Shown in pieces: positions 1-64,000 of a DNA stretch of 64,000 bases. Below the pieces are notes generated by a model that saw only the letters and a list, made by a program, of their open reading frames with translations, did not search any database and was not told where the DNA came from. The translations under genes were made by a program, and so were the position numbers. Source of the stretch: Candidatus Omnitrophota bacterium (lineage in GTDB: Bacteria > Hinthialibacterota > Hinthialibacteria > Hinthialibacterales > JAKPRU01); NCBI GenBank assembly GCA_029570205.1, contig JAKQSI010000004.1, positions 1 to 64,000 of the forward strand, read 5' to 3'. Within the stretch, counting starts at the first letter, position 1. Each line of letters starts with the position of its first letter.

Positions 1-182
1 CGGAGCCGAGGTCTGTCTGTTGCTCTCTCCCGGAAGCCCCATCCGGCCCTTTTTGGGTGCGGGTTTCTCTGTTCATCCTGACTTGCATGGTCTCATCTCT
101 TCAAGAAACCACTCGCCGCGATTATTCTCGCGATATCCAACGGGGCTCACCCCTCTTCTGACAGGCTTGTGAGAAATGCGGG

Positions 183-482
183 TTAATCCCCCCTCAGTTT
201 CAGTACCCGATAAACCCTGTCCCTGCATTTCCGGCACAGGTCCAGACGAAACGGAAAATGAACCTCATCCTGAAGGTCTTCTTCGGTGCGTTTCTCCAAC
301 TCCCGAATCAGGCGTTCTATTTCCGCCCGGATACTTTCGGAAGATCGTTCCAGGTCATCTTCGATTTCCAGTCCATCGAACGCGCAAAAGATTTCCCCCC
401 GGAAAATGAATCGCGGACGCCCTTCCTCCAGCAATTCTCCGCACAAATCACACAGAAACTTGATGCCTCTTTGTTTCTTCAT
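183..482 (-). CDS. Small Cys-rich (zinc-ribbon-like) protein
   Basis: A 99-aa protein of unknown function. It has two CxxC knuckles, CDLC near residue 11 and CRKC near residue 83, about 70 residues apart, which suggests one metal site closing over a charged helical middle rich in Glu and Arg (residues 43-72). The gene starts 19 nt after the stop of the upstream ATPase and is probably co-transcribed with it, preceded by a weak GGGA ribosome site. It may be an accessory or regulator of that ATPase, but this rests only on adjacency. I recognise no family beyond a generic zinc-binding fold. Confidence 0.7.
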   Translation of the reverse strand: MKKQRGIKFLCDLCGELLEEGRPRFIFRGEIFCAFDGLEIEDDLERSSESIRAEIERLIRELEKRTEEDLQDEVHFPFRLDLCRKCRDRVYRVLKLRGD

Positions 483-501
483 TGTTTCCCGTCGGAGAGG
501 A

Positions 502-2385
502 TTACCGTTGCCAATCCGAGAACTTATTCCGAAGGTCCTTGAGGAATCTCCCCAAAGATCGGTCTTTGACTTTATTCAGATCCATGGCAAGAACGATATC
601 CTTGGCATGTTCCATTCCCCCGATAATCGGCAACACACCGGATTCTCGAACCGCATCGAGGAGCTGATGCTTATACCGATCACGCTCGCATTTGCCTCCG
701 GGTGCCCAGCATCCCGCGCCGAGCACCTTCTTGAATGCCGCCGAGTCGATGAGAAGCCATCGTTCGATGTGCGGATTCGGAAGGGCACAGACTGTCAGGT
801 CCTTCAGATCCCCCGCCCTATTCAGTATCTCATTCCGCCGTTTTGTGATTCCCTGACAATTTGCGTCTATTGCAGCGATGAGCAGGTCCGGCAAATTCCC
901 GGTCTGCAAGTCCCGAACGTATCTCTGGAGTTCATGCAAAACCATTCCGCTCCCACCGGATGCGTTCAGTATCTTCAAATTGATTTCAATACCGGATTCC
1001 TGTGCCAGTCTACGCACCAATCCGCCGACTACTTCTTGGTGCCCGAAATCTTCAACAAACATCCGGATTTCACGCATCGAAATCCCCCGCAGAATTCGCT
1101 CTGACATGAGGCCGTCCAGTCCCTCTTGGATGTCCTTGTCCCTCCATAATTCGCCCTTCCCCCATTGAGCGCATGAGTCGATCCGGGTACATCCATCTTG
1201 TTTCTGACATACATAGAGCGATTCGTCAGGGATTCGATCCGGCAGGATGGGAGAATGAGTCGTTACGATCAACTGGGTCTCGCCCCGCGCGCTTCGGGTT
1301 TTCAGTAACTCCGCAATCATCTGAATTCTTCGCGGATGAATCCCATTCTCCGGTTCCTCAAATCCGATCAACGCCGGGAGCTCTTTCACTCCTTCCAGGG
1401 CGAGAAGTCCCAATACCCGCAAGGTCCCCTCCGATACCACACCCGCTGGAATGGGGATATCCCCTTCACGCAAAACAAGCTCCACTTCGCCCAAGTCGCT
1501 GACTTTTACCTCGATTCCAGTGACCTCCGGGATGACCATTCGAAGCGCTTTCTCGACAGCATTAAATTGTCTTGGATTAAGGCTCTTCAGTGTATTCAAA
1601 AAGGAGGCCAGATCTTCACCCATCAGCCCGATATGGCGAACCTCTTTCACAGGATTCTTGGCCCGCATTCGCTCCCTCGGCTCGAAATAAAAAAAGAGCC
1701 AACTCGCCAATTCCCGTTGCATCGCCACAAGATGAGGATAATGGGGAGGATAGTGCGGCATAGATAGGATGGAGTGATCCAAATAGCGGTCATAATAGGT
1801 TGGGTGCGCCTGCCCCTCAAAGCGCAAATGCAGGCGGTCTTTTTCCGTATCCCTTTCCAGAAAAGGGAGTCTCTTGCGGGTCGGCTCTCCCTGGGTGTTC
1901 AAAGCCGCCAGGTATTCATCGGCAACCCGCAAGACCCCGGATTTGGGCAGAATCTCCACACTGATTCGATACCGCAGGAACTTCTCTCGGACAAAAGAGG
2001 CTGGTCTTGATGCCGACGTTTTTGCCTTGCCCACTCCGTTAGCCTTGGACGGATTCATTTCCCGAATCCGACGGTTGACGGAATCGATTGTGGCCGGAGA
2101 CAGTTCAATGTCCGCCTCCAGGGTAAATGACGGCGCTTCCTGGTCCAGCAATCCTCTGATTCCTTCCGGACCAAAGGCGAATGACTCCAGCGGCTTTCCC
2201 CGATACGGCGGCTCAAATGCCTCTTTGAGTGTGCGGCTTGTCGCGATCCGCGACAAAAGCTGTAGTGCATCCAGGAGATTGCTTTTTCCGCTTGCATTCG
2301 GTCCGAAAAGCACTGAAAGTCCTGTCAACTTGATATCCAAGTCTCGAATCGACTTATACCCCTGGATTCTTATCCTCTTGAGCAT
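502..2385 (-). CDS. AAA/ABC-type ATPase with C-terminal TOPRIM/RloB-like region (OLD-like)
   Basis: A 627-aa protein. The N-terminus is a RecF/SMC-like ATPase: Walker A GPNASGKSN at about residues 28-36, a signature region near VVSEGTLRVLGLLALEG, Walker B ALIGFEEPENGIHP and the switch histidine in TTHSPILPD. The last 180 residues begin with FVEDFGHQEVV, followed by AIDANCQG and LPNPHIERWLL. This layout resembles the acidic core of TOPRIM/DUF4276/RloB-like domains. OLD-family and RloAB-type proteins with this architecture are nucleases often involved in phage defence; that function is inferred here. A GGAG site lies 7 nt before the ATG. The gene leads a two-gene unit with the Cys-rich protein downstream. 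No GajB, PtuB or restriction partner is seen. Confidence 0.85.
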   Translation of the reverse strand: MLKRIRIQGYKSIRDLDIKLTGLSVLFGPNASGKSNLLDALQLLSRIATSRTLKEAFEPPYRGKPLESFAFGPEGIRGLLDQEAPSFTLEADIELSPATIDSVNRRIREMNPSKANGVGKAKTSASRPASFVREKFLRYRISVEILPKSGVLRVADEYLAALNTQGEPTRKRLPFLERDTEKDRLHLRFEGQAHPTYYDRYLDHSILSMPHYPPHYPHLVAMQRELASWLFFYFEPRERMRAKNPVKEVRHIGLMGEDLASFLNTLKSLNPRQFNAVEKALRMVIPEVTGIEVKVSDLGEVELVLREGDIPIPAGVVSEGTLRVLGLLALEGVKELPALIGFEEPENGIHPRRIQMIAELLKTRSARGETQLIVTTHSPILPDRIPDESLYVCQKQDGCTRIDSCAQWGKGELWRDKDIQEGLDGLMSERILRGISMREIRMFVEDFGHQEVVGGLVRRLAQESGIEINLKILNASGGSGMVLHELQRYVRDLQTGNLPDLLIAAIDANCQGITKRRNEILNRAGDLKDLTVCALPNPHIERWLLIDSAAFKKVLGAGCWAPGGKCERDRYKHQLLDAVRESGVLPIIGGMEHAKDIVLAMDLNKVKDRSLGRFLKDLRNKFSDWQR

Positions 2386-2525
2386 CAGGTTTCTCCGTCT
2401 TCTTTGCCGTTCCTCTTCATGGTGTCAATGCAAAGGGCAAATATCCCGTCAGCATTCCCTCTGTTGAATCAGCGCATTTTACCAGAAAGACCAGGATTCC
2501 TCTCTGCACGAGCCTGTCTCTCTCT

Positions 2526-3623
2526 TCACAACACCCCAACTTCCCCCCGCAGCGGCGCCAGAATCTCCCGAATCGCCGTCACAAATAGCGTTTCCAACAC
2601 TCCCCGGCCCAGCGACAGCCCCGGTATCCCGCATTCCTCCAGCTTCCAGGATGCCTCCTCTCCAATTCCCCGGCAGATCAGCGCATCCGCTTCAATATCG
2701 ACCAGGCAGGAAATCACCCCGCTCCCATCTCCTGCCGTGCAGGCAATTCTGCGAAGATTCCTTCCCTGCAAGAGTCCTATTGGTTCCGGCACAGACAATT
2801 CGGGAAACGCATCTACGGCTCGGCGCACAAGATCCTCAATCGACAACGGTTCCTCGAACGTCCCGATCCAGAGGCATTGACGCGGGTCCCGAAATTCCCG
2901 CAACTCGTAGATATCATACGCGGGTTCCTCGTAGGGATGCGCATTCCACAGTGCGGAAATCACATCCGCCAGACGCGGAATCGGACACAGCATCTCCAAT
3001 CGTTCCTCCGGCACGAATTCCAACTTGCCCCGCTCACCGATTGTCGGATTCGACTGTTCGGACCCCCGGAAACTCCCCTCACCCGATGAATGGAACGAAC
3101 AGAGATCATATTCCCCGATTCTTCCCGCTCCCGCCTGGGCCATCGCAAGCCGTACATTGTCTGCATACTCTTTGGGTACAAACGTGACAATTTTAACGTG
3201 CCCTGACTGGGGTTTGGGTAAGACCGGGTGCGGTTCCGACAACCCCAGACGTTCCACCAGTAAGGCCGATAGCCCGCGCGGATGCGCGTTTAAACCGGAC
3301 CCTGCCGCGTAGACCGCAATCCCCGTATGAAGCAGCAGCCGAAGCAGGTCCGGCCAGGGCGAATACATATTCTCGGTGATCTTCCATCGGTCCGGCAATG
3401 GACGGGAGATCACCATGAAATCCACACCGCTTCGTTCTGCCTGCCGAAGAATCTCGCGAGTCACCCGATATGCCGGCCAGACCATTTTCACCGGGCGATC
3501 AGGGTCTCCGCATTGAAGTCTCCCGGAGTCCCGCGATTCGTCGCACGCGGATGGAATCGCACCATCCAGAAAATCGGCTATCCGGCGGACAGTCAAATCG
3601 CTTGGGTCCATCACATCCTCCAT
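2526..3623 (-). CDS. Nif3-like protein lacking the metal-ligand motifs
   Basis: A 365-aa protein with the three-part layout of bacterial Nif3/YqfO proteins. The YqfO-type middle domain is well kept (about residues 140-245: KIVTFVPKEYAD, AGAGRIGEYDLCSF, NPTIGERG). In the flanking Nif3 domains the dinuclear metal site looks lost. The usual HH of the ...HHP motif is replaced by SR (ISRPLP, residues 72-77), and the C-terminal GHxxxE region reads GRGVLE. The family is a hexameric dimetal protein of uncertain biochemistry. This copy probably keeps the fold but not the metal centre. The start codon overlaps the stop of the upstream membrane protein (TGATG), so the two are translationally coupled. 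Confidence 0.85.
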   Translation of the reverse strand: MEDVMDPSDLTVRRIADFLDGAIPSACDESRDSGRLQCGDPDRPVKMVWPAYRVTREILRQAERSGVDFMVISRPLPDRWKITENMYSPWPDLLRLLLHTGIAVYAAGSGLNAHPRGLSALLVERLGLSEPHPVLPKPQSGHVKIVTFVPKEYADNVRLAMAQAGAGRIGEYDLCSFHSSGEGSFRGSEQSNPTIGERGKLEFVPEERLEMLCPIPRLADVISALWNAHPYEEPAYDIYELREFRDPRQCLWIGTFEEPLSIEDLVRRAVDAFPELSVPEPIGLLQGRNLRRIACTAGDGSGVISCLVDIEADALICRGIGEEASWKLEECGIPGLSLGRGVLETLFVTAIREILAPLRGEVGVL

Positions 3624-4486
3624 CAGGTCAGACTGATTCTCTTGTACTCCAATCCGTTCGCAACGAGGGGATAGGGAAGATCACCCAGGATCGGCCAGCG
3701 TGGCGGAAGATCATCCACCTCGCCAATCCGCTGAAACCATTCCAGCTTCCGCATTCCCTCGATCCATTCATCCCATCCTTGCGCGGGAAGAAACACGATC
3801 CGGCTTCCGTCCTCCTGCTCACGAAACAGGTACGCCTGGAGAACCTCATGTCCCTCCAGAAAAGTCCCGATCTTCGTTCCGAACGGGCAGTCCAATGTTA
3901 CCTCCAGGTAAGTCGGCCGTGGCGTGGCGAGACGTTCCCGATTCTGCATCAGGATACCGCCCACGCTGTACGGAAGGTTTCGGCGATAGAGATACGCACA
4001 GTATTTCGGATAACGTTCCGTAAACAGACCGATCAGATAGCTCCGCGACCCGCATTCTGAGGCGCGAGACAACTCATCCAATCGCCAAACCGGTTTCTCC
4101 CTTTTCAGGAAGCGCTTTGCCGGATGCTCCACAATCCATCGCGCCACCATGGGAAGCACAAGCAGCGGCAGGGAACATACCGCCGCCAGCGCCACGGGAA
4201 CCCAGGCCCCGTAGTGTACCGACACCACCGTCAGGCAGTATAATGCCCAGCCTGCATACCCCAGCCGGCTGTAGCTCCAGCGCGATGCGCTTGCTTTCCG
4301 CTCGAGTATCTCCGAGAGGGTATTGACCAAATACCAACTGAATGGAACCAGCGCCGTAATCAGCAATAACTCGCATGTCGACTCGGACAGAGGCAGCCGC
4401 CCCACTGATTCCCGACCCATGACCGACACGGCTGCCGCCACCGCTGCCGCCGCAAGAAGGACTGTCTTCAGGCTTGGCATCATCAT
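3623..4486 (-). CDS. Membrane protein of unknown function (BlaI operon)
   Basis: A 287-aa protein with about four hydrophobic segments in the first 120 residues (near 7-25, 38-57, 75-92 and 93-112), then a soluble domain of about 165 residues without a motif I recognise. In most BlaI operons this position is held by a BlaR1/M56 sensor protease, but no HExxH is present here, so it is not a functional M56 peptidase. It overlaps the upstream repressor gene by 4 nt (ATGA) and the downstream Nif3-like gene by 1 nt, so all three are probably one transcript. Function unknown. Confidence 0.8.
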   Translation of the reverse strand: MMMPSLKTVLLAAAAVAAAVSVMGRESVGRLPLSESTCELLLITALVPFSWYLVNTLSEILERKASASRWSYSRLGYAGWALYCLTVVSVHYGAWVPVALAAVCSLPLLVLPMVARWIVEHPAKRFLKREKPVWRLDELSRASECGSRSYLIGLFTERYPKYCAYLYRRNLPYSVGGILMQNRERLATPRPTYLEVTLDCPFGTKIGTFLEGHEVLQAYLFREQEDGSRIVFLPAQGWDEWIEGMRKLEWFQRIGEVDDLPPRWPILGDLPYPLVANGLEYKRISLT

Positions 4487-4905
4487 GACTTGCTTCGTGT
4501 CTGCGTTCGTTCGGTGTTTGGAGCCGGGGCCACTTCACCCGCAAGAAACCTCAGAATCTCTTGCTTTTCCTCCTCTGTAGGCGCTTCCTTGGAAAAGCAG
4601 GCTCGGAACAGGGCCGGACTGTTGTTACGAAAATAAGTCCGAAGGACATAGCGGACTGCGTGATACGCCGCGCGTTCACGGCTGATCCGTGCTTCATAGT
4701 AATACATTCGACCCGCGATAGTGTGTTTGAGCGCCCCCTTCTTCTCCAGAAATCGCACCATTGTCGCCACCGAGGTATAGGCCCCGGCACGTGCGCCGCC
4801 GAGGTGATTGCGGATATCGTTGATTGATGCCTTCCGGAGATCCCAGACAGCGTTCATTATGGAAATCTCTCTCTCCGAAAATATCTTGGATCGTTGACGA
4901 GGCAT
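4483..4905 (-). CDS. BlaI/MecI/CopY-family transcriptional repressor
   Basis: A 140-aa winged-helix repressor. The N-terminal half follows the penicillinase-repressor pattern (FSEREISIMNAVWDL, then a recognition helix around YTSVATMVRFLEKKG at about residues 43-57, then the wing IAGRMYYYEARIS). The C-terminal helices would give the dimer. BlaI-family proteins bind palindromes near their own promoters. A perfect 6+5+6 palindrome lies 23 nt upstream of the start. Normally a BlaR1 protease cleaves BlaI to induce the operon; here the next gene is a non-protease membrane protein, so induction must work differently or the sensor lies elsewhere. Confidence 0.9.
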   Translation of the reverse strand: MPRQRSKIFSEREISIMNAVWDLRKASINDIRNHLGGARAGAYTSVATMVRFLEKKGALKHTIAGRMYYYEARISRERAAYHAVRYVLRTYFRNNSPALFRACFSKEAPTEEEKQEILRFLAGEVAPAPNTERTQTRSKS

Positions 4906-4928
4906 ATCTTATCGGTCCTTTTCGACTG

Positions 4929-4945
4929 AAACTGAGAACCAGTTT
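4929..4945. promoter_or_regulatory. Putative BlaI-family operator
   Basis: Perfect inverted repeat AAACTG-N5-CAGTTT just upstream of the BlaI-type gene, in the position expected for autorepression. The arms differ from the staphylococcal TACA/TGTA operator, but half-sites vary across the family. Assignment is by position and symmetry only. Confidence 0.5.
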
Positions 4946-5077
4946 ACCATGTCCTCCACGAATCGGAATCGCCAATTTGACCACTTTTCCCGCCCCAATC
5001 CCAAACCCGCAATCCTCAACCCCCCTTCTGTCCCTTTCTTCAATTCTTAATTCTTCCTACTGCTCCCCTTCATCCCA

Positions 5078-5086
5078 TGCTATATT
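5078..5086 (+). promoter_or_regulatory. Extended -10 promoter (TGCTATATT)
   Basis: TG-N-TATATT lies about 42 nt upstream of the TPR gene start at 5128. No good -35 is seen, as is common for extended -10 promoters. The in-frame ATG at 5077 lies inside this element, which argues that translation really starts at 5128. Confidence 0.45.
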
Positions 5087-5127
5087 ATTTTCCCTCTTTG
5101 ATTCAGGACCCCAAAGGAACTTTCTTT

Positions 5128-6942
5128 ATGCCAAAAGCCAAGAAAACGAAAAAAACCGTCGGATATCGCTCCAAAACGAAAATCACCTTATATCGGGAGT
5201 TGGATCGCCAGCTTGTCGATTTTTTCATGCGCAGCGGAAACACACAGACTCGCCGCGCAATACAAGCCCGTTTCCTGGATGTGTATGACCCGACAGGCGC
5301 AACCACTTCCGTCTCGGCAGAACTATACCCCTTTTTTGTGGAGTGGGCGCTTTATGACAATGGCGAGCTGGTTGGCGGACCAAGCCTGATTAAGGATTTC
5401 GCAATGAGCCGCTCCGATCTGGATGAGGAAACAGTGGCGCGCATCCACCGCCTGCTGTCCGAGTATCGTTTCGGTTTTTTTGTGGTGACCGCAATTGAGG
5501 GGGATGGTACAGTTGTTGTGCAGGAGTTGGGGGCCGAACAGCCCGGCGGATATCAGGTCCATCTTTTGGGCGCCAGAATCCCGGAGGAAGGGGAAATCCT
5601 GCTCACCCGTCTCATTCCATGGAATGACAAATGGCTGTCTGTTTCCGGCTATGTCGAACTCGGAAATCGCAGCAACCACCGCCTCGCAGGAGACCTCCGC
5701 GAATTGCGCCAGAAATACGAGCCGCACGAATGGCGGCTTTTCATGGCCTTTTTCCAGCCGAAACTCCTGTTCAACCTGTTTCGAAATCGAAATATCGACG
5801 CGCACATTCACACCCTGGCCCAAGCCCCCAAGTTCACCAGGAACCACGTCGAACTCGAGCAGGTTCGTTCTCTGGCGGACAAAAAAGACTTCCCTCGTGC
5901 CATCGCACTTGCGGAAAAGGAACTCAAGAGAAATCCTCAGAATCGGCAGATGCGCCTCTTACTGATCGCGGCCTGCCTGGCGGACGGACGACCATCGGAT
6001 TCCATTGCACGATTCAAGGAATGGGTTCAACAGGAACAGGATCAAGTAAAATTGCGGCTCGGTTTTGCCGAAGAACTCGCATCGCGCGATCTTTTTCAGG
6101 AGGCGTTCGATATCCTGGAACCGGCTCTCGAAGTCTCCGAACCGCCGGCGGCTTTCGAGATCCGTTGCGCCTGCGGCACATATCTCTATCGAATGGGGGA
6201 GATAGATCGCGGGCGCGACATGATGCTTGATGCCGTCCGGGATTCGGATTATGACCCTGCGTTGGTCAGGTACTCCGCAGGCGTTCTCTTTCATGGCTCT
6301 GAATATGCGACGGCCAGGGACCTCCTGCTGCAGCAGGAATTACTCGGAAAAACGCTCGATTCAGGCGCACGGGCACTCCTGGGATTCTGTCACTACTATG
6401 AATCCGAATGGGAGAAGGCGCTGGAAGCCTTCGATCGCGCTCCGGAGTTTGAAGGCAGTCCGCTCTCCTTGCTTCCGGTCGCCGATTGCGCATTCAATCT
6501 GAAACGATACAATCGGGCGCGCAACAACTATCAGGAGTATCTGCGCAGGCAAGAGAAGGCAAAATCGGACAAGGACGGGGAGGAGGAACAGAAAAATCCC
6601 GAGGTTGGCACGGTCCATTATCGCCTCGCATTCCTGGAATGGAAGCGCGGTATGCGCGAGCGTGCCTGGCCGCATCTTCAACAAGCCATTCGGAATGACT
6701 TTTACCACCCGGATGTTTTCTGGCTGATGTCCATGCTCTGCCTGGAGCGGGGGGAGACCGACCGTGCCAAGGTCGCTCTTCGCCTGCTTTCTGAAACCGA
6801 CCCGGACCATCCGGGGATCCTTCCGTTGTATTATCGTCTGTATCCCGGCACACCCCTGCGCAGGAGACCCATGCGATCCTACGGAGCCAGACGATCGTTC
6901 CGCCGATTCCGAAACCGAAACTACAGAAAGACGACATTATGA
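5128..6942 (+). CDS. TPR-repeat protein
   Basis: A 604-aa cytoplasmic protein. The N-terminal region (to about residue 220) is not a domain I recognise. From about residue 235 helical TPR-like repeats follow (DFPRAIALAEKELKRNPQN, EWEKALEAFDRAPEF, RAWPHLQQAIRNDFYHPDV). The last 30 residues are strongly basic (repeated Arg and Tyr), which could bind nucleic acid or membrane. The start chosen has AAAGGA 9 nt upstream; an upstream in-frame ATG at 5077 falls in the -10 element. It leads an operon with two amidohydrolase-family genes, overlapping the first by 4 nt. Probably a scaffold protein; partner unknown. Confidence 0.8.
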   Translation: MPKAKKTKKTVGYRSKTKITLYRELDRQLVDFFMRSGNTQTRRAIQARFLDVYDPTGATTSVSAELYPFFVEWALYDNGELVGGPSLIKDFAMSRSDLDEETVARIHRLLSEYRFGFFVVTAIEGDGTVVVQELGAEQPGGYQVHLLGARIPEEGEILLTRLIPWNDKWLSVSGYVELGNRSNHRLAGDLRELRQKYEPHEWRLFMAFFQPKLLFNLFRNRNIDAHIHTLAQAPKFTRNHVELEQVRSLADKKDFPRAIALAEKELKRNPQNRQMRLLLIAACLADGRPSDSIARFKEWVQQEQDQVKLRLGFAEELASRDLFQEAFDILEPALEVSEPPAAFEIRCACGTYLYRMGEIDRGRDMMLDAVRDSDYDPALVRYSAGVLFHGSEYATARDLLLQQELLGKTLDSGARALLGFCHYYESEWEKALEAFDRAPEFEGSPLSLLPVADCAFNLKRYNRARNNYQEYLRRQEKAKSDKDGEEEQKNPEVGTVHYRLAFLEWKRGMRERAWPHLQQAIRNDFYHPDVFWLMSMLCLERGETDRAKVALRLLSETDPDHPGILPLYYRLYPGTPLRRRPMRSYGARRSFRRFRNRNYRKTTL

Positions 6943-7757
6943 ACAGGACCAACATCCTCCCCGTTTCCCAATCTATTTTTCAATCTGCAAAGGTCTTGGA
7001 GGAGCTGGACAATTTGCAAATCTTTGATGCAAGTGTGGCAATCGGAACCCGGATGGTCCCGTTCGATGGCGATTTGAGCACACCCGCCGACATTCTTCGC
7101 TTGATGGATCGTTATGAGATTCGGAAAGCGGTCTGCTTCCATCACGCCGCCATTGAAAACCATCCCAATCTCGGCAACAAACTCCTGATGGAACAATTAT
7201 CCGGGCAGCAACGACTTCTGCCTCAATGGGTCATCTTGCCGGATTCCACTCGGGAGTTTCCCGATCCCGAAGACCTTGCGGCTCTCTTGAAAGAAAACGG
7301 CGTGAGGTCCGTCCGAATGGCCCCCAGAACCCATAACTATCCGCTGACTCCCTGGTGTTGCGGCACACTCCTGGAAACGCTCGAGACCCGGGCTGTCCCG
7401 GTCTTCATCACTGTCGCCGAAATAGAATGGAACGATCTGGCCATGGTTCTGAACGCCTTCCCGGAACTCAAAATTGTTCTGACCGATACCGGATACCGGA
7501 TCGGGCGCAAGGTTTATCCCCTGCTGGATCAATTCGAGAACCTGTTCCTGGAGTTCTCCGATTATGTGATCCATTGGGGTCTGGAGGATTTATGCGAGCG
7601 TTTCGGGCCGGAGCGGTTCGTCTATGGTTCGGGGTTGGGACGGTGGGATCCCGGCACACCGCTTACCGTTCTCGCGCTGGCCGATATCTCCACGGAGGCC
7701 AAACGGCTTATCGCGGGCAAGAATCTGTGCCGCCTTCTCGGCTTGGAGGAGCAATGA
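6939..7757 (+). CDS. Amidohydrolase-family pseudoenzyme (metal ligands missing)
   Basis: A 272-aa TIM-barrel protein clearly homologous to the next gene (FDASVAIG aligns with CDAHCHMG; VCFHHAAIENHPNLGN with VCSHHLAIGPETMLGN; VYGSGLG with VYGSDMP). The metal-binding HxH is replaced by SVA, the GHSGG histidine region reads TDTGYRIG, and the barrel-end Asp is Gly. It therefore probably lacks metal and catalysis. It overlaps the TPR gene stop and the next amidohydrolase start by about 4 nt each, so the three are made together. It may form a heterodimer with, or regulate, the intact paralogue. Confidence 0.8.
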   Translation: MNRTNILPVSQSIFQSAKVLEELDNLQIFDASVAIGTRMVPFDGDLSTPADILRLMDRYEIRKAVCFHHAAIENHPNLGNKLLMEQLSGQQRLLPQWVILPDSTREFPDPEDLAALLKENGVRSVRMAPRTHNYPLTPWCCGTLLETLETRAVPVFITVAEIEWNDLAMVLNAFPELKIVLTDTGYRIGRKVYPLLDQFENLFLEFSDYVIHWGLEDLCERFGPERFVYGSGLGRWDPGTPLTVLALADISTEAKRLIAGKNLCRLLGLEEQ

Positions 7758-7759
7758 CC

Positions 7760-8533
7760 ATGAACCCACTCGGTGAAAAATACTGGATCTGCGATGCGCA
7801 TTGCCACATGGGAAACTACAACGTTTTTTATATCCCCTTCGAGGGTGATCCCGATAGTATCATTCATGCCATGGACCGCTGTGGTGTCGCCGTGGCGGTG
7901 TGCAGCCACCATCTTGCCATCGGTCCTGAAACCATGCTGGGCAATTGCCTCGTGGCCGATGCTGTTGAAAAATACCCGCATCGCTTACGCGCCTGGCTGG
8001 CCGTCAATCCCCATCGTCCCGCCGAGGCGGAGGAGATCATCCGAACATTCGGCGATCATCCCGGATTTGTCGGCGCAAAACTCCACCCGGATCTTCTGGA
8101 AGCCCGCGCGGATTGCGATGGATTTCGCCCTGCCTGGGAATGGTGTGAGGAACATCAAAAAACCCTCCTGTCGCACACCTGGGAGGAGAGCAAATGGGAT
8201 GATCCGGGCATGTTTGTCGCGCTGACCGGTCGCTATCCCCACGTTCCCATCCTCATCGGCCATTCGGGCGGAACTTACCGGGGACATGTTCAGACCATTG
8301 CATTAGCAAAACAGCATCCCAACTTTTACCTGGACCTCACGAATTCTCTCCCGTACCTTCAGCGCATTCCACGGATGGTGAAAGCGGTGGGGGCGGAGCG
8401 TGTAGTATACGGAAGCGATATGCCGTTCCTGTCTTTGCCCTCAGGAATCGGTTCTGTCTTATGGGCGGATATCGACGAAAGCGAGAAACGCCTGATTTTC
8501 GGCGAAAACGCCCGAAGGTTGTTTCGCCTCTAA
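7760..8533 (+). CDS. Amidohydrolase-family metal-dependent hydrolase
   Basis: A 257-aa TIM-barrel hydrolase of the amidohydrolase_2 type. Visible ligands are HxH in CDAHCHMG near the N-terminus, a His in LLSHTWEE, GHSGG and the final Asp in YGSDMPF. The substrate is not predictable; the family includes decarboxylases and lactonases. Two starts are possible: ATG at 7754, overlapping the previous stop, and ATG at 7760. I chose 7760 because GGAGGA sits 9 nt away, against 3 nt for the first. It is the third gene of the operon; ribokinase follows after a repeat-bearing gap of 139 nt. Confidence 0.85.
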   Translation: MNPLGEKYWICDAHCHMGNYNVFYIPFEGDPDSIIHAMDRCGVAVAVCSHHLAIGPETMLGNCLVADAVEKYPHRLRAWLAVNPHRPAEAEEIIRTFGDHPGFVGAKLHPDLLEARADCDGFRPAWEWCEEHQKTLLSHTWEESKWDDPGMFVALTGRYPHVPILIGHSGGTYRGHVQTIALAKQHPNFYLDLTNSLPYLQRIPRMVKAVGAERVVYGSDMPFLSLPSGIGSVLWADIDESEKRLIFGENARRLFRL

Positions 8534-8537
8534 CTCC

Positions 8538-8650
8538 TTGGAGTGCGGGAACGCTTGTCTTGGAGTGCGGGAACGCTTGTCTTGGAGTGCGGGAGCGCAG
8601 CTCCCGCCTTGTCATTGGTCCCTCCGGGAAAGGGTTGGGGTGAGGGTCAT
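8538..8650 (+). repeat. Short tandem repeat and palindromic intergenic element
   Basis: Three consecutive copies of a 22-nt unit beginning CTTGGAGTGCGGGA; the third ends in the palindrome GGGAGCGCAGCTCCC. A GC-rich tail containing GGAAAGGGTTGGGGTGAGGG follows. It fills the gap between the amidohydrolase stop and the ribokinase start. It looks like a member of a dispersed intergenic repeat family. Confidence 0.7.
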
Positions 8651-8672
8651 TACACGCAGAGTGAGGTCTTTC

Positions 8673-9599
8673 ATGTCAACCCGCCAACCCGCAATCATCG
8701 TTGCAGGCAGTATCAACATGGACCTGGTGGTTTGTGTGGACCGGTTCCCTGTTCCGGGCGAAACCGTTCGAAGCCGCCGCTTTGTCACCGTACCCGGCGG
8801 CAAAGGGGCCAATCAGGCGGCAGCGGCGACGCTGGCAGGCGGATCGGTCGGCATGATCGGACGAGTTGGGGATGACATCTTCGGCTCGGCCTGCCTGGGA
8901 AATCTACGATCCAGGGGTGTGGATGTCTCAGGGATTCGCATCGACCCCGATGCCCCAACCGGCAATGCCATGATCGCCGTTGATGCCGCAGGCCAGAATG
9001 AACTGATCTATACTCCGGGAGCCAACGGGAAAGTGATCCCGCAGGATGCCGAAAAGGCGGTCGATGCTATCTCCCGCGCGGATATGGTCATTCTTCAGTT
9101 TGAACTGCCCATGCCGACAGTTTGTGGCGTGGTCGATCTGGCTTTCCGACTGGGCAGGAAAATCCTGATCAATCCGGCTCCCGCCGAAACACCGCCACCG
9201 GATCTTTTTCAGAAAGTGGATTACCTCATTCCGAACGAAACCGAGGCCGAATTGCTCACCGGCATCAACGTGACAGACCCACAGTCTGCCATGCACGCGG
9301 CAGAAAAACTTCTGCAGAAAGGATGCAGGCATGTCATCGTGACTTTGGGATCACAGGGCGCTCTGGTTCATGATGGAACTGGCGCAACCCATGTCCCCGC
9401 CGGAAAGATTGAGGTGGTCGATGCCACCGCCGCGGGAGACACGTTCATCGGCGCATTCTCCGTAGCGTTGGCGGAAGGAAAATCCCTCGTGGAGGCGGCC
9501 CGATTCGGCTGCGCTGCCGCCACACTCTCTGTCGGCAAACTCGGCGCACAAACCTCCATTCCCACACGCCGTGAAATCGAATCATTCCTGAAAGACTGA
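8673..9599 (+). CDS. rbsK: Ribokinase (PfkB family)
   Basis: A 308-aa sugar kinase that phosphorylates ribose at O5 with ATP. Diagnostic features are GSINMDLVV at the N-terminus, the GGKGANQA sugar-binding motif, the NPAP motif, NETE, and the C-terminal anion hole/catalytic base DATAAGDTF, as in classical ribokinase. Length matches the family (about 305-310). The start chosen is ATG 8673; an open frame runs further upstream but only translates the repeat. Only a weak GAGG site precedes it. It may be read from the amidohydrolase operon, but the 139-nt gap leaves room for its own promoter. Confidence 0.93.
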   Translation: MSTRQPAIIVAGSINMDLVVCVDRFPVPGETVRSRRFVTVPGGKGANQAAAATLAGGSVGMIGRVGDDIFGSACLGNLRSRGVDVSGIRIDPDAPTGNAMIAVDAAGQNELIYTPGANGKVIPQDAEKAVDAISRADMVILQFELPMPTVCGVVDLAFRLGRKILINPAPAETPPPDLFQKVDYLIPNETEAELLTGINVTDPQSAMHAAEKLLQKGCRHVIVTLGSQGALVHDGTGATHVPAGKIEVVDATAAGDTFIGAFSVALAEGKSLVEAARFGCAAATLSVGKLGAQTSIPTRREIESFLKD

Positions 9600-9798
9600 G
9601 AGCCTCCCACAAACGGTACAATCACCGGCGCGAGACTGAATTGATAGATGGTTTATCTTCCGGTCGGGTTGGCGGTGGAGCGGAGATTCCTGGGAATGGC
9701 GAATTGGGACCAATGCCAAGTCGGCGGGAGTTGGCAGGTGCGGTCATGTTTCCTCCCGAAGACCGGCCGGTCTGCGAGAACCAACCGTGACAACCGAT

Positions 9799-10779
9799 CT
9801 ATTTCAACCGGCTGATGATTCTTTCGACATACTCAATATCATGCCGAAGGATATCCGCGCGTTGCTCTTTGGGGTAATGGCCCAGGGAATCATCCTCGAT
9901 CCCGATATATCCCTGAAAACCGGCGTTCTTTAACCACCCCAGGATGCGTTCGAAATTCAAATCGCCTTCGGGCACGGGAACGGAGTTCTTTTCGTATTCC
10001 CAACCGACCGGCCGCGTGGTCATCTGCATCTCAGGCGGGTGGGCCACATTCTTGACATGGAAATACTTGGCGCGGGGAGCGAATTCCTCCGTGATGGCGT
10101 AAACCGTATGGATGGAATGCCCGTACCAATACAGGTTGATCGGGTCCAGGTTCAGCCCGAATTTCTCCGGGGGGAATTGCGCGAGAACCGCATGAAGGAT
10201 TTCCGGGCGGTTCCAGTAAACGCTGAGATTCTCAATGGCGATTGCCACGTGGTGTTTCTCGCCGAGTTCCACCCACTCCTTAATCATGGCAACAGCCTGA
10301 CGAACAAACTCGGCATCCTCAATGGTCTGCTCAGAAAACTTGTCTGTTGTGATCGGGAAATAGATCAACTCAACCCCGGCATAGGGAACCATTTCAATCA
10401 GTTTTTTTGTCCACTCCGGTGCGCCATTGGGGTCCAGGTTGACCGGGGCGCAGACAACCGGTGTTTTCAGTCCCATTTGTTCCGCATGGACTTTGATTTT
10501 TGCCGCATCCTTTGAGGTGTCCAGTCGGTAAGGTGTTTCTTTTCCCACAAAGAGGTTCGGGCAGGTGAGATCGGACTTTACATTGATTTCGATTCCCTTT
10601 GCCCCCGTCTCTTTTGCCGCCATCCAGACATTATCCATCTCCAGTTTCCTCAGGAGCGGATTGCACAGAATCACTTCCCACCCTTTCGGTGTTTCTTCCC
10701 CGAACACGGGGGAAACGGACATGGAGAAGGCGACTAAGGCAATGAAAAATGAAGATAATAGGTTTGTTGTGAAACGCAT
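9799..10779 (-). CDS. Secreted sugar phosphate isomerase/epimerase-like TIM barrel
   Basis: A 326-aa protein with a signal peptide (MRFTTNLLSSFFIALVAF..., cut near VFGEE) followed by an AP-endonuclease-2/xylose-isomerase-like barrel. Conserved acidic and His positions include AIENLSVYW, NLDPINLYWYGH, YFHVKNV and IGIEDDS, consistent with a metal-dependent isomerase or epimerase. Export is common for this family in PVC-like bacteria. ATG 10779 is chosen because AAAGGA sits about 11 nt upstream and it begins the signal peptide; an in-frame ATG at 10827 would add 16 residues before it. Substrate unknown. Confidence 0.85.
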   Translation of the reverse strand: MRFTTNLLSSFFIALVAFSMSVSPVFGEETPKGWEVILCNPLLRKLEMDNVWMAAKETGAKGIEINVKSDLTCPNLFVGKETPYRLDTSKDAAKIKVHAEQMGLKTPVVCAPVNLDPNGAPEWTKKLIEMVPYAGVELIYFPITTDKFSEQTIEDAEFVRQAVAMIKEWVELGEKHHVAIAIENLSVYWNRPEILHAVLAQFPPEKFGLNLDPINLYWYGHSIHTVYAITEEFAPRAKYFHVKNVAHPPEMQMTTRPVGWEYEKNSVPVPEGDLNFERILGWLKNAGFQGYIGIEDDSLGHYPKEQRADILRHDIEYVERIISRLK

Positions 10780-10879
10780 TGTGATCCATTTCCTTTCTGC
10801 ACACAGGTCAAAGACCGATTCTATCAATGCCGGCTGGGGCTATCCAGGTCCATCCGATTCGGCTCGGCGGCAAGTCCTT

Positions 10880-11599
10880 TCACTCGACAGACCGAATGAT
10901 CTCCAGGGCTTCCTCAATGGAGTCCGTAAGATGATAAAGGCCGAGATCCGCCGCGCTGATATTTCCCTGCGTCAACACCTGTTTTCTCAACCATTCAAAC
11001 AATCCGCCCCAATAAGTCGAATCGAACAGGATGACCGGAAACGGGAGGATTCGTTCCGTCTGAATCAGGGTGATCGTCTCAAATAATTCATCCAGCGTAC
11101 CGAATCCGCCCGGGAAGATGACAGCCGCTATGGAATACTTGATCAACAAGACTTTGCGGACAAAAAAGTAGCGGAAATTAAGGCTGGTGGTGGTATAAGG
11201 ATTGGGACGTTGTTCCCTGGGAAGGACGATATTGAGTCCCACGGAGATTCCTCCGACTTCGTACGCGCCACGGTTGGCCGCTTCCATGATCCCCGGTCCG
11301 CCGCCGGTGACCGTGGCGAATCCCTCCCGCGCGATTTGCGCGCCGAGATAACGTGCCGTTTGATACATCGCGTGACTCTCCGGCGTCCGTGCCGAACCGA
11401 ACACCGTCACCGATTGCGGCAAGTCTCCCAGAATCTCAAAGGATTCCGAAAACTCCGCCATGATGCGGAACACGCGCCAGATATCGTCTATCCCCATCGC
11501 ATTGATCAGGTACTGGCGGGTATCGAAATCCTTGATCTTGCGATGCCGTGATTTGGGGCCGAGGGGAATCAGATCCGTTTTAAGTTCCAGTTCGTTCAT
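10880..11599 (-). CDS. LOG-family Rossmann protein (TIGR00730)
   Basis: A 239-aa protein with the LOG signature PGGFGTLDELFE and the nucleotide-binding VTGGGPGIMEAANRGA. Members include cytokinin riboside 5'-monophosphate phosphoribohydrolases and general nucleotide 5'-monophosphate nucleosidases, which release a base from AMP or GMP. The start at 11599 has GGAG 6 nt upstream; the ATG at 11611 has no ribosome site. It stands alone between the isomerase-like gene and a pseudogene. The in vivo substrate cannot be read from sequence. Confidence 0.9.
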   Translation of the reverse strand: MNELELKTDLIPLGPKSRHRKIKDFDTRQYLINAMGIDDIWRVFRIMAEFSESFEILGDLPQSVTVFGSARTPESHAMYQTARYLGAQIAREGFATVTGGGPGIMEAANRGAYEVGGISVGLNIVLPREQRPNPYTTTSLNFRYFFVRKVLLIKYSIAAVIFPGGFGTLDELFETITLIQTERILPFPVILFDSTYWGGLFEWLRKQVLTQGNISAADLGLYHLTDSIEEALEIIRSVE

Positions 11600-11632
11600 A
11601 AAAAACTCCATTGAGATTGAAATAACGATTCA

Positions 11633-11890
11633 TTATTGATTCTGCAACGCAAGGTCCGCGCGAATCAGGTAACTGCACTTACAAAGGCTCCAGCCGTTGG
11701 GAATCAGCGCCAATTCTCCGGCGGGCAGGGCATTGATCCGGCGCCCCCGCGTGTGCCCCGCCGTAATTCCGAGTTTTGTTGCTTTCCTGGAGGTCGATAC
11801 AGCGGATGGTTCCTGACCGGAACACCAGCAGGTTCCGAGATACCGAAATGATACCGCATCCGCACGAGCGGGTAAATGTAAATCCCGTGG
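11633..11890 (-). pseudogene. Decayed C-terminal fragment of a PQQ-type beta-propeller protein
   Basis: Two reading frames join into one recognisable tail. One frame (about 11864-11745) gives SVSRNLLVFRSG, then IRCIDLQES and RNYGG. After a frame change another (11743-11633) gives INALPAGELALIPNG, then WSLCKCSY and LALQNQ before a TAA stop. The pattern CG..S.S..LL.FRSG...DL...NYGG......LPA...L.P......C.CSY....LAL is the usual end of large secreted PQQ-like propeller proteins of planctomycete-like bacteria. No upstream body of the gene is present, so this is a relic. The family name rests on remembered pattern, not on a search. Confidence 0.55.
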
Positions 11891-12005
11891 GCCGGCCTGT
11901 CGGCAAGCCCCACACGCCGGGGTGGGCGCAGATATTGTTGTTATGGATCGGAGGGCGTGAGACATAATCCGCCTGAATATCCCAGAGTTTGGCTGGGTTT
12001 TAATT

Positions 12006-12042
12006 CAACCCCCACCTGACCTCCCCCGATCTTCGGGGGAGG
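12006..12042. repeat. Dispersed palindromic element (GATCTTCGGGGGAGG type)
   Basis: CAACCCCCACCTGACC followed by the palindrome CTCCCCCGATCTTCGGGGGAG. Near-identical elements occur near 15110-15183, 24225-24351 and 38641-38679, always between genes. It lies upstream of the URO-D-family gene. Confidence 0.8.
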
Positions 12043-12100
12043 AATCTCTCCTGCAAGGCATTATGATATTCTTTTCATAAATCCACCTGCGGAGCAGATC

Positions 12101-13057
12101 ATGGTAACCAAACGAGAGATCGTCTACCGCGCCATCGACCGAACCGGCCCGCCACGCATTCCCATCCATTACTGTAATCGGGATTTCGAGTTTTCGGACA
12201 CCGTATCGGTGACTTACTCTCCGGCAAGGGATTTTGCGCCTTCTGTCCCGGGAGAGAACGAATGGGGCTTTGTGTGGGAGGCTCTCGACAAGACCCTGGG
12301 GCAGCCACGGTCCAATCCGCTGCGAGACTGGGATTGTGTGGCGAAGTATGTTCCCCCCGACCCGAACGCGCCGGGCCGTTTGGACAATTTGGCGCATCTC
12401 GCAAAGATGAACGAAGATCGGTTCATCCGGTTCAGTTTGGGAATTACGGGGTTCAACCAGGCCACGTTTTTGCGCGGATTCGAGGATTTCCTTGCAGACC
12501 TCCACAGTGACCGCCGATTTGTCGAACGCACGTTGGATTTTGTGTTCGATTTTGAAAATGCCTTGATCGAGAGGGTATTGAAATATCCTATTGATGCCGT
12601 GGCTTTCGGCGATGACTGGGGAACTCAGAACGATTTAATTATCGCGCCGCCGCTGTGGCGGGAGGTGTTTCGTCCCCGGTATGCGGAACAATTCGCGCGG
12701 ATTCACTCGCGCGGCAGGCGGGTGTGGTTTCACACATGCGGACAGGTTTCATCCATCCTCGGCGATTTGATTGAGATCGGCGCGGATGTTATCGAACTGC
12801 TTCAGCCGGATCTGCTCGGGGTGGACCGCCTGGCGGGGGAGTTCGGCGGACAGGTCTGTTTCTGCTGCTCCGTGGATCACCAGCGAATCGCGATCTCCGG
12901 CACAAAACAGGAAATCTTCGATCATGCGAAACGGCTATGCGATACGCTGGGCGCATTCAACGGCGGGTTCATCGCGTATATTGAAGATTATTCCTGCCTG
13001 GGAATGAGCGAACGGAACTATCAATGGATACGGGAAGCGTTCCATTCCTCAATCTGA
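12101..13057 (+). CDS. Uroporphyrinogen decarboxylase (URO-D)-family protein
   Basis: A 318-aa TIM-barrel protein of the URO-D/cobalamin methyltransferase (MtaA/CmuA) superfamily. Supporting segments are the N-terminal TKREIVYRAI, FGDDWGTQ, LWREVFRPRYAEQFARIHSRG, WFHTCGQV, and the barrel-end sequence around LLGVDRLAGEFGGQVCFCCSVDHQ. Such standalone relatives usually act on small methylated or corrinoid-linked substrates rather than in heme synthesis; the substrate is unknown. GGAG lies 6 nt before the ATG. Oddly, the last codons and the TGA stop are the first bases of a tandem repeat array, so the C-terminus is set by repeat DNA. Confidence 0.85.
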   Translation: MVTKREIVYRAIDRTGPPRIPIHYCNRDFEFSDTVSVTYSPARDFAPSVPGENEWGFVWEALDKTLGQPRSNPLRDWDCVAKYVPPDPNAPGRLDNLAHLAKMNEDRFIRFSLGITGFNQATFLRGFEDFLADLHSDRRFVERTLDFVFDFENALIERVLKYPIDAVAFGDDWGTQNDLIIAPPLWREVFRPRYAEQFARIHSRGRRVWFHTCGQVSSILGDLIEIGADVIELLQPDLLGVDRLAGEFGGQVCFCCSVDHQRIAISGTKQEIFDHAKRLCDTLGAFNGGFIAYIEDYSCLGMSERNYQWIREAFHSSI

Positions 13058-13447
13058 CAGGCACGGAGGCCTGTCCTGCCGTTCCTCAATCTGACAGGCA
13101 CGGAGGCCTGTCCTACTTTCCTCAATCTGACAGGCACGGAGGCCTGTCCTACTGTTCCTCAATCTGACCGGCACGGAGGCCTGTCCTGCCGTTCCTCAAT
13201 CTGACAGGCACGGAGGCCTGTCCTGCCGTTCCTCAATCTGACAGGCACGGAGGCCTGTCCTACTTTCCTCAATCTGACAGGCACGGAGGCCTGTGCTACT
13301 GTTCCTCAATCTGACAGGCACGGAGGCCTGTCCTGCCGTTCCTCAATCTGACAGGCACGGAGGCCTGTCCTACTTTCCTCAATCTGACAGGCACGGAGGC
13401 CTGTCCTGCCGTTCCTCGATCTGACAGGCACGGAAGCCTGTCCTGCC
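13045..13447. repeat. Tandem array of 11 hairpin units (about 36 nt each)
   Basis: Eleven head-to-tail copies of a 35-37-nt unit: TTCCTCAATCTGACAGGC, then ACGGAGGCCTGTCCTGCCG or a close variant. Each holds the inverted repeat GACAGGC-N6-GCCTGTC. Copies differ at few positions (TAC/TGCC endings, one CCGG, one GTGC, and a divergent last copy), which points to recent amplification. There are no unique spacers, so it is not a CRISPR array. The first unit contains the stop codon of the URO-D-family gene and the last ends 4 nt before the convergent gene. Confidence 0.95.
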
Positions 13448-13451
13448 AGCT

Positions 13452-14780
13452 TCATTTCCCCCGCAATTGGATGCGAAAGACGTTCTTTCCTTCCTGCAAG
13501 TCATAGCGCAGGAAAAGCAGTTCGTGGGGAAGCATTTTGCCTTCGATCAGGCCGGGGCAATCGCCCAACTGGTAAAGGGAATAATCTCCCCACAGCGCGA
13601 GACCGAACGGCATTGCTTTCGGGCTGGTGACCTCGATTTCAATTTCACGGTCCCAATGATAGCGCACATTCCGCACCAGCTTTGTTCTGGGAATGAACGG
13701 TTCCGCGAAATAGTCCTCTCGCTTCCAGGGCCGATGGTAATTGCGGATACAAACCGGCTCCACCTTATTCTCGATAAACATCATTTGGGCATCGCAATCA
13801 TAGAACAGGAAGGTTTTCGGCCAGGGGCCGGTCGGCATACTCCAGGTGTAATCGGGATTCGGCGGCGGAGTCGGGATATCCGTCCAGAGCATGTAAGATG
13901 AGGGAGTTTTGTCGTACCGTTCACGGTAAAGCTGTGCCGCCTCTTGCAGGGTCAGCATTTTGAGGTTGGGGAATGTTTTGAGATGCCGTACAAAACGATC
14001 CAGCATCGCTACGGATTCTTTGATATCTTCCACGGTATAGCATTTGCACAGATCCGACCGCTCGGATTCATGCGCCTCCTGGTGCTGCAAAAGGAAAACA
14101 TGATCGTTGTATCGTGTGTTTTGAATGTAGTTGTCGGCGATACCTTTCCAGTATTCGATGTCTTCCCAGGAGCATATACTGCCGCGTGCCACATCATTCG
14201 GGTCCGTGGAATAAATGCACGGATTTCCGGAATGAAAACTTTTGAGCAAATCCCGAGCGGTCCATTCCATACCGATCACGCCGCGACACGGTTTCCCCTG
14301 GTGACGAGCGGGGCGCAGACGTTCATCGCGATCCATGTAATAGAATCCCCACGGGCAACCCCGATCCGTGATGTTGTCGATTTCGATCTGTTCCCAGCAG
14401 AATCCCCACAATCCCTCGAATCCAAGATCCCCCAGCAGCCTCACGATTTCCGGGTCCTGATGTCCCCAGGCGGCGATGGTCAGGTTAGCCCAGGGGAGCG
14501 CCTTCTGAATTGCCTCCCGTGTGGAGGCCATCTGCTTTTTCTTGTCATCCAGGCTTCCAGCAAGAGCGGGTGTGGCAACCGCAATATCATCACCGAAATC
14601 GCCGTGCCACCGGGTCAGCTCCTTTTGGGCGATCCGTGCCGATTCCGGACTGACAATCCAGGTGATTTTCACACCCAGCGGGTGCAGAGTGTCGGACAGC
14701 AGACGCATCCCATCCAGGCTGGTGACCCCATCACGATGACGGTCGGCAAGACTTGCGAACATGTAGATCAGCTCACTCAT
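13452..14780 (-). CDS. Polysaccharide-deacetylase-like barrel protein
   Basis: A 442-aa protein without a signal peptide. Residues 1-280 look like a glycoside hydrolase/deacetylase-type (beta/alpha)7 barrel: an N-terminal strand LIYMFASLADRHRDG, then LGVKITWIVSPES, AWGHQDPEIVRLLGDLGFEGLWG and a late HQEAHESE. The last 130 residues look like a beta-sandwich. The canonical NodB His-x3-His motif is not evident, so catalysis is uncertain. AAGGA lies 9 nt before the ATG. The gene converges on the repeat array. Probable role in carbohydrate metabolism; no close family name can be given. Confidence 0.7.
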   Translation of the reverse strand: MSELIYMFASLADRHRDGVTSLDGMRLLSDTLHPLGVKITWIVSPESARIAQKELTRWHGDFGDDIAVATPALAGSLDDKKKQMASTREAIQKALPWANLTIAAWGHQDPEIVRLLGDLGFEGLWGFCWEQIEIDNITDRGCPWGFYYMDRDERLRPARHQGKPCRGVIGMEWTARDLLKSFHSGNPCIYSTDPNDVARGSICSWEDIEYWKGIADNYIQNTRYNDHVFLLQHQEAHESERSDLCKCYTVEDIKESVAMLDRFVRHLKTFPNLKMLTLQEAAQLYRERYDKTPSSYMLWTDIPTPPPNPDYTWSMPTGPWPKTFLFYDCDAQMMFIENKVEPVCIRNYHRPWKREDYFAEPFIPRTKLVRNVRYHWDREIEIEVTSPKAMPFGLALWGDYSLYQLGDCPGLIEGKMLPHELLFLRYDLQEGKNVFRIQLRGK

Positions 14781-15239
14781 GGTTTTTTATCCTTGTGAAT
14801 GAATGCAGGATTCCTTCCGGGCGTAAGGCGATAACCAAGAACATCCTGTTCTGTAACTGAATTGGCATGACATACCGTTGTCCCAAAGGTCACCGGCAAG
14901 ATGCCGGCGCCACTCGGACAATCGCTCCCCCCAACCCGATGTCGCTTCGCTCTCAAGACAGTCGCTTTCCCAGAGGGATGGGGAGAAGATGGGTGGCACA
15001 GGCTTCCAGCCTGCGGCAGCAAACCAAAGTACATTGTCAGAGTATTTTGGTTACACGCAAGAGCATAGCAGAGGACAATTATGGCATCTCCAATCCTGGA
15101 CTCAACCCCCCTTGTATTCCCTCCGATCTTCAGGGAGAAGCATTATTCCTCTCCCGAAGATCGGGGGAGGCGGGGTGAGGGTTGAATGCAGAGAAAGGTC
15201 AGGTCGGGGTTGATAAAACAGATTTCGACTTTGCCATCG
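14781..15239. repeat. Gene-free gap filled with dispersed repeats
   Basis: No coding potential seen over 459 nt. It holds a CCGGCAAGATGCCGG hairpin (near 14892), a GGCACAGGCTTCCAGCCTG hairpin (near 14995), and two copies of the GATCTTCGGGGGAGG-type palindrome (15115-15183), one degenerate. The last copy ends in GGGGTGAGGGTTGA, like the copies at 24225 and 38641. It lies after the last gene of the hydrogenase operon and may help end its transcription. Confidence 0.7.
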
Positions 15240-16703
15240 TCAACCCTGCTGAATCTCCCGAATCAAGTTTCGCTCCGCATCGTACAGGCGAACCTTCAGG
15301 CTCATCTGCCCCGGCAGCGCGTGCGTTCCACACCCATGGCACGGATCATACGCGCGAAACGCCATCTCTACATAGTTGAGAAGGCCATCATCCACCTTGC
15401 CGTTCGTAATCCACTTCTTCGCCGCCTTATCAACCGACATGGAAATCCGCGCCGAGTTGTTCTGGGTGGCGACAATCAGATTGGCGTGTGTAATGACACC
15501 CCGATCATCAGTCTGATAATGATGAATCAGAGTCCCGCGCGGCGCTTCCACAACACCGATTCCCTCCTGGGGAGTGGTTCTCGGAATGGTACGCACTTCC
15601 TTGCTGAGAATCTCCGGGTCGTTCGCCAGTTCCTTCATCCGCTCGGCGGCATACAGCATCTCGATCAGCCGCGCCCAGTGATTGGCCAGTGTGTGATGAA
15701 CCGGCTTTCCTCCGAGGGTCTTGTAGAATTCATCGCGGGCTTCCTGCGCTTTCGGAGTGGCCATTCCATCCGAGGCGTTCAGTCTTGCCAGAGGAGCGAC
15801 ACTGAAAACCCCACTGTCGGGTCCTTCGGTGAACCCCTTCCAGCCGACATCTTTCAGGAAGCAGAACTTGATATAACTCCACGGTTCCACATGTTCGCCG
15901 ATATGTTGCAGATACTCGGCGATGGGGAACTTCACCTTTTCCTTTCCATCCGGCGCGACCACCCGCAGTTTGCCGTCATAGAAATTGACCTTGTTGTTGC
16001 CGTCCACCAGGCCCATATAATGGGTCTTATGGGTATAAGCATCGGAAGTGATCAAATCAACATACTCCGGATTCCCAAGCACGACTTTTCGGAAAACATC
16101 CAGAGTCATCAGGGCGAATTCGATTCCCCTGTCTGCCGCGGCTGCAAACCGGGCCTGATCTTCCGGGCGCATCGGTTTCGAAATTCCGCCGGGCAATCCA
16201 AAGACCGGGTGAATCACTTTTCCAGCCATCAGGCTGATCAGGTCGCGCATTTCTTTCCGCATCCCGATCACTTTCTTGCCGATCTCCAATCCGAACTTGC
16301 CCAGAACACCAAGAATGTTCCGGTCCGATTTCGGAGCCACAGGACCGACCAGAAAATCGGGTCCCCCAAGGAAATAGAAATGCAGAGTGTGATCCTCAAA
16401 AACAAATGTGTTGTAAACCAGCTCCCGAATCTTCTTGGCTGCCGAAGGCGGGTCTACACGATACAGGCTGTCCAATGTCTTGGTAGCGGCTATATGGTGC
16501 GCCATGGGACAGACACCACAAATGCGGGAGGTAATCTGCGGCATATCCTCCGCCGGTCGTCCCTGCGCAAATTTTTCAAAGCCGCGCAGTTCGGGAACCT
16601 GGAAATAGGCATGATCCACATTCCCTGCATCGTTGAGAATAATATCAATCACACCATGTCCTTCGAGCCGCGTGATAGGCTTGACGGTAATATGCCGAGT
16701 CAT
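15240..16703 (-). CDS. mvhA: F420-non-reducing/Mvh-type [NiFe] hydrogenase large subunit
   Basis: A 487-aa subunit carrying the NiFe active site that splits H2. The L1 motif SRICGVCP (about residue 60) and the L2 motif DPCHGCGTH near the end supply the four Ni-binding cysteines. Some 27 residues follow L2, as in precursors trimmed by a maturation protease; no protease or Hyp gene lies in the window. Family features fit group 3c (MvhA), which pairs with MvhG and MvhD and docks on HdrABC. The start overlaps the mvhG stop by 4 nt (ATGA). It is the last gene of the hdrCBA-mvhDGA operon. Confidence 0.95.
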   Translation of the reverse strand: MTRHITVKPITRLEGHGVIDIILNDAGNVDHAYFQVPELRGFEKFAQGRPAEDMPQITSRICGVCPMAHHIAATKTLDSLYRVDPPSAAKKIRELVYNTFVFEDHTLHFYFLGGPDFLVGPVAPKSDRNILGVLGKFGLEIGKKVIGMRKEMRDLISLMAGKVIHPVFGLPGGISKPMRPEDQARFAAAADRGIEFALMTLDVFRKVVLGNPEYVDLITSDAYTHKTHYMGLVDGNNKVNFYDGKLRVVAPDGKEKVKFPIAEYLQHIGEHVEPWSYIKFCFLKDVGWKGFTEGPDSGVFSVAPLARLNASDGMATPKAQEARDEFYKTLGGKPVHHTLANHWARLIEMLYAAERMKELANDPEILSKEVRTIPRTTPQEGIGVVEAPRGTLIHHYQTDDRGVITHANLIVATQNNSARISMSVDKAAKKWITNGKVDDGLLNYVEMAFRAYDPCHGCGTHALPGQMSLKVRLYDAERNLIREIQQG

Positions 16704-17683
16704 GATCGTGCTCCCTCTTTCTGGAATACCTTTCCCTGGAAAAGTGATCCGGGCAAACTGTAGCGGTAGAACGTCCCGGCCGGGTCCACAATTCGATCGG
16801 CGATGCGGGCGATATCGGCCTCGGTTTCCGCATCGAACAGCGAGGCTATCCCCGACAGGGCCTTTGCTCCGTAATCTCTCACTGAGTCGGTTGGTCCCAA
16901 ACAGCCGGTACAGGGCATGTTGCCGTTAATGCACGCCGCCCCACAACCGCTCCGGGTAGCGGGTCCGAGACACAGCAGCCCCTGGGCCAACAGGCATGTC
17001 TCCAGATCGATTTCCGTTTCGTGAGGTCTCTTGAATTCTTTAATGAGCATATTCTCCGGCTTCGTGTCTTTTCTGGGACAATCCAGGCACAGCGAATGTT
17101 TCGGTCCCAGAACAGAACCTTTCGGCGGCAACTGGTTCGTGAGAAACGCCGTCACCCCATCTACAATCAACGCCACCGGAGGAGGACAACCGGGAAGGTA
17201 ATAATCCACCTCTATTGTCTGGTCCAATGTCCACACCCGCTCCTCCAACACGGGAAGAGTCAGGACTCCTTCCGGAACAGTGGTCTCTCCCTGGGGACAG
17301 ACTTTCTCAGGATTGACTACACTCGGCGTCTCGGAATAGCTGCATTCCAAAATGGACTCTCGCGTGTACAGATTGCCCATTCCGGGCACGCCGCCCAAGT
17401 GGGCACAACTTCCAAATGCGACGATGTATTTGGATTTTTCGCGCAGAATCTCGACAATCTCACGGTCTTCCGTGTTGCGGATTGCGCCGTTGATGAAGGT
17501 CACCACCATCTCCCCATCCTGCATGTTTTCCACATCCGAACGTTTGAAGTCCATGGCGACGGGCCACACGGCAATATCGACGGCTTCCACAACCGAAAGT
17601 ATGTTCTCCGCCAGGTCCACCACGGCCTCATCACAACCGCCGCAGGAAGCGCACCAGTAAAATCCAATTTTGGGTTTGCTCAT
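16700..17683 (-). CDS. mvhG: Mvh-type hydrogenase small subunit
   Basis: A 327-aa cytoplasmic small subunit with three Fe-S clusters, carrying electrons from the NiFe site to MvhD. The proximal cluster ligands are in WCASCGGCDE near the N-terminus, GSCAHLGG and LPGCPPP. The C-terminal Cys-rich part (CLDCPRK, LLCLGPATRSGCGAACI, CTGCLGP) holds the other clusters. No Tat signal, as expected for a group 3 enzyme. It overlaps both neighbours by 4 nt, so subunits are made in fixed order and ratio. Confidence 0.95.
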   Translation of the reverse strand: MSKPKIGFYWCASCGGCDEAVVDLAENILSVVEAVDIAVWPVAMDFKRSDVENMQDGEMVVTFINGAIRNTEDREIVEILREKSKYIVAFGSCAHLGGVPGMGNLYTRESILECSYSETPSVVNPEKVCPQGETTVPEGVLTLPVLEERVWTLDQTIEVDYYLPGCPPPVALIVDGVTAFLTNQLPPKGSVLGPKHSLCLDCPRKDTKPENMLIKEFKRPHETEIDLETCLLAQGLLCLGPATRSGCGAACINGNMPCTGCLGPTDSVRDYGAKALSGIASLFDAETEADIARIADRIVDPAGTFYRYSLPGSLFQGKVFQKEGARS

Positions 17684-18189
17684 AATCCTGTCTCCTGTCC
17701 GATTGAAGAAACCCTTTCCACGGCCTCGCCCGGCATCCGACCCGCGTGAGGGATCGGGGGAAGGCGCAAGGGGCCGAGCCGTCGAATATCCTCTGTCATC
17801 TCGTTAATCACTCGCTGAACCTTGTCGCCCTCGGATGCCGAAATCCACTCCAGCCGAACACGTTCTTCCTCAATGCCCATTGTTTTGAGCAGGCGTTTCA
17901 GCAACGTGTACCGACGCAATGCTTTGTGGTTGCCCGCCTGGTAATGGCAGTCTCCGGGATGGCAACCTCCGATGAGAACCCCATCAGCCCCCTTTCGAAA
18001 CGCATCCAAAATAAACTGGGGATCAAGCCTTCCGGAGCACATGACGCGCAACACCCGGACATTCGGTGCATAAGTCAGGCGAGAGGTGCCGGCCAGGTCC
18101 GCAGCGGTATACGTACACCAGTTGCAGAAGAAGCCGACAATTCTCGGTTCGAATCCATTACCGCTTGATGATTTGGAGACCTCAGACAT
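17680..18189 (-). CDS. mvhD: MvhD-type [2Fe-2S] electron-transfer subunit
   Basis: A 169-aa protein of the hydrogenase iron-sulfur subunit family (MvhD/FlpD). The cysteines in GFFCNWCTYTAADLAG, VMCSGR and GGCHPGDCHYQ bind a [2Fe-2S] cluster that passes electrons from MvhG to HdrA. Length fits the family (about 140-170). It overlaps the hdrA stop by 8 nt and the mvhG start by 4 nt. This subunit is what ties the hydrogenase to the heterodisulfide reductase. Confidence 0.95.
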   Translation of the reverse strand: MSEVSKSSSGNGFEPRIVGFFCNWCTYTAADLAGTSRLTYAPNVRVLRVMCSGRLDPQFILDAFRKGADGVLIGGCHPGDCHYQAGNHKALRRYTLLKRLLKTMGIEEERVRLEWISASEGDKVQRVINEMTEDIRRLGPLRLPPIPHAGRMPGEAVERVSSIGQETGL

Positions 18190-20176
18190 AATTCATTATT
18201 CCCTCAATCTCTTCGTAAATCTGTTCGTCGGTAAACATTTGCTGTTGAGCGACTCCCGAAGGACAGGAAGCGACGCAGGTCCCACAGCCCTTGCACAGCG
18301 CTTCATTGACCACGGAAAGCCCGGTTTCCTTGTCCAGGGAAATTGCATGGAACGGACAGGCCGATATACAGGTGCGGCAGCCGGAACAGTTTTCGCGAAC
18401 ATGCGCGGCATTCGGCTCCAGGTCCACATGGCCTTTGTCAATAAGGGCCATGGCTTCCCCGGCAGCGGCTCCGGCTTGCGCCACACAATCCGGAATGTCC
18501 TTCGGTCCCTGGCAGGCCCCGGCGATGAATATCCCATCCGTAAACGTCGACACCGGCGCCAATTTCGGGTGGCGTTCCAAAAGCCACCCGCCTTTGCTGC
18601 AACTGATATTGAACAACCGTTGAACCTGCTCCACATCCGGCTGCGGTTCCAGACCCACGGAAAGAACGACCATATCCACGGGAATCCGGCGGGCAACACC
18701 CACCAGGGTATCCTCTACCCGCAAAACCAGCTTCCCTTCCTCTTCGGGTGTCACCGCCCAATCCGTCACCTCGGCCACCCGTCCCCGTATAACCTGCACC
18801 TGCTCGCTCATTACCCTGTCATAAAACTCTTCGTAGCCTTTTCCGGCAGCGCGCATGTCGATATAAAAATTGAACACTTCCGCTTCGGTCCGTTCCTTAA
18901 TCAGGTGGGCTAACTTAAGCGAGTACATGCAGCACACACGGGAACAATAAGGATTCGTTTTCTGATCGCGCGAACCGACACAGTGGATGATCCCCACCGA
19001 TTTCGGTTTTGTGCCGTCCTTCAGCACAATCTGGCCCTGGGTCGGCCCTGCCGCATTCACCAGCCGTTCCACTTCCAGCCCGGTATAGACGTTCGGGTAT
19101 TTCCCATAACCATATTCCGGTATCCGTGAGGGATTGAACGGCTGATATCCCGTGGCCAGAATGATCGCCCCCACGTCGACATCCAGGAACTCTTCTTTCT
19201 GATTGAAGTCGATGGCGTTCCGGTCGCACGCATCCACACAGGGCATCTTGCAAGTTCCCTTTTTGAGCTGAATGCACGACTCCGGATCAATCAGAACCAC
19301 AGAGGGAGTGGCCTGCGGGAACGGCATGTAAACCGGCTTTCGTTTGCTCAGACCCACGTTGAACTCATCCGGAAACCGGGGCTGTTTATAGATACAGGCA
19401 TCTACGCACGCATTGCAGCCGACACATTTATCTTCAATCACATAGCGGGGCTTCCGCTTGATTCGGACCCGGAAATTCCCCGTGTAGCCTTCCACGCTGA
19501 CGACTTCAGAAAAGGTGAGAAGAGTGATATTGGGGTGAACGGCAACACTGGACATTTTGGGAGTGAGAATACAGGCGGCGCAGTCCAGCGTGGGAAAGGT
19601 CTTGTCAAACTGGGCCATGTGCCCGCCGATGGTCGGCTCCCGTTCCACCAGGTAGACTTTCTTATCGGAGTTGGCGATGGTAAGCGCCGCTTGAATACCC
19701 GCGATACCGCCACCGACTACCAGAACATCCGCTTTCACAGGGACTTGGCGCACTTCGAGCGCATCATGCCTGGCCACCCGCCTGACAGCCGCCGCGACCA
19801 GCGCCTTCGCCTTCGTTGTACTCGACTTCATGTCCTTTGTAACCCAACTCACCTGCTCCCGGATGTTCGCCATTTGAACGTAAAAAGGATTCAGCCCGGC
19901 TTCGCCGGCGGCACGACGAAACGTGACTTCGTGCATCAGGGGAGAACAGGACGCGACAACGATCCGATTCAGGTTGTTTTCCCGTATGTGCGTCTTAATC
20001 AATTCCTGGCCCGGATCGGAGCAGAGGAATTGATAGTCCGTTGCGTAAGCCACATGCGGTAGTGTCTTGGCAAATTCCACCACTTCGGAGATGTTCACTT
20101 TCGCCGCAATGTTGATTCCGCAATGGCAGATAAATACCCCGATTCGAATGGATCCGTCACCTTGGATTGCAGTCAC
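18182..20176 (-). CDS. hdrA: Heterodisulfide reductase subunit A (bifurcating flavoprotein)
   Basis: A 664-aa protein that holds FAD, the site of flavin-based electron bifurcation. Seen in order: an N-terminal Cys region (GVFICHCGINI), the FAD-binding GGGIAGIQAAL, an inserted cysteine region (CVGCNACVDACIYK, then CKMPCVDAC), and a C-terminal two-[4Fe-4S] ferredoxin domain (CSGCRTCISACP, CKGCGTCVASCPSG). The start is GTG at 20176 with a strong AAGGAGGT 9 nt upstream; the open frame extends 16 codons further but has no ribosome site there. It takes electrons from MvhD and splits them between HdrB and ferredoxin. Confidence 0.95.
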   Translation of the reverse strand: MTAIQGDGSIRIGVFICHCGINIAAKVNISEVVEFAKTLPHVAYATDYQFLCSDPGQELIKTHIRENNLNRIVVASCSPLMHEVTFRRAAGEAGLNPFYVQMANIREQVSWVTKDMKSSTTKAKALVAAAVRRVARHDALEVRQVPVKADVLVVGGGIAGIQAALTIANSDKKVYLVEREPTIGGHMAQFDKTFPTLDCAACILTPKMSSVAVHPNITLLTFSEVVSVEGYTGNFRVRIKRKPRYVIEDKCVGCNACVDACIYKQPRFPDEFNVGLSKRKPVYMPFPQATPSVVLIDPESCIQLKKGTCKMPCVDACDRNAIDFNQKEEFLDVDVGAIILATGYQPFNPSRIPEYGYGKYPNVYTGLEVERLVNAAGPTQGQIVLKDGTKPKSVGIIHCVGSRDQKTNPYCSRVCCMYSLKLAHLIKERTEAEVFNFYIDMRAAGKGYEEFYDRVMSEQVQVIRGRVAEVTDWAVTPEEEGKLVLRVEDTLVGVARRIPVDMVVLSVGLEPQPDVEQVQRLFNISCSKGGWLLERHPKLAPVSTFTDGIFIAGACQGPKDIPDCVAQAGAAAGEAMALIDKGHVDLEPNAAHVRENCSGCRTCISACPFHAISLDKETGLSVVNEALCKGCGTCVASCPSGVAQQQMFTDEQIYEEIEGIMNYV

Positions 20177-20185
20177 GGAAATGGA

Positions 20186-20193
20186 ACCTCCTT
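20186..20193 (-). promoter_or_regulatory. Strong ribosome binding site deciding a GTG start of hdrA
   Basis: AAGGAGGT, 9 nt before GTG 20176. It overlaps the end of hdrB, so re-initiation after hdrB translation is likely. Confidence 0.8.
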
Positions 20194-21065
20194 TATATGG
20201 CGAGTTGCTGGGGCATCGCCACAAGGGAACGATGCAATCCCAATGTACGCCGGCTCAATCCGAACGCGATACCCATCAACTGGCTGAAATAAACGGGTGT
20301 CACGTGAATTTTCTCCTTGTACTGACGGTTCATGGAACCCTGATAACATTCCAAATTGAATTGGCAGAGCGGGCAGGCTGTTGCCATGACTTGGGCGCCA
20401 CGCTTCTGCGCTTCCCTGAGAAGAATGTAATTCAATGGAACTCCCACTTCTTCAATGGTTCCAGTCAATGCCCCTCCGCAACACCGGGTCTTCAGCGGCC
20501 AATCCACCGGCGCGGCCCCAAGCGCCTTGACCAGCTTGTCCATGGACATGGGATTATGCTGGTCATCGAATGTGCAATACGGTCTCACCATTTGGCATCC
20601 GTAATAGGCGGCAACCGGAAGATCGCCCAGCGAACGCTTTATATGTTTCGAGATGTGTTCCAGGCCGATATCGTTCACCAACACGTCCACGGGATGCCGA
20701 ATGACCACTTTCCCTTCATAATGCAGCCCGGCTTTCTCCAGAACGCCACGGATCTTTTTGCCGACTGCCGCATACTCCTCCATGTATCGCTGTGCTTTCA
20801 TCAGGACCAGGTAGCAGCCGTTGCAGGGGACGACCATCGTCACCTTGCCGTCGGACTTTTGGGCTTCGGCCAACGCCAGATTCCGCGCAGCCAGAGCGAA
20901 GGCTTTCGTTTCATCGACCGCCATATAGGCGGTCGCGCCGCAGCAATTCCAGTCATCCAGCTCCTGGAGCGGCTGGTCCAACGCCTTAAAAACTGCCAGG
21001 AGAGACTCTTCGTACGCTCTGCCGGTTCCTTTTAATGAGCATCCAGGATAGTAAAGGTATACCAT
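20193..21065 (-). CDS. hdrB: Heterodisulfide reductase subunit B (CCG-domain catalytic subunit)
   Basis: A 290-aa subunit with two CCG domains. The first comprises YPGCSLKG, NCCGATAY and VPCNGC; the second comprises YYGCQMVRPYC, TRCCGGAL and ACPLCQFN. In methanogens these bind two non-cubane [4Fe-4S] clusters that reduce CoM-S-S-CoB. A bacterium must use another disulfide or acceptor, which is unknown here. ATG 21065 is preferred because GGGAG lies 8 nt upstream; a GTG at 21074 overlapping the hdrC stop is an alternative. Confidence 0.93.
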   Translation of the reverse strand: MVYLYYPGCSLKGTGRAYEESLLAVFKALDQPLQELDDWNCCGATAYMAVDETKAFALAARNLALAEAQKSDGKVTMVVPCNGCYLVLMKAQRYMEEYAAVGKKIRGVLEKAGLHYEGKVVIRHPVDVLVNDIGLEHISKHIKRSLGDLPVAAYYGCQMVRPYCTFDDQHNPMSMDKLVKALGAAPVDWPLKTRCCGGALTGTIEEVGVPLNYILLREAQKRGAQVMATACPLCQFNLECYQGSMNRQYKEKIHVTPVYFSQLMGIAFGLSRRTLGLHRSLVAMPQQLAI

Positions 21066-21070
21066 GAGAC

Positions 21071-21691
21071 TCACTCCCTCTCACCCGCCGGTGTACGGCT
21101 TTCTTTTGGTTCTGCTTGTTCCACGGCCTCAAGGAGACGTTGAAGGCCGGCGCGATCTTTGATGGATTCGGGTTTGAGACCCATTCGGCCTGTTCGCCAC
21201 AGGTTGAACCCCAACAGGCTCTGCGCGATCATCTTGAACGGATTGCTCTTCAGGTACATCCGCACGATCAGCCAACTCTCCGTGTTCCGACCGTATCTCC
21301 AGATAGAACTGAAAAACTCTCGTGCCAGAATCGGAGTCGGAAACCGCTTGGGGTATACCTTGTCCCGAATGGCACGCTGTTTCAGCGCATACATCACATC
21401 GGTGATCTTGATTTCCTTCGGACACTCCACCGTGCAGGAGTAGCAGGACGCACATAGCCAGATCGTCTGACTTTGAAGAACTTCCTCCTTAAATCCGGCG
21501 CGTGTCATGGCAATCACACGCCGGGGCGTATAATCCATGTAAAGGCTCAGGGGACACGTTCCACTGCATTTCCCGCATTGGATGCAACTGAAGAGATTAT
21601 CGCAGCCCGGTGTCGATACAATCTCCTTCGCAAAATTGCCGTCCAGCTCTGCCTGGTATTTAATTCGCCGCTGAATACCTTGTTGAAACAT
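21071..21691 (-). CDS. hdrC: Heterodisulfide reductase subunit C
   Basis: A 206-aa ferredoxin-like subunit with two [4Fe-4S] motifs: CIQCGKCSGTCP and CASCYSCTVECPKEI. It links HdrA to HdrB. ATG 21691 has AGGAG 7 nt upstream; the frame is open to 21733 but without a ribosome site. First gene of the six-gene operon; the promoter should lie in the gap to 22216, where I see no strong consensus on this strand. Confidence 0.93.
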   Translation of the reverse strand: MFQQGIQRRIKYQAELDGNFAKEIVSTPGCDNLFSCIQCGKCSGTCPLSLYMDYTPRRVIAMTRAGFKEEVLQSQTIWLCASCYSCTVECPKEIKITDVMYALKQRAIRDKVYPKRFPTPILAREFFSSIWRYGRNTESWLIVRMYLKSNPFKMIAQSLLGFNLWRTGRMGLKPESIKDRAGLQRLLEAVEQAEPKESRTPAGERE

Positions 21692-22216
21692 ATTCGGTCT
21701 CCTGCGCCTGTATGGGCCTCCTACAATAATCACGCCTGCCTGGGCAGCTCGTCAGATTCACGGGGCTATTCTCCGGAACTCCGGCTGCCTGCAAAACAAC
21801 CCGTGCCCGGTCCGGGTCAAAAAAACATCCGGGTTGTCTTTCCTGAAACCACCCGGCTGATTCTCACGCCCGAAAATGACCCGATTCTGATCAAACATTA
21901 AGATACCTGCCATAATCCGGCATGTCAACGGATTTCATCTCTTTCGGTCAGTTCCCCGGCATATCAAGCCTCCCCGCCAACCAATCCCCGCATTCCTCAC
22001 AGCTTCCCAGAAAAGACTTTCTTACAGCACACAAGGATACCTGCACCCCTCTGCGTCCAGTTGGGAAAGGATTATAGCCATAACGTGGAGTCACCCCGCC
22101 GTCTCTGCATTCCAACTTCCACCACAATAGCCGGGGAGCGCCCTGTTGTTATTGGATTCCCTCATCTTGCAATGGAAAATCTGCGTTGAATTGGAGTATT
22201 ATGTAAACCTCAATGC
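21692..22216. other. Intergenic region between divergent transcripts
   Basis: No gene is supported here. The region should hold the promoter of the hdr-mvh operon (minus strand), but no convincing -35/-10 pair was found on that strand. No structured RNA was recognised. Confidence 0.5.
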
Positions 22217-22244
22217 TTGACAAGCACGAAAATTGCGATATATT
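22217..22244 (+). promoter_or_regulatory. Sigma-70-like promoter
   Basis: A perfect -35 TTGACA (22217-22222), a 16-nt spacer and -10 TATATT (22239-22244), in AT-rich DNA. It would drive the small membrane protein at 22398 with a leader of about 145 nt. Confidence 0.7.
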
Positions 22245-22397
22245 AAAATAAATTCACCAGATTGGATCAACAACACGGACCGACTTGATATACACCCGTG
22301 ATTGCAGCATTCGAGGCAATCTATGGCCGAAGGAGAAACTTGACAAGGTGGTCCGGCTTGCCGGTCCGCCTCAAAAAACCGTTTCAACAAGAGGGAC

Positions 22398-22844
22398 ATG
22401 ATGATGCAGAGTTCACTCAATGTATTTCAGCCGACCCAAGAGTGGACTGTTCCCATGGAATTGATCTACTTCCTGGGGGGGGCAATTGTGATTGTCTTTC
22501 TTTTGAACGGCCTGATTCATCTGGTCCGGTATCTCGATCGGGTCGGCCGGGAGTCCGACAAATACAATCGGCTGCTTGAGGAACTGGGGATATCCCGCGC
22601 AGAGAAAGCCTGTCTGAAACAATGCTATGCGGACCTTGGGATCAAGGACCGGTATAAGTTCCTGGACGATCCGCATGAATTTCAGAAGGCGCTTCAATGG
22701 GCCGAAAAACGTCCATCGAGGAAGATGCTCATCGGAAGGATACAGGGGAAATTGGAGGCGCGTCGCGCGAAAGAGTTTAATCCTTTCGCCGGCCCCCGCC
22801 ACGGGTCGGTTCGCTCCGGCCCTGCGGAACCTTACACTGCCTGA
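22398..22844 (+). CDS. Small single-pass membrane protein, unknown function
   Basis: A 148-aa protein with one transmembrane segment (about residues 22-42, IYFLGGAIVIVFLLNGLIHL), followed by a charged cytoplasmic-type region with helical stretches (VGRESDKYNRLLEELGISRAE) and a basic C-terminal part. AGAGGGAC precedes three consecutive ATG codons. It has the clearest promoter of the window, 154 nt upstream, and ends 1 nt before the convergent galactokinase stop. No family recognised. Confidence 0.75.
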   Translation: MMMQSSLNVFQPTQEWTVPMELIYFLGGAIVIVFLLNGLIHLVRYLDRVGRESDKYNRLLEELGISRAEKACLKQCYADLGIKDRYKFLDDPHEFQKALQWAEKRPSRKMLIGRIQGKLEARRAKEFNPFAGPRHGSVRSGPAEPYTA

Positions 22845-22845
22845 T

Positions 22846-24219
22846 TCATCCCTGTCTGATGATCTCCGCACCCCGGGCCGGCCTGGAAATGGAGAGCATG
22901 TCACCGGAATCGACACTCTCCCCAAGTTCCGGCCTTTTCCATATCAGGTATCGTTGAACGTACTCCTCCCAGATTCCCGCACGGAAATCACCCACGTTTT
23001 CATCCCGAACCAGGTTCACCGTACATCCGCCGAATCCGGCTCCGGTAAGTCGAGCGCCCTCCGCACCCGACATACGGGCCACCTGGACCAGGACATCCAG
23101 TTCGGGACAGCTGATTTCATAATCATCCCGGCAGGAACGATGGGAATCGTTCATCAACTCGGCAAACCCCAAAACATCGCCGGATAACAGCGCCTCAAAA
23201 GACTGCTCCACCCGCATGGCTTCCGTAAGGACATGCCTTACCCGCTTCCGCAGCTGGAACCCGTCTTCTGTCTCCCCGAACACGGAACCATTACGCATCC
23301 TGCCCAAGCGGCTTCCAACTTCATCAGGATCTTCCTTAAGAAAGGCCGCAATCTCCGCCCAGGAGTAACCCTCCTCGTGGAAAAAAGCCATGGCCTGTTC
23401 CAGTAAGTCCTTCGGACGGCATTCGGGACCGATCAGTTGAGACAAACGCGCACAATTTCCATGGGAGCCGAAGCGCTGTTCTTCAAGCATTGCCGCAGCG
23501 ATACGACACTCAATCGGTCTGCGGTTGTAGAGACGCATGGCCGCCTTGGTTTTCTCGGCGCGGATGAGGCTGTTGCAGATCACAATCGACCAGCCTTCGG
23601 ACAACGGCACGGGCGAAGCGCGCAACGGGAAGAAATCGATTTTCAGCGCATGTCCAGCCTCGCCAAGAAGACAGATCGCCTGGTCCATACCGCCGCCCTG
23701 CGTTCCCACGTAATGCTCTGCAAAAGCCAGCCTCTCCGCGAGAGATGCACGCTCATACACAATCTTATTGGCCTCCAGGAATGCCAGCGCAGAGGCCACA
23801 ACCAGCGCGGAGGAGGAACTCAGCCCGCTTCCGGGTGGAATCGTGCCGGAGATCAGACAATCGAATCCATGGAGTTCCGTCAATGGCTTGGGATTCTTCT
23901 CCCAGTCAATAATACCCTGAATCCCGGCCTTGACATAATTCCCCCAATCCCCCGCATCGCCGGGCAGGACTTGATTTTCCAGTACAAACGTGAATTCAGG
24001 ATATCGCGAATCGACATTGCGGATTTGGACCACCTTATCCGCGCGAATGCCGACCGCCGCGTAGATGGCCTGCTCCAGGGACATGGGAAGAACAGGAAAT
24101 CCATTGTAGTCCGTATGCTCCCCAATCAGGTTAACCCGTCCCGGCGCTCGGACAACGAAGTCACAGGCGCGGCCATAGGTTTGATGGAAAAGCCGGGGAA
24201 ATTCGGTTGATAAGTCCAA
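22846..24219 (-). CDS. galK: Galactokinase-like GHMP kinase (GALK2-sized)
   Basis: A GHMP kinase of about 457 aa that phosphorylates galactose or an N-acetylated relative. Key motifs are the galactokinase signature GRVNLIGEHTDYNG, the ATP loop GSGLSSSSALVVAS and motif 3 RLTGAGFGGCTVN. Ordinary bacterial GalK is about 390 aa; the extra length and the helical insert near DLLEQAMAFFHEEGYSW recall GALK2-type enzymes. No ATG fits. The frame is open into a repeat to 24357, but those residues only translate the repeat. I place the start at TTG 24219, which follows a GGTGGGGG stretch supplied by the repeat. The start is uncertain; the kinase body is not. Confidence 0.85.
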   Translation of the reverse strand: MDLSTEFPRLFHQTYGRACDFVVRAPGRVNLIGEHTDYNGFPVLPMSLEQAIYAAVGIRADKVVQIRNVDSRYPEFTFVLENQVLPGDAGDWGNYVKAGIQGIIDWEKNPKPLTELHGFDCLISGTIPPGSGLSSSSALVVASALAFLEANKIVYERASLAERLAFAEHYVGTQGGGMDQAICLLGEAGHALKIDFFPLRASPVPLSEGWSIVICNSLIRAEKTKAAMRLYNRRPIECRIAAAMLEEQRFGSHGNCARLSQLIGPECRPKDLLEQAMAFFHEEGYSWAEIAAFLKEDPDEVGSRLGRMRNGSVFGETEDGFQLRKRVRHVLTEAMRVEQSFEALLSGDVLGFAELMNDSHRSCRDDYEISCPELDVLVQVARMSGAEGARLTGAGFGGCTVNLVRDENVGDFRAGIWEEYVQRYLIWKRPELGESVDSGDMLSISRPARGAEIIRQG

Positions 24220-24224
24220 TGGAA

Positions 24225-24351
24225 TCAACCCCCACCTGACCTCCCCTGATCTTCGGGGGAGGGATTTCGGCTGTGACTCTGCCCGATTGTCGGGGGAGGG
24301 ACTCCGCTTTATCTTCCCCCCGAAGATCGGGGGGAATACAAGGGGGGTTGA
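24225..24351. repeat. Composite of three palindromic repeat units
   Basis: Three copies of the GATCTTCGGGGGAGG-type palindrome (CTCCCCTGATCTTCGGGGGAGG, CCCGATTGTCGGGGGAGGG and CCCCCCGAAGATCGGGGGG). The outer edges carry inverted copies of CAACCCCC / GGGGGGTTG, so the whole unit is roughly symmetric. It sits directly in front of the galactokinase start and may supply its ribosome binding site. Confidence 0.85.
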
Positions 24352-24392
24352 AATCATTGTCCCACCTTTCCGGAATAGATGGCAGAATATTT

Positions 24393-25811
24393 CTACCCCA
24401 GAAACGCCCGCACAGTTTCAACCAGCTGCTCCCGTTTCACCGTCTGCTGACCGGCCGTCCCTTTTTCCATCCATTCTTCGCGAGTATCGGCCTGTTTCCG
24501 TTTTGCCATTCCGGCCCCAAGGTCTTTAATAGAGACGGTTCCCTGCGTAAACTCGTCGTCACCTGCAATAACCGCAACATCCATCCCCAGCGCATTGGCA
24601 TACTTCAGTTGCTTGCCCAAACCTTTTGCTGTGCCGGTATACAACTCTGTCGCAATACCCGCACGTCGGAGTTCCTGGGCCATCCGAAGGTATTCCGCCT
24701 TGTGCTGCTCATCCATCACCGTCACCAGAACACACGCGGTACATCGGACGTCCGGCACCAATCCCAGACTATCCAGCGCGGCCAGGAGACGGTCAATTCC
24801 CACCGAGGCTCCCGTAGCGGGAATCTCCTCATCGGAAAACCGTCGAATCAGATTGTCATATCGTCCGCCACTGAACACCGAACCGAACCGTGGCGCATCC
24901 GGCAAGGTCGTCTCAAAGATCGGGCCGGTATAATAGTCCAGGCCACGTGCCAGGGTTGGGTCAATAATCGCAAGGTCTTCGGAAATAGAGACCGCGTCCA
25001 GATACCCCGCGATTTGATTCAATTCCTCGATCCCCTGCTGGGCTGCCCGGCAATCGCTCAGAACACGCGAGACGTTTTTCAACACATCGGTTCTCGTCCC
25101 GCCTGGGATTTCCAGAAACTCGCAGAGTCGATTGATCTGTGACGGTTCAAGACCCAGACCGCGAATCCGATCACCGGAGGCATCCACGCGCCCGTCCGCA
25201 AGTTCTTTCCTGACGTCCTGTATTCCGATCTTCTCCAACTTGTCGATCACACGAATGACAGCATTGACCCTTTCGACGGGGATCCCCGCATGAGTGACCG
25301 CTGCGTTCAAGACTTTCCGGTTGTTGATATGAATCACAAACCGCTCGATCCCCAGCGCCCGAAGGGTATCGTGCATAGCAAGGATGATCTCCGCGTCCGT
25401 AAGCACATCCGGGCAGCCGACCGCGTCCAGGTCGAACTGAATAAACTCCCGATACCTTCCGGGATCCGGTTTCTCCGCGCGCCAGAGCTTACCGACCTGG
25501 TACCGACGGAATGGTTTCGGCAGATCGGGATACATGGCGACTACACGCGCCAGCGGCACAGTGAGATCGTACCGCAGACCGATATCCTCATTCTCCGGAT
25601 TCGAGAATCGAAAGATTTGCTTATTGGATTCCTCGCCGCCCGGTCCCAGCAGCGTCAATGCGTATTCCTGCGCCGGGGTATCCAGCGGCAGAAACCCGAA
25701 CCGTTCGTAGCATTCCCGCACCGTTTGAATGATCCGCTGACGGGCAATCATCTGACCGGGCAAATAATCCTGAAATCCTTTGAGTAATCGAGGTTGCACT
25801 GTGTTCGACAT
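24393..25811 (-). CDS. hisS: Histidyl-tRNA synthetase
   Basis: A 472-aa class II synthetase that charges tRNA-His. Motif 2 is seen in FRRYQVGKLWRAEKPDPGRYREFIQFDLD, the histidine loop in LARGLDYYTGPIFE and motif 3 in GASVGIDRLLAAL. The C-terminal anticodon-binding domain starts near CVLVTVMDEQHKAEY. It is somewhat longer than the usual 420-430 aa, mostly through loops and a C-terminal extension. It lies between the galactokinase repeat unit and a secreted protein, all on the minus strand. Confidence 0.96.
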   Translation of the reverse strand: MSNTVQPRLLKGFQDYLPGQMIARQRIIQTVRECYERFGFLPLDTPAQEYALTLLGPGGEESNKQIFRFSNPENEDIGLRYDLTVPLARVVAMYPDLPKPFRRYQVGKLWRAEKPDPGRYREFIQFDLDAVGCPDVLTDAEIILAMHDTLRALGIERFVIHINNRKVLNAAVTHAGIPVERVNAVIRVIDKLEKIGIQDVRKELADGRVDASGDRIRGLGLEPSQINRLCEFLEIPGGTRTDVLKNVSRVLSDCRAAQQGIEELNQIAGYLDAVSISEDLAIIDPTLARGLDYYTGPIFETTLPDAPRFGSVFSGGRYDNLIRRFSDEEIPATGASVGIDRLLAALDSLGLVPDVRCTACVLVTVMDEQHKAEYLRMAQELRRAGIATELYTGTAKGLGKQLKYANALGMDVAVIAGDDEFTQGTVSIKDLGAGMAKRKQADTREEWMEKGTAGQQTVKREQLVETVRAFLG

Positions 25812-25832
25812 GGTTCCGTTCCGCGAAAAAAA

Positions 25833-26807
25833 CTATTTCGTTGTGGATTGATTCTGCTCTGTCGGTTCCTCCCTCTTGGTGTACAGGCTGCTCAGATCCG
25901 GCGTTTCCTCCTCACCATAGCGATACACAACATCAGTATCCATGTTGGAGGTTGTCTTGATGGTACTGGGGAAACTCTCGCCTTGAACACCGGTGGAGAT
26001 CGAAATATCGCCACGGGTCTTGATCACAAGGTCCGCTCCGAGAAGACGCCCTTTCTCAACATCCATAAGCATTTCCCCTTCCTTCTCGGTGTTCATCGAA
26101 TTGATGCAATAGGTCATCTGCACCTCTGCCCCCATAGAGCCGGGACTTTCCATCGACATGGTGGCATCTTTCACTTCGGCCTTGGATTTCATTCCAATCA
26201 CAGCAACTTGGATACCGTTCCACTCCTTGATCCCCCGAAGAACATACTCCTCCCGATTGACCCCCTCGACCGAGGCGCCGGGAAGTTGGACTTTCTTTTC
26301 ATTCACCCAGGTTTCGTCAACTTCAACGGGATGATCCGGCAGCGCGGGAAAATAGTCGAACTGCCCGGAGTTGGACATCGGACTGCCGGGCATGGCTCCC
26401 GATCCGCCGAGAGCGCCGGCCCCCTCTTTCGTGGTCACGTGCCCCCGATTGTCCACGGTGAGTTCCACAGACTGGTCCTTCAATCCGAGTACTTCGGCAT
26501 AATCCACTTCCCCCTGAACCATGGGCATTCCGCTGATCTTGAGTTCTTTCATGGAGGATTTAAGTTGAGCGGACTGGTCTCCATTAACCTCCAATACATC
26601 GAAGGCAAGACGCATTTTCATCAGCGTGTCAATCGGCATCTGGGTTCCCTCCGGCCCCATTGTCCCTTTATTTTTTATTTGAATACTCTGCTCGAAGGTC
26701 TCGCCTTTTCGGAACTTCAATTTCAAATCCACCGGCGCGGCAACAATCGCTACAGAGCAGACCAGGATAAGAACAACGGGCAAGATGCGACAGAGATTCT
26801 TGAACAT
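25833..26807 (-). CDS. Secreted protein of unknown function
   Basis: A 324-aa protein with a signal peptide (MFKNLCRILPVVLILVCSVAIVAAP). The mature part is beta-rich and contains repeated phrases about moderate-length strands (LKLKFRKGETFEQSIQIK, ELTVDNRGHVTTKEG, YFPALPDHPVEVDETWVNEKKV). This resembles the DUF6263-type periplasmic proteins common in PVC-like bacteria; that link is tentative. A Gly/Ser/Pro/Met-rich linker lies at about residues 130-150. AAGGAG sits 10 nt before the ATG. Located 21 nt upstream of hisS. Confidence 0.8.
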   Translation of the reverse strand: MFKNLCRILPVVLILVCSVAIVAAPVDLKLKFRKGETFEQSIQIKNKGTMGPEGTQMPIDTLMKMRLAFDVLEVNGDQSAQLKSSMKELKISGMPMVQGEVDYAEVLGLKDQSVELTVDNRGHVTTKEGAGALGGSGAMPGSPMSNSGQFDYFPALPDHPVEVDETWVNEKKVQLPGASVEGVNREEYVLRGIKEWNGIQVAVIGMKSKAEVKDATMSMESPGSMGAEVQMTYCINSMNTEKEGEMLMDVEKGRLLGADLVIKTRGDISISTGVQGESFPSTIKTTSNMDTDVVYRYGEEETPDLSSLYTKREEPTEQNQSTTK

Positions 26808-26976
26808 GAAAATTACACTCCTTCATCATTCAGGTGAAAAAATCAGGATACCATACCCCTTTTGATCTCGTTAGGGATTATCACAATTGCCCTTATGAAT
26901 GCACAGGAGAGCATCCCTCCTCCGAGGAGCGGGTTCCTTCTCTTTCTTCATCTCTTAATTTTTTAATTCTTAATTC

Positions 26977-27543
26977 TCACCGCTCGTATGGATATTTGTT
27001 TGTCCATGAACCGGGCATGGGAGTGCAAATGGTTCCCTGGCTGCTGAGTCCGTTGGTAACGTCGTAAGGAATCGACCGTTCTGAAACCCGATCCATATCC
27101 GGCCCAACCGAACGGCAGAAGAAAGCGGCATTTTTGTTCATGTCCGCATACGCCCTGGCAGCCGGGTCACCGGTTCCATAAAACTCCGCCCTCATCTGGT
27201 AACCCGGTTCCTCATGATACTGCCCCTGATACCAACCGATCGTTTCCGAGGCGGTGATTCCCTCTTGCTGGAACGGATCTTTTAATGAGGTTGACAGGTA
27301 GGCAACCGGCGTGGTCACAAACCGATGCTGCGCCGGGTCTCCATCGAGATGCGGAGGCCAGCGGCTGTTATCGAGGTTGTACATTGTATAGGCGTCATTG
27401 ATTGCCTTCTCCTCGGAATAAACCCTGGCAATCGTGGCTTTCAAACGGGCATTGATGAAATTGGGTACGGCGATGGCGGCGAGAATGCCGATGATGGCAA
27501 CAACAATCAGAAGCTCAATCAGGGTGAATCCTCTGGGTCTCAT
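26977..27543 (-). CDS. Type II secretion/type IV pilus pseudopilin
   Basis: A 188-aa prepilin with a short basic leader, the cleavage and methylation site G-FTLIELL and the hydrophobic helix IVVAIIGILAAIAVPNF. A globular beta domain follows. The C-terminus (YDVTNGLSSQGT) is a variant of the YNPSNGxxSSGDV motif shared with three other pseudopilins in the window. I chose ATG 27543 (AGGGA about 10 nt upstream), which leaves a normal leader; ATG 27591, also with a fair ribosome site, would add 16 residues. Confidence 0.88.
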   Translation of the reverse strand: MRPRGFTLIELLIVVAIIGILAAIAVPNFINARLKATIARVYSEEKAINDAYTMYNLDNSRWPPHLDGDPAQHRFVTTPVAYLSTSLKDPFQQEGITASETIGWYQGQYHEEPGYQMRAEFYGTGDPAARAYADMNKNAAFFCRSVGPDMDRVSERSIPYDVTNGLSSQGTICTPMPGSWTNKYPYER

Positions 27544-27662
27544 CGGTTGCCATCCCTTCACAGGGGCGTTTTGACCGGAAAAATGACCCACCTTCCATTC
27601 GTTTATTCTATCATATTCATACTATCATACCCTGAAAACCCAGGAAGCAGATCAAAGGGCGA

Positions 27663-28343
27663 TCAGAGGGGTTCAACCTGATAAATCACCCAGCGGTTGT
27701 TCTCGATGCGAAGACGGTACAAATCTTTTTCCACGGTTTCCTTGCCGTCTCCCATTTGGATAATTTTTGTACACCGTACCTCCGCCTCGGGACCGCTCAC
27801 ATCCACGGAAAGAATATCTCCCATCCTCTGTTTCATGCCTCCCTTCGCCAGGGTCTGCCGATAAACAACCTGCCTGCGATTGATATAGTCCTCTCGAGAC
27901 ATATTCAAGAAAGACTTGCTGAAACAATCATATTCCGCACCGAAAGTCTGCTGATTCCACGATTCCAGATACCTTCGCACGACTTCTTCGGGACGATACC
28001 CAACCACATGCGTGGTCTTGCGGACTTGCGGTTCCTCGTCCTGAAGACGACCATCCGCATCCAGCCCCTCTTTCTTGCGCAACTCCCGCAGAACCTGGTC
28101 CAGAGGACGGTCCTCACCGGCAACCTTGCGCAGGGCCTTGAGCCGGTCGGTTTCGATATTCAGACGGTCGAGAAGTTGGAGCAGCACATCCCGTTCATCA
28201 TGATCCAGAACATGCCCCCCGGCCTGCATGACCTTTTCCAGGGCTTTCCGCTGCTCATCCGGGAGGATCTTTACCTTCTTTTGACGAGACGGCTCTTGGT
28301 CGATAACGTAGCGCGGTTGACTTTCAGCGATATCCTTTGGCAT
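27663..28343 (-). CDS. Hypothetical protein with possible NTF2-like domain
   Basis: A 226-aa soluble protein with no signal peptide. Residues 20-95 are charged and helical. From about residue 118 the sequence (EEVVRRYLESWNQQTFGAEYDCFSK, then KIIQMGDGKETVEKDLYRLRIENNRWVIYQVEPL) resembles an NTF2-like/DUF4878 fold. GGAG sits 5 nt before the ATG. Divergent from the following secreted protein. Function unknown. Confidence 0.7.
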   Translation of the reverse strand: MPKDIAESQPRYVIDQEPSRQKKVKILPDEQRKALEKVMQAGGHVLDHDERDVLLQLLDRLNIETDRLKALRKVAGEDRPLDQVLRELRKKEGLDADGRLQDEEPQVRKTTHVVGYRPEEVVRRYLESWNQQTFGAEYDCFSKSFLNMSREDYINRRQVVYRQTLAKGGMKQRMGDILSVDVSGPEAEVRCTKIIQMGDGKETVEKDLYRLRIENNRWVIYQVEPL

Positions 28344-28436
28344 TACTTCTCCAGCAAACCATGCGGGACCTGCTCCGGCATGGGCATGACGCTCCTGCCG
28401 ACAATGAATCGGCGCGAACGTAAGACATTATCGCAC

Positions 28437-29141
28437 ATGAAACAACCCGTCAAACCTTTTTCGGTTTTCCAGGACAGATTTGACCCGTCCCATCCTGTCC
28501 GCCCAAACGGTTCCACCAGGATTTCGTTCCTGGTGGCCGTGATGTTATTCGGTACCGGAATGGCATTTGCCGCCGATCCCCTTCCGGATGTCCTCACCAC
28601 AGAGAAACAGGGCGACCTCCCCTGTAAAATCCTCAAACTCGCCGATGGCAAATACCTTGTCAACACTGGGGATACGATCCTCGAAATTCCGATGAAGGAG
28701 GTGACTCGCTTCCAAATCGGCAAGTCCCCATGGTATCCCGAACCGATCATCGGTTCCGCAACCAAAACATTGGATATCACCCTGGGAGGCCGAGAACTCA
28801 CTTTCATCGCATTTGCCCCACTCACCATCCGGGAAATTAAACCTTACCCGTGCTGGGCAACTTTTTATACCGTTCCAGGAAGATACCTGACGGGGACACT
28901 TCGCCATGACCTGAAAGAATCCTTGCGGGAACTGCGGATTGTCTTTGAATTCTGGAGCTCCGAGGATCGTTTTCTCGGCAGGCAGGAATACTCTCACTTT
29001 GAAATCAACCCGGGACAGGACATCCCATTCGCCATCGACCTGCTTCACCCGCGCGGAAATGGGCAGCTGGAAACCGTTGTTGCCCGGATCACGGCCTATC
29101 AGTCCCGGACCGCGCAACAGAGGAACTACCTGCGTGAGTAA
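28437..29141 (+). CDS. Secreted protein of unknown function
   Basis: A protein of about 234 aa with a long N-region followed by a signal-peptide-like stretch (ISFLVAVMLFGTGMAFAADP). The mature part is beta-rich and contains no motif I recognise. Start uncertain: ATG at 28437 is used; ATGs at 28404 and further upstream are in frame and none has a good ribosome site. Its last 53 nt overlap, tail to tail, the end of the convergent NrnA-like gene. Confidence 0.65.
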   Translation: MKQPVKPFSVFQDRFDPSHPVRPNGSTRISFLVAVMLFGTGMAFAADPLPDVLTTEKQGDLPCKILKLADGKYLVNTGDTILEIPMKEVTRFQIGKSPWYPEPIIGSATKTLDITLGGRELTFIAFAPLTIREIKPYPCWATFYTVPGRYLTGTLRHDLKESLRELRIVFEFWSSEDRFLGRQEYSHFEINPGQDIPFAIDLLHPRGNGQLETVVARITAYQSRTAQQRNYLRE

Positions 29142-30099
29142 CACGCTCAACAGCTTCCGCGATGACCTCCTTCAGGGCAGCATCCAACGGCATGTTCAGT
29201 TCCGCTCCCGCCGCGCGAACATGCCCACCCCCGCCGAAATGACGAGCCGAAAGTGAAACATCCATATCGTTTCTTGCCCGCCAACTCACTCGTACCGTTC
29301 CGACATCCGTCTCGCGCAGAAAGATCGCCATTTCCACCCCTGCCAGAGATCGGGGATACTCCACAAAATCCTCATCATCCCCCCGAACCGCTCCCGCCGT
29401 GTCATACATCTCACGGGTCGCATAAACGTACGCTACCCGTCCGTCCGCGGCCAATGACAAGGTCGAAAGCACCTGGGAGGCCAGTTTCAGCCGCGCCATT
29501 GAAGATGTGCCATAGATCTGTTCGTAGATTCTCGGCGCACTGACTCCCGCTTGCAGGCAGGCAGAGGCTACCTCATGCGCTTCCGCGTTCGTATTCGCCA
29601 GACGAAATGACATCGTGTCCGTCATCACGCCGGTGTAAATCGCCTCCGCAACCGGAAGGGAAAGCGGATGATCGAGATGCCGCAACAGGCGATAAACCAA
29701 AACCGCCGTGGCGCTTGCCTGCTCATCCCGAATCTCGGCCTCTACCAGAACTCCATCGCACGGATGGTGATCCAGGCAGATCTTATCCGCAGTCAGCGCC
29801 TGAAGAGGTTCCGCAAGGTCGCCGGTCCGTCGCCAGTCCGAAACATCAAGTGCACAGATACAGTCTATTCCATCCAAGGCCGTAGACTTGTCGAAAATCT
29901 CCAACTCCCCCGGTTGTAACAAAAAGGAAAACTCCTGGGGCGGTACGTGGTGTGTCACCCAGCGCGCTGTCTTGCCCATTTCGGTCAAGATTCGACGAAG
30001 CGCCAGACAGGACCCGACTGCATCACCATCCGGACGAATGTGACTGGTGATGAGAAAACGATCATTCTTGCGCAGAATGGAAATAATTCGATCCCACAT
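29089..30099 (-). CDS. nrnA: DHH-DHHA1 phosphoesterase (NrnA-like oligoribonuclease/pAp phosphatase)
   Basis: A 336-aa enzyme that degrades nano-RNA and often pAp. Seen: the N-terminal DHH domain with SHIRPDGDAVGS, ALDVSD and LDHHP, and the C-terminal DHHA1 domain with the glycine-rich GGGGHVRAAGAEL. ATG 30099 gives the family length; the open frame extends to 30516 but would run over the divergent membrane protein gene and lacks family similarity. The 3' end overlaps the convergent secreted-protein gene by 53 nt. Confidence 0.92.
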   Translation of the reverse strand: MWDRIISILRKNDRFLITSHIRPDGDAVGSCLALRRILTEMGKTARWVTHHVPPQEFSFLLQPGELEIFDKSTALDGIDCICALDVSDWRRTGDLAEPLQALTADKICLDHHPCDGVLVEAEIRDEQASATAVLVYRLLRHLDHPLSLPVAEAIYTGVMTDTMSFRLANTNAEAHEVASACLQAGVSAPRIYEQIYGTSSMARLKLASQVLSTLSLAADGRVAYVYATREMYDTAGAVRGDDEDFVEYPRSLAGVEMAIFLRETDVGTVRVSWRARNDMDVSLSARHFGGGGHVRAAGAELNMPLDAALKEVIAEAVERVTHAGSSSVARSGTDRP

Positions 30100-30218
30100 A
30101 AGGCTTTTCCACAGAGAAACTGTTTCCGCCGATGAACCTGCGCATTCGGCATGGAAAGGATTACTATACAAATCCAATAAAATGCCAGGAAGTGCCCGTG
30201 CCCGCAGAGAATGATTCC

Positions 30219-31682
30219 ATGAGATCCCTGCACCAGGCCGATGTATCGCGTGGCGAGATTCGGCTTGCGCTGTGTCTTCTTTCACTCTACTTGCTGTTCC
30301 TGCCTGCGGACCCGCTGACCTCACCGGATGAGGAAATCCTGCTGCGGACCGCTGTCTCGCTGATGCAGGGGAATCGCGGCGCGGTTCCGCCCCTGCCGAT
30401 GGGATTCGCCACAAAAACCGGCCAGGATGGCCATGAGTACCCTCAGTACGGCCTCGGTCTCCCCCTGGCGGGATCGATGGTTCTGTATCTCCCGTGGCTT
30501 GCGTTGGATTCATCAAACTCCTTCGAGGTGGTCAACCTCCGCGCATTTCGCCTCTGCGCCGTGTTTGTCAACATACTGATTACGATCGGCATGGTTCTGA
30601 TTTTAAGGCGTATTCTGGCAAGGCTGGGATTGGGATTGCGGGAGAGTCTCCTTGCCGGGCTGGTGTTTGGCGTGGCCACCGTGGCCTGGACACATGGCCG
30701 CACGTTTTTCACCGAACCGCTTGCGGGTTTGTGTGTCCTGGGTTCGCTCGCCGTTCTTCGACAAGCCGATCAGGACTCTGCGCTTTCCGTGCGACGTTTG
30801 CTCTTGTCCGGCTTGATCTTCGCCTGGGGCATTCTGACCCGCCTGGATACGCTTGTGGCAGGCGCGGCGTTCGCCTGGGAAAGCGGACGGAACACCCGAA
30901 CAGCAGGGGACCTCGCGAAACGCTGGTTTCTTGCAGGCGTCCCGGTTCTTGCGGCACTGGCCTGTCTCGCGGGATACAACGTGTATCGTTTCGGCTCCGT
31001 TGTGAGTACCGGATACGAAGATCAGGCGGAAGGGGTTCAATTCGCCACGCCGTTGCTGATCGGCCTGCATGGTTTTCTTTTCACTCCGGGGCGCAGCTTG
31101 TTCGTTTTCTCGCCGATCCTCCTGTTGGCGATTCCGGGAGTTCGTGCCTTGTGGAGGAGAGATCGCCGGTTCGCAGTGACCGCGTTTCTGGTGGTCGGCG
31201 GGTATCTGGCCGTGATGAGCAAATGGCAGAATTGGGCGGGAGGCTCGGACTGGGGACCAAGGCACATTTTCCAGATCACCCCCTGGCTGGCCCTTGCCGG
31301 ATCGGTTTACTGGTTTGAACGAAAGCGAACAGGGACCTGGATATGGCTTCTATTGGCCGTATCGGTTGGAATGCAAATCCTGGGACTTCTTACGGATGCC
31401 GTGCTGGTCATTCGTGAAGCCGGATTGGATTTGAATCCCATCGCCAAGCAGATGTCGGTATACGAACCCTCCCGAAGCGTGCCGGTGTTGCATTTCGAAT
31501 GGCTGCTGAGCCATTCCCCGAATCTCCTGCTGATCGACATGGCACGACAGGGATCGTGTTGGGTGGCATTATTCCTCGTACCGATTACACTGTTCGCGGT
31601 CTCCAGTTGGAGACTGGTTACTCAACTGCGTGAGGGCACAATTGCTGAACGAACCACCTCCCCAGAGTCCGGCGAGAATTGA
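30219..31682 (+). CDS. Polytopic membrane protein, glycosyltransferase-39-like
   Basis: A protein of about 487 aa with around ten transmembrane segments. The first luminal loop has an acidic pair (DPLTSPDEEILLRTAVSL), as in GT-C enzymes, which use lipid-linked sugars, and a later TGYEDQAEGVQF..GLHGFLFTPGRSLFVFSP segment typical of this family in uncultured bacteria. Start ATG 30219 is preferred (upstream AGAGAAT); ATG 30132 would add 29 hydrophilic residues. Its 3' end overlaps the pyrK start by about 50 nt. Confidence 0.8.
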   Translation: MRSLHQADVSRGEIRLALCLLSLYLLFLPADPLTSPDEEILLRTAVSLMQGNRGAVPPLPMGFATKTGQDGHEYPQYGLGLPLAGSMVLYLPWLALDSSNSFEVVNLRAFRLCAVFVNILITIGMVLILRRILARLGLGLRESLLAGLVFGVATVAWTHGRTFFTEPLAGLCVLGSLAVLRQADQDSALSVRRLLLSGLIFAWGILTRLDTLVAGAAFAWESGRNTRTAGDLAKRWFLAGVPVLAALACLAGYNVYRFGSVVSTGYEDQAEGVQFATPLLIGLHGFLFTPGRSLFVFSPILLLAIPGVRALWRRDRRFAVTAFLVVGGYLAVMSKWQNWAGGSDWGPRHIFQITPWLALAGSVYWFERKRTGTWIWLLLAVSVGMQILGLLTDAVLVIREAGLDLNPIAKQMSVYEPSRSVPVLHFEWLLSHSPNLLLIDMARQGSCWVALFLVPITLFAVSSWRLVTQLREGTIAERTTSPESGEN

Positions 31683-32568
31683 AACCGTCCGCGTAACCCG
31701 CGTGGAAACCGATGGACGGTTTACCCGTCTCAGTTTCCATGCTCCCGAACAGGCCAAACGTGCCCTGGCCGGGCAATTTTTTCAGGTCACCTGCCATCCG
31801 GCGGACGAGATCGATTCATTTCACACAATTCCGCTGTCTCCGCTCTTGAACCGTCCTTTCAGCATCAACCGATGGATCGAGGATGGCTTTTCCATTCTGT
31901 TTGAAATGGTGGGGCCGGGAACAAGGCGATTGGGCGCTTCAAAACAGGGAGACAGGATCACCGTGCTGGGACCCTTGGGCCAAGGCCTTGCAGAGATCCC
32001 GCCTCATGTTCAGCACCTGGTGCTGATAGCGGGGGGAATCGGCGTCGCGGCATTCACCGCGTTTGCGCAGCTGGCTCAACAGCGTGGGGTGGCCTGTTCG
32101 CTCTATTATGGAGTCAACCGGGGAACCGACCTGGCCCTGCGCAATCCCAGGAGGAAAGGCTATCAAAGCCGATTGCTCGATGAATTCGATTCCCTTGGCT
32201 GTCGGTGCGCCCTGTCCTCCATGCTGGACGGTTCTTTTTTTCCCGGCACGGTTGTTGATCTCCTTGAGCGGGACCGCCAGGAAAATTGCGTGCCGTTCGG
32301 CGATCCGGTTGAGGGAATACTTATGATCGGCTGCGGGCCGTGGGCCATGATAAATGCGCTGGCCAAGTGGGCGATGCCGTATCAGATACCCTGCTTTCTG
32401 TTGATCGAGGAAATGATGGGCTGCGGCCTCGGAATCTGCCGCTCCTGCGTCGTTCCCGGATACGACATTCGGGAGGATGGGACAAAAACTCCCCGGAATA
32501 TCGCGGTCTGCCGCGAGGGACCCCTGATCGCCGCCGAACGGATCGACTGGGAGAAGAAATGGGAATGA
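31630..32568 (+). CDS. pyrK: Dihydroorotate dehydrogenase electron-transfer subunit
   Basis: A protein of about 312 aa carrying FAD and a [2Fe-2S] cluster that passes electrons from PyrD to NAD+. Seen: the flavin-binding RPFSIN, GPLGQG, the NAD-domain start LIAGGIGVAAF, GCGPWAM, and the cluster ligands CGLGICRSC followed later by a fourth Cys in VCREGP. Two starts are possible: GTG 31630, or TTG 31642 with GAGGG 5 nt upstream; both lie inside the end of the membrane protein gene. It overlaps pyrD by 10 nt. Confidence 0.93.
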   Translation: MRAQLLNEPPPQSPARIETVRVTRVETDGRFTRLSFHAPEQAKRALAGQFFQVTCHPADEIDSFHTIPLSPLLNRPFSINRWIEDGFSILFEMVGPGTRRLGASKQGDRITVLGPLGQGLAEIPPHVQHLVLIAGGIGVAAFTAFAQLAQQRGVACSLYYGVNRGTDLALRNPRRKGYQSRLLDEFDSLGCRCALSSMLDGSFFPGTVVDLLERDRQENCVPFGDPVEGILMIGCGPWAMINALAKWAMPYQIPCFLLIEEMMGCGLGICRSCVVPGYDIREDGTKTPRNIAVCREGPLIAAERIDWEKKWE

Positions 32569-33551
32569 AGGATAACGGCGAATTCATCGACATGCGTGTT
32601 GACCTCGCGGGCATGGAACTGCGTAACCCGGTCATCCTTTCTTCGGGAACTTGGGGATATGGCGTGGAAGCGCCCGATATCATCGAACAGGTGGATTCCT
32701 CTCGGCTTGGCGGGATCGCGCTGAAAGGCATTTTCTATGAACCCCGTTGTGGGAATCCCACCCCGCGCCTGGCGGAAACATCCGGTGGTCTTCTGAACGC
32801 CATCGGCCTGGAGGGAGTCGGGGTCAAGGCAATGGCGGAGGAGGTCCTTCCCTGTCTGCACCCGCGCAAAACCCGAATCTTTGTCAACATCTGCGGCACA
32901 TCCCGTGAGGAATATGCGCGAATCACCGGGGAATTGGTGCAGAAAGCCTGGGACCTGTTCGATGTGATTGAGGTCAATATCTCCTGCCCGAACCTGGATT
33001 GCGGCGGCATGGAATTCGGGACCGATCCGAAATCGGCGGCGGAAGTCGCCGGAGCAGTCCGAAAAGCGGCGGAGGGAAAGCCGGTTTTTGTTAAGTTGGC
33101 GCCCCTGGTAACCGATATCTCTTCAATCGCTCTGGCTGTGGCGGAGACCGGGGCGGAGGGCCTTTCTCTGGTGAATACTTACCCCGCCATGCTGATCGAT
33201 CTCGACCGGCGAAAGCCGGTCCTGGCGAAGAATTTCGGTGGGTTGTCGGGACCCGCAATCAAACCCATGGCGCTTCGGGCGGTGTGCCTGGTTCGGAAGG
33301 CGCTGAAAACACACGCGCTTAGTACGGCGATCATCGGTATGGGAGGGATTTCGAGCGGCCGGGATGCGCTGGAGTTCCTGGTCGCAGGCGCGGATGCCAT
33401 CTCGCTGGGAACCATTAACTTCGTGAATCCGCTGGCTTACGAAAAGATACTGAGTGCGATGGAAGAAATCATGCGGGATCGTTTCGCACAGACAGGAAAT
33501 CCCGAAGATCTCCGGGTCCGATTCTGGTCCGGAACGCTGACGTTGAACTGA
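32559..33551 (+). CDS. pyrD: Dihydroorotate dehydrogenase, class 1B catalytic subunit
   Basis: A 330-aa FMN enzyme that oxidises dihydroorotate to orotate in pyrimidine synthesis. Seen: NPVILSSGTWGYG, LKGIFYEPR, NISCPNLDCGGMEFG (catalytic region with Cys base), VKLAP, and the FMN phosphate site IIGMGGISSGRDALEFLVAGA. ATG 32559 has GGGAG 5 nt upstream. Translationally coupled to pyrK. No other pyrimidine genes are nearby. Confidence 0.94.
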   Translation: MGMKDNGEFIDMRVDLAGMELRNPVILSSGTWGYGVEAPDIIEQVDSSRLGGIALKGIFYEPRCGNPTPRLAETSGGLLNAIGLEGVGVKAMAEEVLPCLHPRKTRIFVNICGTSREEYARITGELVQKAWDLFDVIEVNISCPNLDCGGMEFGTDPKSAAEVAGAVRKAAEGKPVFVKLAPLVTDISSIALAVAETGAEGLSLVNTYPAMLIDLDRRKPVLAKNFGGLSGPAIKPMALRAVCLVRKALKTHALSTAIIGMGGISSGRDALEFLVAGADAISLGTINFVNPLAYEKILSAMEEIMRDRFAQTGNPEDLRVRFWSGTLTLN

Positions 33552-33560
33552 AAATGTGTT

Positions 33561-33582
33561 GGGCAGGCACGGTGGCCTGCCC
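33561..33582. repeat. Hairpin element related to the 13045 array (possible terminator)
   Basis: GGGCAGGC-N6-GCCTGCCC, sharing the GCAGGCACGGTGGCCTGC core with the units at 13045-13447. It lies 9 nt after pyrD and 14 nt before the efp stop, between convergent genes. No U-tract follows. Confidence 0.7.
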
Positions 33583-33596
33583 CTACCATTTGCCAC

Positions 33597-34157
33597 TTAC
33601 ACCCGTGTCACGTACTCCCCCGTGCGTGTGTCGATCCGCAGAATATCGCCCTGATCGATAAACAAAGGCACATTCAGTACCAAGCCCGTTTCGAGCGTTA
33701 CCGGCTTGGTCGCTCCCGTGGCGGTGTTTCCCTTCACTCCCGGTGGGGCATCGATGACCTCCAGCTCCACAAAGTCGCCAATTTCGAGCAAAACCGGTTC
33801 ACCTTTGTAGAAACTGACTTCCACCTCCGAATTGATCTTCATGTATTTTTCCAGGTCTTCCACCACAACCGCCGGAAGGGTGAACTGCTCGTAGGTCTCC
33901 GTATCCATAAATACAAAGCCCGTATCGTCCTTGTAAAGATACTGCATCTTGCGGTTCTCAAATACAACGCGCTCCACCAGTTCCCCGCTTCGGAACCGTT
34001 TGTCGAGCACATTGCCGGTGCGCAGATTCTTCAGTTTGACCGAAATGAATCCCGGATTGCGCCCCATGGCTCGCTTGACATAATCCGTGCAGACATACAA
34101 CTCCCCGTCGATCTCACAACGGACTCCAACTTTGCAGTCAATCGCCTGGATTTGCAT
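33597..34157 (-). CDS. efp: Elongation factor P (arginine-type)
   Basis: A 186-aa protein with the three beta domains of EF-P, which rescues ribosomes at polyproline stretches. The tip of the first-domain loop reads MGRNPGF (Arg33) where most EF-Ps have a lysine in GKG. The pattern resembles the SGRNAA loop of EarP-rhamnosylated proteins. The C-terminus IDTRTGEYVTRV is the usual one. GAGAGGT lies 4 nt before the ATG. No EarP or PoxA gene is in the window. Confidence 0.96.
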   Translation of the reverse strand: MQIQAIDCKVGVRCEIDGELYVCTDYVKRAMGRNPGFISVKLKNLRTGNVLDKRFRSGELVERVVFENRKMQYLYKDDTGFVFMDTETYEQFTLPAVVVEDLEKYMKINSEVEVSFYKGEPVLLEIGDFVELEVIDAPPGVKGNTATGATKPVTLETGLVLNVPLFIDQGDILRIDTRTGEYVTRV

Positions 34158-34374
34158 CGTAACCTCTCACATTCGGACCGGTTTATCGCGAATTGTCCTG
34201 GAAACCGGCTTGGGACTCCCTTAATCTGGGGGACATAATTTATCCGTCTGTTCAAACCCTGTAAACCCAAACCAAGGTTTGCGCGGTTCTCCCTGGACTG
34301 CCAGACGTATTATGTATTATGATCTTACGGTTTTACAGTTCCGATAGTAAGATAAAGATGTAAGGTGCGAGGCA

Positions 34375-34896
34375 TTGAGAAAACACGCTTTTACCCTTAT
34401 TGAGCTCTTGATTGTCGTGGCCATTATCGGGATTCTCGCCGCTATCGCCGTTCCGAACTTCATGAACGCCCGGATGCGAGCCACCATTGCCCGAATGGAA
34501 TCCGATATGAAGGCCATCGGGGATGCTCTCATGATGTATCGGCTCGACAACAAGTGCTATTTCAACAACATGAGCAGCAACCCTTATCAGGAACTTCGGC
34601 CTCTGACAACTCCTGTTTCCTACATTGCCAGTATCCCGGCGGACCCGTTCCGCGTGCCGAACGCCAAGTATGCAAGCACGACAACGAACTACGATTATAC
34701 GGCCTATGGCGACGGAAAATGTGCAACGGATTGGTGTATTCATGGCCTCGGTCCCGATACGGATGAGGATGCCGGTAGTTGCGGTCCGGGTCCCGGCGCC
34801 AGAGAAGCTTTCAAGTCGCTTCTCTACAACCCTTCCAACGGAGTGGTCAGCAGCGGAGATGTGATTCACAATTCATGGTCCGGGTTGTCGTTCTGA
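34375..34896 (+). CDS. Pseudopilin, tandem copy 1
   Basis: A 173-aa prepilin with a minimal leader (MRKHA) before FTLIELL, a long hydrophobic helix and a globular part with several Cys (CYFNN, CATDWCIHG, CGPG). It ends YNPSNGVVSSGDVIHNSW. The start is a TTG, with AAGGTG about 8 nt upstream. It is about 60 percent identical by eye to the next pseudopilin, so the pair arose by tandem duplication. A terminator follows. Confidence 0.9.
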   Translation: MRKHAFTLIELLIVVAIIGILAAIAVPNFMNARMRATIARMESDMKAIGDALMMYRLDNKCYFNNMSSNPYQELRPLTTPVSYIASIPADPFRVPNAKYASTTTNYDYTAYGDGKCATDWCIHGLGPDTDEDAGSCGPGPGAREAFKSLLYNPSNGVVSSGDVIHNSWSGLSF

Positions 34897-34928
34897 TTGA
34901 GGGGCAAATGGACATCCGCACTCCCGCG

Positions 34929-34963
34929 AAAAAGGCCAAGGCTGCTAAAGTTGGCCTTTTTTG
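34929..34963 (+). terminator. Rho-independent terminator after pseudopilin 1
   Basis: AAAAAGGCCAA - 11-nt loop - TTGGCCTTTTTT: a stable stem followed by a run of six T, 33 nt after the pseudopilin stop. It separates the two pseudopilins into different transcripts. Confidence 0.85.
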
Positions 34964-35032
34964 ACTCACTTATCTGGTCTTTCGATTCCCGTCACGCTAC
35001 AATTAAAAAAAGCCTGGAAAGGTACCCCATGC

Positions 35033-35557
35033 ATGAGCAGGAAACACGCTTTTACCCTTATTGAGCTCCTGATTGTCGTGGCCATTATCGGAATCCTGGC
35101 CGCCATCGCCGTCCCGAATTTCATGAATGCACGGATGAAAGCCACTGTCGCCAAAATGGAAACCGATATGAAGGCACTGGGGGATGCGCTGATGATGTAT
35201 CGCATCGACAACAAGTGCTATTGGACACAGTTTGGAAGCAATCCGCCGCAGGAGCTACGGCCGCTGACCACGCCGGTGGCCTATATCGCCACCATCCCGC
35301 AGGACCCGTTCCGCAAGAACAGCAAGCTCTATCAGAGCACAACCAACAATTATGACTACTCTTCGTATGGTCCGGAGAAGTGCATAACGGACTGGCTCCT
35401 GCATGGCCTTGGACCGGACACGGACGAGGATATCAGTGTGGGTGGTTACGGCCCCAAGACCTCCGATTTGTTCAAAAAACTCCTCTATAATCCCAGCAAT
35501 GGCATCATCAGCAGCGGGGATGTCATCCACACCTCCTGGGCCGGGTTGTCGTTCTGA
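35033..35557 (+). CDS. Pseudopilin, tandem copy 2
   Basis: A 174-aa prepilin (MSRKHA before FTLIELL) with the same layout as copy 1: hydrophobic helix, NARMKATVAKMETDMKALGDALMMYRIDNKCY, a conserved ELRPLTTPVAYIATIPQDPFR strand-turn, and the end YNPSNGIISSGDVIHTSW. ATG 35033 with AAAGG about 10 nt upstream. The frame is open to 34961 but those codons cover the terminator and gap. Like copy 1 it may be a minor or major pseudopilin of a type II secretion or pilus-like system encoded elsewhere. Confidence 0.9.
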   Translation: MSRKHAFTLIELLIVVAIIGILAAIAVPNFMNARMKATVAKMETDMKALGDALMMYRIDNKCYWTQFGSNPPQELRPLTTPVAYIATIPQDPFRKNSKLYQSTTNNYDYSSYGPEKCITDWLLHGLGPDTDEDISVGGYGPKTSDLFKKLLYNPSNGIISSGDVIHTSWAGLSF

Positions 35558-35610
35558 TTCGGAGAACGACACGCATACAGCGGAGGCCACTGTGACATAG
35601 CGACCACATC

Positions 35611-35644
35611 GACCGGGGGCAACCTCCGTCGTTGCCCCCCGGTC
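35611..35644 (+). terminator. Strong GC hairpin after pseudopilin 2
   Basis: GACCGGGGGCAAC paired with GTTGCCCCCCGGTC (one bulge). A run of six T follows, but about 25 nt later, so it is terminator-like rather than canonical. Confidence 0.5.
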
Positions 35645-35750
35645 TCCCTGGTCCCTGGTTCCTGGTCTCTTTTTTCTCCCTTCCCATGGCTTTTCCAGGC
35701 TCTCCACATTAGAATGAAGCGCGTCATTCTTATGCGAAAGAGGTTTGCAA

Positions 35751-36656
35751 ATGCTGAAAACAAATGAAAAACATCTCGTCGAAATGGCCGTCCAGGGGAA
35801 GATTGGCCCGGCAGTGCGATCCCGAGGATGGACGCCGGACCAGTTCGGGAAAATCCACGCCGTGCCGGGAGTCGGAAGCATTGTGTACAATGTCAAAGTG
35901 GGCGATCCGGCATTCGGCTGGAAAGGCGATCATATCGAGCCGGGAGTCTCCACTGTGGTGGATGAAAACAAGCGCGCCGATTCGGTCAATGCCGCGTACA
36001 ACTTCCTGGCCTGCATGGGAAACGAAGCGCGTGTGGTAACCGGCGATGCCAAGGGTGCAAAAGGCGTGGTTGTCGGCCATCATGGTGGAATTGAGCATGT
36101 GATGATCGACTTCGATGATAAGACATTGGACAAACTGACCTTGGATGACAAGATCCTCATCCGCGCATTCGGACAGGGGCTGGAACTGACCGATTACCCC
36201 GATGTGAAGGTGTACAACCTGGCCCCGTCACTTCTTCACAAGATGGGGATCAAAGCCGGTCGGGACGGAACCTTGCAGGTCCCGGTAACCGCCATGGTTC
36301 CCGGTGAACTGATGGGTTCCGGCCTCGGACACCCGGACCCTGTGTCCGGCGATTACGATATCACCACCATGGATGAGAAGGTAATCCGGAAACACAACCT
36401 CGATAAGATTCGGTTCGGGGATTTTGTCGCCCTGATGGACTGCGATAACACTTACGGGCGGCACTTTCTTTCAGGGGCAGTGACCATCGGAATCGTGGTC
36501 CATTCGGACTGCATCATTTCCGGGCATGGGCCGGGTGTGGCCACGCTGCTCAGCTGCCGTACCCCTCTGCTCAAACCGATGCGGTCGGCCGACGCCAATA
36601 TCGGGCAGATCCTCAAAATCGGAAGATTTCGCAAACCCCCGAGAACTCGTAAATAG
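35751..36656 (+). CDS. DUF4438-type protein
   Basis: A 301-aa cytoplasmic protein that fits the DUF4438 family, a conserved group of unknown function known from Thermotoga structures. Notable conserved-looking segments are GVGSIVYNVKVGDPAFGWKGDHIEPGV, GDAKGAKGVVVGHHGGIEHVMIDF, VPGELMGSGLGHPDPVSGDYDI and SDCIISGHGPGVATLLSC, with many His and Asp that could bind metal. ATG 35751 has AGAGG 7 nt upstream. A Nudix gene follows 12 nt later, so co-transcription is likely. Confidence 0.8.
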   Translation: MLKTNEKHLVEMAVQGKIGPAVRSRGWTPDQFGKIHAVPGVGSIVYNVKVGDPAFGWKGDHIEPGVSTVVDENKRADSVNAAYNFLACMGNEARVVTGDAKGAKGVVVGHHGGIEHVMIDFDDKTLDKLTLDDKILIRAFGQGLELTDYPDVKVYNLAPSLLHKMGIKAGRDGTLQVPVTAMVPGELMGSGLGHPDPVSGDYDITTMDEKVIRKHNLDKIRFGDFVALMDCDNTYGRHFLSGAVTIGIVVHSDCIISGHGPGVATLLSCRTPLLKPMRSADANIGQILKIGRFRKPPRTRK

Positions 36657-36668
36657 GCGATCAGGACC

Positions 36669-37280
36669 GTGCAAAATTACAAATATCCAAAGGAGGGATA
36701 CACCATCCCAAAAACTCGTTTGAGAGAGTGGCGGAAAGTCGGAAAAACGCACTTGGCAGACTACGACATTTTCTCCATCCATCGCGTCGAATCGGAATCT
36801 CCCCGGACAGGGAAGACTATTCCGTTCCATATCCTGGAATGCGGCCTGTGGACAAACATCTTCCCGGTGACCCCCAATCACGAGGTCGTGATGATCCGCC
36901 AGTATCGCCATGGCACAGAGAGAATCACCCTGGAAATTCCCGGTGGGCTGGTCGAGCAGGGGGAAACACCCGCACACGCCGCCAGACGGGAGATGATGGA
37001 AGAAACCGGGTATGATTCCGAGACCATCGTACCCCTGGGGCATGTGGAACCGAACCCGGCGTTCATCAGCAATCGCTGTCATTCATTTCTTTCTCCGGGG
37101 GCCGTACTGGTCGGGCATCAATCATTGGACCATGGAGAGGATATTGAAACGGTAACCGTGCCCATGGATCGGTTAGACTCGCTGGTCGCCGATGGAACGA
37201 TCACGCATTCCCTGGTCGTGGCAGCAATTTATCTCCTGGAACTCCACATCCGGCAGCATCCGGATTGGGATCGGATTTGA
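36669..37280 (+). CDS. Nudix hydrolase (ADP-ribose pyrophosphatase-like)
   Basis: A 203-aa enzyme with a complete Nudix box, GGLVEQGETPAHAARREMMEETGY (consensus Gx5Ex7REUxEExGU), preceded by IRQYRHGTERITLEIP, which is typical of ADP-ribose/sugar-nucleotide pyrophosphatases. The start is given as GTG 36669 after AGGA, 3 nt away, a poor site. A much stronger GGAGG occurs a few codons in (about 36692) but is followed at the right distance only by ATC, so the true start is open. The gene for mannose-1-phosphate guanylyltransferase follows 24 nt later. Confidence 0.9.
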   Translation: MQNYKYPKEGYTIPKTRLREWRKVGKTHLADYDIFSIHRVESESPRTGKTIPFHILECGLWTNIFPVTPNHEVVMIRQYRHGTERITLEIPGGLVEQGETPAHAARREMMEETGYDSETIVPLGHVEPNPAFISNRCHSFLSPGAVLVGHQSLDHGEDIETVTVPMDRLDSLVADGTITHSLVVAAIYLLELHIRQHPDWDRI

Positions 37281-37304
37281 GAGACGTCAAAAGGCAGAGC
37301 GGAC

Positions 37305-38450
37305 ATGGATGGGAACAACACGAAGGCAAGTCAATCGAACAGCATCTGCTTCGGGCTGATCATGGCGGGGGGACATGGGGAACGCTTGTGGCCCCTCTCC
37401 CGAAGCACTCGCCCGAAGCAACTATTGAAACTGCTTGATAATGACGAATCACTTCTGGGTTCGGTGATTCGTCGGATCTCGCCGCTCATTCCGGGAGATC
37501 GCCTGTACATCGTAACCAGCCGGTCCCTGCAACCGATCATCCGGGAAGGCGTACCGCAGCTCCCCCCGGAAAATATCATGGCCGAGCCGCATAAACGGAA
37601 CACTTCCGCCTGCATCGCCCTCGCCGCCGCCAAACTGATGGCCTCGTATCCCGGAAGAGAGGATGACCTGTGCATGGCAGTCCTGACCGCAGACCATCGC
37701 ATCGCGGATGATGAGGCATTCCGCAAGGCTGTCGCGAAAGCTCTTGAGACAGCCCGCGTCCACAACAAACTGGTCCTGATCGGCATTCGCCCCACGCGAC
37801 CGGAGGCCTCCTACGGTTACGTCGAGGTCTCGGCCCGAACCTCCGATGATTCCATCTATACCCACGCGCTACCGGTCATTCGATTCCGGGAAAAACCCAG
37901 CCAGGAGGTCGCTGAGGAGTTCATCGCCACAGAGCGATTTTTTTGGAACAGCGGGATGTTTTTTTGGAAACTCTCCACATTTCTGAGGGAATTGGACGAG
38001 GCAATGCCGACCCTTTCCCTGGCAACGCGAGAAATAGCCGAATGCTTCCGCAAGGGCAATGACGTGGCCTCGGAACGCCTTGCCCGGATTTTTGAGGGTC
38101 TCGGCGATATCTCCATCGACTACGGCCTCATGGAAAAATCCTCTAATGTGATGCTTATTCCGGCCCAATTCCTATGGGAAGACCTTGGTTCCTGGGACGC
38201 TCTCGAGCGAACCAGCCCTAAGGATCGCCACGGAAACGTAACGAGAGGCGATCCGATTCTCCTGGATACGCATGACAGTTTGGTCTACAACGCGGATGAT
38301 TCCGGCAATCTCGCCATTGCGGTTCTGGGAATGAGAGAGGTGACGGTCGTGGGGACCGGTGATGCGGTTCTGGTTTGCCCGACCAATCGGGCGCAGGAGG
38401 TTCGGAAAATCGTCCGAATCCTGAAAGAAACCCATCCGAAGCATGTCTGA
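37305..38450 (+). CDS. manC: Mannose-1-phosphate guanylyltransferase
   Basis: A 381-aa enzyme making GDP-mannose from mannose-1-phosphate and GTP. Seen: the nucleotide-binding LIMAGGHGERLWPLSRSTRPKQLL, the sugar-binding EPHKRNTSACIALAAA and TADHRI, FREKPSQEVAEEF, WNSGMFFWK and LWEDLGSWDAL. It lacks the C-terminal isomerase (cupin) domain of bifunctional ManC, so it is monofunctional. Likely co-transcribed with the Nudix gene. Confidence 0.93.
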   Translation: MDGNNTKASQSNSICFGLIMAGGHGERLWPLSRSTRPKQLLKLLDNDESLLGSVIRRISPLIPGDRLYIVTSRSLQPIIREGVPQLPPENIMAEPHKRNTSACIALAAAKLMASYPGREDDLCMAVLTADHRIADDEAFRKAVAKALETARVHNKLVLIGIRPTRPEASYGYVEVSARTSDDSIYTHALPVIRFREKPSQEVAEEFIATERFFWNSGMFFWKLSTFLRELDEAMPTLSLATREIAECFRKGNDVASERLARIFEGLGDISIDYGLMEKSSNVMLIPAQFLWEDLGSWDALERTSPKDRHGNVTRGDPILLDTHDSLVYNADDSGNLAIAVLGMREVTVVGTGDAVLVCPTNRAQEVRKIVRILKETHPKHV

Positions 38451-38483
38451 CCGCGATTCCGTAAATAAGGGCGCAATTGAAAA

Positions 38484-38557
38484 TGGGCGATCGCGGAATT
38501 GAACCGCGGACCTCCAGTTTGTGATACTGGCGCTCTAACCAGCTGAGCTAATCACCC
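38484..38557 (-). tRNA. tRNA-Val (anticodon CAC)
   Basis: Full cloverleaf of 74 nt: acceptor GGGTGAT/ATCGCCC with one G-U pair, D arm AGCTCAGCTGGTTAGAGC, anticodon stem CCAGT/ACTGG with loop ATCACAA (CAC at positions 34-36, reading GUG), T arm CCGCGGTTCAATTCCGCG, and discriminator A. The 3' CCA is not encoded and must be added. Confidence 0.95.
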
Positions 38558-38640
38558 GCATTGGATTAACATACCTTGGCCGGATCATCCCTGTCTGTCA
38601 AGACAAGGCGGAGAAGGCCAAGCGCAGGGGGAAGCATAAT

Positions 38641-38679
38641 CCCTCCCCCGAAGATCGGGGGAGGTAAGGTGGGGGTTGA
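38641..38679. repeat. Dispersed palindromic element
   Basis: CCTCCCCCGAAGATCGGGGGAGG followed by GTGGGGGTTGA. Same family as the copies at 12006, 15115-15183 and 24225, here between tRNA-Val and glnS. Confidence 0.85.
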
Positions 38680-38726
38680 CCGGTCAGAAAAGCCAAGCCA
38701 GGGTTGATGCCTCGGAGCCGCTCTGC

Positions 38727-40430
38727 CTATTGCCCTTTCTTCCATGAATCTTTTAACGACACGGTGCGGTTGAAGACGGGGTGATCCGGTGTGCTGTCCG
38801 GGTCTTTACAGAAATATCCGAGGCGCTCGAATTGGCAGCGATAACCTGCGGGAACATGTGCTAAGGAAGGCTCCACGCGGCATTCCGTGAGAACGGTCAG
38901 CGAATTCGGATTGAGGCAGTCTTTCCAGTCCTGACCTTCTTCAACAGACGTCGGATTTTCTTTTGTGAAGAGGTACTCATACAGGCGCACATCAGATTTT
39001 ACGGCATGTTTGGCGGAGACCCAGTGGATGGTCGCCTTAACCTTACGTCCGTCGGGCGCATCCCCGCCGCGTGTCGCCGGATCATAAGTGCAGCGCAGTT
39101 CGACTATCCCGCCCTTCTCATTCTTTACGGCTTCCTGGCAGGTAATGAAATACGCATACCGCAAACGGACTTCACGCCCCGGCGCGAGGCGGAAGAATTT
39201 TTTCGGCGGATCTTCCATAAAATCCTCCCGCTCGATATAAATCTCGCGGGAAAACGGAACCTTGCGGGTCCCTGCGGACTCATCTTCGGGATTATTGACC
39301 GCGTCCAGTTCTTCTTCCCTGTTCTCCGGGTAATTTGTAATGACTACTTTCAGCGGGTTGAGGACAGCCATAACACGGGGAGCCTCTTTGTTCAGGTGAT
39401 CGCGCAGGCAATGTTCCAGCATCTGGATTTCGACAATGCTTTCGCTTTTGCTGACGCCGATGCGTTTGCAGAAGTCACGGATGGACTGAGGTGTATATCC
39501 GCGCCGTCGCAATCCGCACAGGGTCGGCAGACGGGGATCATCCCACCCGGAAACGTAGTGATTGTCTACCAACTCACGCAGCCAGCGCTTGCTGAGGACT
39601 GTGTATGTAATGTTTAACCGCCCGAATTCATACTGGCGTGGATGATAGATTCCCAGTTCATCCAGGAACCAGTCGTACAGGGGGCGATGATTCTCAAAGC
39701 CGACATCGCACAGGGAATGGGTGATTCGCTCGATGGAATCGGACTGGCCGTGGGTCCAGTCATACGTGGGATAGATGCACCACTTGTCCCCGGCGCGGTA
39801 ATGGTCGGCTCGCAGGATGCGATACATGACGGGATCGCGCATGTTGAGATTGGGATGAGCCATGTCGATTTTCGCGCGGAGCGTGCGCGAGCCGTCAGGG
39901 AACTCTCCATTGCGCATTCGTTGGAATAGATCGAGGTTTTCCTCAATGGATCGGTTGCGGTATGGGCTGTCCTTGCCGGGCGGAGTTTCCCGCTTGCCGT
40001 CCGGGGTAAACACGGTGGTACCGCGATACTCACGAATTTCCTCCTCATTAAGGTCGCAGATGTATGCTTTGCCTTTTTTAATCAGATCGATGGCCCATTC
40101 ATAGAGTTGATCGAAATAGTCGGAGGCGTAAAACAGCCGGTCGCCCCAGTCGAAACCGAGCCAGTGGATATCCTCTTGAATAGCCGCGACGTACTCGGTT
40201 TTTTCTTTCGTGGGATTGGTATCGTCAAAACGGAGATTACACAGGCCGTTGTATTCCTCGGCGATGCCGAAATTGAGACAGATAGCCTTGGCATGGCCGA
40301 TGTGCAGGTAGCCGTTCGGTTCCGGGGGAAAGCGCGTATGCACGCGCCCGTCGTTTTTCCCGGCCGCGATATCTGCCTCAATAATTTCCCGAATGAAATC
40401 GGTGGAATGGTATGTTTGGTTGTTCTCCAT
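38727..40430 (-). CDS. glnS: Glutaminyl-tRNA synthetase
   Basis: A 567-aa class I synthetase charging tRNA-Gln directly. Seen: the HIGH motif in [20 protein letters not shown], the KMSKS-like VLSKRWL, and the two beta-barrel anticodon-binding domains in the last 220 residues. Length fits GlnS (about 550-570) and not GltX. GAGGT lies 6 nt before the ATG. Its presence implies direct Gln-tRNA charging. Confidence 0.96.
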
Positions 40431-40545
40431 GCGAGGACCTCAAAGGATGCAAAGATAGCGACCGGCATAGCCAAAGCGATGCAGGTGAAAAAAGTAGCAC
40501 GGTTTCGGATCAGGTCTGCGACGGCTTCCGGAAAACCATCCGCAC

Positions 40546-41712
40546 TCAATCCAGCGGGCGAACCATGATATCCCGGTACTCCACAACGATGCTGGGATCA
40601 TGCCCCTGGAGAGCGATGTAACCGTCCTTGAATTCGCGGTCGGTGAAATCAGTCTCGAGCATTCCATTTACCCAGGTTTGGATATGATCTCCCTGGACGC
40701 GGACCCGTTCGGAGAACCAGGTTTCATCCCGGGTGATCAGTTCTTTCACGTTTTGTTTGCCGTAGACCGCGCCGGTGTAATTGTTGGGATCGTGGTTGTC
40801 CACCTGGCATTCGTATCCGACCGGCCAGCCGTCGATGTTGTTCTCCGGCGGGCGGCAGCGAAAATAAAAACCGCTGTTCCCATCCTTATTGATACGGATC
40901 ATGGCGCGCATCTCAAAGTCTTTGAATGTTTCCGCCGTGTAATAGATGTGCCCCATTCCGCCGGTTCCGACCAGAACACCGTCTTTCACTTCCCATTTGG
41001 CCTTGCCTCGAACGGTCCACCCGGTGAGGTCTTTGCCGTTGAAGATGGAACGCCATCCTTTTTCGCACTCCGGCATTTCGGTCAGGCGTTTGAGAGCGAT
41101 GTTGCGGAACTTGATGGTGACGCCGGGATGGTGCATCTGGAGTCCGATCACGCCCTTGTCCCGAACGTGCAGGAAGCAATCCTGGACGGCCTCGTCGTTG
41201 ATCCTTGAGACAATGTGAGGACCATAAGCGTAGATTTTGACGCGATTCCATTGCTTTTCCGGTGCGATGCGCTGCATTCGTTCCAATTTGGTGGAGCAGC
41301 GATTGTAGATGCTGCCTGTCGGATTCTTCTCGTCCTGGAGACTGATTTGGGACTCGTATCCATTGATCCATGGATCGCCGTCCAGTCCCGATCGGAGAAA
41401 GATGCCGCTGTTGGATTCATGGGTGTCGTTCTTCGCAACCCAGTACTCCAGGGACAGAACGAAGTTGTCGTATTCTTCCTCGGTGGCAATCCAGCCGGGA
41501 GTTTTGATCGGTCCGACCAGCGCACCGTCCTCAACAGCCCATTCGATGCCGCTGACGACGCGCCAGCCGGTCATGTCCTTGCCGTTAAACAGCGGTTCCA
41601 GGTCCCGGCAGGATTCCAGGAAACATTTGACGCAGGTCTTGTCTGTCTCGGCGGTGAATCCTGCCGAGGCCGCGAACAACAAAGCGAAACAGAATGTGGC
41701 GAAACGCTTCAT
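40546..41712 (-). CDS. Secreted protein with two DUF1080 (3-keto-disaccharide hydrolase) domains
   Basis: A 388-aa protein with a signal peptide (MKRFATFCFALLFAASAGFTA) and two DUF1080 jelly-roll domains. The first runs at about residues 40-200 (LFNGKDMTGWRVVSG, ESNSGIFLRS, YESQISLQD) and the second at about residues 215-388 (IFNGKDLTGWTVRG, GNSGFYFRC, YECQVDNHD). The domains are concanavalin-like and several relatives hydrolyse 3-keto-glucosides; most have one domain. CVKC and a further Cys after the signal peptide may bind a cofactor or form a disulfide. AAAGGAG lies 8 nt before ATG 41712. Confidence 0.9.
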   Translation of the reverse strand: MKRFATFCFALLFAASAGFTAETDKTCVKCFLESCRDLEPLFNGKDMTGWRVVSGIEWAVEDGALVGPIKTPGWIATEEEYDNFVLSLEYWVAKNDTHESNSGIFLRSGLDGDPWINGYESQISLQDEKNPTGSIYNRCSTKLERMQRIAPEKQWNRVKIYAYGPHIVSRINDEAVQDCFLHVRDKGVIGLQMHHPGVTIKFRNIALKRLTEMPECEKGWRSIFNGKDLTGWTVRGKAKWEVKDGVLVGTGGMGHIYYTAETFKDFEMRAMIRINKDGNSGFYFRCRPPENNIDGWPVGYECQVDNHDPNNYTGAVYGKQNVKELITRDETWFSERVRVQGDHIQTWVNGMLETDFTDREFKDGYIALQGHDPSIVVEYRDIMVRPLD

Positions 41713-42088
41713 GAGCCGGACTCCTTTGGATTTTCGGGGTTGAAATTGGATCGCTGAGTATTTACTGTGTAGTTTCTCGGATTTGTTTTCAAGGTTTGTT
41801 ATGAGAGCGCGACGGGCAGGTATCGAATGAAAAGGGGACGGGCAAAACCCTCTCATCCCACTTCCCTTCCGGCTCCCGGATCCGCGGCAAACCTCATGCT
41901 GCTCTCTCGCACCCACCGTCCAATCCGAGTACAATGCCGTTGCCTGACTCTTTTCTTCTACAGAGTGCGAAGGCCTTACAACCTTGCGCCCGCAGTCAGC
42001 TTCAGCATAGTATCTCCCGGAGGGAGAAGACAGCGTTTGCCGGATTTAGAGGGAACAGGCCATTTTAGCGTATTGAGAGCAGAGATAG
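41713..42088. other. Gene-free gap between divergent genes
   Basis: 376 nt with no gene I can support. A small hairpin TCTCCCGGAGGGAGA (about 42021-42037) and a TACAAT hexamer near 41930 (possible -10 for the plus-strand gene) are the only features seen. Confidence 0.4.
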
Positions 42089-42583
42089 ATGAAACCCGAC
42101 AATTCGCAAAGTCCTCGCGCAAGCGAACGAATGGTTCTCCTTTATTTGAAGGCGCTGATCTGGTCGGTGTTTGTGGCGTACGGGGAGCGGACGGTTGCCG
42201 CGATTATCGATTGCCTGGTGCGTGGAAAGGTCAACGAGGATGATCCCGAACTGAGCGAGACACACCTGGGAGATGGTCTGCGTTTTCTCATTCAGCACTT
42301 GCCGGGACCGAGCGATCGGGAGTTGCTGGCAGGTGCGCTGAAAAAGGTGAAGAATTCGCGGCCGTCGTTGATCTATGGAAATATGGTGATTGAAGTCGGG
42401 CATTATGTCCGGGCGCGGGAGTCCATTGCGGAAGTTCCGGTGGACCGATTCGGGGTGATTTATCGGGTGGAGGAAAACCAGGTATGTGTGCTTTTTCGAT
42501 TGGAGGATGGGAAACTTGTGGATCGAAAAGTTCACCCTTCACAGATCACTCCCCTTTATACGCTCACCGTCGGGGAAGATTGA
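42089..42583 (+). CDS. Hypothetical soluble protein
   Basis: A 164-aa protein with no signal peptide. The N-terminal two-thirds is helical (LYLKALIWSVFVAYGERTVAAIIDCLVRGK). The C-terminal 55 residues (VPVDRFGVIYRVEENQVCVLFRLEDGKLVDRKVHPSQITPL) look like a small beta-barrel of SH3 type. No family recognised. A pseudopilin follows 183 nt later with its own promoter. Confidence 0.7.
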   Translation: MKPDNSQSPRASERMVLLYLKALIWSVFVAYGERTVAAIIDCLVRGKVNEDDPELSETHLGDGLRFLIQHLPGPSDRELLAGALKKVKNSRPSLIYGNMVIEVGHYVRARESIAEVPVDRFGVIYRVEENQVCVLFRLEDGKLVDRKVHPSQITPLYTLTVGED

Positions 42584-42709
42584 GTTAGATCGGTAAGCCG
42601 GCCCGCAGACAAGCTTGAACCAAACTCCATCTACGCCTGCAAACACTCTGCGCATACGCATGGGAGATCCTTTGCTCAAAGGGTCTTCTTTCGTTAGGCG
42701 CTGCGAATG

Positions 42710-42715
42710 TATAAT
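42710..42715 (+). promoter_or_regulatory. -10 element (TATAAT)
   Basis: A perfect TATAAT 51 nt upstream of the pseudopilin start; the -35 region (TTCTTT) is weak. A small hairpin CCTTTG-CT-CAAAGG lies just upstream, at about 42669-42682. Confidence 0.5.
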
Positions 42716-42765
42716 TATTCTCAGCGGGCCACATTATTTCGGACAAACGAGCGAGGGAAGGACAC

Positions 42766-43329
42766 ATGAAAAGCCGATTTGGATTTACCTTGATAGAGCT
42801 TCTTATTGTGGTGGCGATCATCGGGATTCTTGCCGCGATTGCCGTGCCCAACTTTATGAACGCGAGGGTTCGCGCAATGGTAACAAAAACCAAGGCGAAT
42901 CAGCGCACAGTTGCCATGGCCCTGGACCGTTTCTATATGGATAACAACACGTATATCGGCAGTACGGGTCATGGGGACGGATTCCAGGCGTGGCCGAAAC
43001 TGCTGGAGCCGGTGCCTTACCTGGAAAGCATGGAAGTCCTTCGCGATCCCTTTTTCGATGAATACACGGATGCGGACCAGCACATTTACTTCGAATTAAG
43101 CCAAGCGAAGAAAAGTGCGACTTCCAACCTGCTTTCCTACTGCATCGAGGGCGTGGGACCGGACCGTCTTGACAGCATTTCGACGCCGAACTACGGGAAT
43201 CCTGAGGGGACCTTCATCCCGTATATGCCCAGCAACGGGATTGTCAGCGAAGGGGATATCTTCCGGCCGGGCGGTCAATGGATTCCGAACTATGTGGCAG
43301 AGTATTACGCCGGACAGTCCTCGTTCTGA
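42766..43329 (+). CDS. Pseudopilin
   Basis: A 187-aa prepilin (MKSRFG before FTLIELL, then IVVAIIGILAAIAVPNFMNARVRAM). The helix matches the tandem pair at 34375/35033, but the globular part is different (WPKLLEPVPYLESMEVLRDPFFD). It ends with YMPSNGIVSEGDIFRPGGQW, a variant of the shared C-terminal motif. GGAAGG lies 4-5 nt before the ATG. Confidence 0.9.
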   Translation: MKSRFGFTLIELLIVVAIIGILAAIAVPNFMNARVRAMVTKTKANQRTVAMALDRFYMDNNTYIGSTGHGDGFQAWPKLLEPVPYLESMEVLRDPFFDEYTDADQHIYFELSQAKKSATSNLLSYCIEGVGPDRLDSISTPNYGNPEGTFIPYMPSNGIVSEGDIFRPGGQWIPNYVAEYYAGQSSF

Positions 43330-43437
43330 TATTCCCTATCGTTGTTTTTTGTTCCCCGACCCCTGCCGGTGACCGCCCCTGCACTTTGCGTGTTCCAAAG
43401 AGATACGATCATCCCTAAAACGATCGGAGGGATAACA

Positions 43438-43779
43438 ATGACCGATACGATTTTTGGAAAGATCGCCCGGGGGGAGATTGAGTGCCCCAAGGTCTACGAG
43501 GATGACCGTTCGGTGGCCTTTCGGGACATCAACCCGCAAGCGCCGGTTCATATCCTGATTGTCCCGAAAGCCTCGATTGAGACAGTTCGGCAGATCGACC
43601 GGGAGCCGGGGATTATGGACCACCTGTTTGCCGTTGCGAACAAAATTGCTGAGCAGGAGGGCTTGGCCGAGCAGGGATATCGCCTGGTGGTGAACATGGG
43701 ACCGGCGGGTGGCCAGAGCGTGTATCATCTCCATGTGCATCTCCTGGGTGGACGCGCGATGACATGGCCTCCGGGATGA
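43438..43779 (+). CDS. HIT-family hydrolase (HinT-like)
   Basis: A 113-aa protein of the Hint group, which cleaves adenosine phosphoramidates. The histidine triad is HLHVHLLGG near the C-terminus; FGKIARGEIECPKVYEDD at the start is typical. GGAGG sits 8 nt before ATG 43438; the frame opens at 43342 but without a ribosome site. It converges on hisH; the 35-nt gap contains a GGAAAAGGTTTTTTCC hairpin (43798-43813). Confidence 0.95.
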   Translation: MTDTIFGKIARGEIECPKVYEDDRSVAFRDINPQAPVHILIVPKASIETVRQIDREPGIMDHLFAVANKIAEQEGLAEQGYRLVVNMGPAGGQSVYHLHVHLLGGRAMTWPPG

Positions 43780-43814
43780 GCGAAGAGAGAGGGAGTGAGG
43801 AAAAGGTTTTTTCC

Positions 43815-44438
43815 TTATGCTCGCCCGCAGGCCAGGAAATTGGAGAACATTTTCAGTCCCACCGGGCCGCTTTTCTCCAAATGGAACTGTGTCGCGACCA
43901 GGTTATCCTGCGCGACTGCTGAGGCAAACCGGTAGCCGTATTCTGTCTCACCAATAACGATATCCGAACTATCGGGTACAGGGTGGAATGAATTAACAAA
44001 GTAAAACTCGGAACCGTCCGGGATTCCCCTGAAAATGGGGTGGACCTGTTTCTGGAACACCTGGTTCCATCCGATCTGAGGCACTTTCAGTTTTCCGTCA
44101 ATGTCCGGTCCCCTGAATTTGCGGACCTGTCCCGGCAACAGCCCCAGGCAGTTGGTGTCGTCCTCCTCGCTGTATTCAAAAATGATCTGAATGCCGATAC
44201 AGATTGCGAGGAGATGTTTCCCGGCCTCAAAAACATCCCGGCGCAGGACCTCCACCAGTTTCAGATCCCGCAGGCTTTCCATTGCCGCCCCCGCGGCGCC
44301 GACTCCGGGAAAGATAACCCTTTCCGCCGCCGCAATGCGTTTCGGATCGGAGGTAATTTCAGCCTCATACCCCAGATGCCGCACGGCGCGTTCCACGCTC
44401 GGCAGGTTTCCGGCACGATAGTCGATAATCGCAATCAT
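43815..44438 (-). CDS. hisH: Imidazole glycerol phosphate synthase glutamine amidotransferase subunit
   Basis: A 207-aa class I glutaminase that feeds ammonia to HisF in histidine synthesis. Seen: IDYRAGNLPSVERA, the oxyanion strand FPGVGA, the nucleophile Cys80 in AICIGIQIIF, and the His/Glu pair in ATQFHLEKSG. ATG 44438 with AGGGAA about 8 nt upstream; the frame is open to 44540. No hisF, hisA or other his gene lies beside it, so its partner must be encoded elsewhere, unless it serves another synthase. Confidence 0.92.
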   Translation of the reverse strand: MIAIIDYRAGNLPSVERAVRHLGYEAEITSDPKRIAAAERVIFPGVGAAGAAMESLRDLKLVEVLRRDVFEAGKHLLAICIGIQIIFEYSEEDDTNCLGLLPGQVRKFRGPDIDGKLKVPQIGWNQVFQKQVHPIFRGIPDGSEFYFVNSFHPVPDSSDIVIGETEYGYRFASAVAQDNLVATQFHLEKSGPVGLKMFSNFLACGRA

Positions 44439-44593
44439 GGTCCGTTTCCCTGAATTTCGATTGGCGCGCCGTTGTGTTTCATCATCCCGGCAGCGCGGAA
44501 TGAGGCTATCAGACGGTCCCGATTCGGGCAAGCGCCACACCCGTTCCGAACAGGCAGGACTTGTGATTTGATGTTTCGTGAAAGGGTGATCGC

Positions 44594-45952
44594 ATGGACA
44601 AGGAAATCAAGCAGGCGTTATCGGTCGGAGGTGCAGACTATATCGAGGTCCGCATTGAGGATGCCGTAACCACATCGGTTACATACATCGGCAAGGAACT
44701 GGAGAACATCGGTGAATCCTCCAGCCTTGGCGGGTGCGTTCGTGCGGTGGTCAACGGCGGCTGGGGATTTGCTTCTTTCAACAACCTGGAGAACCTGGCA
44801 GACAAGGCCAAACGCGCGGTTCTGATGGCACGCCAGGTGGGGCGTGAGAAAACAGCGCTGGCCCCGACGGAACCGTACAAGGCGAAATATGCCACAGTGC
44901 CCGGACGCGATCCGCGCCGGGTTTCGCTGCAAGAAAAACATGACACGGCCTATCGATACAATCAACTCATCCTGAATGCCGCCGGCATTCAAACCAGCAG
45001 TGTCCGTTACCAGGATCGCTGGAAGCGCAAGGTCTATGCGAACTCTGACGGCACAGCCGCCGAATTTGAGGAAATCTTTTGTGGAGTGAGCCTTGCGGCG
45101 ATTGCCCGCAAGGGCGATATCGTTCAAACCTATCATCACACATACGCCAACCTGGTGGGATTCGATGAGGTCACCGGCCGGGAAGATCTTGCCGAGGATG
45201 CTGCCCGTCGCGCCCGCGATCTGGTGAACGCCGAACGTGTGAAAGGCGGAACATATACCGTTCTTATGGACCCTATCCTTACAGGCATTTTTATCCATGA
45301 GGCATTCGGGCATCTCTCCGAGAGCGATTTTCTCTATGAGAATCCGCGATTGCAGAAGGTTATGCAGCTGGGGCGGCGATTCGGGCCGGAAAGTCTGAAT
45401 GTAGTCGATCAGGGCAATCTCAATGAGGCCGGGTATCTGCCGTTCGATGATGAGGGGACCCCGACACGGAAAAACTACCTGATCCGGGATGGTGTACTGG
45501 TCGGCAGGCTGCATTCACGGGAAACCGCCGCGAAAATGAACGAGGCCCCCACCGGGAACGCCCGCGCAATTTCCTACCGATTCCCGCCGATTGTCCGCAT
45601 GACCAACACATTCATCGAGGCCGGCGAAACACCTTATGAGGAGATGCTTGCCCGGATCGACAAGGGGATTTATGTCAAGAACGCTTTAGCCGGCATGACG
45701 GACTGCGAGATGTTTACTTTCACCGGGATGGAGGCGTTCGAAATCGAGAACGGCCGGATCGGCAAACGTCTGCGCGATGTAACCCTGACCGGCAATGTGT
45801 TTGAGACGCTCAAGAATGTTGTGGCCGTCGGCGATGACCTGAGTTTTCATGCGGGATTGGGTGGATGCGGGAAAGGCGGGCAGTCGCCGTTACGGGTTTC
45901 CTCCGGTGGCCCGCATTTACTGGTGGAAAATGTTGTTGTGGGTGGGGAGTGA
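44594..45952 (+). CDS. tldD: TldD/PmbA-family metalloprotease
   Basis: A 452-aa protein with the TldD zinc motif HEAFGHLSESD (HExxxH), which marks it as the catalytic member (TldD) rather than TldE. Such proteins form heterodimers with TldE and degrade unfolded peptides or process small peptides. Other typical parts are the N-terminal ADYIEVRIEDAV and the C-terminal GLGGCGKGGQSPLRVSSGGPHLLVENV. AAAGGGTG lies before the ATG. No tldE partner is adjacent. Confidence 0.93.
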   Translation: MDKEIKQALSVGGADYIEVRIEDAVTTSVTYIGKELENIGESSSLGGCVRAVVNGGWGFASFNNLENLADKAKRAVLMARQVGREKTALAPTEPYKAKYATVPGRDPRRVSLQEKHDTAYRYNQLILNAAGIQTSSVRYQDRWKRKVYANSDGTAAEFEEIFCGVSLAAIARKGDIVQTYHHTYANLVGFDEVTGREDLAEDAARRARDLVNAERVKGGTYTVLMDPILTGIFIHEAFGHLSESDFLYENPRLQKVMQLGRRFGPESLNVVDQGNLNEAGYLPFDDEGTPTRKNYLIRDGVLVGRLHSRETAAKMNEAPTGNARAISYRFPPIVRMTNTFIEAGETPYEEMLARIDKGIYVKNALAGMTDCEMFTFTGMEAFEIENGRIGKRLRDVTLTGNVFETLKNVVAVGDDLSFHAGLGGCGKGGQSPLRVSSGGPHLLVENVVVGGE

Positions 45953-45969
45953 GAGGGCGAGGGCTTGGG

Positions 45970-47010
45970 TTATATCCAGCACTCATCCCGCAACTGCTGC
46001 CATGCGACCCGGATATGATCTGCTTTGAATAATTTCCTCTTGCGTTCATTCCAGTTCCATACACTTTCGACAGATTTCTCAGCAGACACGACTTCCGCGG
46101 GGTTCTCTTTGGATATCCAATGAATGGTTGCCAGCATTTCGAGGCAGTAGGGAGTTTCAAACCCTTCGATCAATTGGGTTACTCGATCAACTCGGTCCTG
46201 TGTTTCCTTTTGCCCAGCCAGGAATTCCTCTGTTTTCCGAATGGCCTCCGGCAAGACAAGAATGGTCGGCTCGAGCGCTTTTTGCGAGCGATCTCCGTAC
46301 CCCCGAATGAAATGCCCTTCCATGCGTTGAAGAACGTGGTGTAAAGCCTCGGCGTAAGGACCGTATTGATTTGCTGTGAAATTGAGGCGCAACGGCTCTC
46401 CTGTTTCCTGGAGAAAATAGGCGAGTTTCTGAACTTCCAGCATGGACAGTCGGTAGCCGGGGATTGCATATCGGTAAAGAATCGCCAGAATTGCCGCCCG
46501 ACTGGGGGTCATTTTGGGTGTCTTCGTTGCAACTCGCATTCGGTCGGGATGAGGAGCACCGGCAGGCTCGTAGAGTAAAATTCGAACGCTTTGCAGGTCT
46601 TCCAGCATTTCCTGAATCCGGGATCGGACTTCGTCCCAGTTCAGTCCACCGTTTCCGCACCCCAAAGGCGGCAAGGCAACAGAACGAATACCGTTGCGCG
46701 AAATCACTCTTACTAAGTCCCTCAACCCTTCTTCAATGTCTTGCATCCGGGAGCGGTCACGCCAGTGGCATTTGGTGGGAAAGTTGATAATGAAACGCGG
46801 ATTCACCATCGAGCCGGTACTGTAAACGAACATTTTCCCCGATTGAACTTCTTTCCGGTCGCAAGCCCGTTTGTAAGCGTCAAAATTTTCCGGGAATGCC
46901 TTCTTAAACTGAAGCGCGATCCCTTTGCCCATGACTCCCACCGTATTCACGGTATTCACAAGGGCTTCCACGTCTGCATCCAACAGGTTTCCGCGCAGAA
47001 TCTCGATCAT
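45970..47010 (-). CDS. darG: DarG antitoxin: macro-domain DNA ADP-ribosylglycohydrolase
   Basis: A 346-aa protein. Residues 1-155 are a macro domain (VNTVNTVGVMGKGIALQFK, NFPTKCHW with Lys80 matching the catalytic lysine of known DarG, PPLGCGNGGLNW) that removes ADP-ribose from thymidine. The C-terminal 180 residues (from about LSMLEVQKLAYFLQETGEPLRLNFTANQYGPY) are the toxin-binding domain with its DUF4065-like feature. AGGAG lies 9 nt before the ATG. It follows darT by 12 nt in the normal toxin-first order. Confidence 0.94.
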   Translation of the reverse strand: MIEILRGNLLDADVEALVNTVNTVGVMGKGIALQFKKAFPENFDAYKRACDRKEVQSGKMFVYSTGSMVNPRFIINFPTKCHWRDRSRMQDIEEGLRDLVRVISRNGIRSVALPPLGCGNGGLNWDEVRSRIQEMLEDLQSVRILLYEPAGAPHPDRMRVATKTPKMTPSRAAILAILYRYAIPGYRLSMLEVQKLAYFLQETGEPLRLNFTANQYGPYAEALHHVLQRMEGHFIRGYGDRSQKALEPTILVLPEAIRKTEEFLAGQKETQDRVDRVTQLIEGFETPYCLEMLATIHWISKENPAEVVSAEKSVESVWNWNERKRKLFKADHIRVAWQQLRDECWI

Positions 47011-47022
47011 GGCCTCAGTCTC

Positions 47023-47646
47023 CTAATAGTACCAATCGCGATGAACCGCGATTTCCGGCTGATGTTCTGCGGAACGAGTGATTTCAAAAACCTGTTTGCC
47101 GATAGTATCATCGAATACGCCGATTATACCGAACAGATCCCAGGGCATAAAGTCCCTTACCAGAAACTCAGCCTGCCGACGTCGCGTACGGTCCGGGTCT
47201 TGATCGGTGTCATGCCAATAGCGTTCTTTCATCATATTCCAGTCAATTCGACTGAAATCGCCAGGACTGTTGAAGAATTGCGTGATGTCCATGGCAGCGT
47301 GTCCGTCAGTGAATAGGAATGGAAGGTTATGCGTGATCACTTGCTCCACGGATGAAACAAGGTAAAGGATATCCTTTTGGGTTCCGCAGAATCCCTTAAC
47401 CTTGCCGCAATAAACTGCATAAAGCATGGGCGATCTTGGGGCAAAGTAGAATGGCACATAATCGCCCAGGGTTCCGTAAGGTGCTATGGGAACGGGCCGG
47501 ATCGCGCGGCTCTGCCGGATATGTTCATGTGCGATTGAATTCAGATTCACACCATGCGTTTTTATCCGGAGGTCGTTGAATATCCCTCCGGTCGAGCAAA
47601 TACTCTGCAAATTCCCGATATGCGTGATGTGATAGATCTCTGTCAT
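47023..47646 (-). CDS. darT: DarT toxin: ssDNA thymidine ADP-ribosyltransferase
   Basis: A 207-aa DUF4433 protein of the DarT2 type. It uses NAD+ to ADP-ribosylate thymidine in specific single-stranded DNA motifs, blocking replication. Seen: the N-terminal YHITHIGNLQSI, VPFYFAPRSPMLY, and the catalytic Glu160 in RRRQAEFLVRDF. The start lies 4 nt after the stop of the large GH116-like gene, and the GAGG serving as ribosome site overlaps that stop region, so it is read from that transcript or a promoter inside that gene. Confidence 0.94.
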   Translation of the reverse strand: MTEIYHITHIGNLQSICSTGGIFNDLRIKTHGVNLNSIAHEHIRQSRAIRPVPIAPYGTLGDYVPFYFAPRSPMLYAVYCGKVKGFCGTQKDILYLVSSVEQVITHNLPFLFTDGHAAMDITQFFNSPGDFSRIDWNMMKERYWHDTDQDPDRTRRRQAEFLVRDFMPWDLFGIIGVFDDTIGKQVFEITRSAEHQPEIAVHRDWYY

Positions 47647-47650
47647 ATCC

Positions 47651-50600
47651 TCACCGCTTCAGGGCCACTTTCAGTTCCGGGATGGGTTTTCCGGTCGGAT
47701 CGGTGATTTCCAGGTAAAAGCCCCACGGGCCGCGCAAATGGGAGATCTTGAGGAGAAGACTGTTCCAGCCGCTCTGTAATCTCACGGGCACGATATGCTG
47801 ATCGGGAACAGCCGTGCGCAGGCCGCTCCGCATGAAGACCTGTCGGTAATTCAATAGAATGCACACACCTTCGGATGCTCCCAGGTGCAGCACGGCGGGG
47901 CGGTCGTTCGGTGATTGAACGTACACATGCGCGTATGCGAGCGCGGGGTCTTTTGCCGAACAAATAGAGGCCAAATCCACATAGGCGGCCCCTGAATAAT
48001 AGGGCTGCCACTGGACCTCCCCGTTTATACCATTGTAACGGCCATTCAAGTCGATTTTTGTCTCCGGCGGCAACTCTTCTGTCAGCCCCTTATCCTCCGG
48101 GTTGGGAAACGGTCCCAATACCATCCAATCTCGCAGATATCCATGTCCGACTATCAACGAACCATCCACTACAAAGGGCTGACCTTTCAGATCACCCAGT
48201 AACCGCCCGATGATTTCCACCCGGCCGTCCAGAGCCGGATTGGGCATCTGCACCCGAAATCGCCGAGTCACGGAACCGATTCCAATTGCACCCGCATTCA
48301 GTTCAATGGGATCTTGAGCCGTGATCTCCCAATCCTTTCTTGGACAGGTGAGGAGCAGCCGGCCGGTGAAAGGAAGCCTTTGCGGATTTTCGACCGACAC
48401 GGCGACACCGAAAGAAAGGTCTTTTCCAGGATCTCCCTGTGGTTCCAGATGAACAGTAAGGGGTAAACTCAAGCCGATGAGTTTCGCATTCAAAGAGGGA
48501 TCGAGAACCTCCTGCATGATCCGCTCACGGAACTCTTGAAGAGCCTTTTCCAGATTGACGGTCAGTTTCTCGGCTTTCTCCGGGGAAATTGTTTCCTCTA
48601 CCGTGCGTTTTGGAGTCTTTTGTCCTGTTTCGACGATGTCCACCCATGCCGTTCTGCCGCCGACCATAGCCGAGGCGAATTCCTGCGCGGTTTTGTCCAG
48701 ATTCCAAACCTCTTTCAGCGCACCGGTTTCTTTTGGGTACTGTGAGAGGACTTGAATCATTTCCATGATTCGGTTCGGGACCCAGCCTCCCCGTTCCTCC
48801 TGCGACGGTGTGAACGCTCCCCGGGAGAGGGTAAAAGTCAGGATCGAATCTTCGGCAACGATTGCCTTTTTATCCTGCCCGTTCAGGGCAACACGATAAG
48901 CGGGTTCTTTGGGAATGTTCGTGAAATGGAGATTGATGATTTGCGACCGCGGCAAGCGGTTGGAGATGGAAAAACCGATTTTTGAGTCCGGGAGAGGGTC
49001 GATGGTGCAGAAAGGTCCTTTTGGCACGGCTTTGCGGTTCTCAAGGTCGATATCGATTCTGCCGGTGTTTTCCGTGGCGAGGATCATCGTGACCGTATCG
49101 CCGGGTCTCAGCCGGATCGGTTTCTGCAAGCTATAAATCAGGTTATCCAGGCTGGTTTGCTGAATGCCCGCGTCGTGCGGCTGACCTTCCAGGAACAAAA
49201 GTGGATTCTGATTACGGAATGAGGGAGGAACCTCCGTTCCGACTTGGGCGAGTTCCAGAGGACGGCCATCTACGGTCCTGTCCAAGCGGAACGTAATTCG
49301 TCGCGCGGCTTCCAGCGATGCGGCTCGATAGTCTATCCATCCTTGAAAAGTCGGACAGTGGACCGGAGCGTGAATCTCCTCCCACTGTGCGGGAAGATGC
49401 GGAGTGAGGATCAGACGTTTCAGCCGCGCATCGTAGAATAATCCTTCCAATGCGGTCAGCATGGACCAGGAGACCGGCCCCGCCAGGGTTTCGTTTGTGC
49501 CGGTCGAGGACGGGAATTCGACCGGGACCGCCATTCCGTAACCGGCGGATGTGGCACGCCGGTGCAAATCTTCCAGGCTTCTCAGTCCTTCCGAGGCGCG
49601 ATCTTCATAGGCGGCCAAGGCGGCAACAACAGCAAGGGTTCGGCTGTCCACCTCTGCCGGAGTCTCGGAACGGGCCTCCTCGTCCCGGGAGGTGAGAAGA
49701 TCCAGAATTGTGCCCAAGCTGGTTTTGACATGCTCGGCGGGCAGAAGATTCCTTCGTCCCAGGAGATGGGCAAACCACTCGCCGATCAGTTGTTCGGGCT
49801 GAATGGAGGAAGCCTGTATATCCAACGGCGAGCGCGGATCGAAGAACGCCTTGAAGTAACGTCCATTCCATAGCGAAACCAACATGCTTTCTTCGGCTTT
49901 GCGGGCGGTTGCCTGGATTTCAGCGAGGAACTCGATGTCTCGATTTAACGACTGGAATTCCTCCGCCACGGCGAGGGTGCCCAGCCACATCCCGGCGACG
50001 TCGGCATAATTTCGTCGCCCCTCAGGATCCGACACAGAACCTGCACTTTCCGGAATGCCGTTTCCGTCCGTGTCGAATCCGATCGATCTCGACACGGCTT
50101 TTCGAATTGCGGGCAGCATCTCCGCACGCAATTCATCGTGGCCTGTGTAGTGATCGTACAGGGAGTAACGCAGAATGAATCCACAAGCGGCTCGCGCATC
50201 ACGGTCGAGATTCCGGACCGCAGTTGTATCGCTGACAATCTCTGCAATCGAACCAGGACCGGCGGGAATCTCGCCATCCTCCTGCTGACTGTCCAGAACG
50301 AACTTCATATTCCCGGCGCTCAGGTCCGGCAGCATTCTCATCAGGAATTGGTCTGTGATCGAGGCGGCCAGGGTCGATTGCAGAACTCCCAGAAACGGGT
50401 CTTCGATGAACGCGAAACGGTTGTCGATAATCACGGAACGCGAAAACAGCGGGGACAGGTCGTTGAGCAAACGAATTTTCAGCCAGGAAGGAAGAGAACT
50501 GCTTAACAACGGTTCTCGCCATTGATTTGTTTCTGTCCAAAGGCGTTCCCGGTGTTTCAGGAAATAAACGGCTGCATCCCAGGCATCGTTGAAATAGATT

Positions 50601-51634
50601 GCGGGAAGCTGGTGGTGCTCGCGCCCGTCCGGCGCCACAACCACCGGACAGTGCCAAGTCAGGACAAAGACGGTTTGCGCAGACTCTCCGGCGGGCAATT
50701 CCACCCGATCGGCAATGGCCCCCGCCGGATGCACGTCCTCGCTTCCCACGGGCCAGGGGCCTGGTTCCCTTTCGTCGAAGAAACGACCGTTCTTCGAGAA
50801 CAGGGTCATAAAAGTGTCCGGGGTTTGAGCGTTCCATGAGGGAAGGAAGGTTACGACGTGGTTGTGCTGCTGTTCCACCGCGATTGCGTAGGTTCCGAGC
50901 GTGCTTCGTCGCGGATTGTTCGGTTCGAGTGTTTTGGTGGTTCCGAAAACCAGCCCGCTTGCGGACCTTGTGCTTCGAGGCTCCTGATAATTGCCGATTC
51001 GATCTTCCCAGGGAATCCCGCTCTGCAAATCCACACCCAGCCCCAGCAGGTTCTCCCAGGCAAATGCGAGGGATATTTTCAGTGGACGATTTGTCGTGTT
51101 CTTGCACCGAAAGATAAAAAACGCCCCCGGTAGAGTGGAATCTTTCAGGTTCCAGGCGCAAAGCGGACTCCATGCCTCCAGATGAACCTCGATGGGGAGT
51201 TCGGAATCGGAGAACGTGAGGTTTGCGCAAGGGAAAATCCCGGTGTAAGCAATGTTTTCAATATCATCCATCTCTGTATCGCCACGCCGGAGGACTTTGG
51301 AGACGGATTTTTCACTGTCTTCAACACGGACCGCAAAGAAGCAGCCGGAAGGCTTTGGGATGAATCCACGCCAGTTATTGTTGATTGTCAGACGGTCGAA
51401 CCAGCCATCCGTGCCAAGATCCACAGAACCGCACCCGATCCCTCCCAGCGGCATTCCGTGGACTGTGGTTGCGTTGCGGTACAGTCCCTCCGTGAAAGCA
51501 CGGGACAAGTCTGTATCCCCTATCGTCGCAGAAAGAACCATCTGACAACTCAAGAAGACTGCGGCAAAAAACGCAAATCCATTCATATCAATCAGATACG
51601 CAAGGGACTTATGTGATGAAGACCTTTTGTGCAA
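47651..51634 (-). CDS. Large secreted GH116-like (GBA2-type) protein
   Basis: A 1327-aa exported protein. The signal peptide core is GFAFFAAVFLSCQMVLSA. A GBA2 N-terminal-type beta domain follows (VHGMPLGGIGCGSVDLGTDGWFDRL at about residues 57-82). Then comes a six-hairpin catalytic-type region at about residues 370-790 (QEDGEIPAGPG, YADVAGMWLGTLAVAEEFQ, VSWSMLTALEGLFYD). The last 500 residues hold beta domains ending in WMVLGPFPNPEDKGL and a C-terminal sugar-binding-like domain. GH116 enzymes split beta-glucosides, but the known catalytic residues could not be placed with confidence. The start is TTG 51634 (GGAG 9 nt upstream) or ATG 51586. Confidence 0.8.
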   Translation of the reverse strand: MHKRSSSHKSLAYLIDMNGFAFFAAVFLSCQMVLSATIGDTDLSRAFTEGLYRNATTVHGMPLGGIGCGSVDLGTDGWFDRLTINNNWRGFIPKPSGCFFAVRVEDSEKSVSKVLRRGDTEMDDIENIAYTGIFPCANLTFSDSELPIEVHLEAWSPLCAWNLKDSTLPGAFFIFRCKNTTNRPLKISLAFAWENLLGLGVDLQSGIPWEDRIGNYQEPRSTRSASGLVFGTTKTLEPNNPRRSTLGTYAIAVEQQHNHVVTFLPSWNAQTPDTFMTLFSKNGRFFDEREPGPWPVGSEDVHPAGAIADRVELPAGESAQTVFVLTWHCPVVVAPDGREHHQLPAIYFNDAWDAAVYFLKHRERLWTETNQWREPLLSSSLPSWLKIRLLNDLSPLFSRSVIIDNRFAFIEDPFLGVLQSTLAASITDQFLMRMLPDLSAGNMKFVLDSQQEDGEIPAGPGSIAEIVSDTTAVRNLDRDARAACGFILRYSLYDHYTGHDELRAEMLPAIRKAVSRSIGFDTDGNGIPESAGSVSDPEGRRNYADVAGMWLGTLAVAEEFQSLNRDIEFLAEIQATARKAEESMLVSLWNGRYFKAFFDPRSPLDIQASSIQPEQLIGEWFAHLLGRRNLLPAEHVKTSLGTILDLLTSRDEEARSETPAEVDSRTLAVVAALAAYEDRASEGLRSLEDLHRRATSAGYGMAVPVEFPSSTGTNETLAGPVSWSMLTALEGLFYDARLKRLILTPHLPAQWEEIHAPVHCPTFQGWIDYRAASLEAARRITFRLDRTVDGRPLELAQVGTEVPPSFRNQNPLLFLEGQPHDAGIQQTSLDNLIYSLQKPIRLRPGDTVTMILATENTGRIDIDLENRKAVPKGPFCTIDPLPDSKIGFSISNRLPRSQIINLHFTNIPKEPAYRVALNGQDKKAIVAEDSILTFTLSRGAFTPSQEERGGWVPNRIMEMIQVLSQYPKETGALKEVWNLDKTAQEFASAMVGGRTAWVDIVETGQKTPKRTVEETISPEKAEKLTVNLEKALQEFRERIMQEVLDPSLNAKLIGLSLPLTVHLEPQGDPGKDLSFGVAVSVENPQRLPFTGRLLLTCPRKDWEITAQDPIELNAGAIGIGSVTRRFRVQMPNPALDGRVEIIGRLLGDLKGQPFVVDGSLIVGHGYLRDWMVLGPFPNPEDKGLTEELPPETKIDLNGRYNGINGEVQWQPYYSGAAYVDLASICSAKDPALAYAHVYVQSPNDRPAVLHLGASEGVCILLNYRQVFMRSGLRTAVPDQHIVPVRLQSGWNSLLLKISHLRGPWGFYLEITDPTGKPIPELKVALKR

Positions 51635-51836
51635 TTCACCTGTCTCCCGAAAGAGATAGTATCATAATCCTGTTCGTTGCGGCAAAACGGCAAGTTTTGT
51701 ATTCACGCATGGCAAAAAATGTTGGACTTTGAGGGCTTCCTTCAGCTTGACTCACCGGAAACCTACGGTAATATTTAAAAAGTGTTTCGCCTTTTCGCGC
51801 ATACTTTATCGCGGTAACGGTCAGGTCCGCAGAGAC

Positions 51837-52283
51837 ATGTCACAGGTTCTTTCCTACACAACGGGGGAACAGAAATACGAGATCTCAAGTCGTCTTGAGT
51901 CCATTTATCCCCTTGAACAGGAAGTTCTTGAAGTCATCAGCTCGTTCGGATACAGCGATGATGAGATTTTCAGCATCCGCCTCGCCATGGATGAAGCGCT
52001 GGTCAACGCGATCCTCCACGGCAATCGCGGCCAGGAATACAAGCGGGTCTTTGTCGCCTTCCAGGTGAACCCCGAGTGGGTGGAAATCTCCGTTCGAGAT
52101 GAGGGAGATGGATTCGATGTGAACAGCCTGTTTGATCCGACCACCGAGGAGCATCTTCATGACCCGCATGGACGGGGGATCTTCCTGATCCGTGAGTTTA
52201 TGTCTGAGGTTACATTTAACGAAGTCGGGAACCAGATTACTTTTCTTCTTCGGAAGGCTGGAGGGGCATCGCGGGTTGCTTGA
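51837..52283 (+). CDS. RsbW-like serine kinase/anti-sigma factor
   Basis: A 148-aa HATPase_c_2 protein. The Bergerat ATP site is seen: N box DEALVNAILHGN, G1 DEGDGFD and G2 HGRGIFLIREFM. These proteins phosphorylate STAS antagonists and hold sigma factors. Neither a sigma factor nor a STAS protein is adjacent, so its partner is unknown. It overlaps the start of the next gene by 4 nt if that gene begins at TTG 52280. Confidence 0.9.
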   Translation: MSQVLSYTTGEQKYEISSRLESIYPLEQEVLEVISSFGYSDDEIFSIRLAMDEALVNAILHGNRGQEYKRVFVAFQVNPEWVEISVRDEGDGFDVNSLFDPTTEEHLHDPHGRGIFLIREFMSEVTFNEVGNQITFLLRKAGGASRVA

Positions 52284-52372
52284 TTGCGCGATTTGGGGCT
52301 TACCGATTTTTTCCTGATGTTGTCCGCCCTGATCTTCCGAGACCCGTCGGTTACACGTTACCATCCTTTTCT

Positions 52373-55144
52373 ATGGACCGGAGCCATCCACCCGTCTCAA
52401 CCGTCCTGGTGTTTCTTGCTTTTCTGGCCGCGCTGTTCTACCTGGCCGGAGCGTTTTGGATTTGTGCGGCACAACATACCGGCCCTGTCATTTTGACCGG
52501 AGATCAAGCCTATCTTGACCTTCTATACGTCCGGAATCTTCGGGATGGTCATGGTCCACGCTATCTGCCGGACCATTTGAAGACGCTGGCTCCAGCTTCC
52601 CCGCTCCGCGTTGCATTGTTATGGATCATTTCACATTTTCTATCGCTGCCGTTTCCGCTGCTGTGGGGAGCAGGTTTTCTGGGCGTTGTGTTTTTGTGGC
52701 TGGGATTGGTGTTGGCGGCCTGGCGGATTCGGGAGGAAGGGGGTGGTGTAGAGATCGGTTTCCTTCTGGCTGTTTTGGGGCAAAGTGGAATCCTGTGGCT
52801 GTTATGGTCCGGGGACTCCGGCGCACTGGTGGTGTTGGGTGTTTTTGCCTGCGTTCTGCCTCTTTACCGGCGCGATCTTACGCCAACTCGACTTGCTCTC
52901 ACTTCTGTCGGCGCGTTTCTCCTGGGACTGTGCAGTTGGCCCGGATACGCCTTTGCTCTGGGCACCACCCTTTTCCTGGTGACTTATGGCACACGAGACA
53001 TGCCGGACCTGCGACGTCCGTGGAGACCGGGGTTCTGGTGGGCCGTGTTTCCGTCATTAGGGGGTGGCGGGATTCTTCTCCTGGATTGGGCCTGGACAGG
53101 GCTTTGGGATGGCGGCGGACCGTTGTCGCAATTCAATCCGCTCACCTGCATATCCTTCGGGACCATTCTCCGGTTGGAATGGCCGGAGGGGTTCTTCCAC
53201 CTTTTGCGTGCGCTGGGCAAGTCGGGAACACCGGTGGGTGGCCTCTCCTGGATACTTCTCCCGCTGTTTCTGTTCGGATTGCTGGTATCCCCTGAAAAGG
53301 AGTCAGAGAAGAACAGCCGTACGGAACTCCTTCCGCTTTTCCAGATCTTGAGCGTACTTGCGTTCCTGGCATTTCTGCCGGAGGGCGAGAGGGAATCGAG
53401 TATTCTTCCCTTCATGCCGCTGTTTCTTTTTTTTGTGTTTCGGGGAATCAGGGAGATTGCCTGCCGGATTCCTCAAGTGGGGGATACTGTCGCGTGGATT
53501 GTGATCCTGGGATTGGTTGCGGTTCAGGTCTGGGCGCTGCCGAATTGGTATGATCGGGTGCGTTTAATTCGCTCGGAACGGTATCGGATGTCGGTCCTGC
53601 CTGCTGATGAAGCCAAGGCAAAGGGTTGGATATCCGATTCCGTGCGGGTATCGGCGGGCGATGATCCGGCCCTGCTTGTGCGATTGGGTTCTGACATTGT
53701 GCGTCAAGGCGTTTTCGGGAGCGGATATCGTTTGAATGTGAATCTGGCCGGAGCAGGGTACGCCGGTGTCAAACGGGATGTTTTACGTCTTTTGCTCGAT
53801 GCGCCGGATTGTGTCCTGTTTCCCAGCTCCCGGGGAGTTGCCGGCCGGTCGGCATTTCCGGATATCCTGTCGGCTTCGGCGGAGCTGGTTTCCGCATCTT
53901 ATGAAGTGCGCACAGGCGATACCTGCACCGTGTTTCTCAGACCGACGGATGTCTCGGTGGAAGAGATACGGGATATTGCTGCCCAACGTCTGTTGCGGGC
54001 CGGAAGAGAGCATGATCTGCTCTGGTCGATCATTGCGTGTGATTCGAGGCCGGAACCGACCCCGGAGCAGCGCGCGCGTTGGCGGAATGCCGTTGAGGAT
54101 CGCCTGAGTTGCCTGGCCGGTGAGTACTGGGATTTTGAGGAGGGGCTACCACTTGGTTCACAGACAGTGGGCGAGGAAATCCGTGTTGCCTGGACCCGCC
54201 CTGTTCCGGTCGATGGTGTCTGTGCCCTGTCTACAGGATTGTCACAGGGCGTCGGGAGTGTCGTCCTGCCGGAGTTTCAGATTGAAGGGGACCTTCTTCA
54301 GTTCTCCGTCGCGGGGATCGGCTCTGCCACGGAATGTTATGTCAGCCTGATGATTTTCGAGGAATTGCGGTTCGCTGCGGAGGGAATCGATCCGGCCCGT
54401 AAAGTGGAGCATTTTCATCATTGGGCCGGGGAATCGCTTCGGGGAACCATGTTTTATTATCTGATGCCGCAGGATTTGAAGCCGGTCCCGCAGGGTCGGC
54501 AGGGGTGGCGTGTGGTCAAGACGGCGCATCCCGGGAACCCGGACCGATGGACCTTTGTGGAATGGCCTGTGCATCCCTGGCGCGGACAGAGGGCACATCT
54601 CGAAATCAGTGATCGGTCGCCAGAGAGTTGGATCGCCGTGGATTCCATCCGTCAGATGATCCGCCCGCCGGGAAAATACTTCGACTTTGAGGACGGAACG
54701 TATCACGGATGGTCTACAGAGGGATCGGCATTCGGCAACGGTCCCGCGCTCGGCGCATTCCCCGGCCAGCAGCCGATTCTGCGCCAGCAGGGGGATTTTC
54801 TGGTGAACAGTTATCTTGATTCGAGCGATTCTGCCCAGGGCGTCCTCCGCTCGGCGACTTTCAGCATCGACCATGAGTTCCTTCGATTCCGAATCGGTGG
54901 AGGCGATATTCCGTTTCGAACCGCCTTGAATCTGTATGTGGACGGCCAGCCGGCGCTTTCGGCATCGGGACAGCGGGATGAGGTCCTCCGAACCGTGGTC
55001 TGGGATCTTCGTGGGGTTCGGGGCAGGGAAGGTCGAATTGAGATTGTGGATCAGGACTCCGATACGTGGGGGCATATTCTTGTTGATGACATCGCCTTAC
55101 TGGATGAGAGATTTCTTTCCTGGGAACCGGAGAAAGGAGAATAA
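52373..55144 (+). CDS. Large membrane protein with duplicated C-terminal beta domains
   Basis: A 923-aa protein. The first ~400 residues have about nine transmembrane segments with an acidic first loop (ILTGDQAYLDLLYVRNLRDG), resembling GT-C type transferases. The C-terminal 340 residues, probably outside the membrane, contain two similar modules (about 585-755 and 760-915). Each starts with a D-F-E-(E/D)-G motif (WDFEEG, FDFEDG) and ends with a WGH/SWIAVD(S/D)I strand. ATG 52373 has no ribosome site; TTG 52280, overlapping the RsbW-like stop, is an alternative that adds 31 residues. Confidence 0.8.
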   Translation: MDRSHPPVSTVLVFLAFLAALFYLAGAFWICAAQHTGPVILTGDQAYLDLLYVRNLRDGHGPRYLPDHLKTLAPASPLRVALLWIISHFLSLPFPLLWGAGFLGVVFLWLGLVLAAWRIREEGGGVEIGFLLAVLGQSGILWLLWSGDSGALVVLGVFACVLPLYRRDLTPTRLALTSVGAFLLGLCSWPGYAFALGTTLFLVTYGTRDMPDLRRPWRPGFWWAVFPSLGGGGILLLDWAWTGLWDGGGPLSQFNPLTCISFGTILRLEWPEGFFHLLRALGKSGTPVGGLSWILLPLFLFGLLVSPEKESEKNSRTELLPLFQILSVLAFLAFLPEGERESSILPFMPLFLFFVFRGIREIACRIPQVGDTVAWIVILGLVAVQVWALPNWYDRVRLIRSERYRMSVLPADEAKAKGWISDSVRVSAGDDPALLVRLGSDIVRQGVFGSGYRLNVNLAGAGYAGVKRDVLRLLLDAPDCVLFPSSRGVAGRSAFPDILSASAELVSASYEVRTGDTCTVFLRPTDVSVEEIRDIAAQRLLRAGREHDLLWSIIACDSRPEPTPEQRARWRNAVEDRLSCLAGEYWDFEEGLPLGSQTVGEEIRVAWTRPVPVDGVCALSTGLSQGVGSVVLPEFQIEGDLLQFSVAGIGSATECYVSLMIFEELRFAAEGIDPARKVEHFHHWAGESLRGTMFYYLMPQDLKPVPQGRQGWRVVKTAHPGNPDRWTFVEWPVHPWRGQRAHLEISDRSPESWIAVDSIRQMIRPPGKYFDFEDGTYHGWSTEGSAFGNGPALGAFPGQQPILRQQGDFLVNSYLDSSDSAQGVLRSATFSIDHEFLRFRIGGGDIPFRTALNLYVDGQPALSASGQRDEVLRTVVWDLRGVRGREGRIEIVDQDSDTWGHILVDDIALLDERFLSWEPEKGE

Positions 55145-55818
55145 TGCTTTGATTGGATATGCTCGGGGGAAAGAGCGAGGCTTTTGAGTGCACAGTCCGC
55201 TTGGAAATTGCCCCACCTGTCGGTTGGAAGATGACCCACCTTTGTGAATGAAGATTCGGGTGTCCCAACCGGGGACATTCGGAGGAAAGGATGCTAATCC
55301 CGATCCATTGCCATCCTAATTCGTGGGCAATGTAGACGGTTTGTAAAGACCGTGCGTAACCTTGATATTGCCGATAAACCATTGCGCATCACGGAACTCC
55401 GCCGATCCTGATGTGTCGGAAACTGTCTGCATAAATATGTTTTTCCAGGCTCCCTACCGTACCACGCACGACAAGGGCACGCTCAACGGTAAAATCGACA
55501 CGTTGCGCGGGAGCGTTCGGGGACAGATTGGCAGACCGGATCAAGGAGTCCTGTTTGCCGCCCGGAAGGTACAGAAGGTCGCTTTTGAGAAACTCCTTTC
55601 CGGTTTCCACGCCTACGAAATAATGATCGAGTGCAAGTTCCGCAAACGTGAATTCATAAAAAACCATAAAGGGACAAGAAAGGCGGTCTTTCACCCCTTT
55701 GGTAAGCTGGGGACAGGCAGGCTCCGAAACCACCCTATTTGGGGGTGAGGTTTGTGCGACTGTTCTCTCAGGGCACACAATCTTGTGAACCATCCCGCTT
55801 TTAATTCCCGGGCGGATT
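55145..55818. other. Gene-poor stretch, possible decayed DNA
   Basis: 674 nt. Open frames on both strands overlap each other (plus 55362-55748, minus 55389-55793) and neither has a convincing start or family, so I call no gene. The mixed base composition and partly open frames suggest a degraded gene or element remnant; a product is not identifiable. Confidence 0.4.
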
Positions 55819-57132
55819 TTACCACGGCTTCTTCGGTGCAGGCATGTGATTCAAAATCTCCATGAACCGCTTCCGCGCCGCAAGCGCTTCGGCATCATCC
55901 GAGTGTGTTACATCGCGATAGGCCGATCCGTCCCTGCATTCACCACAGTCGTATAATCGACCGTCACCTTCCAGCAGCCAGCGCTTATCTCGAATCATGC
56001 GTTCATAAGCCAAGTACGAAAAGATCCACCCTCTCGGATTGCCCTGTTCCCCACGGAGGAGAGGAGCGAAACTCCTGCCGTCTATGTTGACTCCCTGCGG
56101 CAGAGCCACTCCGGCCAGCTCTGCCAGGGTGGGCAGCATATCTGAGAGGTCGATCAATTCCCGGCTTACAACACCCGATTGCACAATCCCCGGACAGTTT
56201 ACAATCATCGGAACCCGCACGCCCCGCTCTGTAACTGTCCCCTTGCCGTCCCGGGCCGTTCCATTGTCGCCGGTAAAGAACACAACGGTGTTCTCTCGCA
56301 GGCCAAGGCGGTCCAGCGCCTTCACAACTCGCCCGATGATCGTGTCCATGTACTCCACATTGGGTTTCAGCCCGCCTTCGGTTTTGCCCGTGGGGCTGGA
56401 TGGGTCCGGTGTGGGATCCCAGGGCGGATGAACCAGGCACATCGGATAATAGGCAAGAAACGGCCCGTCCTTGTGACGTTCGATGAACCGCACAATCCAA
56501 TCACAGTACAGATCGGGACCGTATTGATCCGGCGTGGTGGGCACATGCTTTCCGTTTTCGATAATGGCGGGATGCCAATAGCGCTGACGAGGAGAGCCAT
56601 TGAATTTCGCGTCCTTCGGAAGACCGCCCTCATTCCATGCCCAGGTAAAATACTCATCAAATCCGCTGTCGAAAATCATCGTAGGCTGTTTTGTGATAAG
56701 CCCCAGCTGCCATTTCCCCGCCAAGCCGGTCGCATAGCCTTTGGCTCGAAGAACATCCGCGAACGTAATCTCGTCCGGTTGAAGATGATCCATGGGAGTC
56801 GTCTCGCGTCCCAGGAAGTTGTACCAGCCGGTCCGAAAGCCATACCGACCGGTCATCAACTCGACGCGGGTCGGCGAACAGAGCGGGGTTGCCCAGCAGG
56901 TCTCGAACCGCGTCCCCGTCTGTGCCAACGCATCCAGGTTCGGGGTTCTGTGATCGCCGCTCCCATAGCAGCCCAGTTCTTTCGCCCCCAAGTCATCTGC
57001 CATGATAACCAGGAAATTGAGCGGCTTGCCGCTGTTCTCTGCAAAACCTGGACGGGAGAACACGCTTGCAGCGGCTCCGGCAGCCAGGCCCAGGAACTCT
57101 CTGCGGGTCGGATGAAATGGACTGTTCATCAT
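55819..57132 (-). CDS. Tat-exported sulfatase (formylglycine type)
   Basis: A 437-aa arylsulfatase-family enzyme. A twin-arginine signal peptide (TRREFLGLAAGAAASVFS) is followed by the N-terminal metal site MADDLGAKELGCYG and the FGly signature CSPTRVELMTGR, whose Cys is converted to formylglycine by a separate enzyme (none here). GKWQLG, LVHPPWDP and FFTGDNGT add further site residues. It would remove sulfate from a sulfated glycan or ester. ATG 57132 has AAAGGAG 6 nt upstream. An intrinsic terminator of the upstream gene ends only 24 nt before the start, leaving no clear space for a promoter. Confidence 0.93.
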   Translation of the reverse strand: MMNSPFHPTRREFLGLAAGAAASVFSRPGFAENSGKPLNFLVIMADDLGAKELGCYGSGDHRTPNLDALAQTGTRFETCWATPLCSPTRVELMTGRYGFRTGWYNFLGRETTPMDHLQPDEITFADVLRAKGYATGLAGKWQLGLITKQPTMIFDSGFDEYFTWAWNEGGLPKDAKFNGSPRQRYWHPAIIENGKHVPTTPDQYGPDLYCDWIVRFIERHKDGPFLAYYPMCLVHPPWDPTPDPSSPTGKTEGGLKPNVEYMDTIIGRVVKALDRLGLRENTVVFFTGDNGTARDGKGTVTERGVRVPMIVNCPGIVQSGVVSRELIDLSDMLPTLAELAGVALPQGVNIDGRSFAPLLRGEQGNPRGWIFSYLAYERMIRDKRWLLEGDGRLYDCGECRDGSAYRDVTHSDDAEALAARKRFMEILNHMPAPKKPW

Positions 57133-57155
57133 GGATCGCTCCTTTGTTTTTGCTT

Positions 57156-57186
57156 AAAAAAATTCTCCCCCGAAACCGGGGGAGAA
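57156..57186 (-). terminator. Rho-independent terminator after the PPC-repeat gene
   Basis: On the minus strand, TTCTCCCCC-GGTTTC-GGGGGAGAA followed by a run of seven T. It lies 35 nt after the stop of the 1421-aa gene. Its stem resembles the dispersed palindrome family. Confidence 0.9.
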
Positions 57187-57220
57187 AGCAAGGTTCAACT
57201 CAGCAGGATCTGTCGAAAGA

Positions 57221-60200
57221 TCAGTACCCGTTCAATAGATCATAGAATGGATTTTCGGTTTTTGGAACCAGGTACAGTTCCAATCGATCAAAGAACACCT
57301 GCTCGGCGACATGTCCTTGATTGTTGAATACCTGAAGAATGGGCATGATCGTGGTTCCGGGGGGATCCATTACCATAACCATCCGTTTGTATTCATCCAT
57401 GTAACCCTCGCTTTTTGCGGGGATGGACGTCGCAATGGAGCCGTCCCAGGACCCATCCATCGCCGCCAGAGCAATCTGCGATCCGGGGCCGGACGTCTTC
57501 ACAGAAACACGCAGGATGACCGTGTGGTCGCCGACTTCCAGGGTCGGCAGCAACAGGAGCATCAATGCTCCCGGCTGGTTCGTAACGGTGCATCCGAATC
57601 CGTCCGTGAAATCGCCGGTTGAAGTCGGAATGTTCCCGACTGTAACCTGTCCGGGAGGAAGCGAGACAAATCCGCCGGGGAACGGCACAAACTCTGTCGC
57701 GCTGTTGAACTCGAATACGTAGAACGGTTCGAGTTTTTCGGGTACCGGGCAGAATGGCGTAGCTGTTGCCTGTGGAGACGGTGTAATCTCTGGAGATGGT
57801 GTCATTTGTGGAGACGGCGTCATCTGCGGAGTCGGCGTCCCAGGGAGAGGTGTCACCTGCGGGGTCGGAGTCGGTGTAATCCCGCCGGGATTCAGCTGGA
57901 CCTGACCGCTTCGCGGCTGCACTGGAATTTCCTGGGAATGCGTATCCAAAACCGAACCCTCCGTAATCCTGATCGTGGCGCTTCGCGCGGGGACTCCGAC
58001 CACTATGAACTCGATCACAGCAAGCCCCACCTCGCCCGTCGGCCCCTCGACACTGACCGCCTGAGCATCCTGGATTAACAACTGCCCGATGGCATTGTCA
58101 AATTGGGTGATCGTCGGAGCGCCGAACTCGACCGAGGTCGATGGACTGACACGAACGACATGCAACGCTGCCGGATCATACTTGATGATCACGCCATACG
58201 ATCCGAGGGCGTAGTCGCCGACATACGCCGTCAGGTAAGCGTTTACCGATTGACCCACCAGGTATGAATTCGTATCGACATTGACGGCAATTATGAGGTC
58301 CTCACCCGGCCCCGGCATGCCGGTCGGAGTAACCTGAACCGTCACACCGGCGCTTTCGTTACCGAACTTGTCGTACGTCGTCAGTCGGCAGCTATAGGTC
58401 TGTCCATTCTCGAATCCGAACGCATGGTAATCGTGTACATATCCCAAGTCGATCATTTCCCGGCCGGAAATGTACAACCGATACCCGCCACCGTCCGAGA
58501 CGTCCGGGCTGACCGTCGGACTCCATGTCAAATGGATGTATCGATCGAATCCGAATCCGAAATAGTGCACGGGATCAGCGGGCGCGGTAATGTTCGCGTC
58601 CCTCATTGTCGCATTCACGGTAGTCGTTTGGCCCGCCGCAACATTCACGGTCTGGACGACATTGTAATACTTGGCGCCGGAACTGAAGGTCACATCATAG
58701 GTCCCGGGTGCGAGACCGGTAAAGGTATAGGCGCCGGTGAAATCGGTACGCACGCTCAGATTGGAGACTTGAACCGCCACATCGAAGAGCGGCAGGTTAT
58801 TGGCCCCTTTCACCGTTCCGGCGATGGTACCGGTGACCGGGATAGTGGGATCCCCAAAGTAGAGCGTATAGATTCCGGCATTCCCGTTCCGGTGTACGTT
58901 AATGAAGTATGTACCGGGATCCAGGCTTACCTCATAGGTGTATAGATCGGAACGATAGTAGCGACCATCCCCCCGGATTCGGGTCACCCTATCGGATGCG
59001 TAGAGTTGGATGTCGTTATGCAGCGCGGCGAACGGGTCCTGCATGGTCAATTTATACGTTCCCGCCGTATCCACATTCACAAAATACCAATCATCTGTGT
59101 CGATCTTGTATTGATCCCGGTAGCCCACGGAACCGAAAGCCATCTGTCCGGAAGCTAATGGAGTGGCCATGGTGATGAAATTGTTCGGCTCCATATCCGC
59201 CGAGTTTCCGACACCCTGGAAGGTAGTATAGAAATTGTAGATTCCATACCCACCAAGGCGATGAAAACGCAGGAAATAGGTTCCCTGCGCCAACTGGCTG
59301 TCGCCGACGGAATGACCCGCTGATGAGTAGTACCGTCCGTTCAAGGACACACGCCAGGTCCAATCCTCATTGTACAGATCGACGTCATAATGCATGGTGT
59401 TATCGGCAAAGAAGTACACCTGCAAATTGCCGTCTTCGGGGATCGTGATCCGGTAATAATCCCAGGTATCTGTGTAGTCGTAATACTGGTGACCCAGATG
59501 TCCGACCATGCCCTGCCCCGGCTGAATGGTCACCGCCTGCCAGTCGTTGTCATTCGGCTCACAATCCGAGCTGCGGTTCGGGGTGAAGTTCACCTTGAGA
59601 TCATAGGAAGCGTAACCGCCATTGCGCCATAGATAGACGATATATTGTCCGGCGGCGATATCGTTGTCCCCAACGGTTCGAGCATCGGTTGTGTAATATC
59701 CGCCGTTACTGCTGATGCGCCTGTGGCAGGGGCCTGAAAACTCATACAGGGCAATGTCGTAATGGATCGTATTATCGGTATTCGCCGTCACCCACAGCGC
59801 CCCGTCATCTTTGACATCGAGCAGGTAGGCATCCATCCGATCTCGCCAGCCATTGCCGCCATACCCGAGGCTTCCGGAAATGGGGAGATCGACCACTTCC
59901 CCCTCGATGGGGATGCAGGGGATTCCGAGCCAATCGTCATTCGGCTCCGCATCCGTATTCCGCACCGGAGTGAATTCCGTGGTCACGGTACACAAACCGG
60001 AACCGCCGTGACGCTGCATTTGGATAATATAATGCCCTGCCCGGAGGTCGTCCGGCGCAATGGCACGAGTCTCTACCGTGTAGTAGAATCTCTCGCTACC
60101 GATGCTGGAAGTTCCGTCGGCGTTATACAGTGTGGTGGTCGCATCAATATCTTTCGTGTAAGTGCTATTTACAACCAACCGACCGTCCTGCGGCAGATCC

Positions 60201-61486
60201 ACATACAGGTATTGGAGAGTTTGCTCCGGGCCCAGGAAGATATTCGTGGCGGTTCCGTTCGGCGCAATCTCTGTACTCGGCTGGCTGAACGGCGCAGGAG
60301 CTTCCCGCTGTTCGAAAGTACAAGTCAGCGTGTAGGCTCCGTATCGGCTTTCTTGATAAACCTGGATGTAATACACACCGGCCGGCAGGTTGTCTACGGT
60401 CCATGGATCGGCGCCGGTACCGTCTACATATTGCTGTTCTCCATTGTAGAGGTTAAATCCGACATCCACATTGTCCCCGTCCCCTTTCGTCGTAGCCATG
60501 GTCAGCTTTCCGTAACCGGGAAGCGTTACTTTGTAGAAATCCCCCTGGTCCAGGATCTTGTTTCCATAATAGCCCAATCGCCCCTCAGCCGATCCGACAA
60601 AAAGGGAGGCATTGGCTGTATCCACGGTCAGCGGAATGTCAGTGGCCGTAGCGGTGCCGTCGTTCTGGTCGGCATCATTGGGGCCGGTGTTGGCTGTGAA
60701 TTGGCTGATCAGGGTATACGAGCCGAATCCCTCCGCGCTGTGAACCAGGATATAGTACGTTCCCTTGGCAAGGTTGTTGTATGTAATGACTTCCGAGCCG
60801 CCCTTTCCCGCAGAGTTCTGGGTCGCCATATCGGAGAATACGTCGGTGCTGTCGATCAGAGCCAGGTAGGCATTGAGATCTCCCGACGGATTCACCGTGA
60901 GAACCAGACGACCGTCATCAGGCGTCGTAACTTCCCAATAATCATAGCGATCGGTGAACCCGGAACCGATATAGCCCAAATGCCCTTGCACAATGCCGCC
61001 CTGAGCGGAGATCGCAGAGGCTTGCGGAATGTCATCATTGGGTTCCGGATCGATCTCAGCGGTGGGGGCATAATTGACCGTTGCCGTGTAATCGCCTGCA
61101 CCAGAAACACGGCCGATAATGAACCAATAGGTCCTCCCGACTCGGAGATTCTGATACTGAAATACCTCATCTCCTCCTGCCCCAGTGTTGTTCCGATAAA
61201 CCATTTGGGTTCTTCCGTCGGTGTCCAGCATCCAAATATGGATGTCCAGCTCGGCCGTGGGGCGCGCCCCAATCTGAATGAGACCGTCCGAATCGGTCGT
61301 GAATCGGAAAAAGTCCAGGACATCTACCGGCGTCCCGGCTCCCAATGAACCGGATACGGGGACATTCAACTCCACCGTGTTTGCGGAGGATGTGCCCTCA
61401 TTGGGTTCTGTTTCCGCCATGACCGGAATCGCAAAAACAGTAAGCAAAGCAACGAAAACCATGGATACAACTTTTCTGGAACTCAT
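57221..61486 (-). CDS. Giant secreted protein: seven PPC-like repeats, carboxypeptidase-regulatory, FN3 and cohesin-like domains
   Basis: A 1421-aa protein with a signal peptide (SSRKVVSMVFVALLTVFAIPVMA). Residues 30-880 hold seven bacterial pre-peptidase C-terminal-like units of about 120 aa, each opening with a (D)xEPN(D) motif (TEPNEG, DPEPNDD, TDAEPNDD, DCEPNDN, DMEPNN) and ending in a Tyr-rich strand. Then a carboxypeptidase-regulatory domain (882-962), an FN3 domain (963-1058), a cohesin-like domain (1062-1198), a Pro/Thr linker (PTPTPQVTPLPGTPTPQMTP) and a unique C-terminal module (1246-1421). ATG 61486 is chosen for GGAG 9 nt upstream. No sorting signal seen; likely a surface or extracellular adhesin-like protein. 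Confidence 0.9.
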   Translation of the reverse strand: MSSRKVVSMVFVALLTVFAIPVMAETEPNEGTSSANTVELNVPVSGSLGAGTPVDVLDFFRFTTDSDGLIQIGARPTAELDIHIWMLDTDGRTQMVYRNNTGAGGDEVFQYQNLRVGRTYWFIIGRVSGAGDYTATVNYAPTAEIDPEPNDDIPQASAISAQGGIVQGHLGYIGSGFTDRYDYWEVTTPDDGRLVLTVNPSGDLNAYLALIDSTDVFSDMATQNSAGKGGSEVITYNNLAKGTYYILVHSAEGFGSYTLISQFTANTGPNDADQNDGTATATDIPLTVDTANASLFVGSAEGRLGYYGNKILDQGDFYKVTLPGYGKLTMATTKGDGDNVDVGFNLYNGEQQYVDGTGADPWTVDNLPAGVYYIQVYQESRYGAYTLTCTFEQREAPAPFSQPSTEIAPNGTATNIFLGPEQTLQYLYVDLPQDGRLVVNSTYTKDIDATTTLYNADGTSSIGSERFYYTVETRAIAPDDLRAGHYIIQMQRHGGSGLCTVTTEFTPVRNTDAEPNDDWLGIPCIPIEGEVVDLPISGSLGYGGNGWRDRMDAYLLDVKDDGALWVTANTDNTIHYDIALYEFSGPCHRRISSNGGYYTTDARTVGDNDIAAGQYIVYLWRNGGYASYDLKVNFTPNRSSDCEPNDNDWQAVTIQPGQGMVGHLGHQYYDYTDTWDYYRITIPEDGNLQVYFFADNTMHYDVDLYNEDWTWRVSLNGRYYSSAGHSVGDSQLAQGTYFLRFHRLGGYGIYNFYTTFQGVGNSADMEPNNFITMATPLASGQMAFGSVGYRDQYKIDTDDWYFVNVDTAGTYKLTMQDPFAALHNDIQLYASDRVTRIRGDGRYYRSDLYTYEVSLDPGTYFINVHRNGNAGIYTLYFGDPTIPVTGTIAGTVKGANNLPLFDVAVQVSNLSVRTDFTGAYTFTGLAPGTYDVTFSSGAKYYNVVQTVNVAAGQTTTVNATMRDANITAPADPVHYFGFGFDRYIHLTWSPTVSPDVSDGGGYRLYISGREMIDLGYVHDYHAFGFENGQTYSCRLTTYDKFGNESAGVTVQVTPTGMPGPGEDLIIAVNVDTNSYLVGQSVNAYLTAYVGDYALGSYGVIIKYDPAALHVVRVSPSTSVEFGAPTITQFDNAIGQLLIQDAQAVSVEGPTGEVGLAVIEFIVVGVPARSATIRITEGSVLDTHSQEIPVQPRSGQVQLNPGGITPTPTPQVTPLPGTPTPQMTPSPQMTPSPEITPSPQATATPFCPVPEKLEPFYVFEFNSATEFVPFPGGFVSLPPGQVTVGNIPTSTGDFTDGFGCTVTNQPGALMLLLLPTLEVGDHTVILRVSVKTSGPGSQIALAAMDGSWDGSIATSIPAKSEGYMDEYKRMVMVMDPPGTTIMPILQVFNNQGHVAEQVFFDRLELYLVPKTENPFYDLLNGY

Positions 61487-61538
61487 TTCGAGTTTCTCCT
61501 TTCTCTTTCTCATCTCGTCCTTCTTCAGGAAATAACAA

Positions 61539-61566
61539 GAATTATTGATGTGCAGGAATGTAACAA
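61539..61566 (-). promoter_or_regulatory. Candidate promoter of the PPC-repeat gene
   Basis: Minus strand TTGTTA - 16 nt - TAATTC, 53 nt before the start codon, in an AT-rich gap of 315 nt after recJ. A moderate match only. Confidence 0.35.
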
Positions 61567-61801
61567 AAGATTACTACCCGCACTTCCCGTGGAACACAGC
61601 CCACAAACAGCGTGATTTTTACACAAAAACATCCGTGCGTCAAGAGAATAGTTCGTTTCTTCCGTTCTGATAGTAAGAAGGTCTGTCCGCCGAACATTCA
61701 ATCTGCCGGAGTTCGGGCGAACGCTGCGGGTTATCAAAATGTTACATTTCCCCGAAACTCCCATACCAATGTTCAGGCATTCAGATTCCGTGGATTGGAA
61801 A

Positions 61802-63805
61802 TCATGTAGCATTCAGGCGACGAAATGTGGCAGATTGTGACAAGTCCCGCTTCTCCTTGGAGGGGATAAGTTCGATTCGATCTCCACGGGTCCGCGCCAG
61901 TTGCAGTTCGACAAAAATAACCACGGCCAGATAGATTTCTTCCTTTCGGATTCCCAATTCCCCGGCCTTTTCATTCAACAAAACCCTGGAAAGAAAACCG
62001 TCGTGTTCCAGTTTCTGAATAAGACGAAAGATTTTTCCCAGCCGTTCCCTGTCCAATCTCATTGTGGTTTCGGGCTTATTCGGCTCGGTTTTTACCTGTA
62101 CAGGATCGTCCCGATCGGATCGCACATCGACCATCCGCAGTTGAATCGAACGGACATCGCGATACTCGTCAAAATAGGGGCTTCCGGCTATTTGAAGGCG
62201 ATCCAGGCGCAGCTGCGAAAGTCGTTCACCCATCCCGTATCCGATAGCCTCAATCCGCCCTCTCGAATGGGCAAGTGTCAATCTCAAATGATTGTTACCG
62301 ACAATCCGCCCGCCGTAAGTGGAAGCCTCTCCTCGGAAAAGGAACACGGGCGAGGGATTGCCTTGACCGAATGGCGCAAGAGCGGCCAGGTCCTCGATCA
62401 GTCGGTCATCTACCTGTTCCAGGGGCAGCTCCGCATCCAGCCATAGCGGAGGGGGTTCCGGTTGTCCTCCCCACCGTTTTTGCGCTCCCCGGATCAGTGT
62501 CTCGCACAATTCCTCATATTTCGACACATCCACTGAAAGCCCCACCGCGTTCTCGTGTCCCCCGCCGGAAAGAAGCAAAGGCCGAGCATCCTCAAGGACA
62601 GATCCCAAGTCCATCGAGGGCAAAGATCGCCCGGAACCGTGAAGGATTCCATCCTCTTGCGACATGAGAATCACCGGCACTCCATATTGGGCCGCCAGAT
62701 GAGAGGCCACGATTCCGAGTACGCCCCGGTGCCATTTCTCACCGTCAATAATCAACAAAGGCAAATTCCTGTTCAGGAGTCCCGCCTGAATCATTCGGTT
62801 TTGTGCATCGGATGAGACCTGTTTCTCCAGAGCCTGCCGTTTGGCGTTCAGGCGATGCATCTCTGTGGCGATTTCGAACGCTCGCACCTCATCCCGGGTT
62901 ACAAGCAGTTCCACCGCGCTTCGCGGATCGGAGAGACGTCCCAGTGCGTTGATTCGCGGGCCGATTCGGAATGCAATCTGGTGCGTGTCGAGTCGCTTGG
63001 GATCGGTTGAAGAAACGTCCAGGAGCGCCCGGATTCCGGGACGTACCGCCTCGCGCAAGAGGGGAATTCCCCGGCTGACCAGAGTCCGATTCTCATCCAG
63101 CAGAGAGACCACATCCGAGACGGTCCCCAGCGTGGCCAGGTCCAGTCCCATTTCTTCCGGGGACGGCATCTCCAACAGAGTTTCCCGCAGCGCACAGGCC
63201 AGTTTGTACGCCACTCCCGCACCGGCGAGATCACGAAACGGGTATTCTTCCTCCTCCAGAATCGGATTGAGAACCGCAATCGCAGCCGGAATGGCCTTCC
63301 CCGGACGGTGGTGGTCTGTGACAATCACATCCATGCCTTTTTCACGGGCCAGCGCAATCTCTTCGGTTGAGGTGGTCCCGCAGTCCACCGTGATCATCAA
63401 CTGGAATTGACCTGCAAACTCGGCGATTCGGTCGATGCTGACGCCGTATCCCTCTTCGATCCGGTGCGGAAGGTAATACTCCACATCCAACCCCAATTCC
63501 CACAGAGTCTCCAGAAGGATGGCGGTTCCTGTGATCCCATCCACATCGTAGTCGCCGTGAATCAACACGCGCTCGTTTTGCTCTCTGGCCCGGGCAATAC
63601 GCTCGACAGCCTGCTCCATTCCGTTGAACAGGAAGGGTGAATGAAACACATCCTGGGATGGATTCAGGAAAGTCCGCGCATCTTCCGTTTCGGTAATCCC
63701 ACGCTGGACCAGAAGACGGGCGATCAGCGGGGAAATGGAAAGGTCCGCCGCCAGACAATCGGCCCGATCCGAATCATGAGGACGAATTTTCCACGCACGG
63801 GTCAT
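61802..63805 (-). CDS. recJ: Single-stranded-DNA-specific exonuclease RecJ
   Basis: A 667-aa 5'-3' ssDNA exonuclease used in recombination and repair. Seen: motif I HGDYDVDGITGTAIL, TVDCGTTS, the DHH motif VTDHHRPGK, NP and AGAGVAYKLAC, the DHHA1 glycine region SGGGHENAVGLSV, and the OB domain (LAPFGQGNPSPVF). The C-terminal 100 residues are a winged-helix-like extension (FRLIQKLEHDGFLSRVLLNEKAGELGIRKEEI). Start overlaps the upstream gene stop by 4 nt. Confidence 0.95.
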   Translation of the reverse strand: MTRAWKIRPHDSDRADCLAADLSISPLIARLLVQRGITETEDARTFLNPSQDVFHSPFLFNGMEQAVERIARAREQNERVLIHGDYDVDGITGTAILLETLWELGLDVEYYLPHRIEEGYGVSIDRIAEFAGQFQLMITVDCGTTSTEEIALAREKGMDVIVTDHHRPGKAIPAAIAVLNPILEEEEYPFRDLAGAGVAYKLACALRETLLEMPSPEEMGLDLATLGTVSDVVSLLDENRTLVSRGIPLLREAVRPGIRALLDVSSTDPKRLDTHQIAFRIGPRINALGRLSDPRSAVELLVTRDEVRAFEIATEMHRLNAKRQALEKQVSSDAQNRMIQAGLLNRNLPLLIIDGEKWHRGVLGIVASHLAAQYGVPVILMSQEDGILHGSGRSLPSMDLGSVLEDARPLLLSGGGHENAVGLSVDVSKYEELCETLIRGAQKRWGGQPEPPPLWLDAELPLEQVDDRLIEDLAALAPFGQGNPSPVFLFRGEASTYGGRIVGNNHLRLTLAHSRGRIEAIGYGMGERLSQLRLDRLQIAGSPYFDEYRDVRSIQLRMVDVRSDRDDPVQVKTEPNKPETTMRLDRERLGKIFRLIQKLEHDGFLSRVLLNEKAGELGIRKEEIYLAVVIFVELQLARTRGDRIELIPSKEKRDLSQSATFRRLNAT

Positions 63806-64000
63806 TGAGATTCTGTCCTGGTTACCCCCGTAATCTCGCCGGAAAAAAGGCGTTTCGCTGTCTCAAGGTCCATCTCGGTTTCTTCGTTTTCTACCCTCTC
63901 GGCGGGTTGTAGTTGTTCCACACTCGGCGGTCTTGAACGGATCTGGGGGAAAAACCGGTACAGTCCACGCACCGCGAATCCGGCCCCCACAGCCAGAGCG
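63802..64000 (-). CDS. Membrane-anchored protein, partial (cut by window edge)
   Basis: Only the last 65 or so residues are inside the window. They begin within a transmembrane-like stretch (ALAVGAGFAVRGLYRFFP) and continue into a Pro/Glu-rich hydrophilic tail. The start is beyond the window; the GTG at 63990 is inside the hydrophobic segment, so not the start. Overlaps recJ by 4 nt, hence co-transcribed. Function unknown. Confidence 0.6.
   Translation of the reverse strand, partial: ALAVGAGFAVRGLYRFFPQIRSRPPSVEQLQPAERVENEETEMDLETAKRLFSGEITGVTRTESQ

Follow-up and report, generated by a model that had tools for sequence, protein, structure and literature searches.

An ATPase and DUF4276 gene pair, probably of the candidate defence system HEC-01, joined in one reading frame at a G run in a Candidatus Omnitrophota bacterium

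Does a single open reading frame that carries an ATPase and a DUF4276-type tail, followed by a small gene for a protein with two CxxC motifs, represent a new single-operon defence system? The question is raised by the first genes of the window, the stretch of 64,000 nucleotides analyzed here, which runs from the end of contig C93, in a 4.39 Mb assembly of 131 contigs. A preliminary description had proposed such a system and recognized the pairing in no named one. We consider it fairly likely that the locus is a two-gene ATPase and DUF4276 pair of the kind listed in PADLOC as the candidate defence system HEC-01, that the loss of one base from a G run has joined its overlapping genes, and that the 99-aa gene is uninvolved; nuclease activity, sensing and defence are putative functions of the pair.

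Gene layout and the junction of the two halves

Relatives were collected by scanning one genome per species, which returned 80 relatives from many phyla, approximately 58-89% identical over the ATPase. The genus has two other genomes, G008 and G009. Both open reading frames of the locus (Table 1) are genuine, as first supposed: they are open throughout, and the window genes have dN/dS values of 0.05-0.19 against a congener, so that they are conserved and not chance reading frames. Against G009, the two halves of the longer frame have values of 0.12 and 0.19 (0.19 for the DUF4276 part), in keeping with purifying selection on both. A gap of 19 nt separates this 627-aa frame from the 99-aa frame. 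The flank with the NIF3/DUF34-family gene is common to the two congeners, being complete in G009 and represented by its 3' end in G008.

Table 1. Features of the ATPase and DUF4276 locus in the window
Feature	Position	Strand	Evidence and remarks
Joined ATPase and DUF4276 open reading frame	502-2385	minus	Open, 627 aa
ATPase part, residues 1-434 (AAA_21/AAA_15, OLD/RecF-like ABC ATPase)	1084-2385	minus	Pfam AAA_21, PADLOC HEC-01A; separate gene in relatives
Junction GCGGGGGATTTCGATGCGTGA	1070-1090	minus	Alignment with L009 and L010; pattern located; 8-nt overlap in 68/71 relatives
DUF4276 part, residues 437-627 plus stop (putative Toprim/RloB-like domain)	502-1077	minus	AlphaFold2, VIA-align, Foldseek, HEC-01B, conservation
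99-aa protein gene, two CxxC motifs	183-482	minus	Adjoins pair; phylum-conserved; not part of the system
NIF3/DUF34-family gene, upstream of pair	2526-3623	minus	Pfam DUF34_NIF3 E 5e-21; not part of the system

The two halves had been taken to form one protein, which the relatives do not support as a design. Junctions were counted over the 71 of the 80 relatives in which both halves could be located close together. Of these, 68 have two separate genes with an overlap of exactly 8 nt: the start codon of the second gene (ATG, rarely GTG) is in the +1 frame, 8 nt ahead of the point where the ATPase stop ends, and the junction typically reads GAYTTYGATGCGTGA; the ATPase then ends in RGDFDA. Two of the remaining three (L035 and L040) keep the ATPase stop and are without that start, and in L054 the genes are approximately 1 kb apart. 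None of the 71 has the fused form. The window still holds GATTTCGATGCGTGA, but its G run (1084-1088) counts five Gs versus six in L009 and L010, its two closest relatives. The start of the second gene (ATG, 1075-1077) and the stop of the first (TGA, 1070-1072, now out-of-frame) are left over in the window. The one-frame state thus hinges on a single missing base in the G run, which joins the ATPase frame to the DUF4276 frame and, because the overlap is otherwise unchanged, is either of very recent origin or an error. We considered programmed frameshifting in this run and rejected it, because relatives do not conserve the run and a start codon of its own is available to the second gene. On the evidence of these alignments, the fusion is peculiar to the window sequence, and a mutation or a sequence error would be its cause.

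A sequencing or assembly error, with an ordinary two-gene pair in the real genome, is a serious possibility that we rate somewhat below an even chance. The missing base falls in a homopolymer, the assembly is in many contigs, and the overlap, with six Gs in both close relatives, is otherwise perfectly kept; however, the compared sequence holds no other uncompensated coding indel. No other clear frameshift appears when the window is compared with matched stretches of G009, so that sequence errors seem rare and a real mutation is mildly favoured. We are more doubtful that the deletion is real and that the 627-aa fusion is produced and functions as a genuine single-protein variant, in the manner of the occasional AriA-AriB fusions of PARIS. 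The joined frame is open, its DUF4276 part retains a dN/dS of 0.19 against the congener, and single-gene AriAB fusions have been reported (PMC10568477), but the deletion sits in a G run, deprives the ATPase of its conserved RGDFDA terminus, leaves the overlap otherwise as it was and has no counterpart among the relatives counted.

Two further observations concern other parts of the window. A complete DarTG pair, a known DNA ADP-ribosylating toxin-antitoxin defence system, occupies 45970-47010 and 47023-47646 on the minus strand (DarT, Pfam E 8e-63 and PADLOC E 5e-70; DarG, PADLOC E 2e-138). Stretches of approximately 80-160 bp (about 27400-27550 and 34380-35210) match dozens of G009 sites on many contigs with approximately 75-90% identity, which suggests dispersed repeats or a repeated gene start.

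Folds and the putative active site

The ATPase part retains all of its catalytic motifs, as had been claimed. Walker A, signature, Walker B and H-loop motifs (GPNASGKS, 28-35; SEGTLR, 318-323; FEEPENG, 342-348; TTHSP, 375-379) are nearly invariant in 76 sequences. Pfam AAA_21 matches this part with an E-value of 2e-30, and the best of all PADLOC models, whose assignments were judged by E-values and model rank, is HEC-01A (PDLC04184, E 5e-55). The nearest solved sequence is an OLD-family protein (6p74, E 3e-10). NCBIfam MAD3 also matches (E 3e-41), with 141.9 bits against a cut-off of 420.

In the DUF4276 part, the acidic residues that had been likened to those of DUF4276 and RloB lie in the motifs FVEDF (443-447), AIDANC (505-510) and PNPHIERW (536-543) and vary little or not at all among 63 sequences. 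Invariant residues are E445, D507, N509, C510, E541, C559, C566 and K572, and nearly invariant ones are D446, H449 and H539. Three of these, C510, C559 and C566, lie outside the positions that correspond to the OLD site and possibly form a metal site. Pfam DUF4276 (PF14103) aligns over its full length with scores of 22.1, 26.4, 29.7 and 29.7 bits, below the gathering cut-off of 30.2. The PADLOC HEC-01B models lead for this part, with best E-values of 2e-5, 3e-7 and 2e-6 in three sequences, weak values that point to a divergent branch. A search of solved structures with the DUF4276 profile gave nothing credible, no AriB match was obtained at E-values up to 1, and the Pfam search listed only DUF4276 and E3_binding, without RloB. 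A literature search on DUF4276 found no paper.

An AlphaFold2 model of this part, built with 63 sequences, reached a pLDDT of 95.5 and consists of four strands alternating with helices, followed by a helical part. The expectation that the tail would have a nuclease fold was upheld in part. With VIA-align, the Toprim region of the Burkholderia pseudomallei OLD protein (6nk8) came second among 1000 chains, with Z 8.8 over an aligned 166 residues (only slightly higher than the Z 8.5 over 132 residues of lumazine synthases), Xanthomonas campestris OLD entries were also listed (Z about 7), and an RloB-like protein ranked second in a Foldseek search of viral models. Plain Foldseek against the PDB had only general Rossmann-like folds and no Toprim protein among its top 50, so that the case for a Toprim fold is built on topology, coverage and motifs.

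The B. pseudomallei OLD protein coordinates two magnesium ions through E400, E404, D455, D457, T506 and E508, with help from K562 (PMC6755086). By motif mapping as opposed to superposition, these site residues correspond in order and with similar spacing to E445, H449, D507, N509, H539, E541 and K572. Of the Toprim acidic signature, the Glu after strand 1 is invariant, and the DxD after strand 3 reads D-x-N in all 63 sequences. Relative to the OLD site, N thus replaces the second D and H replaces two other ligands, one of them a metal-B acid, so that catalysis is not assured. The model and these comparisons suggest an OLD-Toprim/RloB-like fold and a nuclease-type protein, for which we infer nuclease activity.

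Loss of the putative nuclease gene and genomic setting

The two genes of the pair have fared differently. An intact DUF4276 gene is present at 64 of the 80 loci versus an intact ATPase gene at 78 (Fisher p = 7e-4, frames counted by profile); the nuclease gene is broken or lost at 16 loci and the ATPase gene at 2, counts in which whole-gene loss of the ATPase would be missed because the loci were found mostly through ATPase peptides. Random errors would be expected to fall more often on the ATPase gene, which is over twice the length of its partner. Frameshifts, truncations, internal deletions or absence of the DUF4276 gene, with the ATPase mostly intact, occur in L010, L011, L012, L013, L022, L036, L037, L042, L045, L065, L066, L078, L080, L086, L087 and L088; the first of these is the congener G008, in which most of the gene is gone by internal deletion. 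This bias is in keeping with a costly effector that a harmless ATPase keeps in check. The bias and the deletion in G008 are also what a decaying locus would give, with the fusion as one among several types of lesion by which the nuclease part is inactivated. We regard this as rather unlikely, as the DUF4276 part of the window keeps every invariant residue, an open frame and its own ATG.

The setting of the relatives bears on whether the pair serves defence. HEC stands for Hma-embedded candidate (PMC12988326); HECs were named in a preprint (bioRxiv 2024.01.29.577857), to go by its citation in PMC12255303, and HEC-01 has been reported in a genome survey (PMC12724379). Our literature search found no published test of HEC-01. 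The flanking genes of the relatives (n=97) include four HmaA and five HmaB matches. In L014, L016, L019, L025 and L034, an HmaB-like methylase gene begins within the last bases of the nuclease gene, and in the last four of these a large gene of helicase size lies just upstream of the pair. These five relatives thus have defence genes beside the pair, in an Hma setting, but many relatives sit among metabolic genes, most flanking genes being metabolic, and the window pair is not beside Hma and lies in no defence island. A search for phage or plasmid carriage of close relatives gave no match. Because the pair matches HEC-01 and several relatives have Hma neighbours, the idea of a defence function stands, as that of a known candidate.

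The same genome carries a second, distant ATPase/DUF4276-type pair (L002, contig C86 of G000), whose two genes at 1429-2667 and 791-1483 on the minus strand overlap and match HEC-01A (E 4e-41) and HEC-01B (E 7e-6).

That the pair is instead a housekeeping ATPase and nuclease is unlikely. The locus is common to three congeners, metabolic surroundings are frequent among relatives, and some OLD proteins, such as Cran1, are not defensive (PMC12796447); set against this are its patchy distribution (4 of the 14 genomes of the phylum), an ATPase identity of about 60-70% across distant phyla, the Hma neighbours and the frequent loss of the nuclease. We are no more inclined to a bolder reading of the variant Toprim-like centre (E, H, D, N, H, E and K with three invariant cysteines) and of the repeated nuclease loss with the ATPase kept, by which the ATPase would have a job of its own, for example neutralizing the effector of related systems, and the fused form would be a working single chain.

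The 99-aa protein, whose two CxxC motifs are conserved in its orthologues, had been proposed as a functional partner. Its orthologues occur in 11 of the 14 genomes of the phylum, and seven of those 11 are without the ATPase. Six genomes of the neighbouring family carry the gene free-standing: in all six the upstream neighbour is on the opposite strand, and in five so is the downstream one. G006 has both the gene and the pair, on different contigs. Homologues of the pair without the small protein, which the preliminary description had named as grounds for refutation, do occur: outside this genus, none of the relatives has the gene beside the pair; congeners aside, small CxxC frames lie downstream of the pair in only two relatives and look unrelated, and no conserved third gene was found beside the pair among relatives. 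The fold model of the protein (pLDDT 52.6) was too poor for use. Although the genes are adjacent in the window and their order is the same in two congeners, this distribution makes a three-part operon of an ATPase-nuclease fusion and a zinc-ribbon partner highly improbable, and we reject it. Most likely, the pair was inserted beside the conserved 99-aa gene, between that gene and the NIF3-family gene.

Proposed mechanism and kinship with known systems

For the two-gene pair, we hypothesize a mechanism modelled on OLD and PARIS. The first protein, an OLD/RecF-like ABC ATPase, would bind the nuclease subunit and hold it back, sense an infection signal through its nucleotide cycle and then free or activate the nuclease. 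The latter would cut DNA or RNA with two metals at E445, H449, D507, N509, H539 and E541, aided by K572. The overlap of 8 nt would couple translation such that both proteins are made together. By analogy with AriA and AriB, the ATPase is thus most likely a sensor or gate that controls a two-metal nuclease effector.

The kinship to ATPase-nuclease defence pairs first proposed for the locus is borne out by the HEC-01A and HEC-01B matches, the OLD Toprim alignment and the RloB-like viral match, and the named systems resemble it to different degrees. MADS shares the ATPase, which matches MAD3 with a score (142 bits) far under the cut-off, and no other mad genes were seen. RloB is similar in the Foldseek match of the DUF4276 part to an RloB-like viral protein and in what we take to be a similar NPxxExW-type motif, whereas the Pfam RloB model has no match and DUF4276 is a different Pfam family. 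The OLD nucleases (Class 1/2 and Gabija GajA) have a related ATPase, a Toprim and helical part, and the same motif order and spacing; unlike the window pair, they are by design single-chain proteins and have DxD, where the window has DxN and three invariant cysteines. PARIS (AriA/AriB, Class 4 OLD) likewise consists of an ATPase and a Toprim-type nuclease encoded by separate adjacent genes that are sometimes fused (PMC10568477, PMC12409363), and a sensor and effector logic is likely common to both; its AriB cleaves host tRNA (PMC12409363). It differs in that AriB models find no match here and in that the window site has N and H where a classical Toprim has D and E.

The closest likeness in gene content is to HEC-01, which answers the impression that the pairing belonged to no named system. 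Adjacent ATPase (HEC-01A, up to E 5e-55) and DUF4276 (HEC-01B) genes are common to both, and the pairs of several relatives adjoin Hma helicase and methylase genes or lie between them; the window pair departs from this in its divergent second subunit (E about 1e-6), in the joining of its genes by a one-base deletion and in having no Hma beside it. Neither the fusion nor the small partner thus defines a new system, and the pair is a further member of a known candidate kind. HEC-01 in turn gains an exact gene boundary in the 8-nt overlap, a candidate set of active-site residues and a pattern of lesions pointing to DUF4276 as the costly effector.
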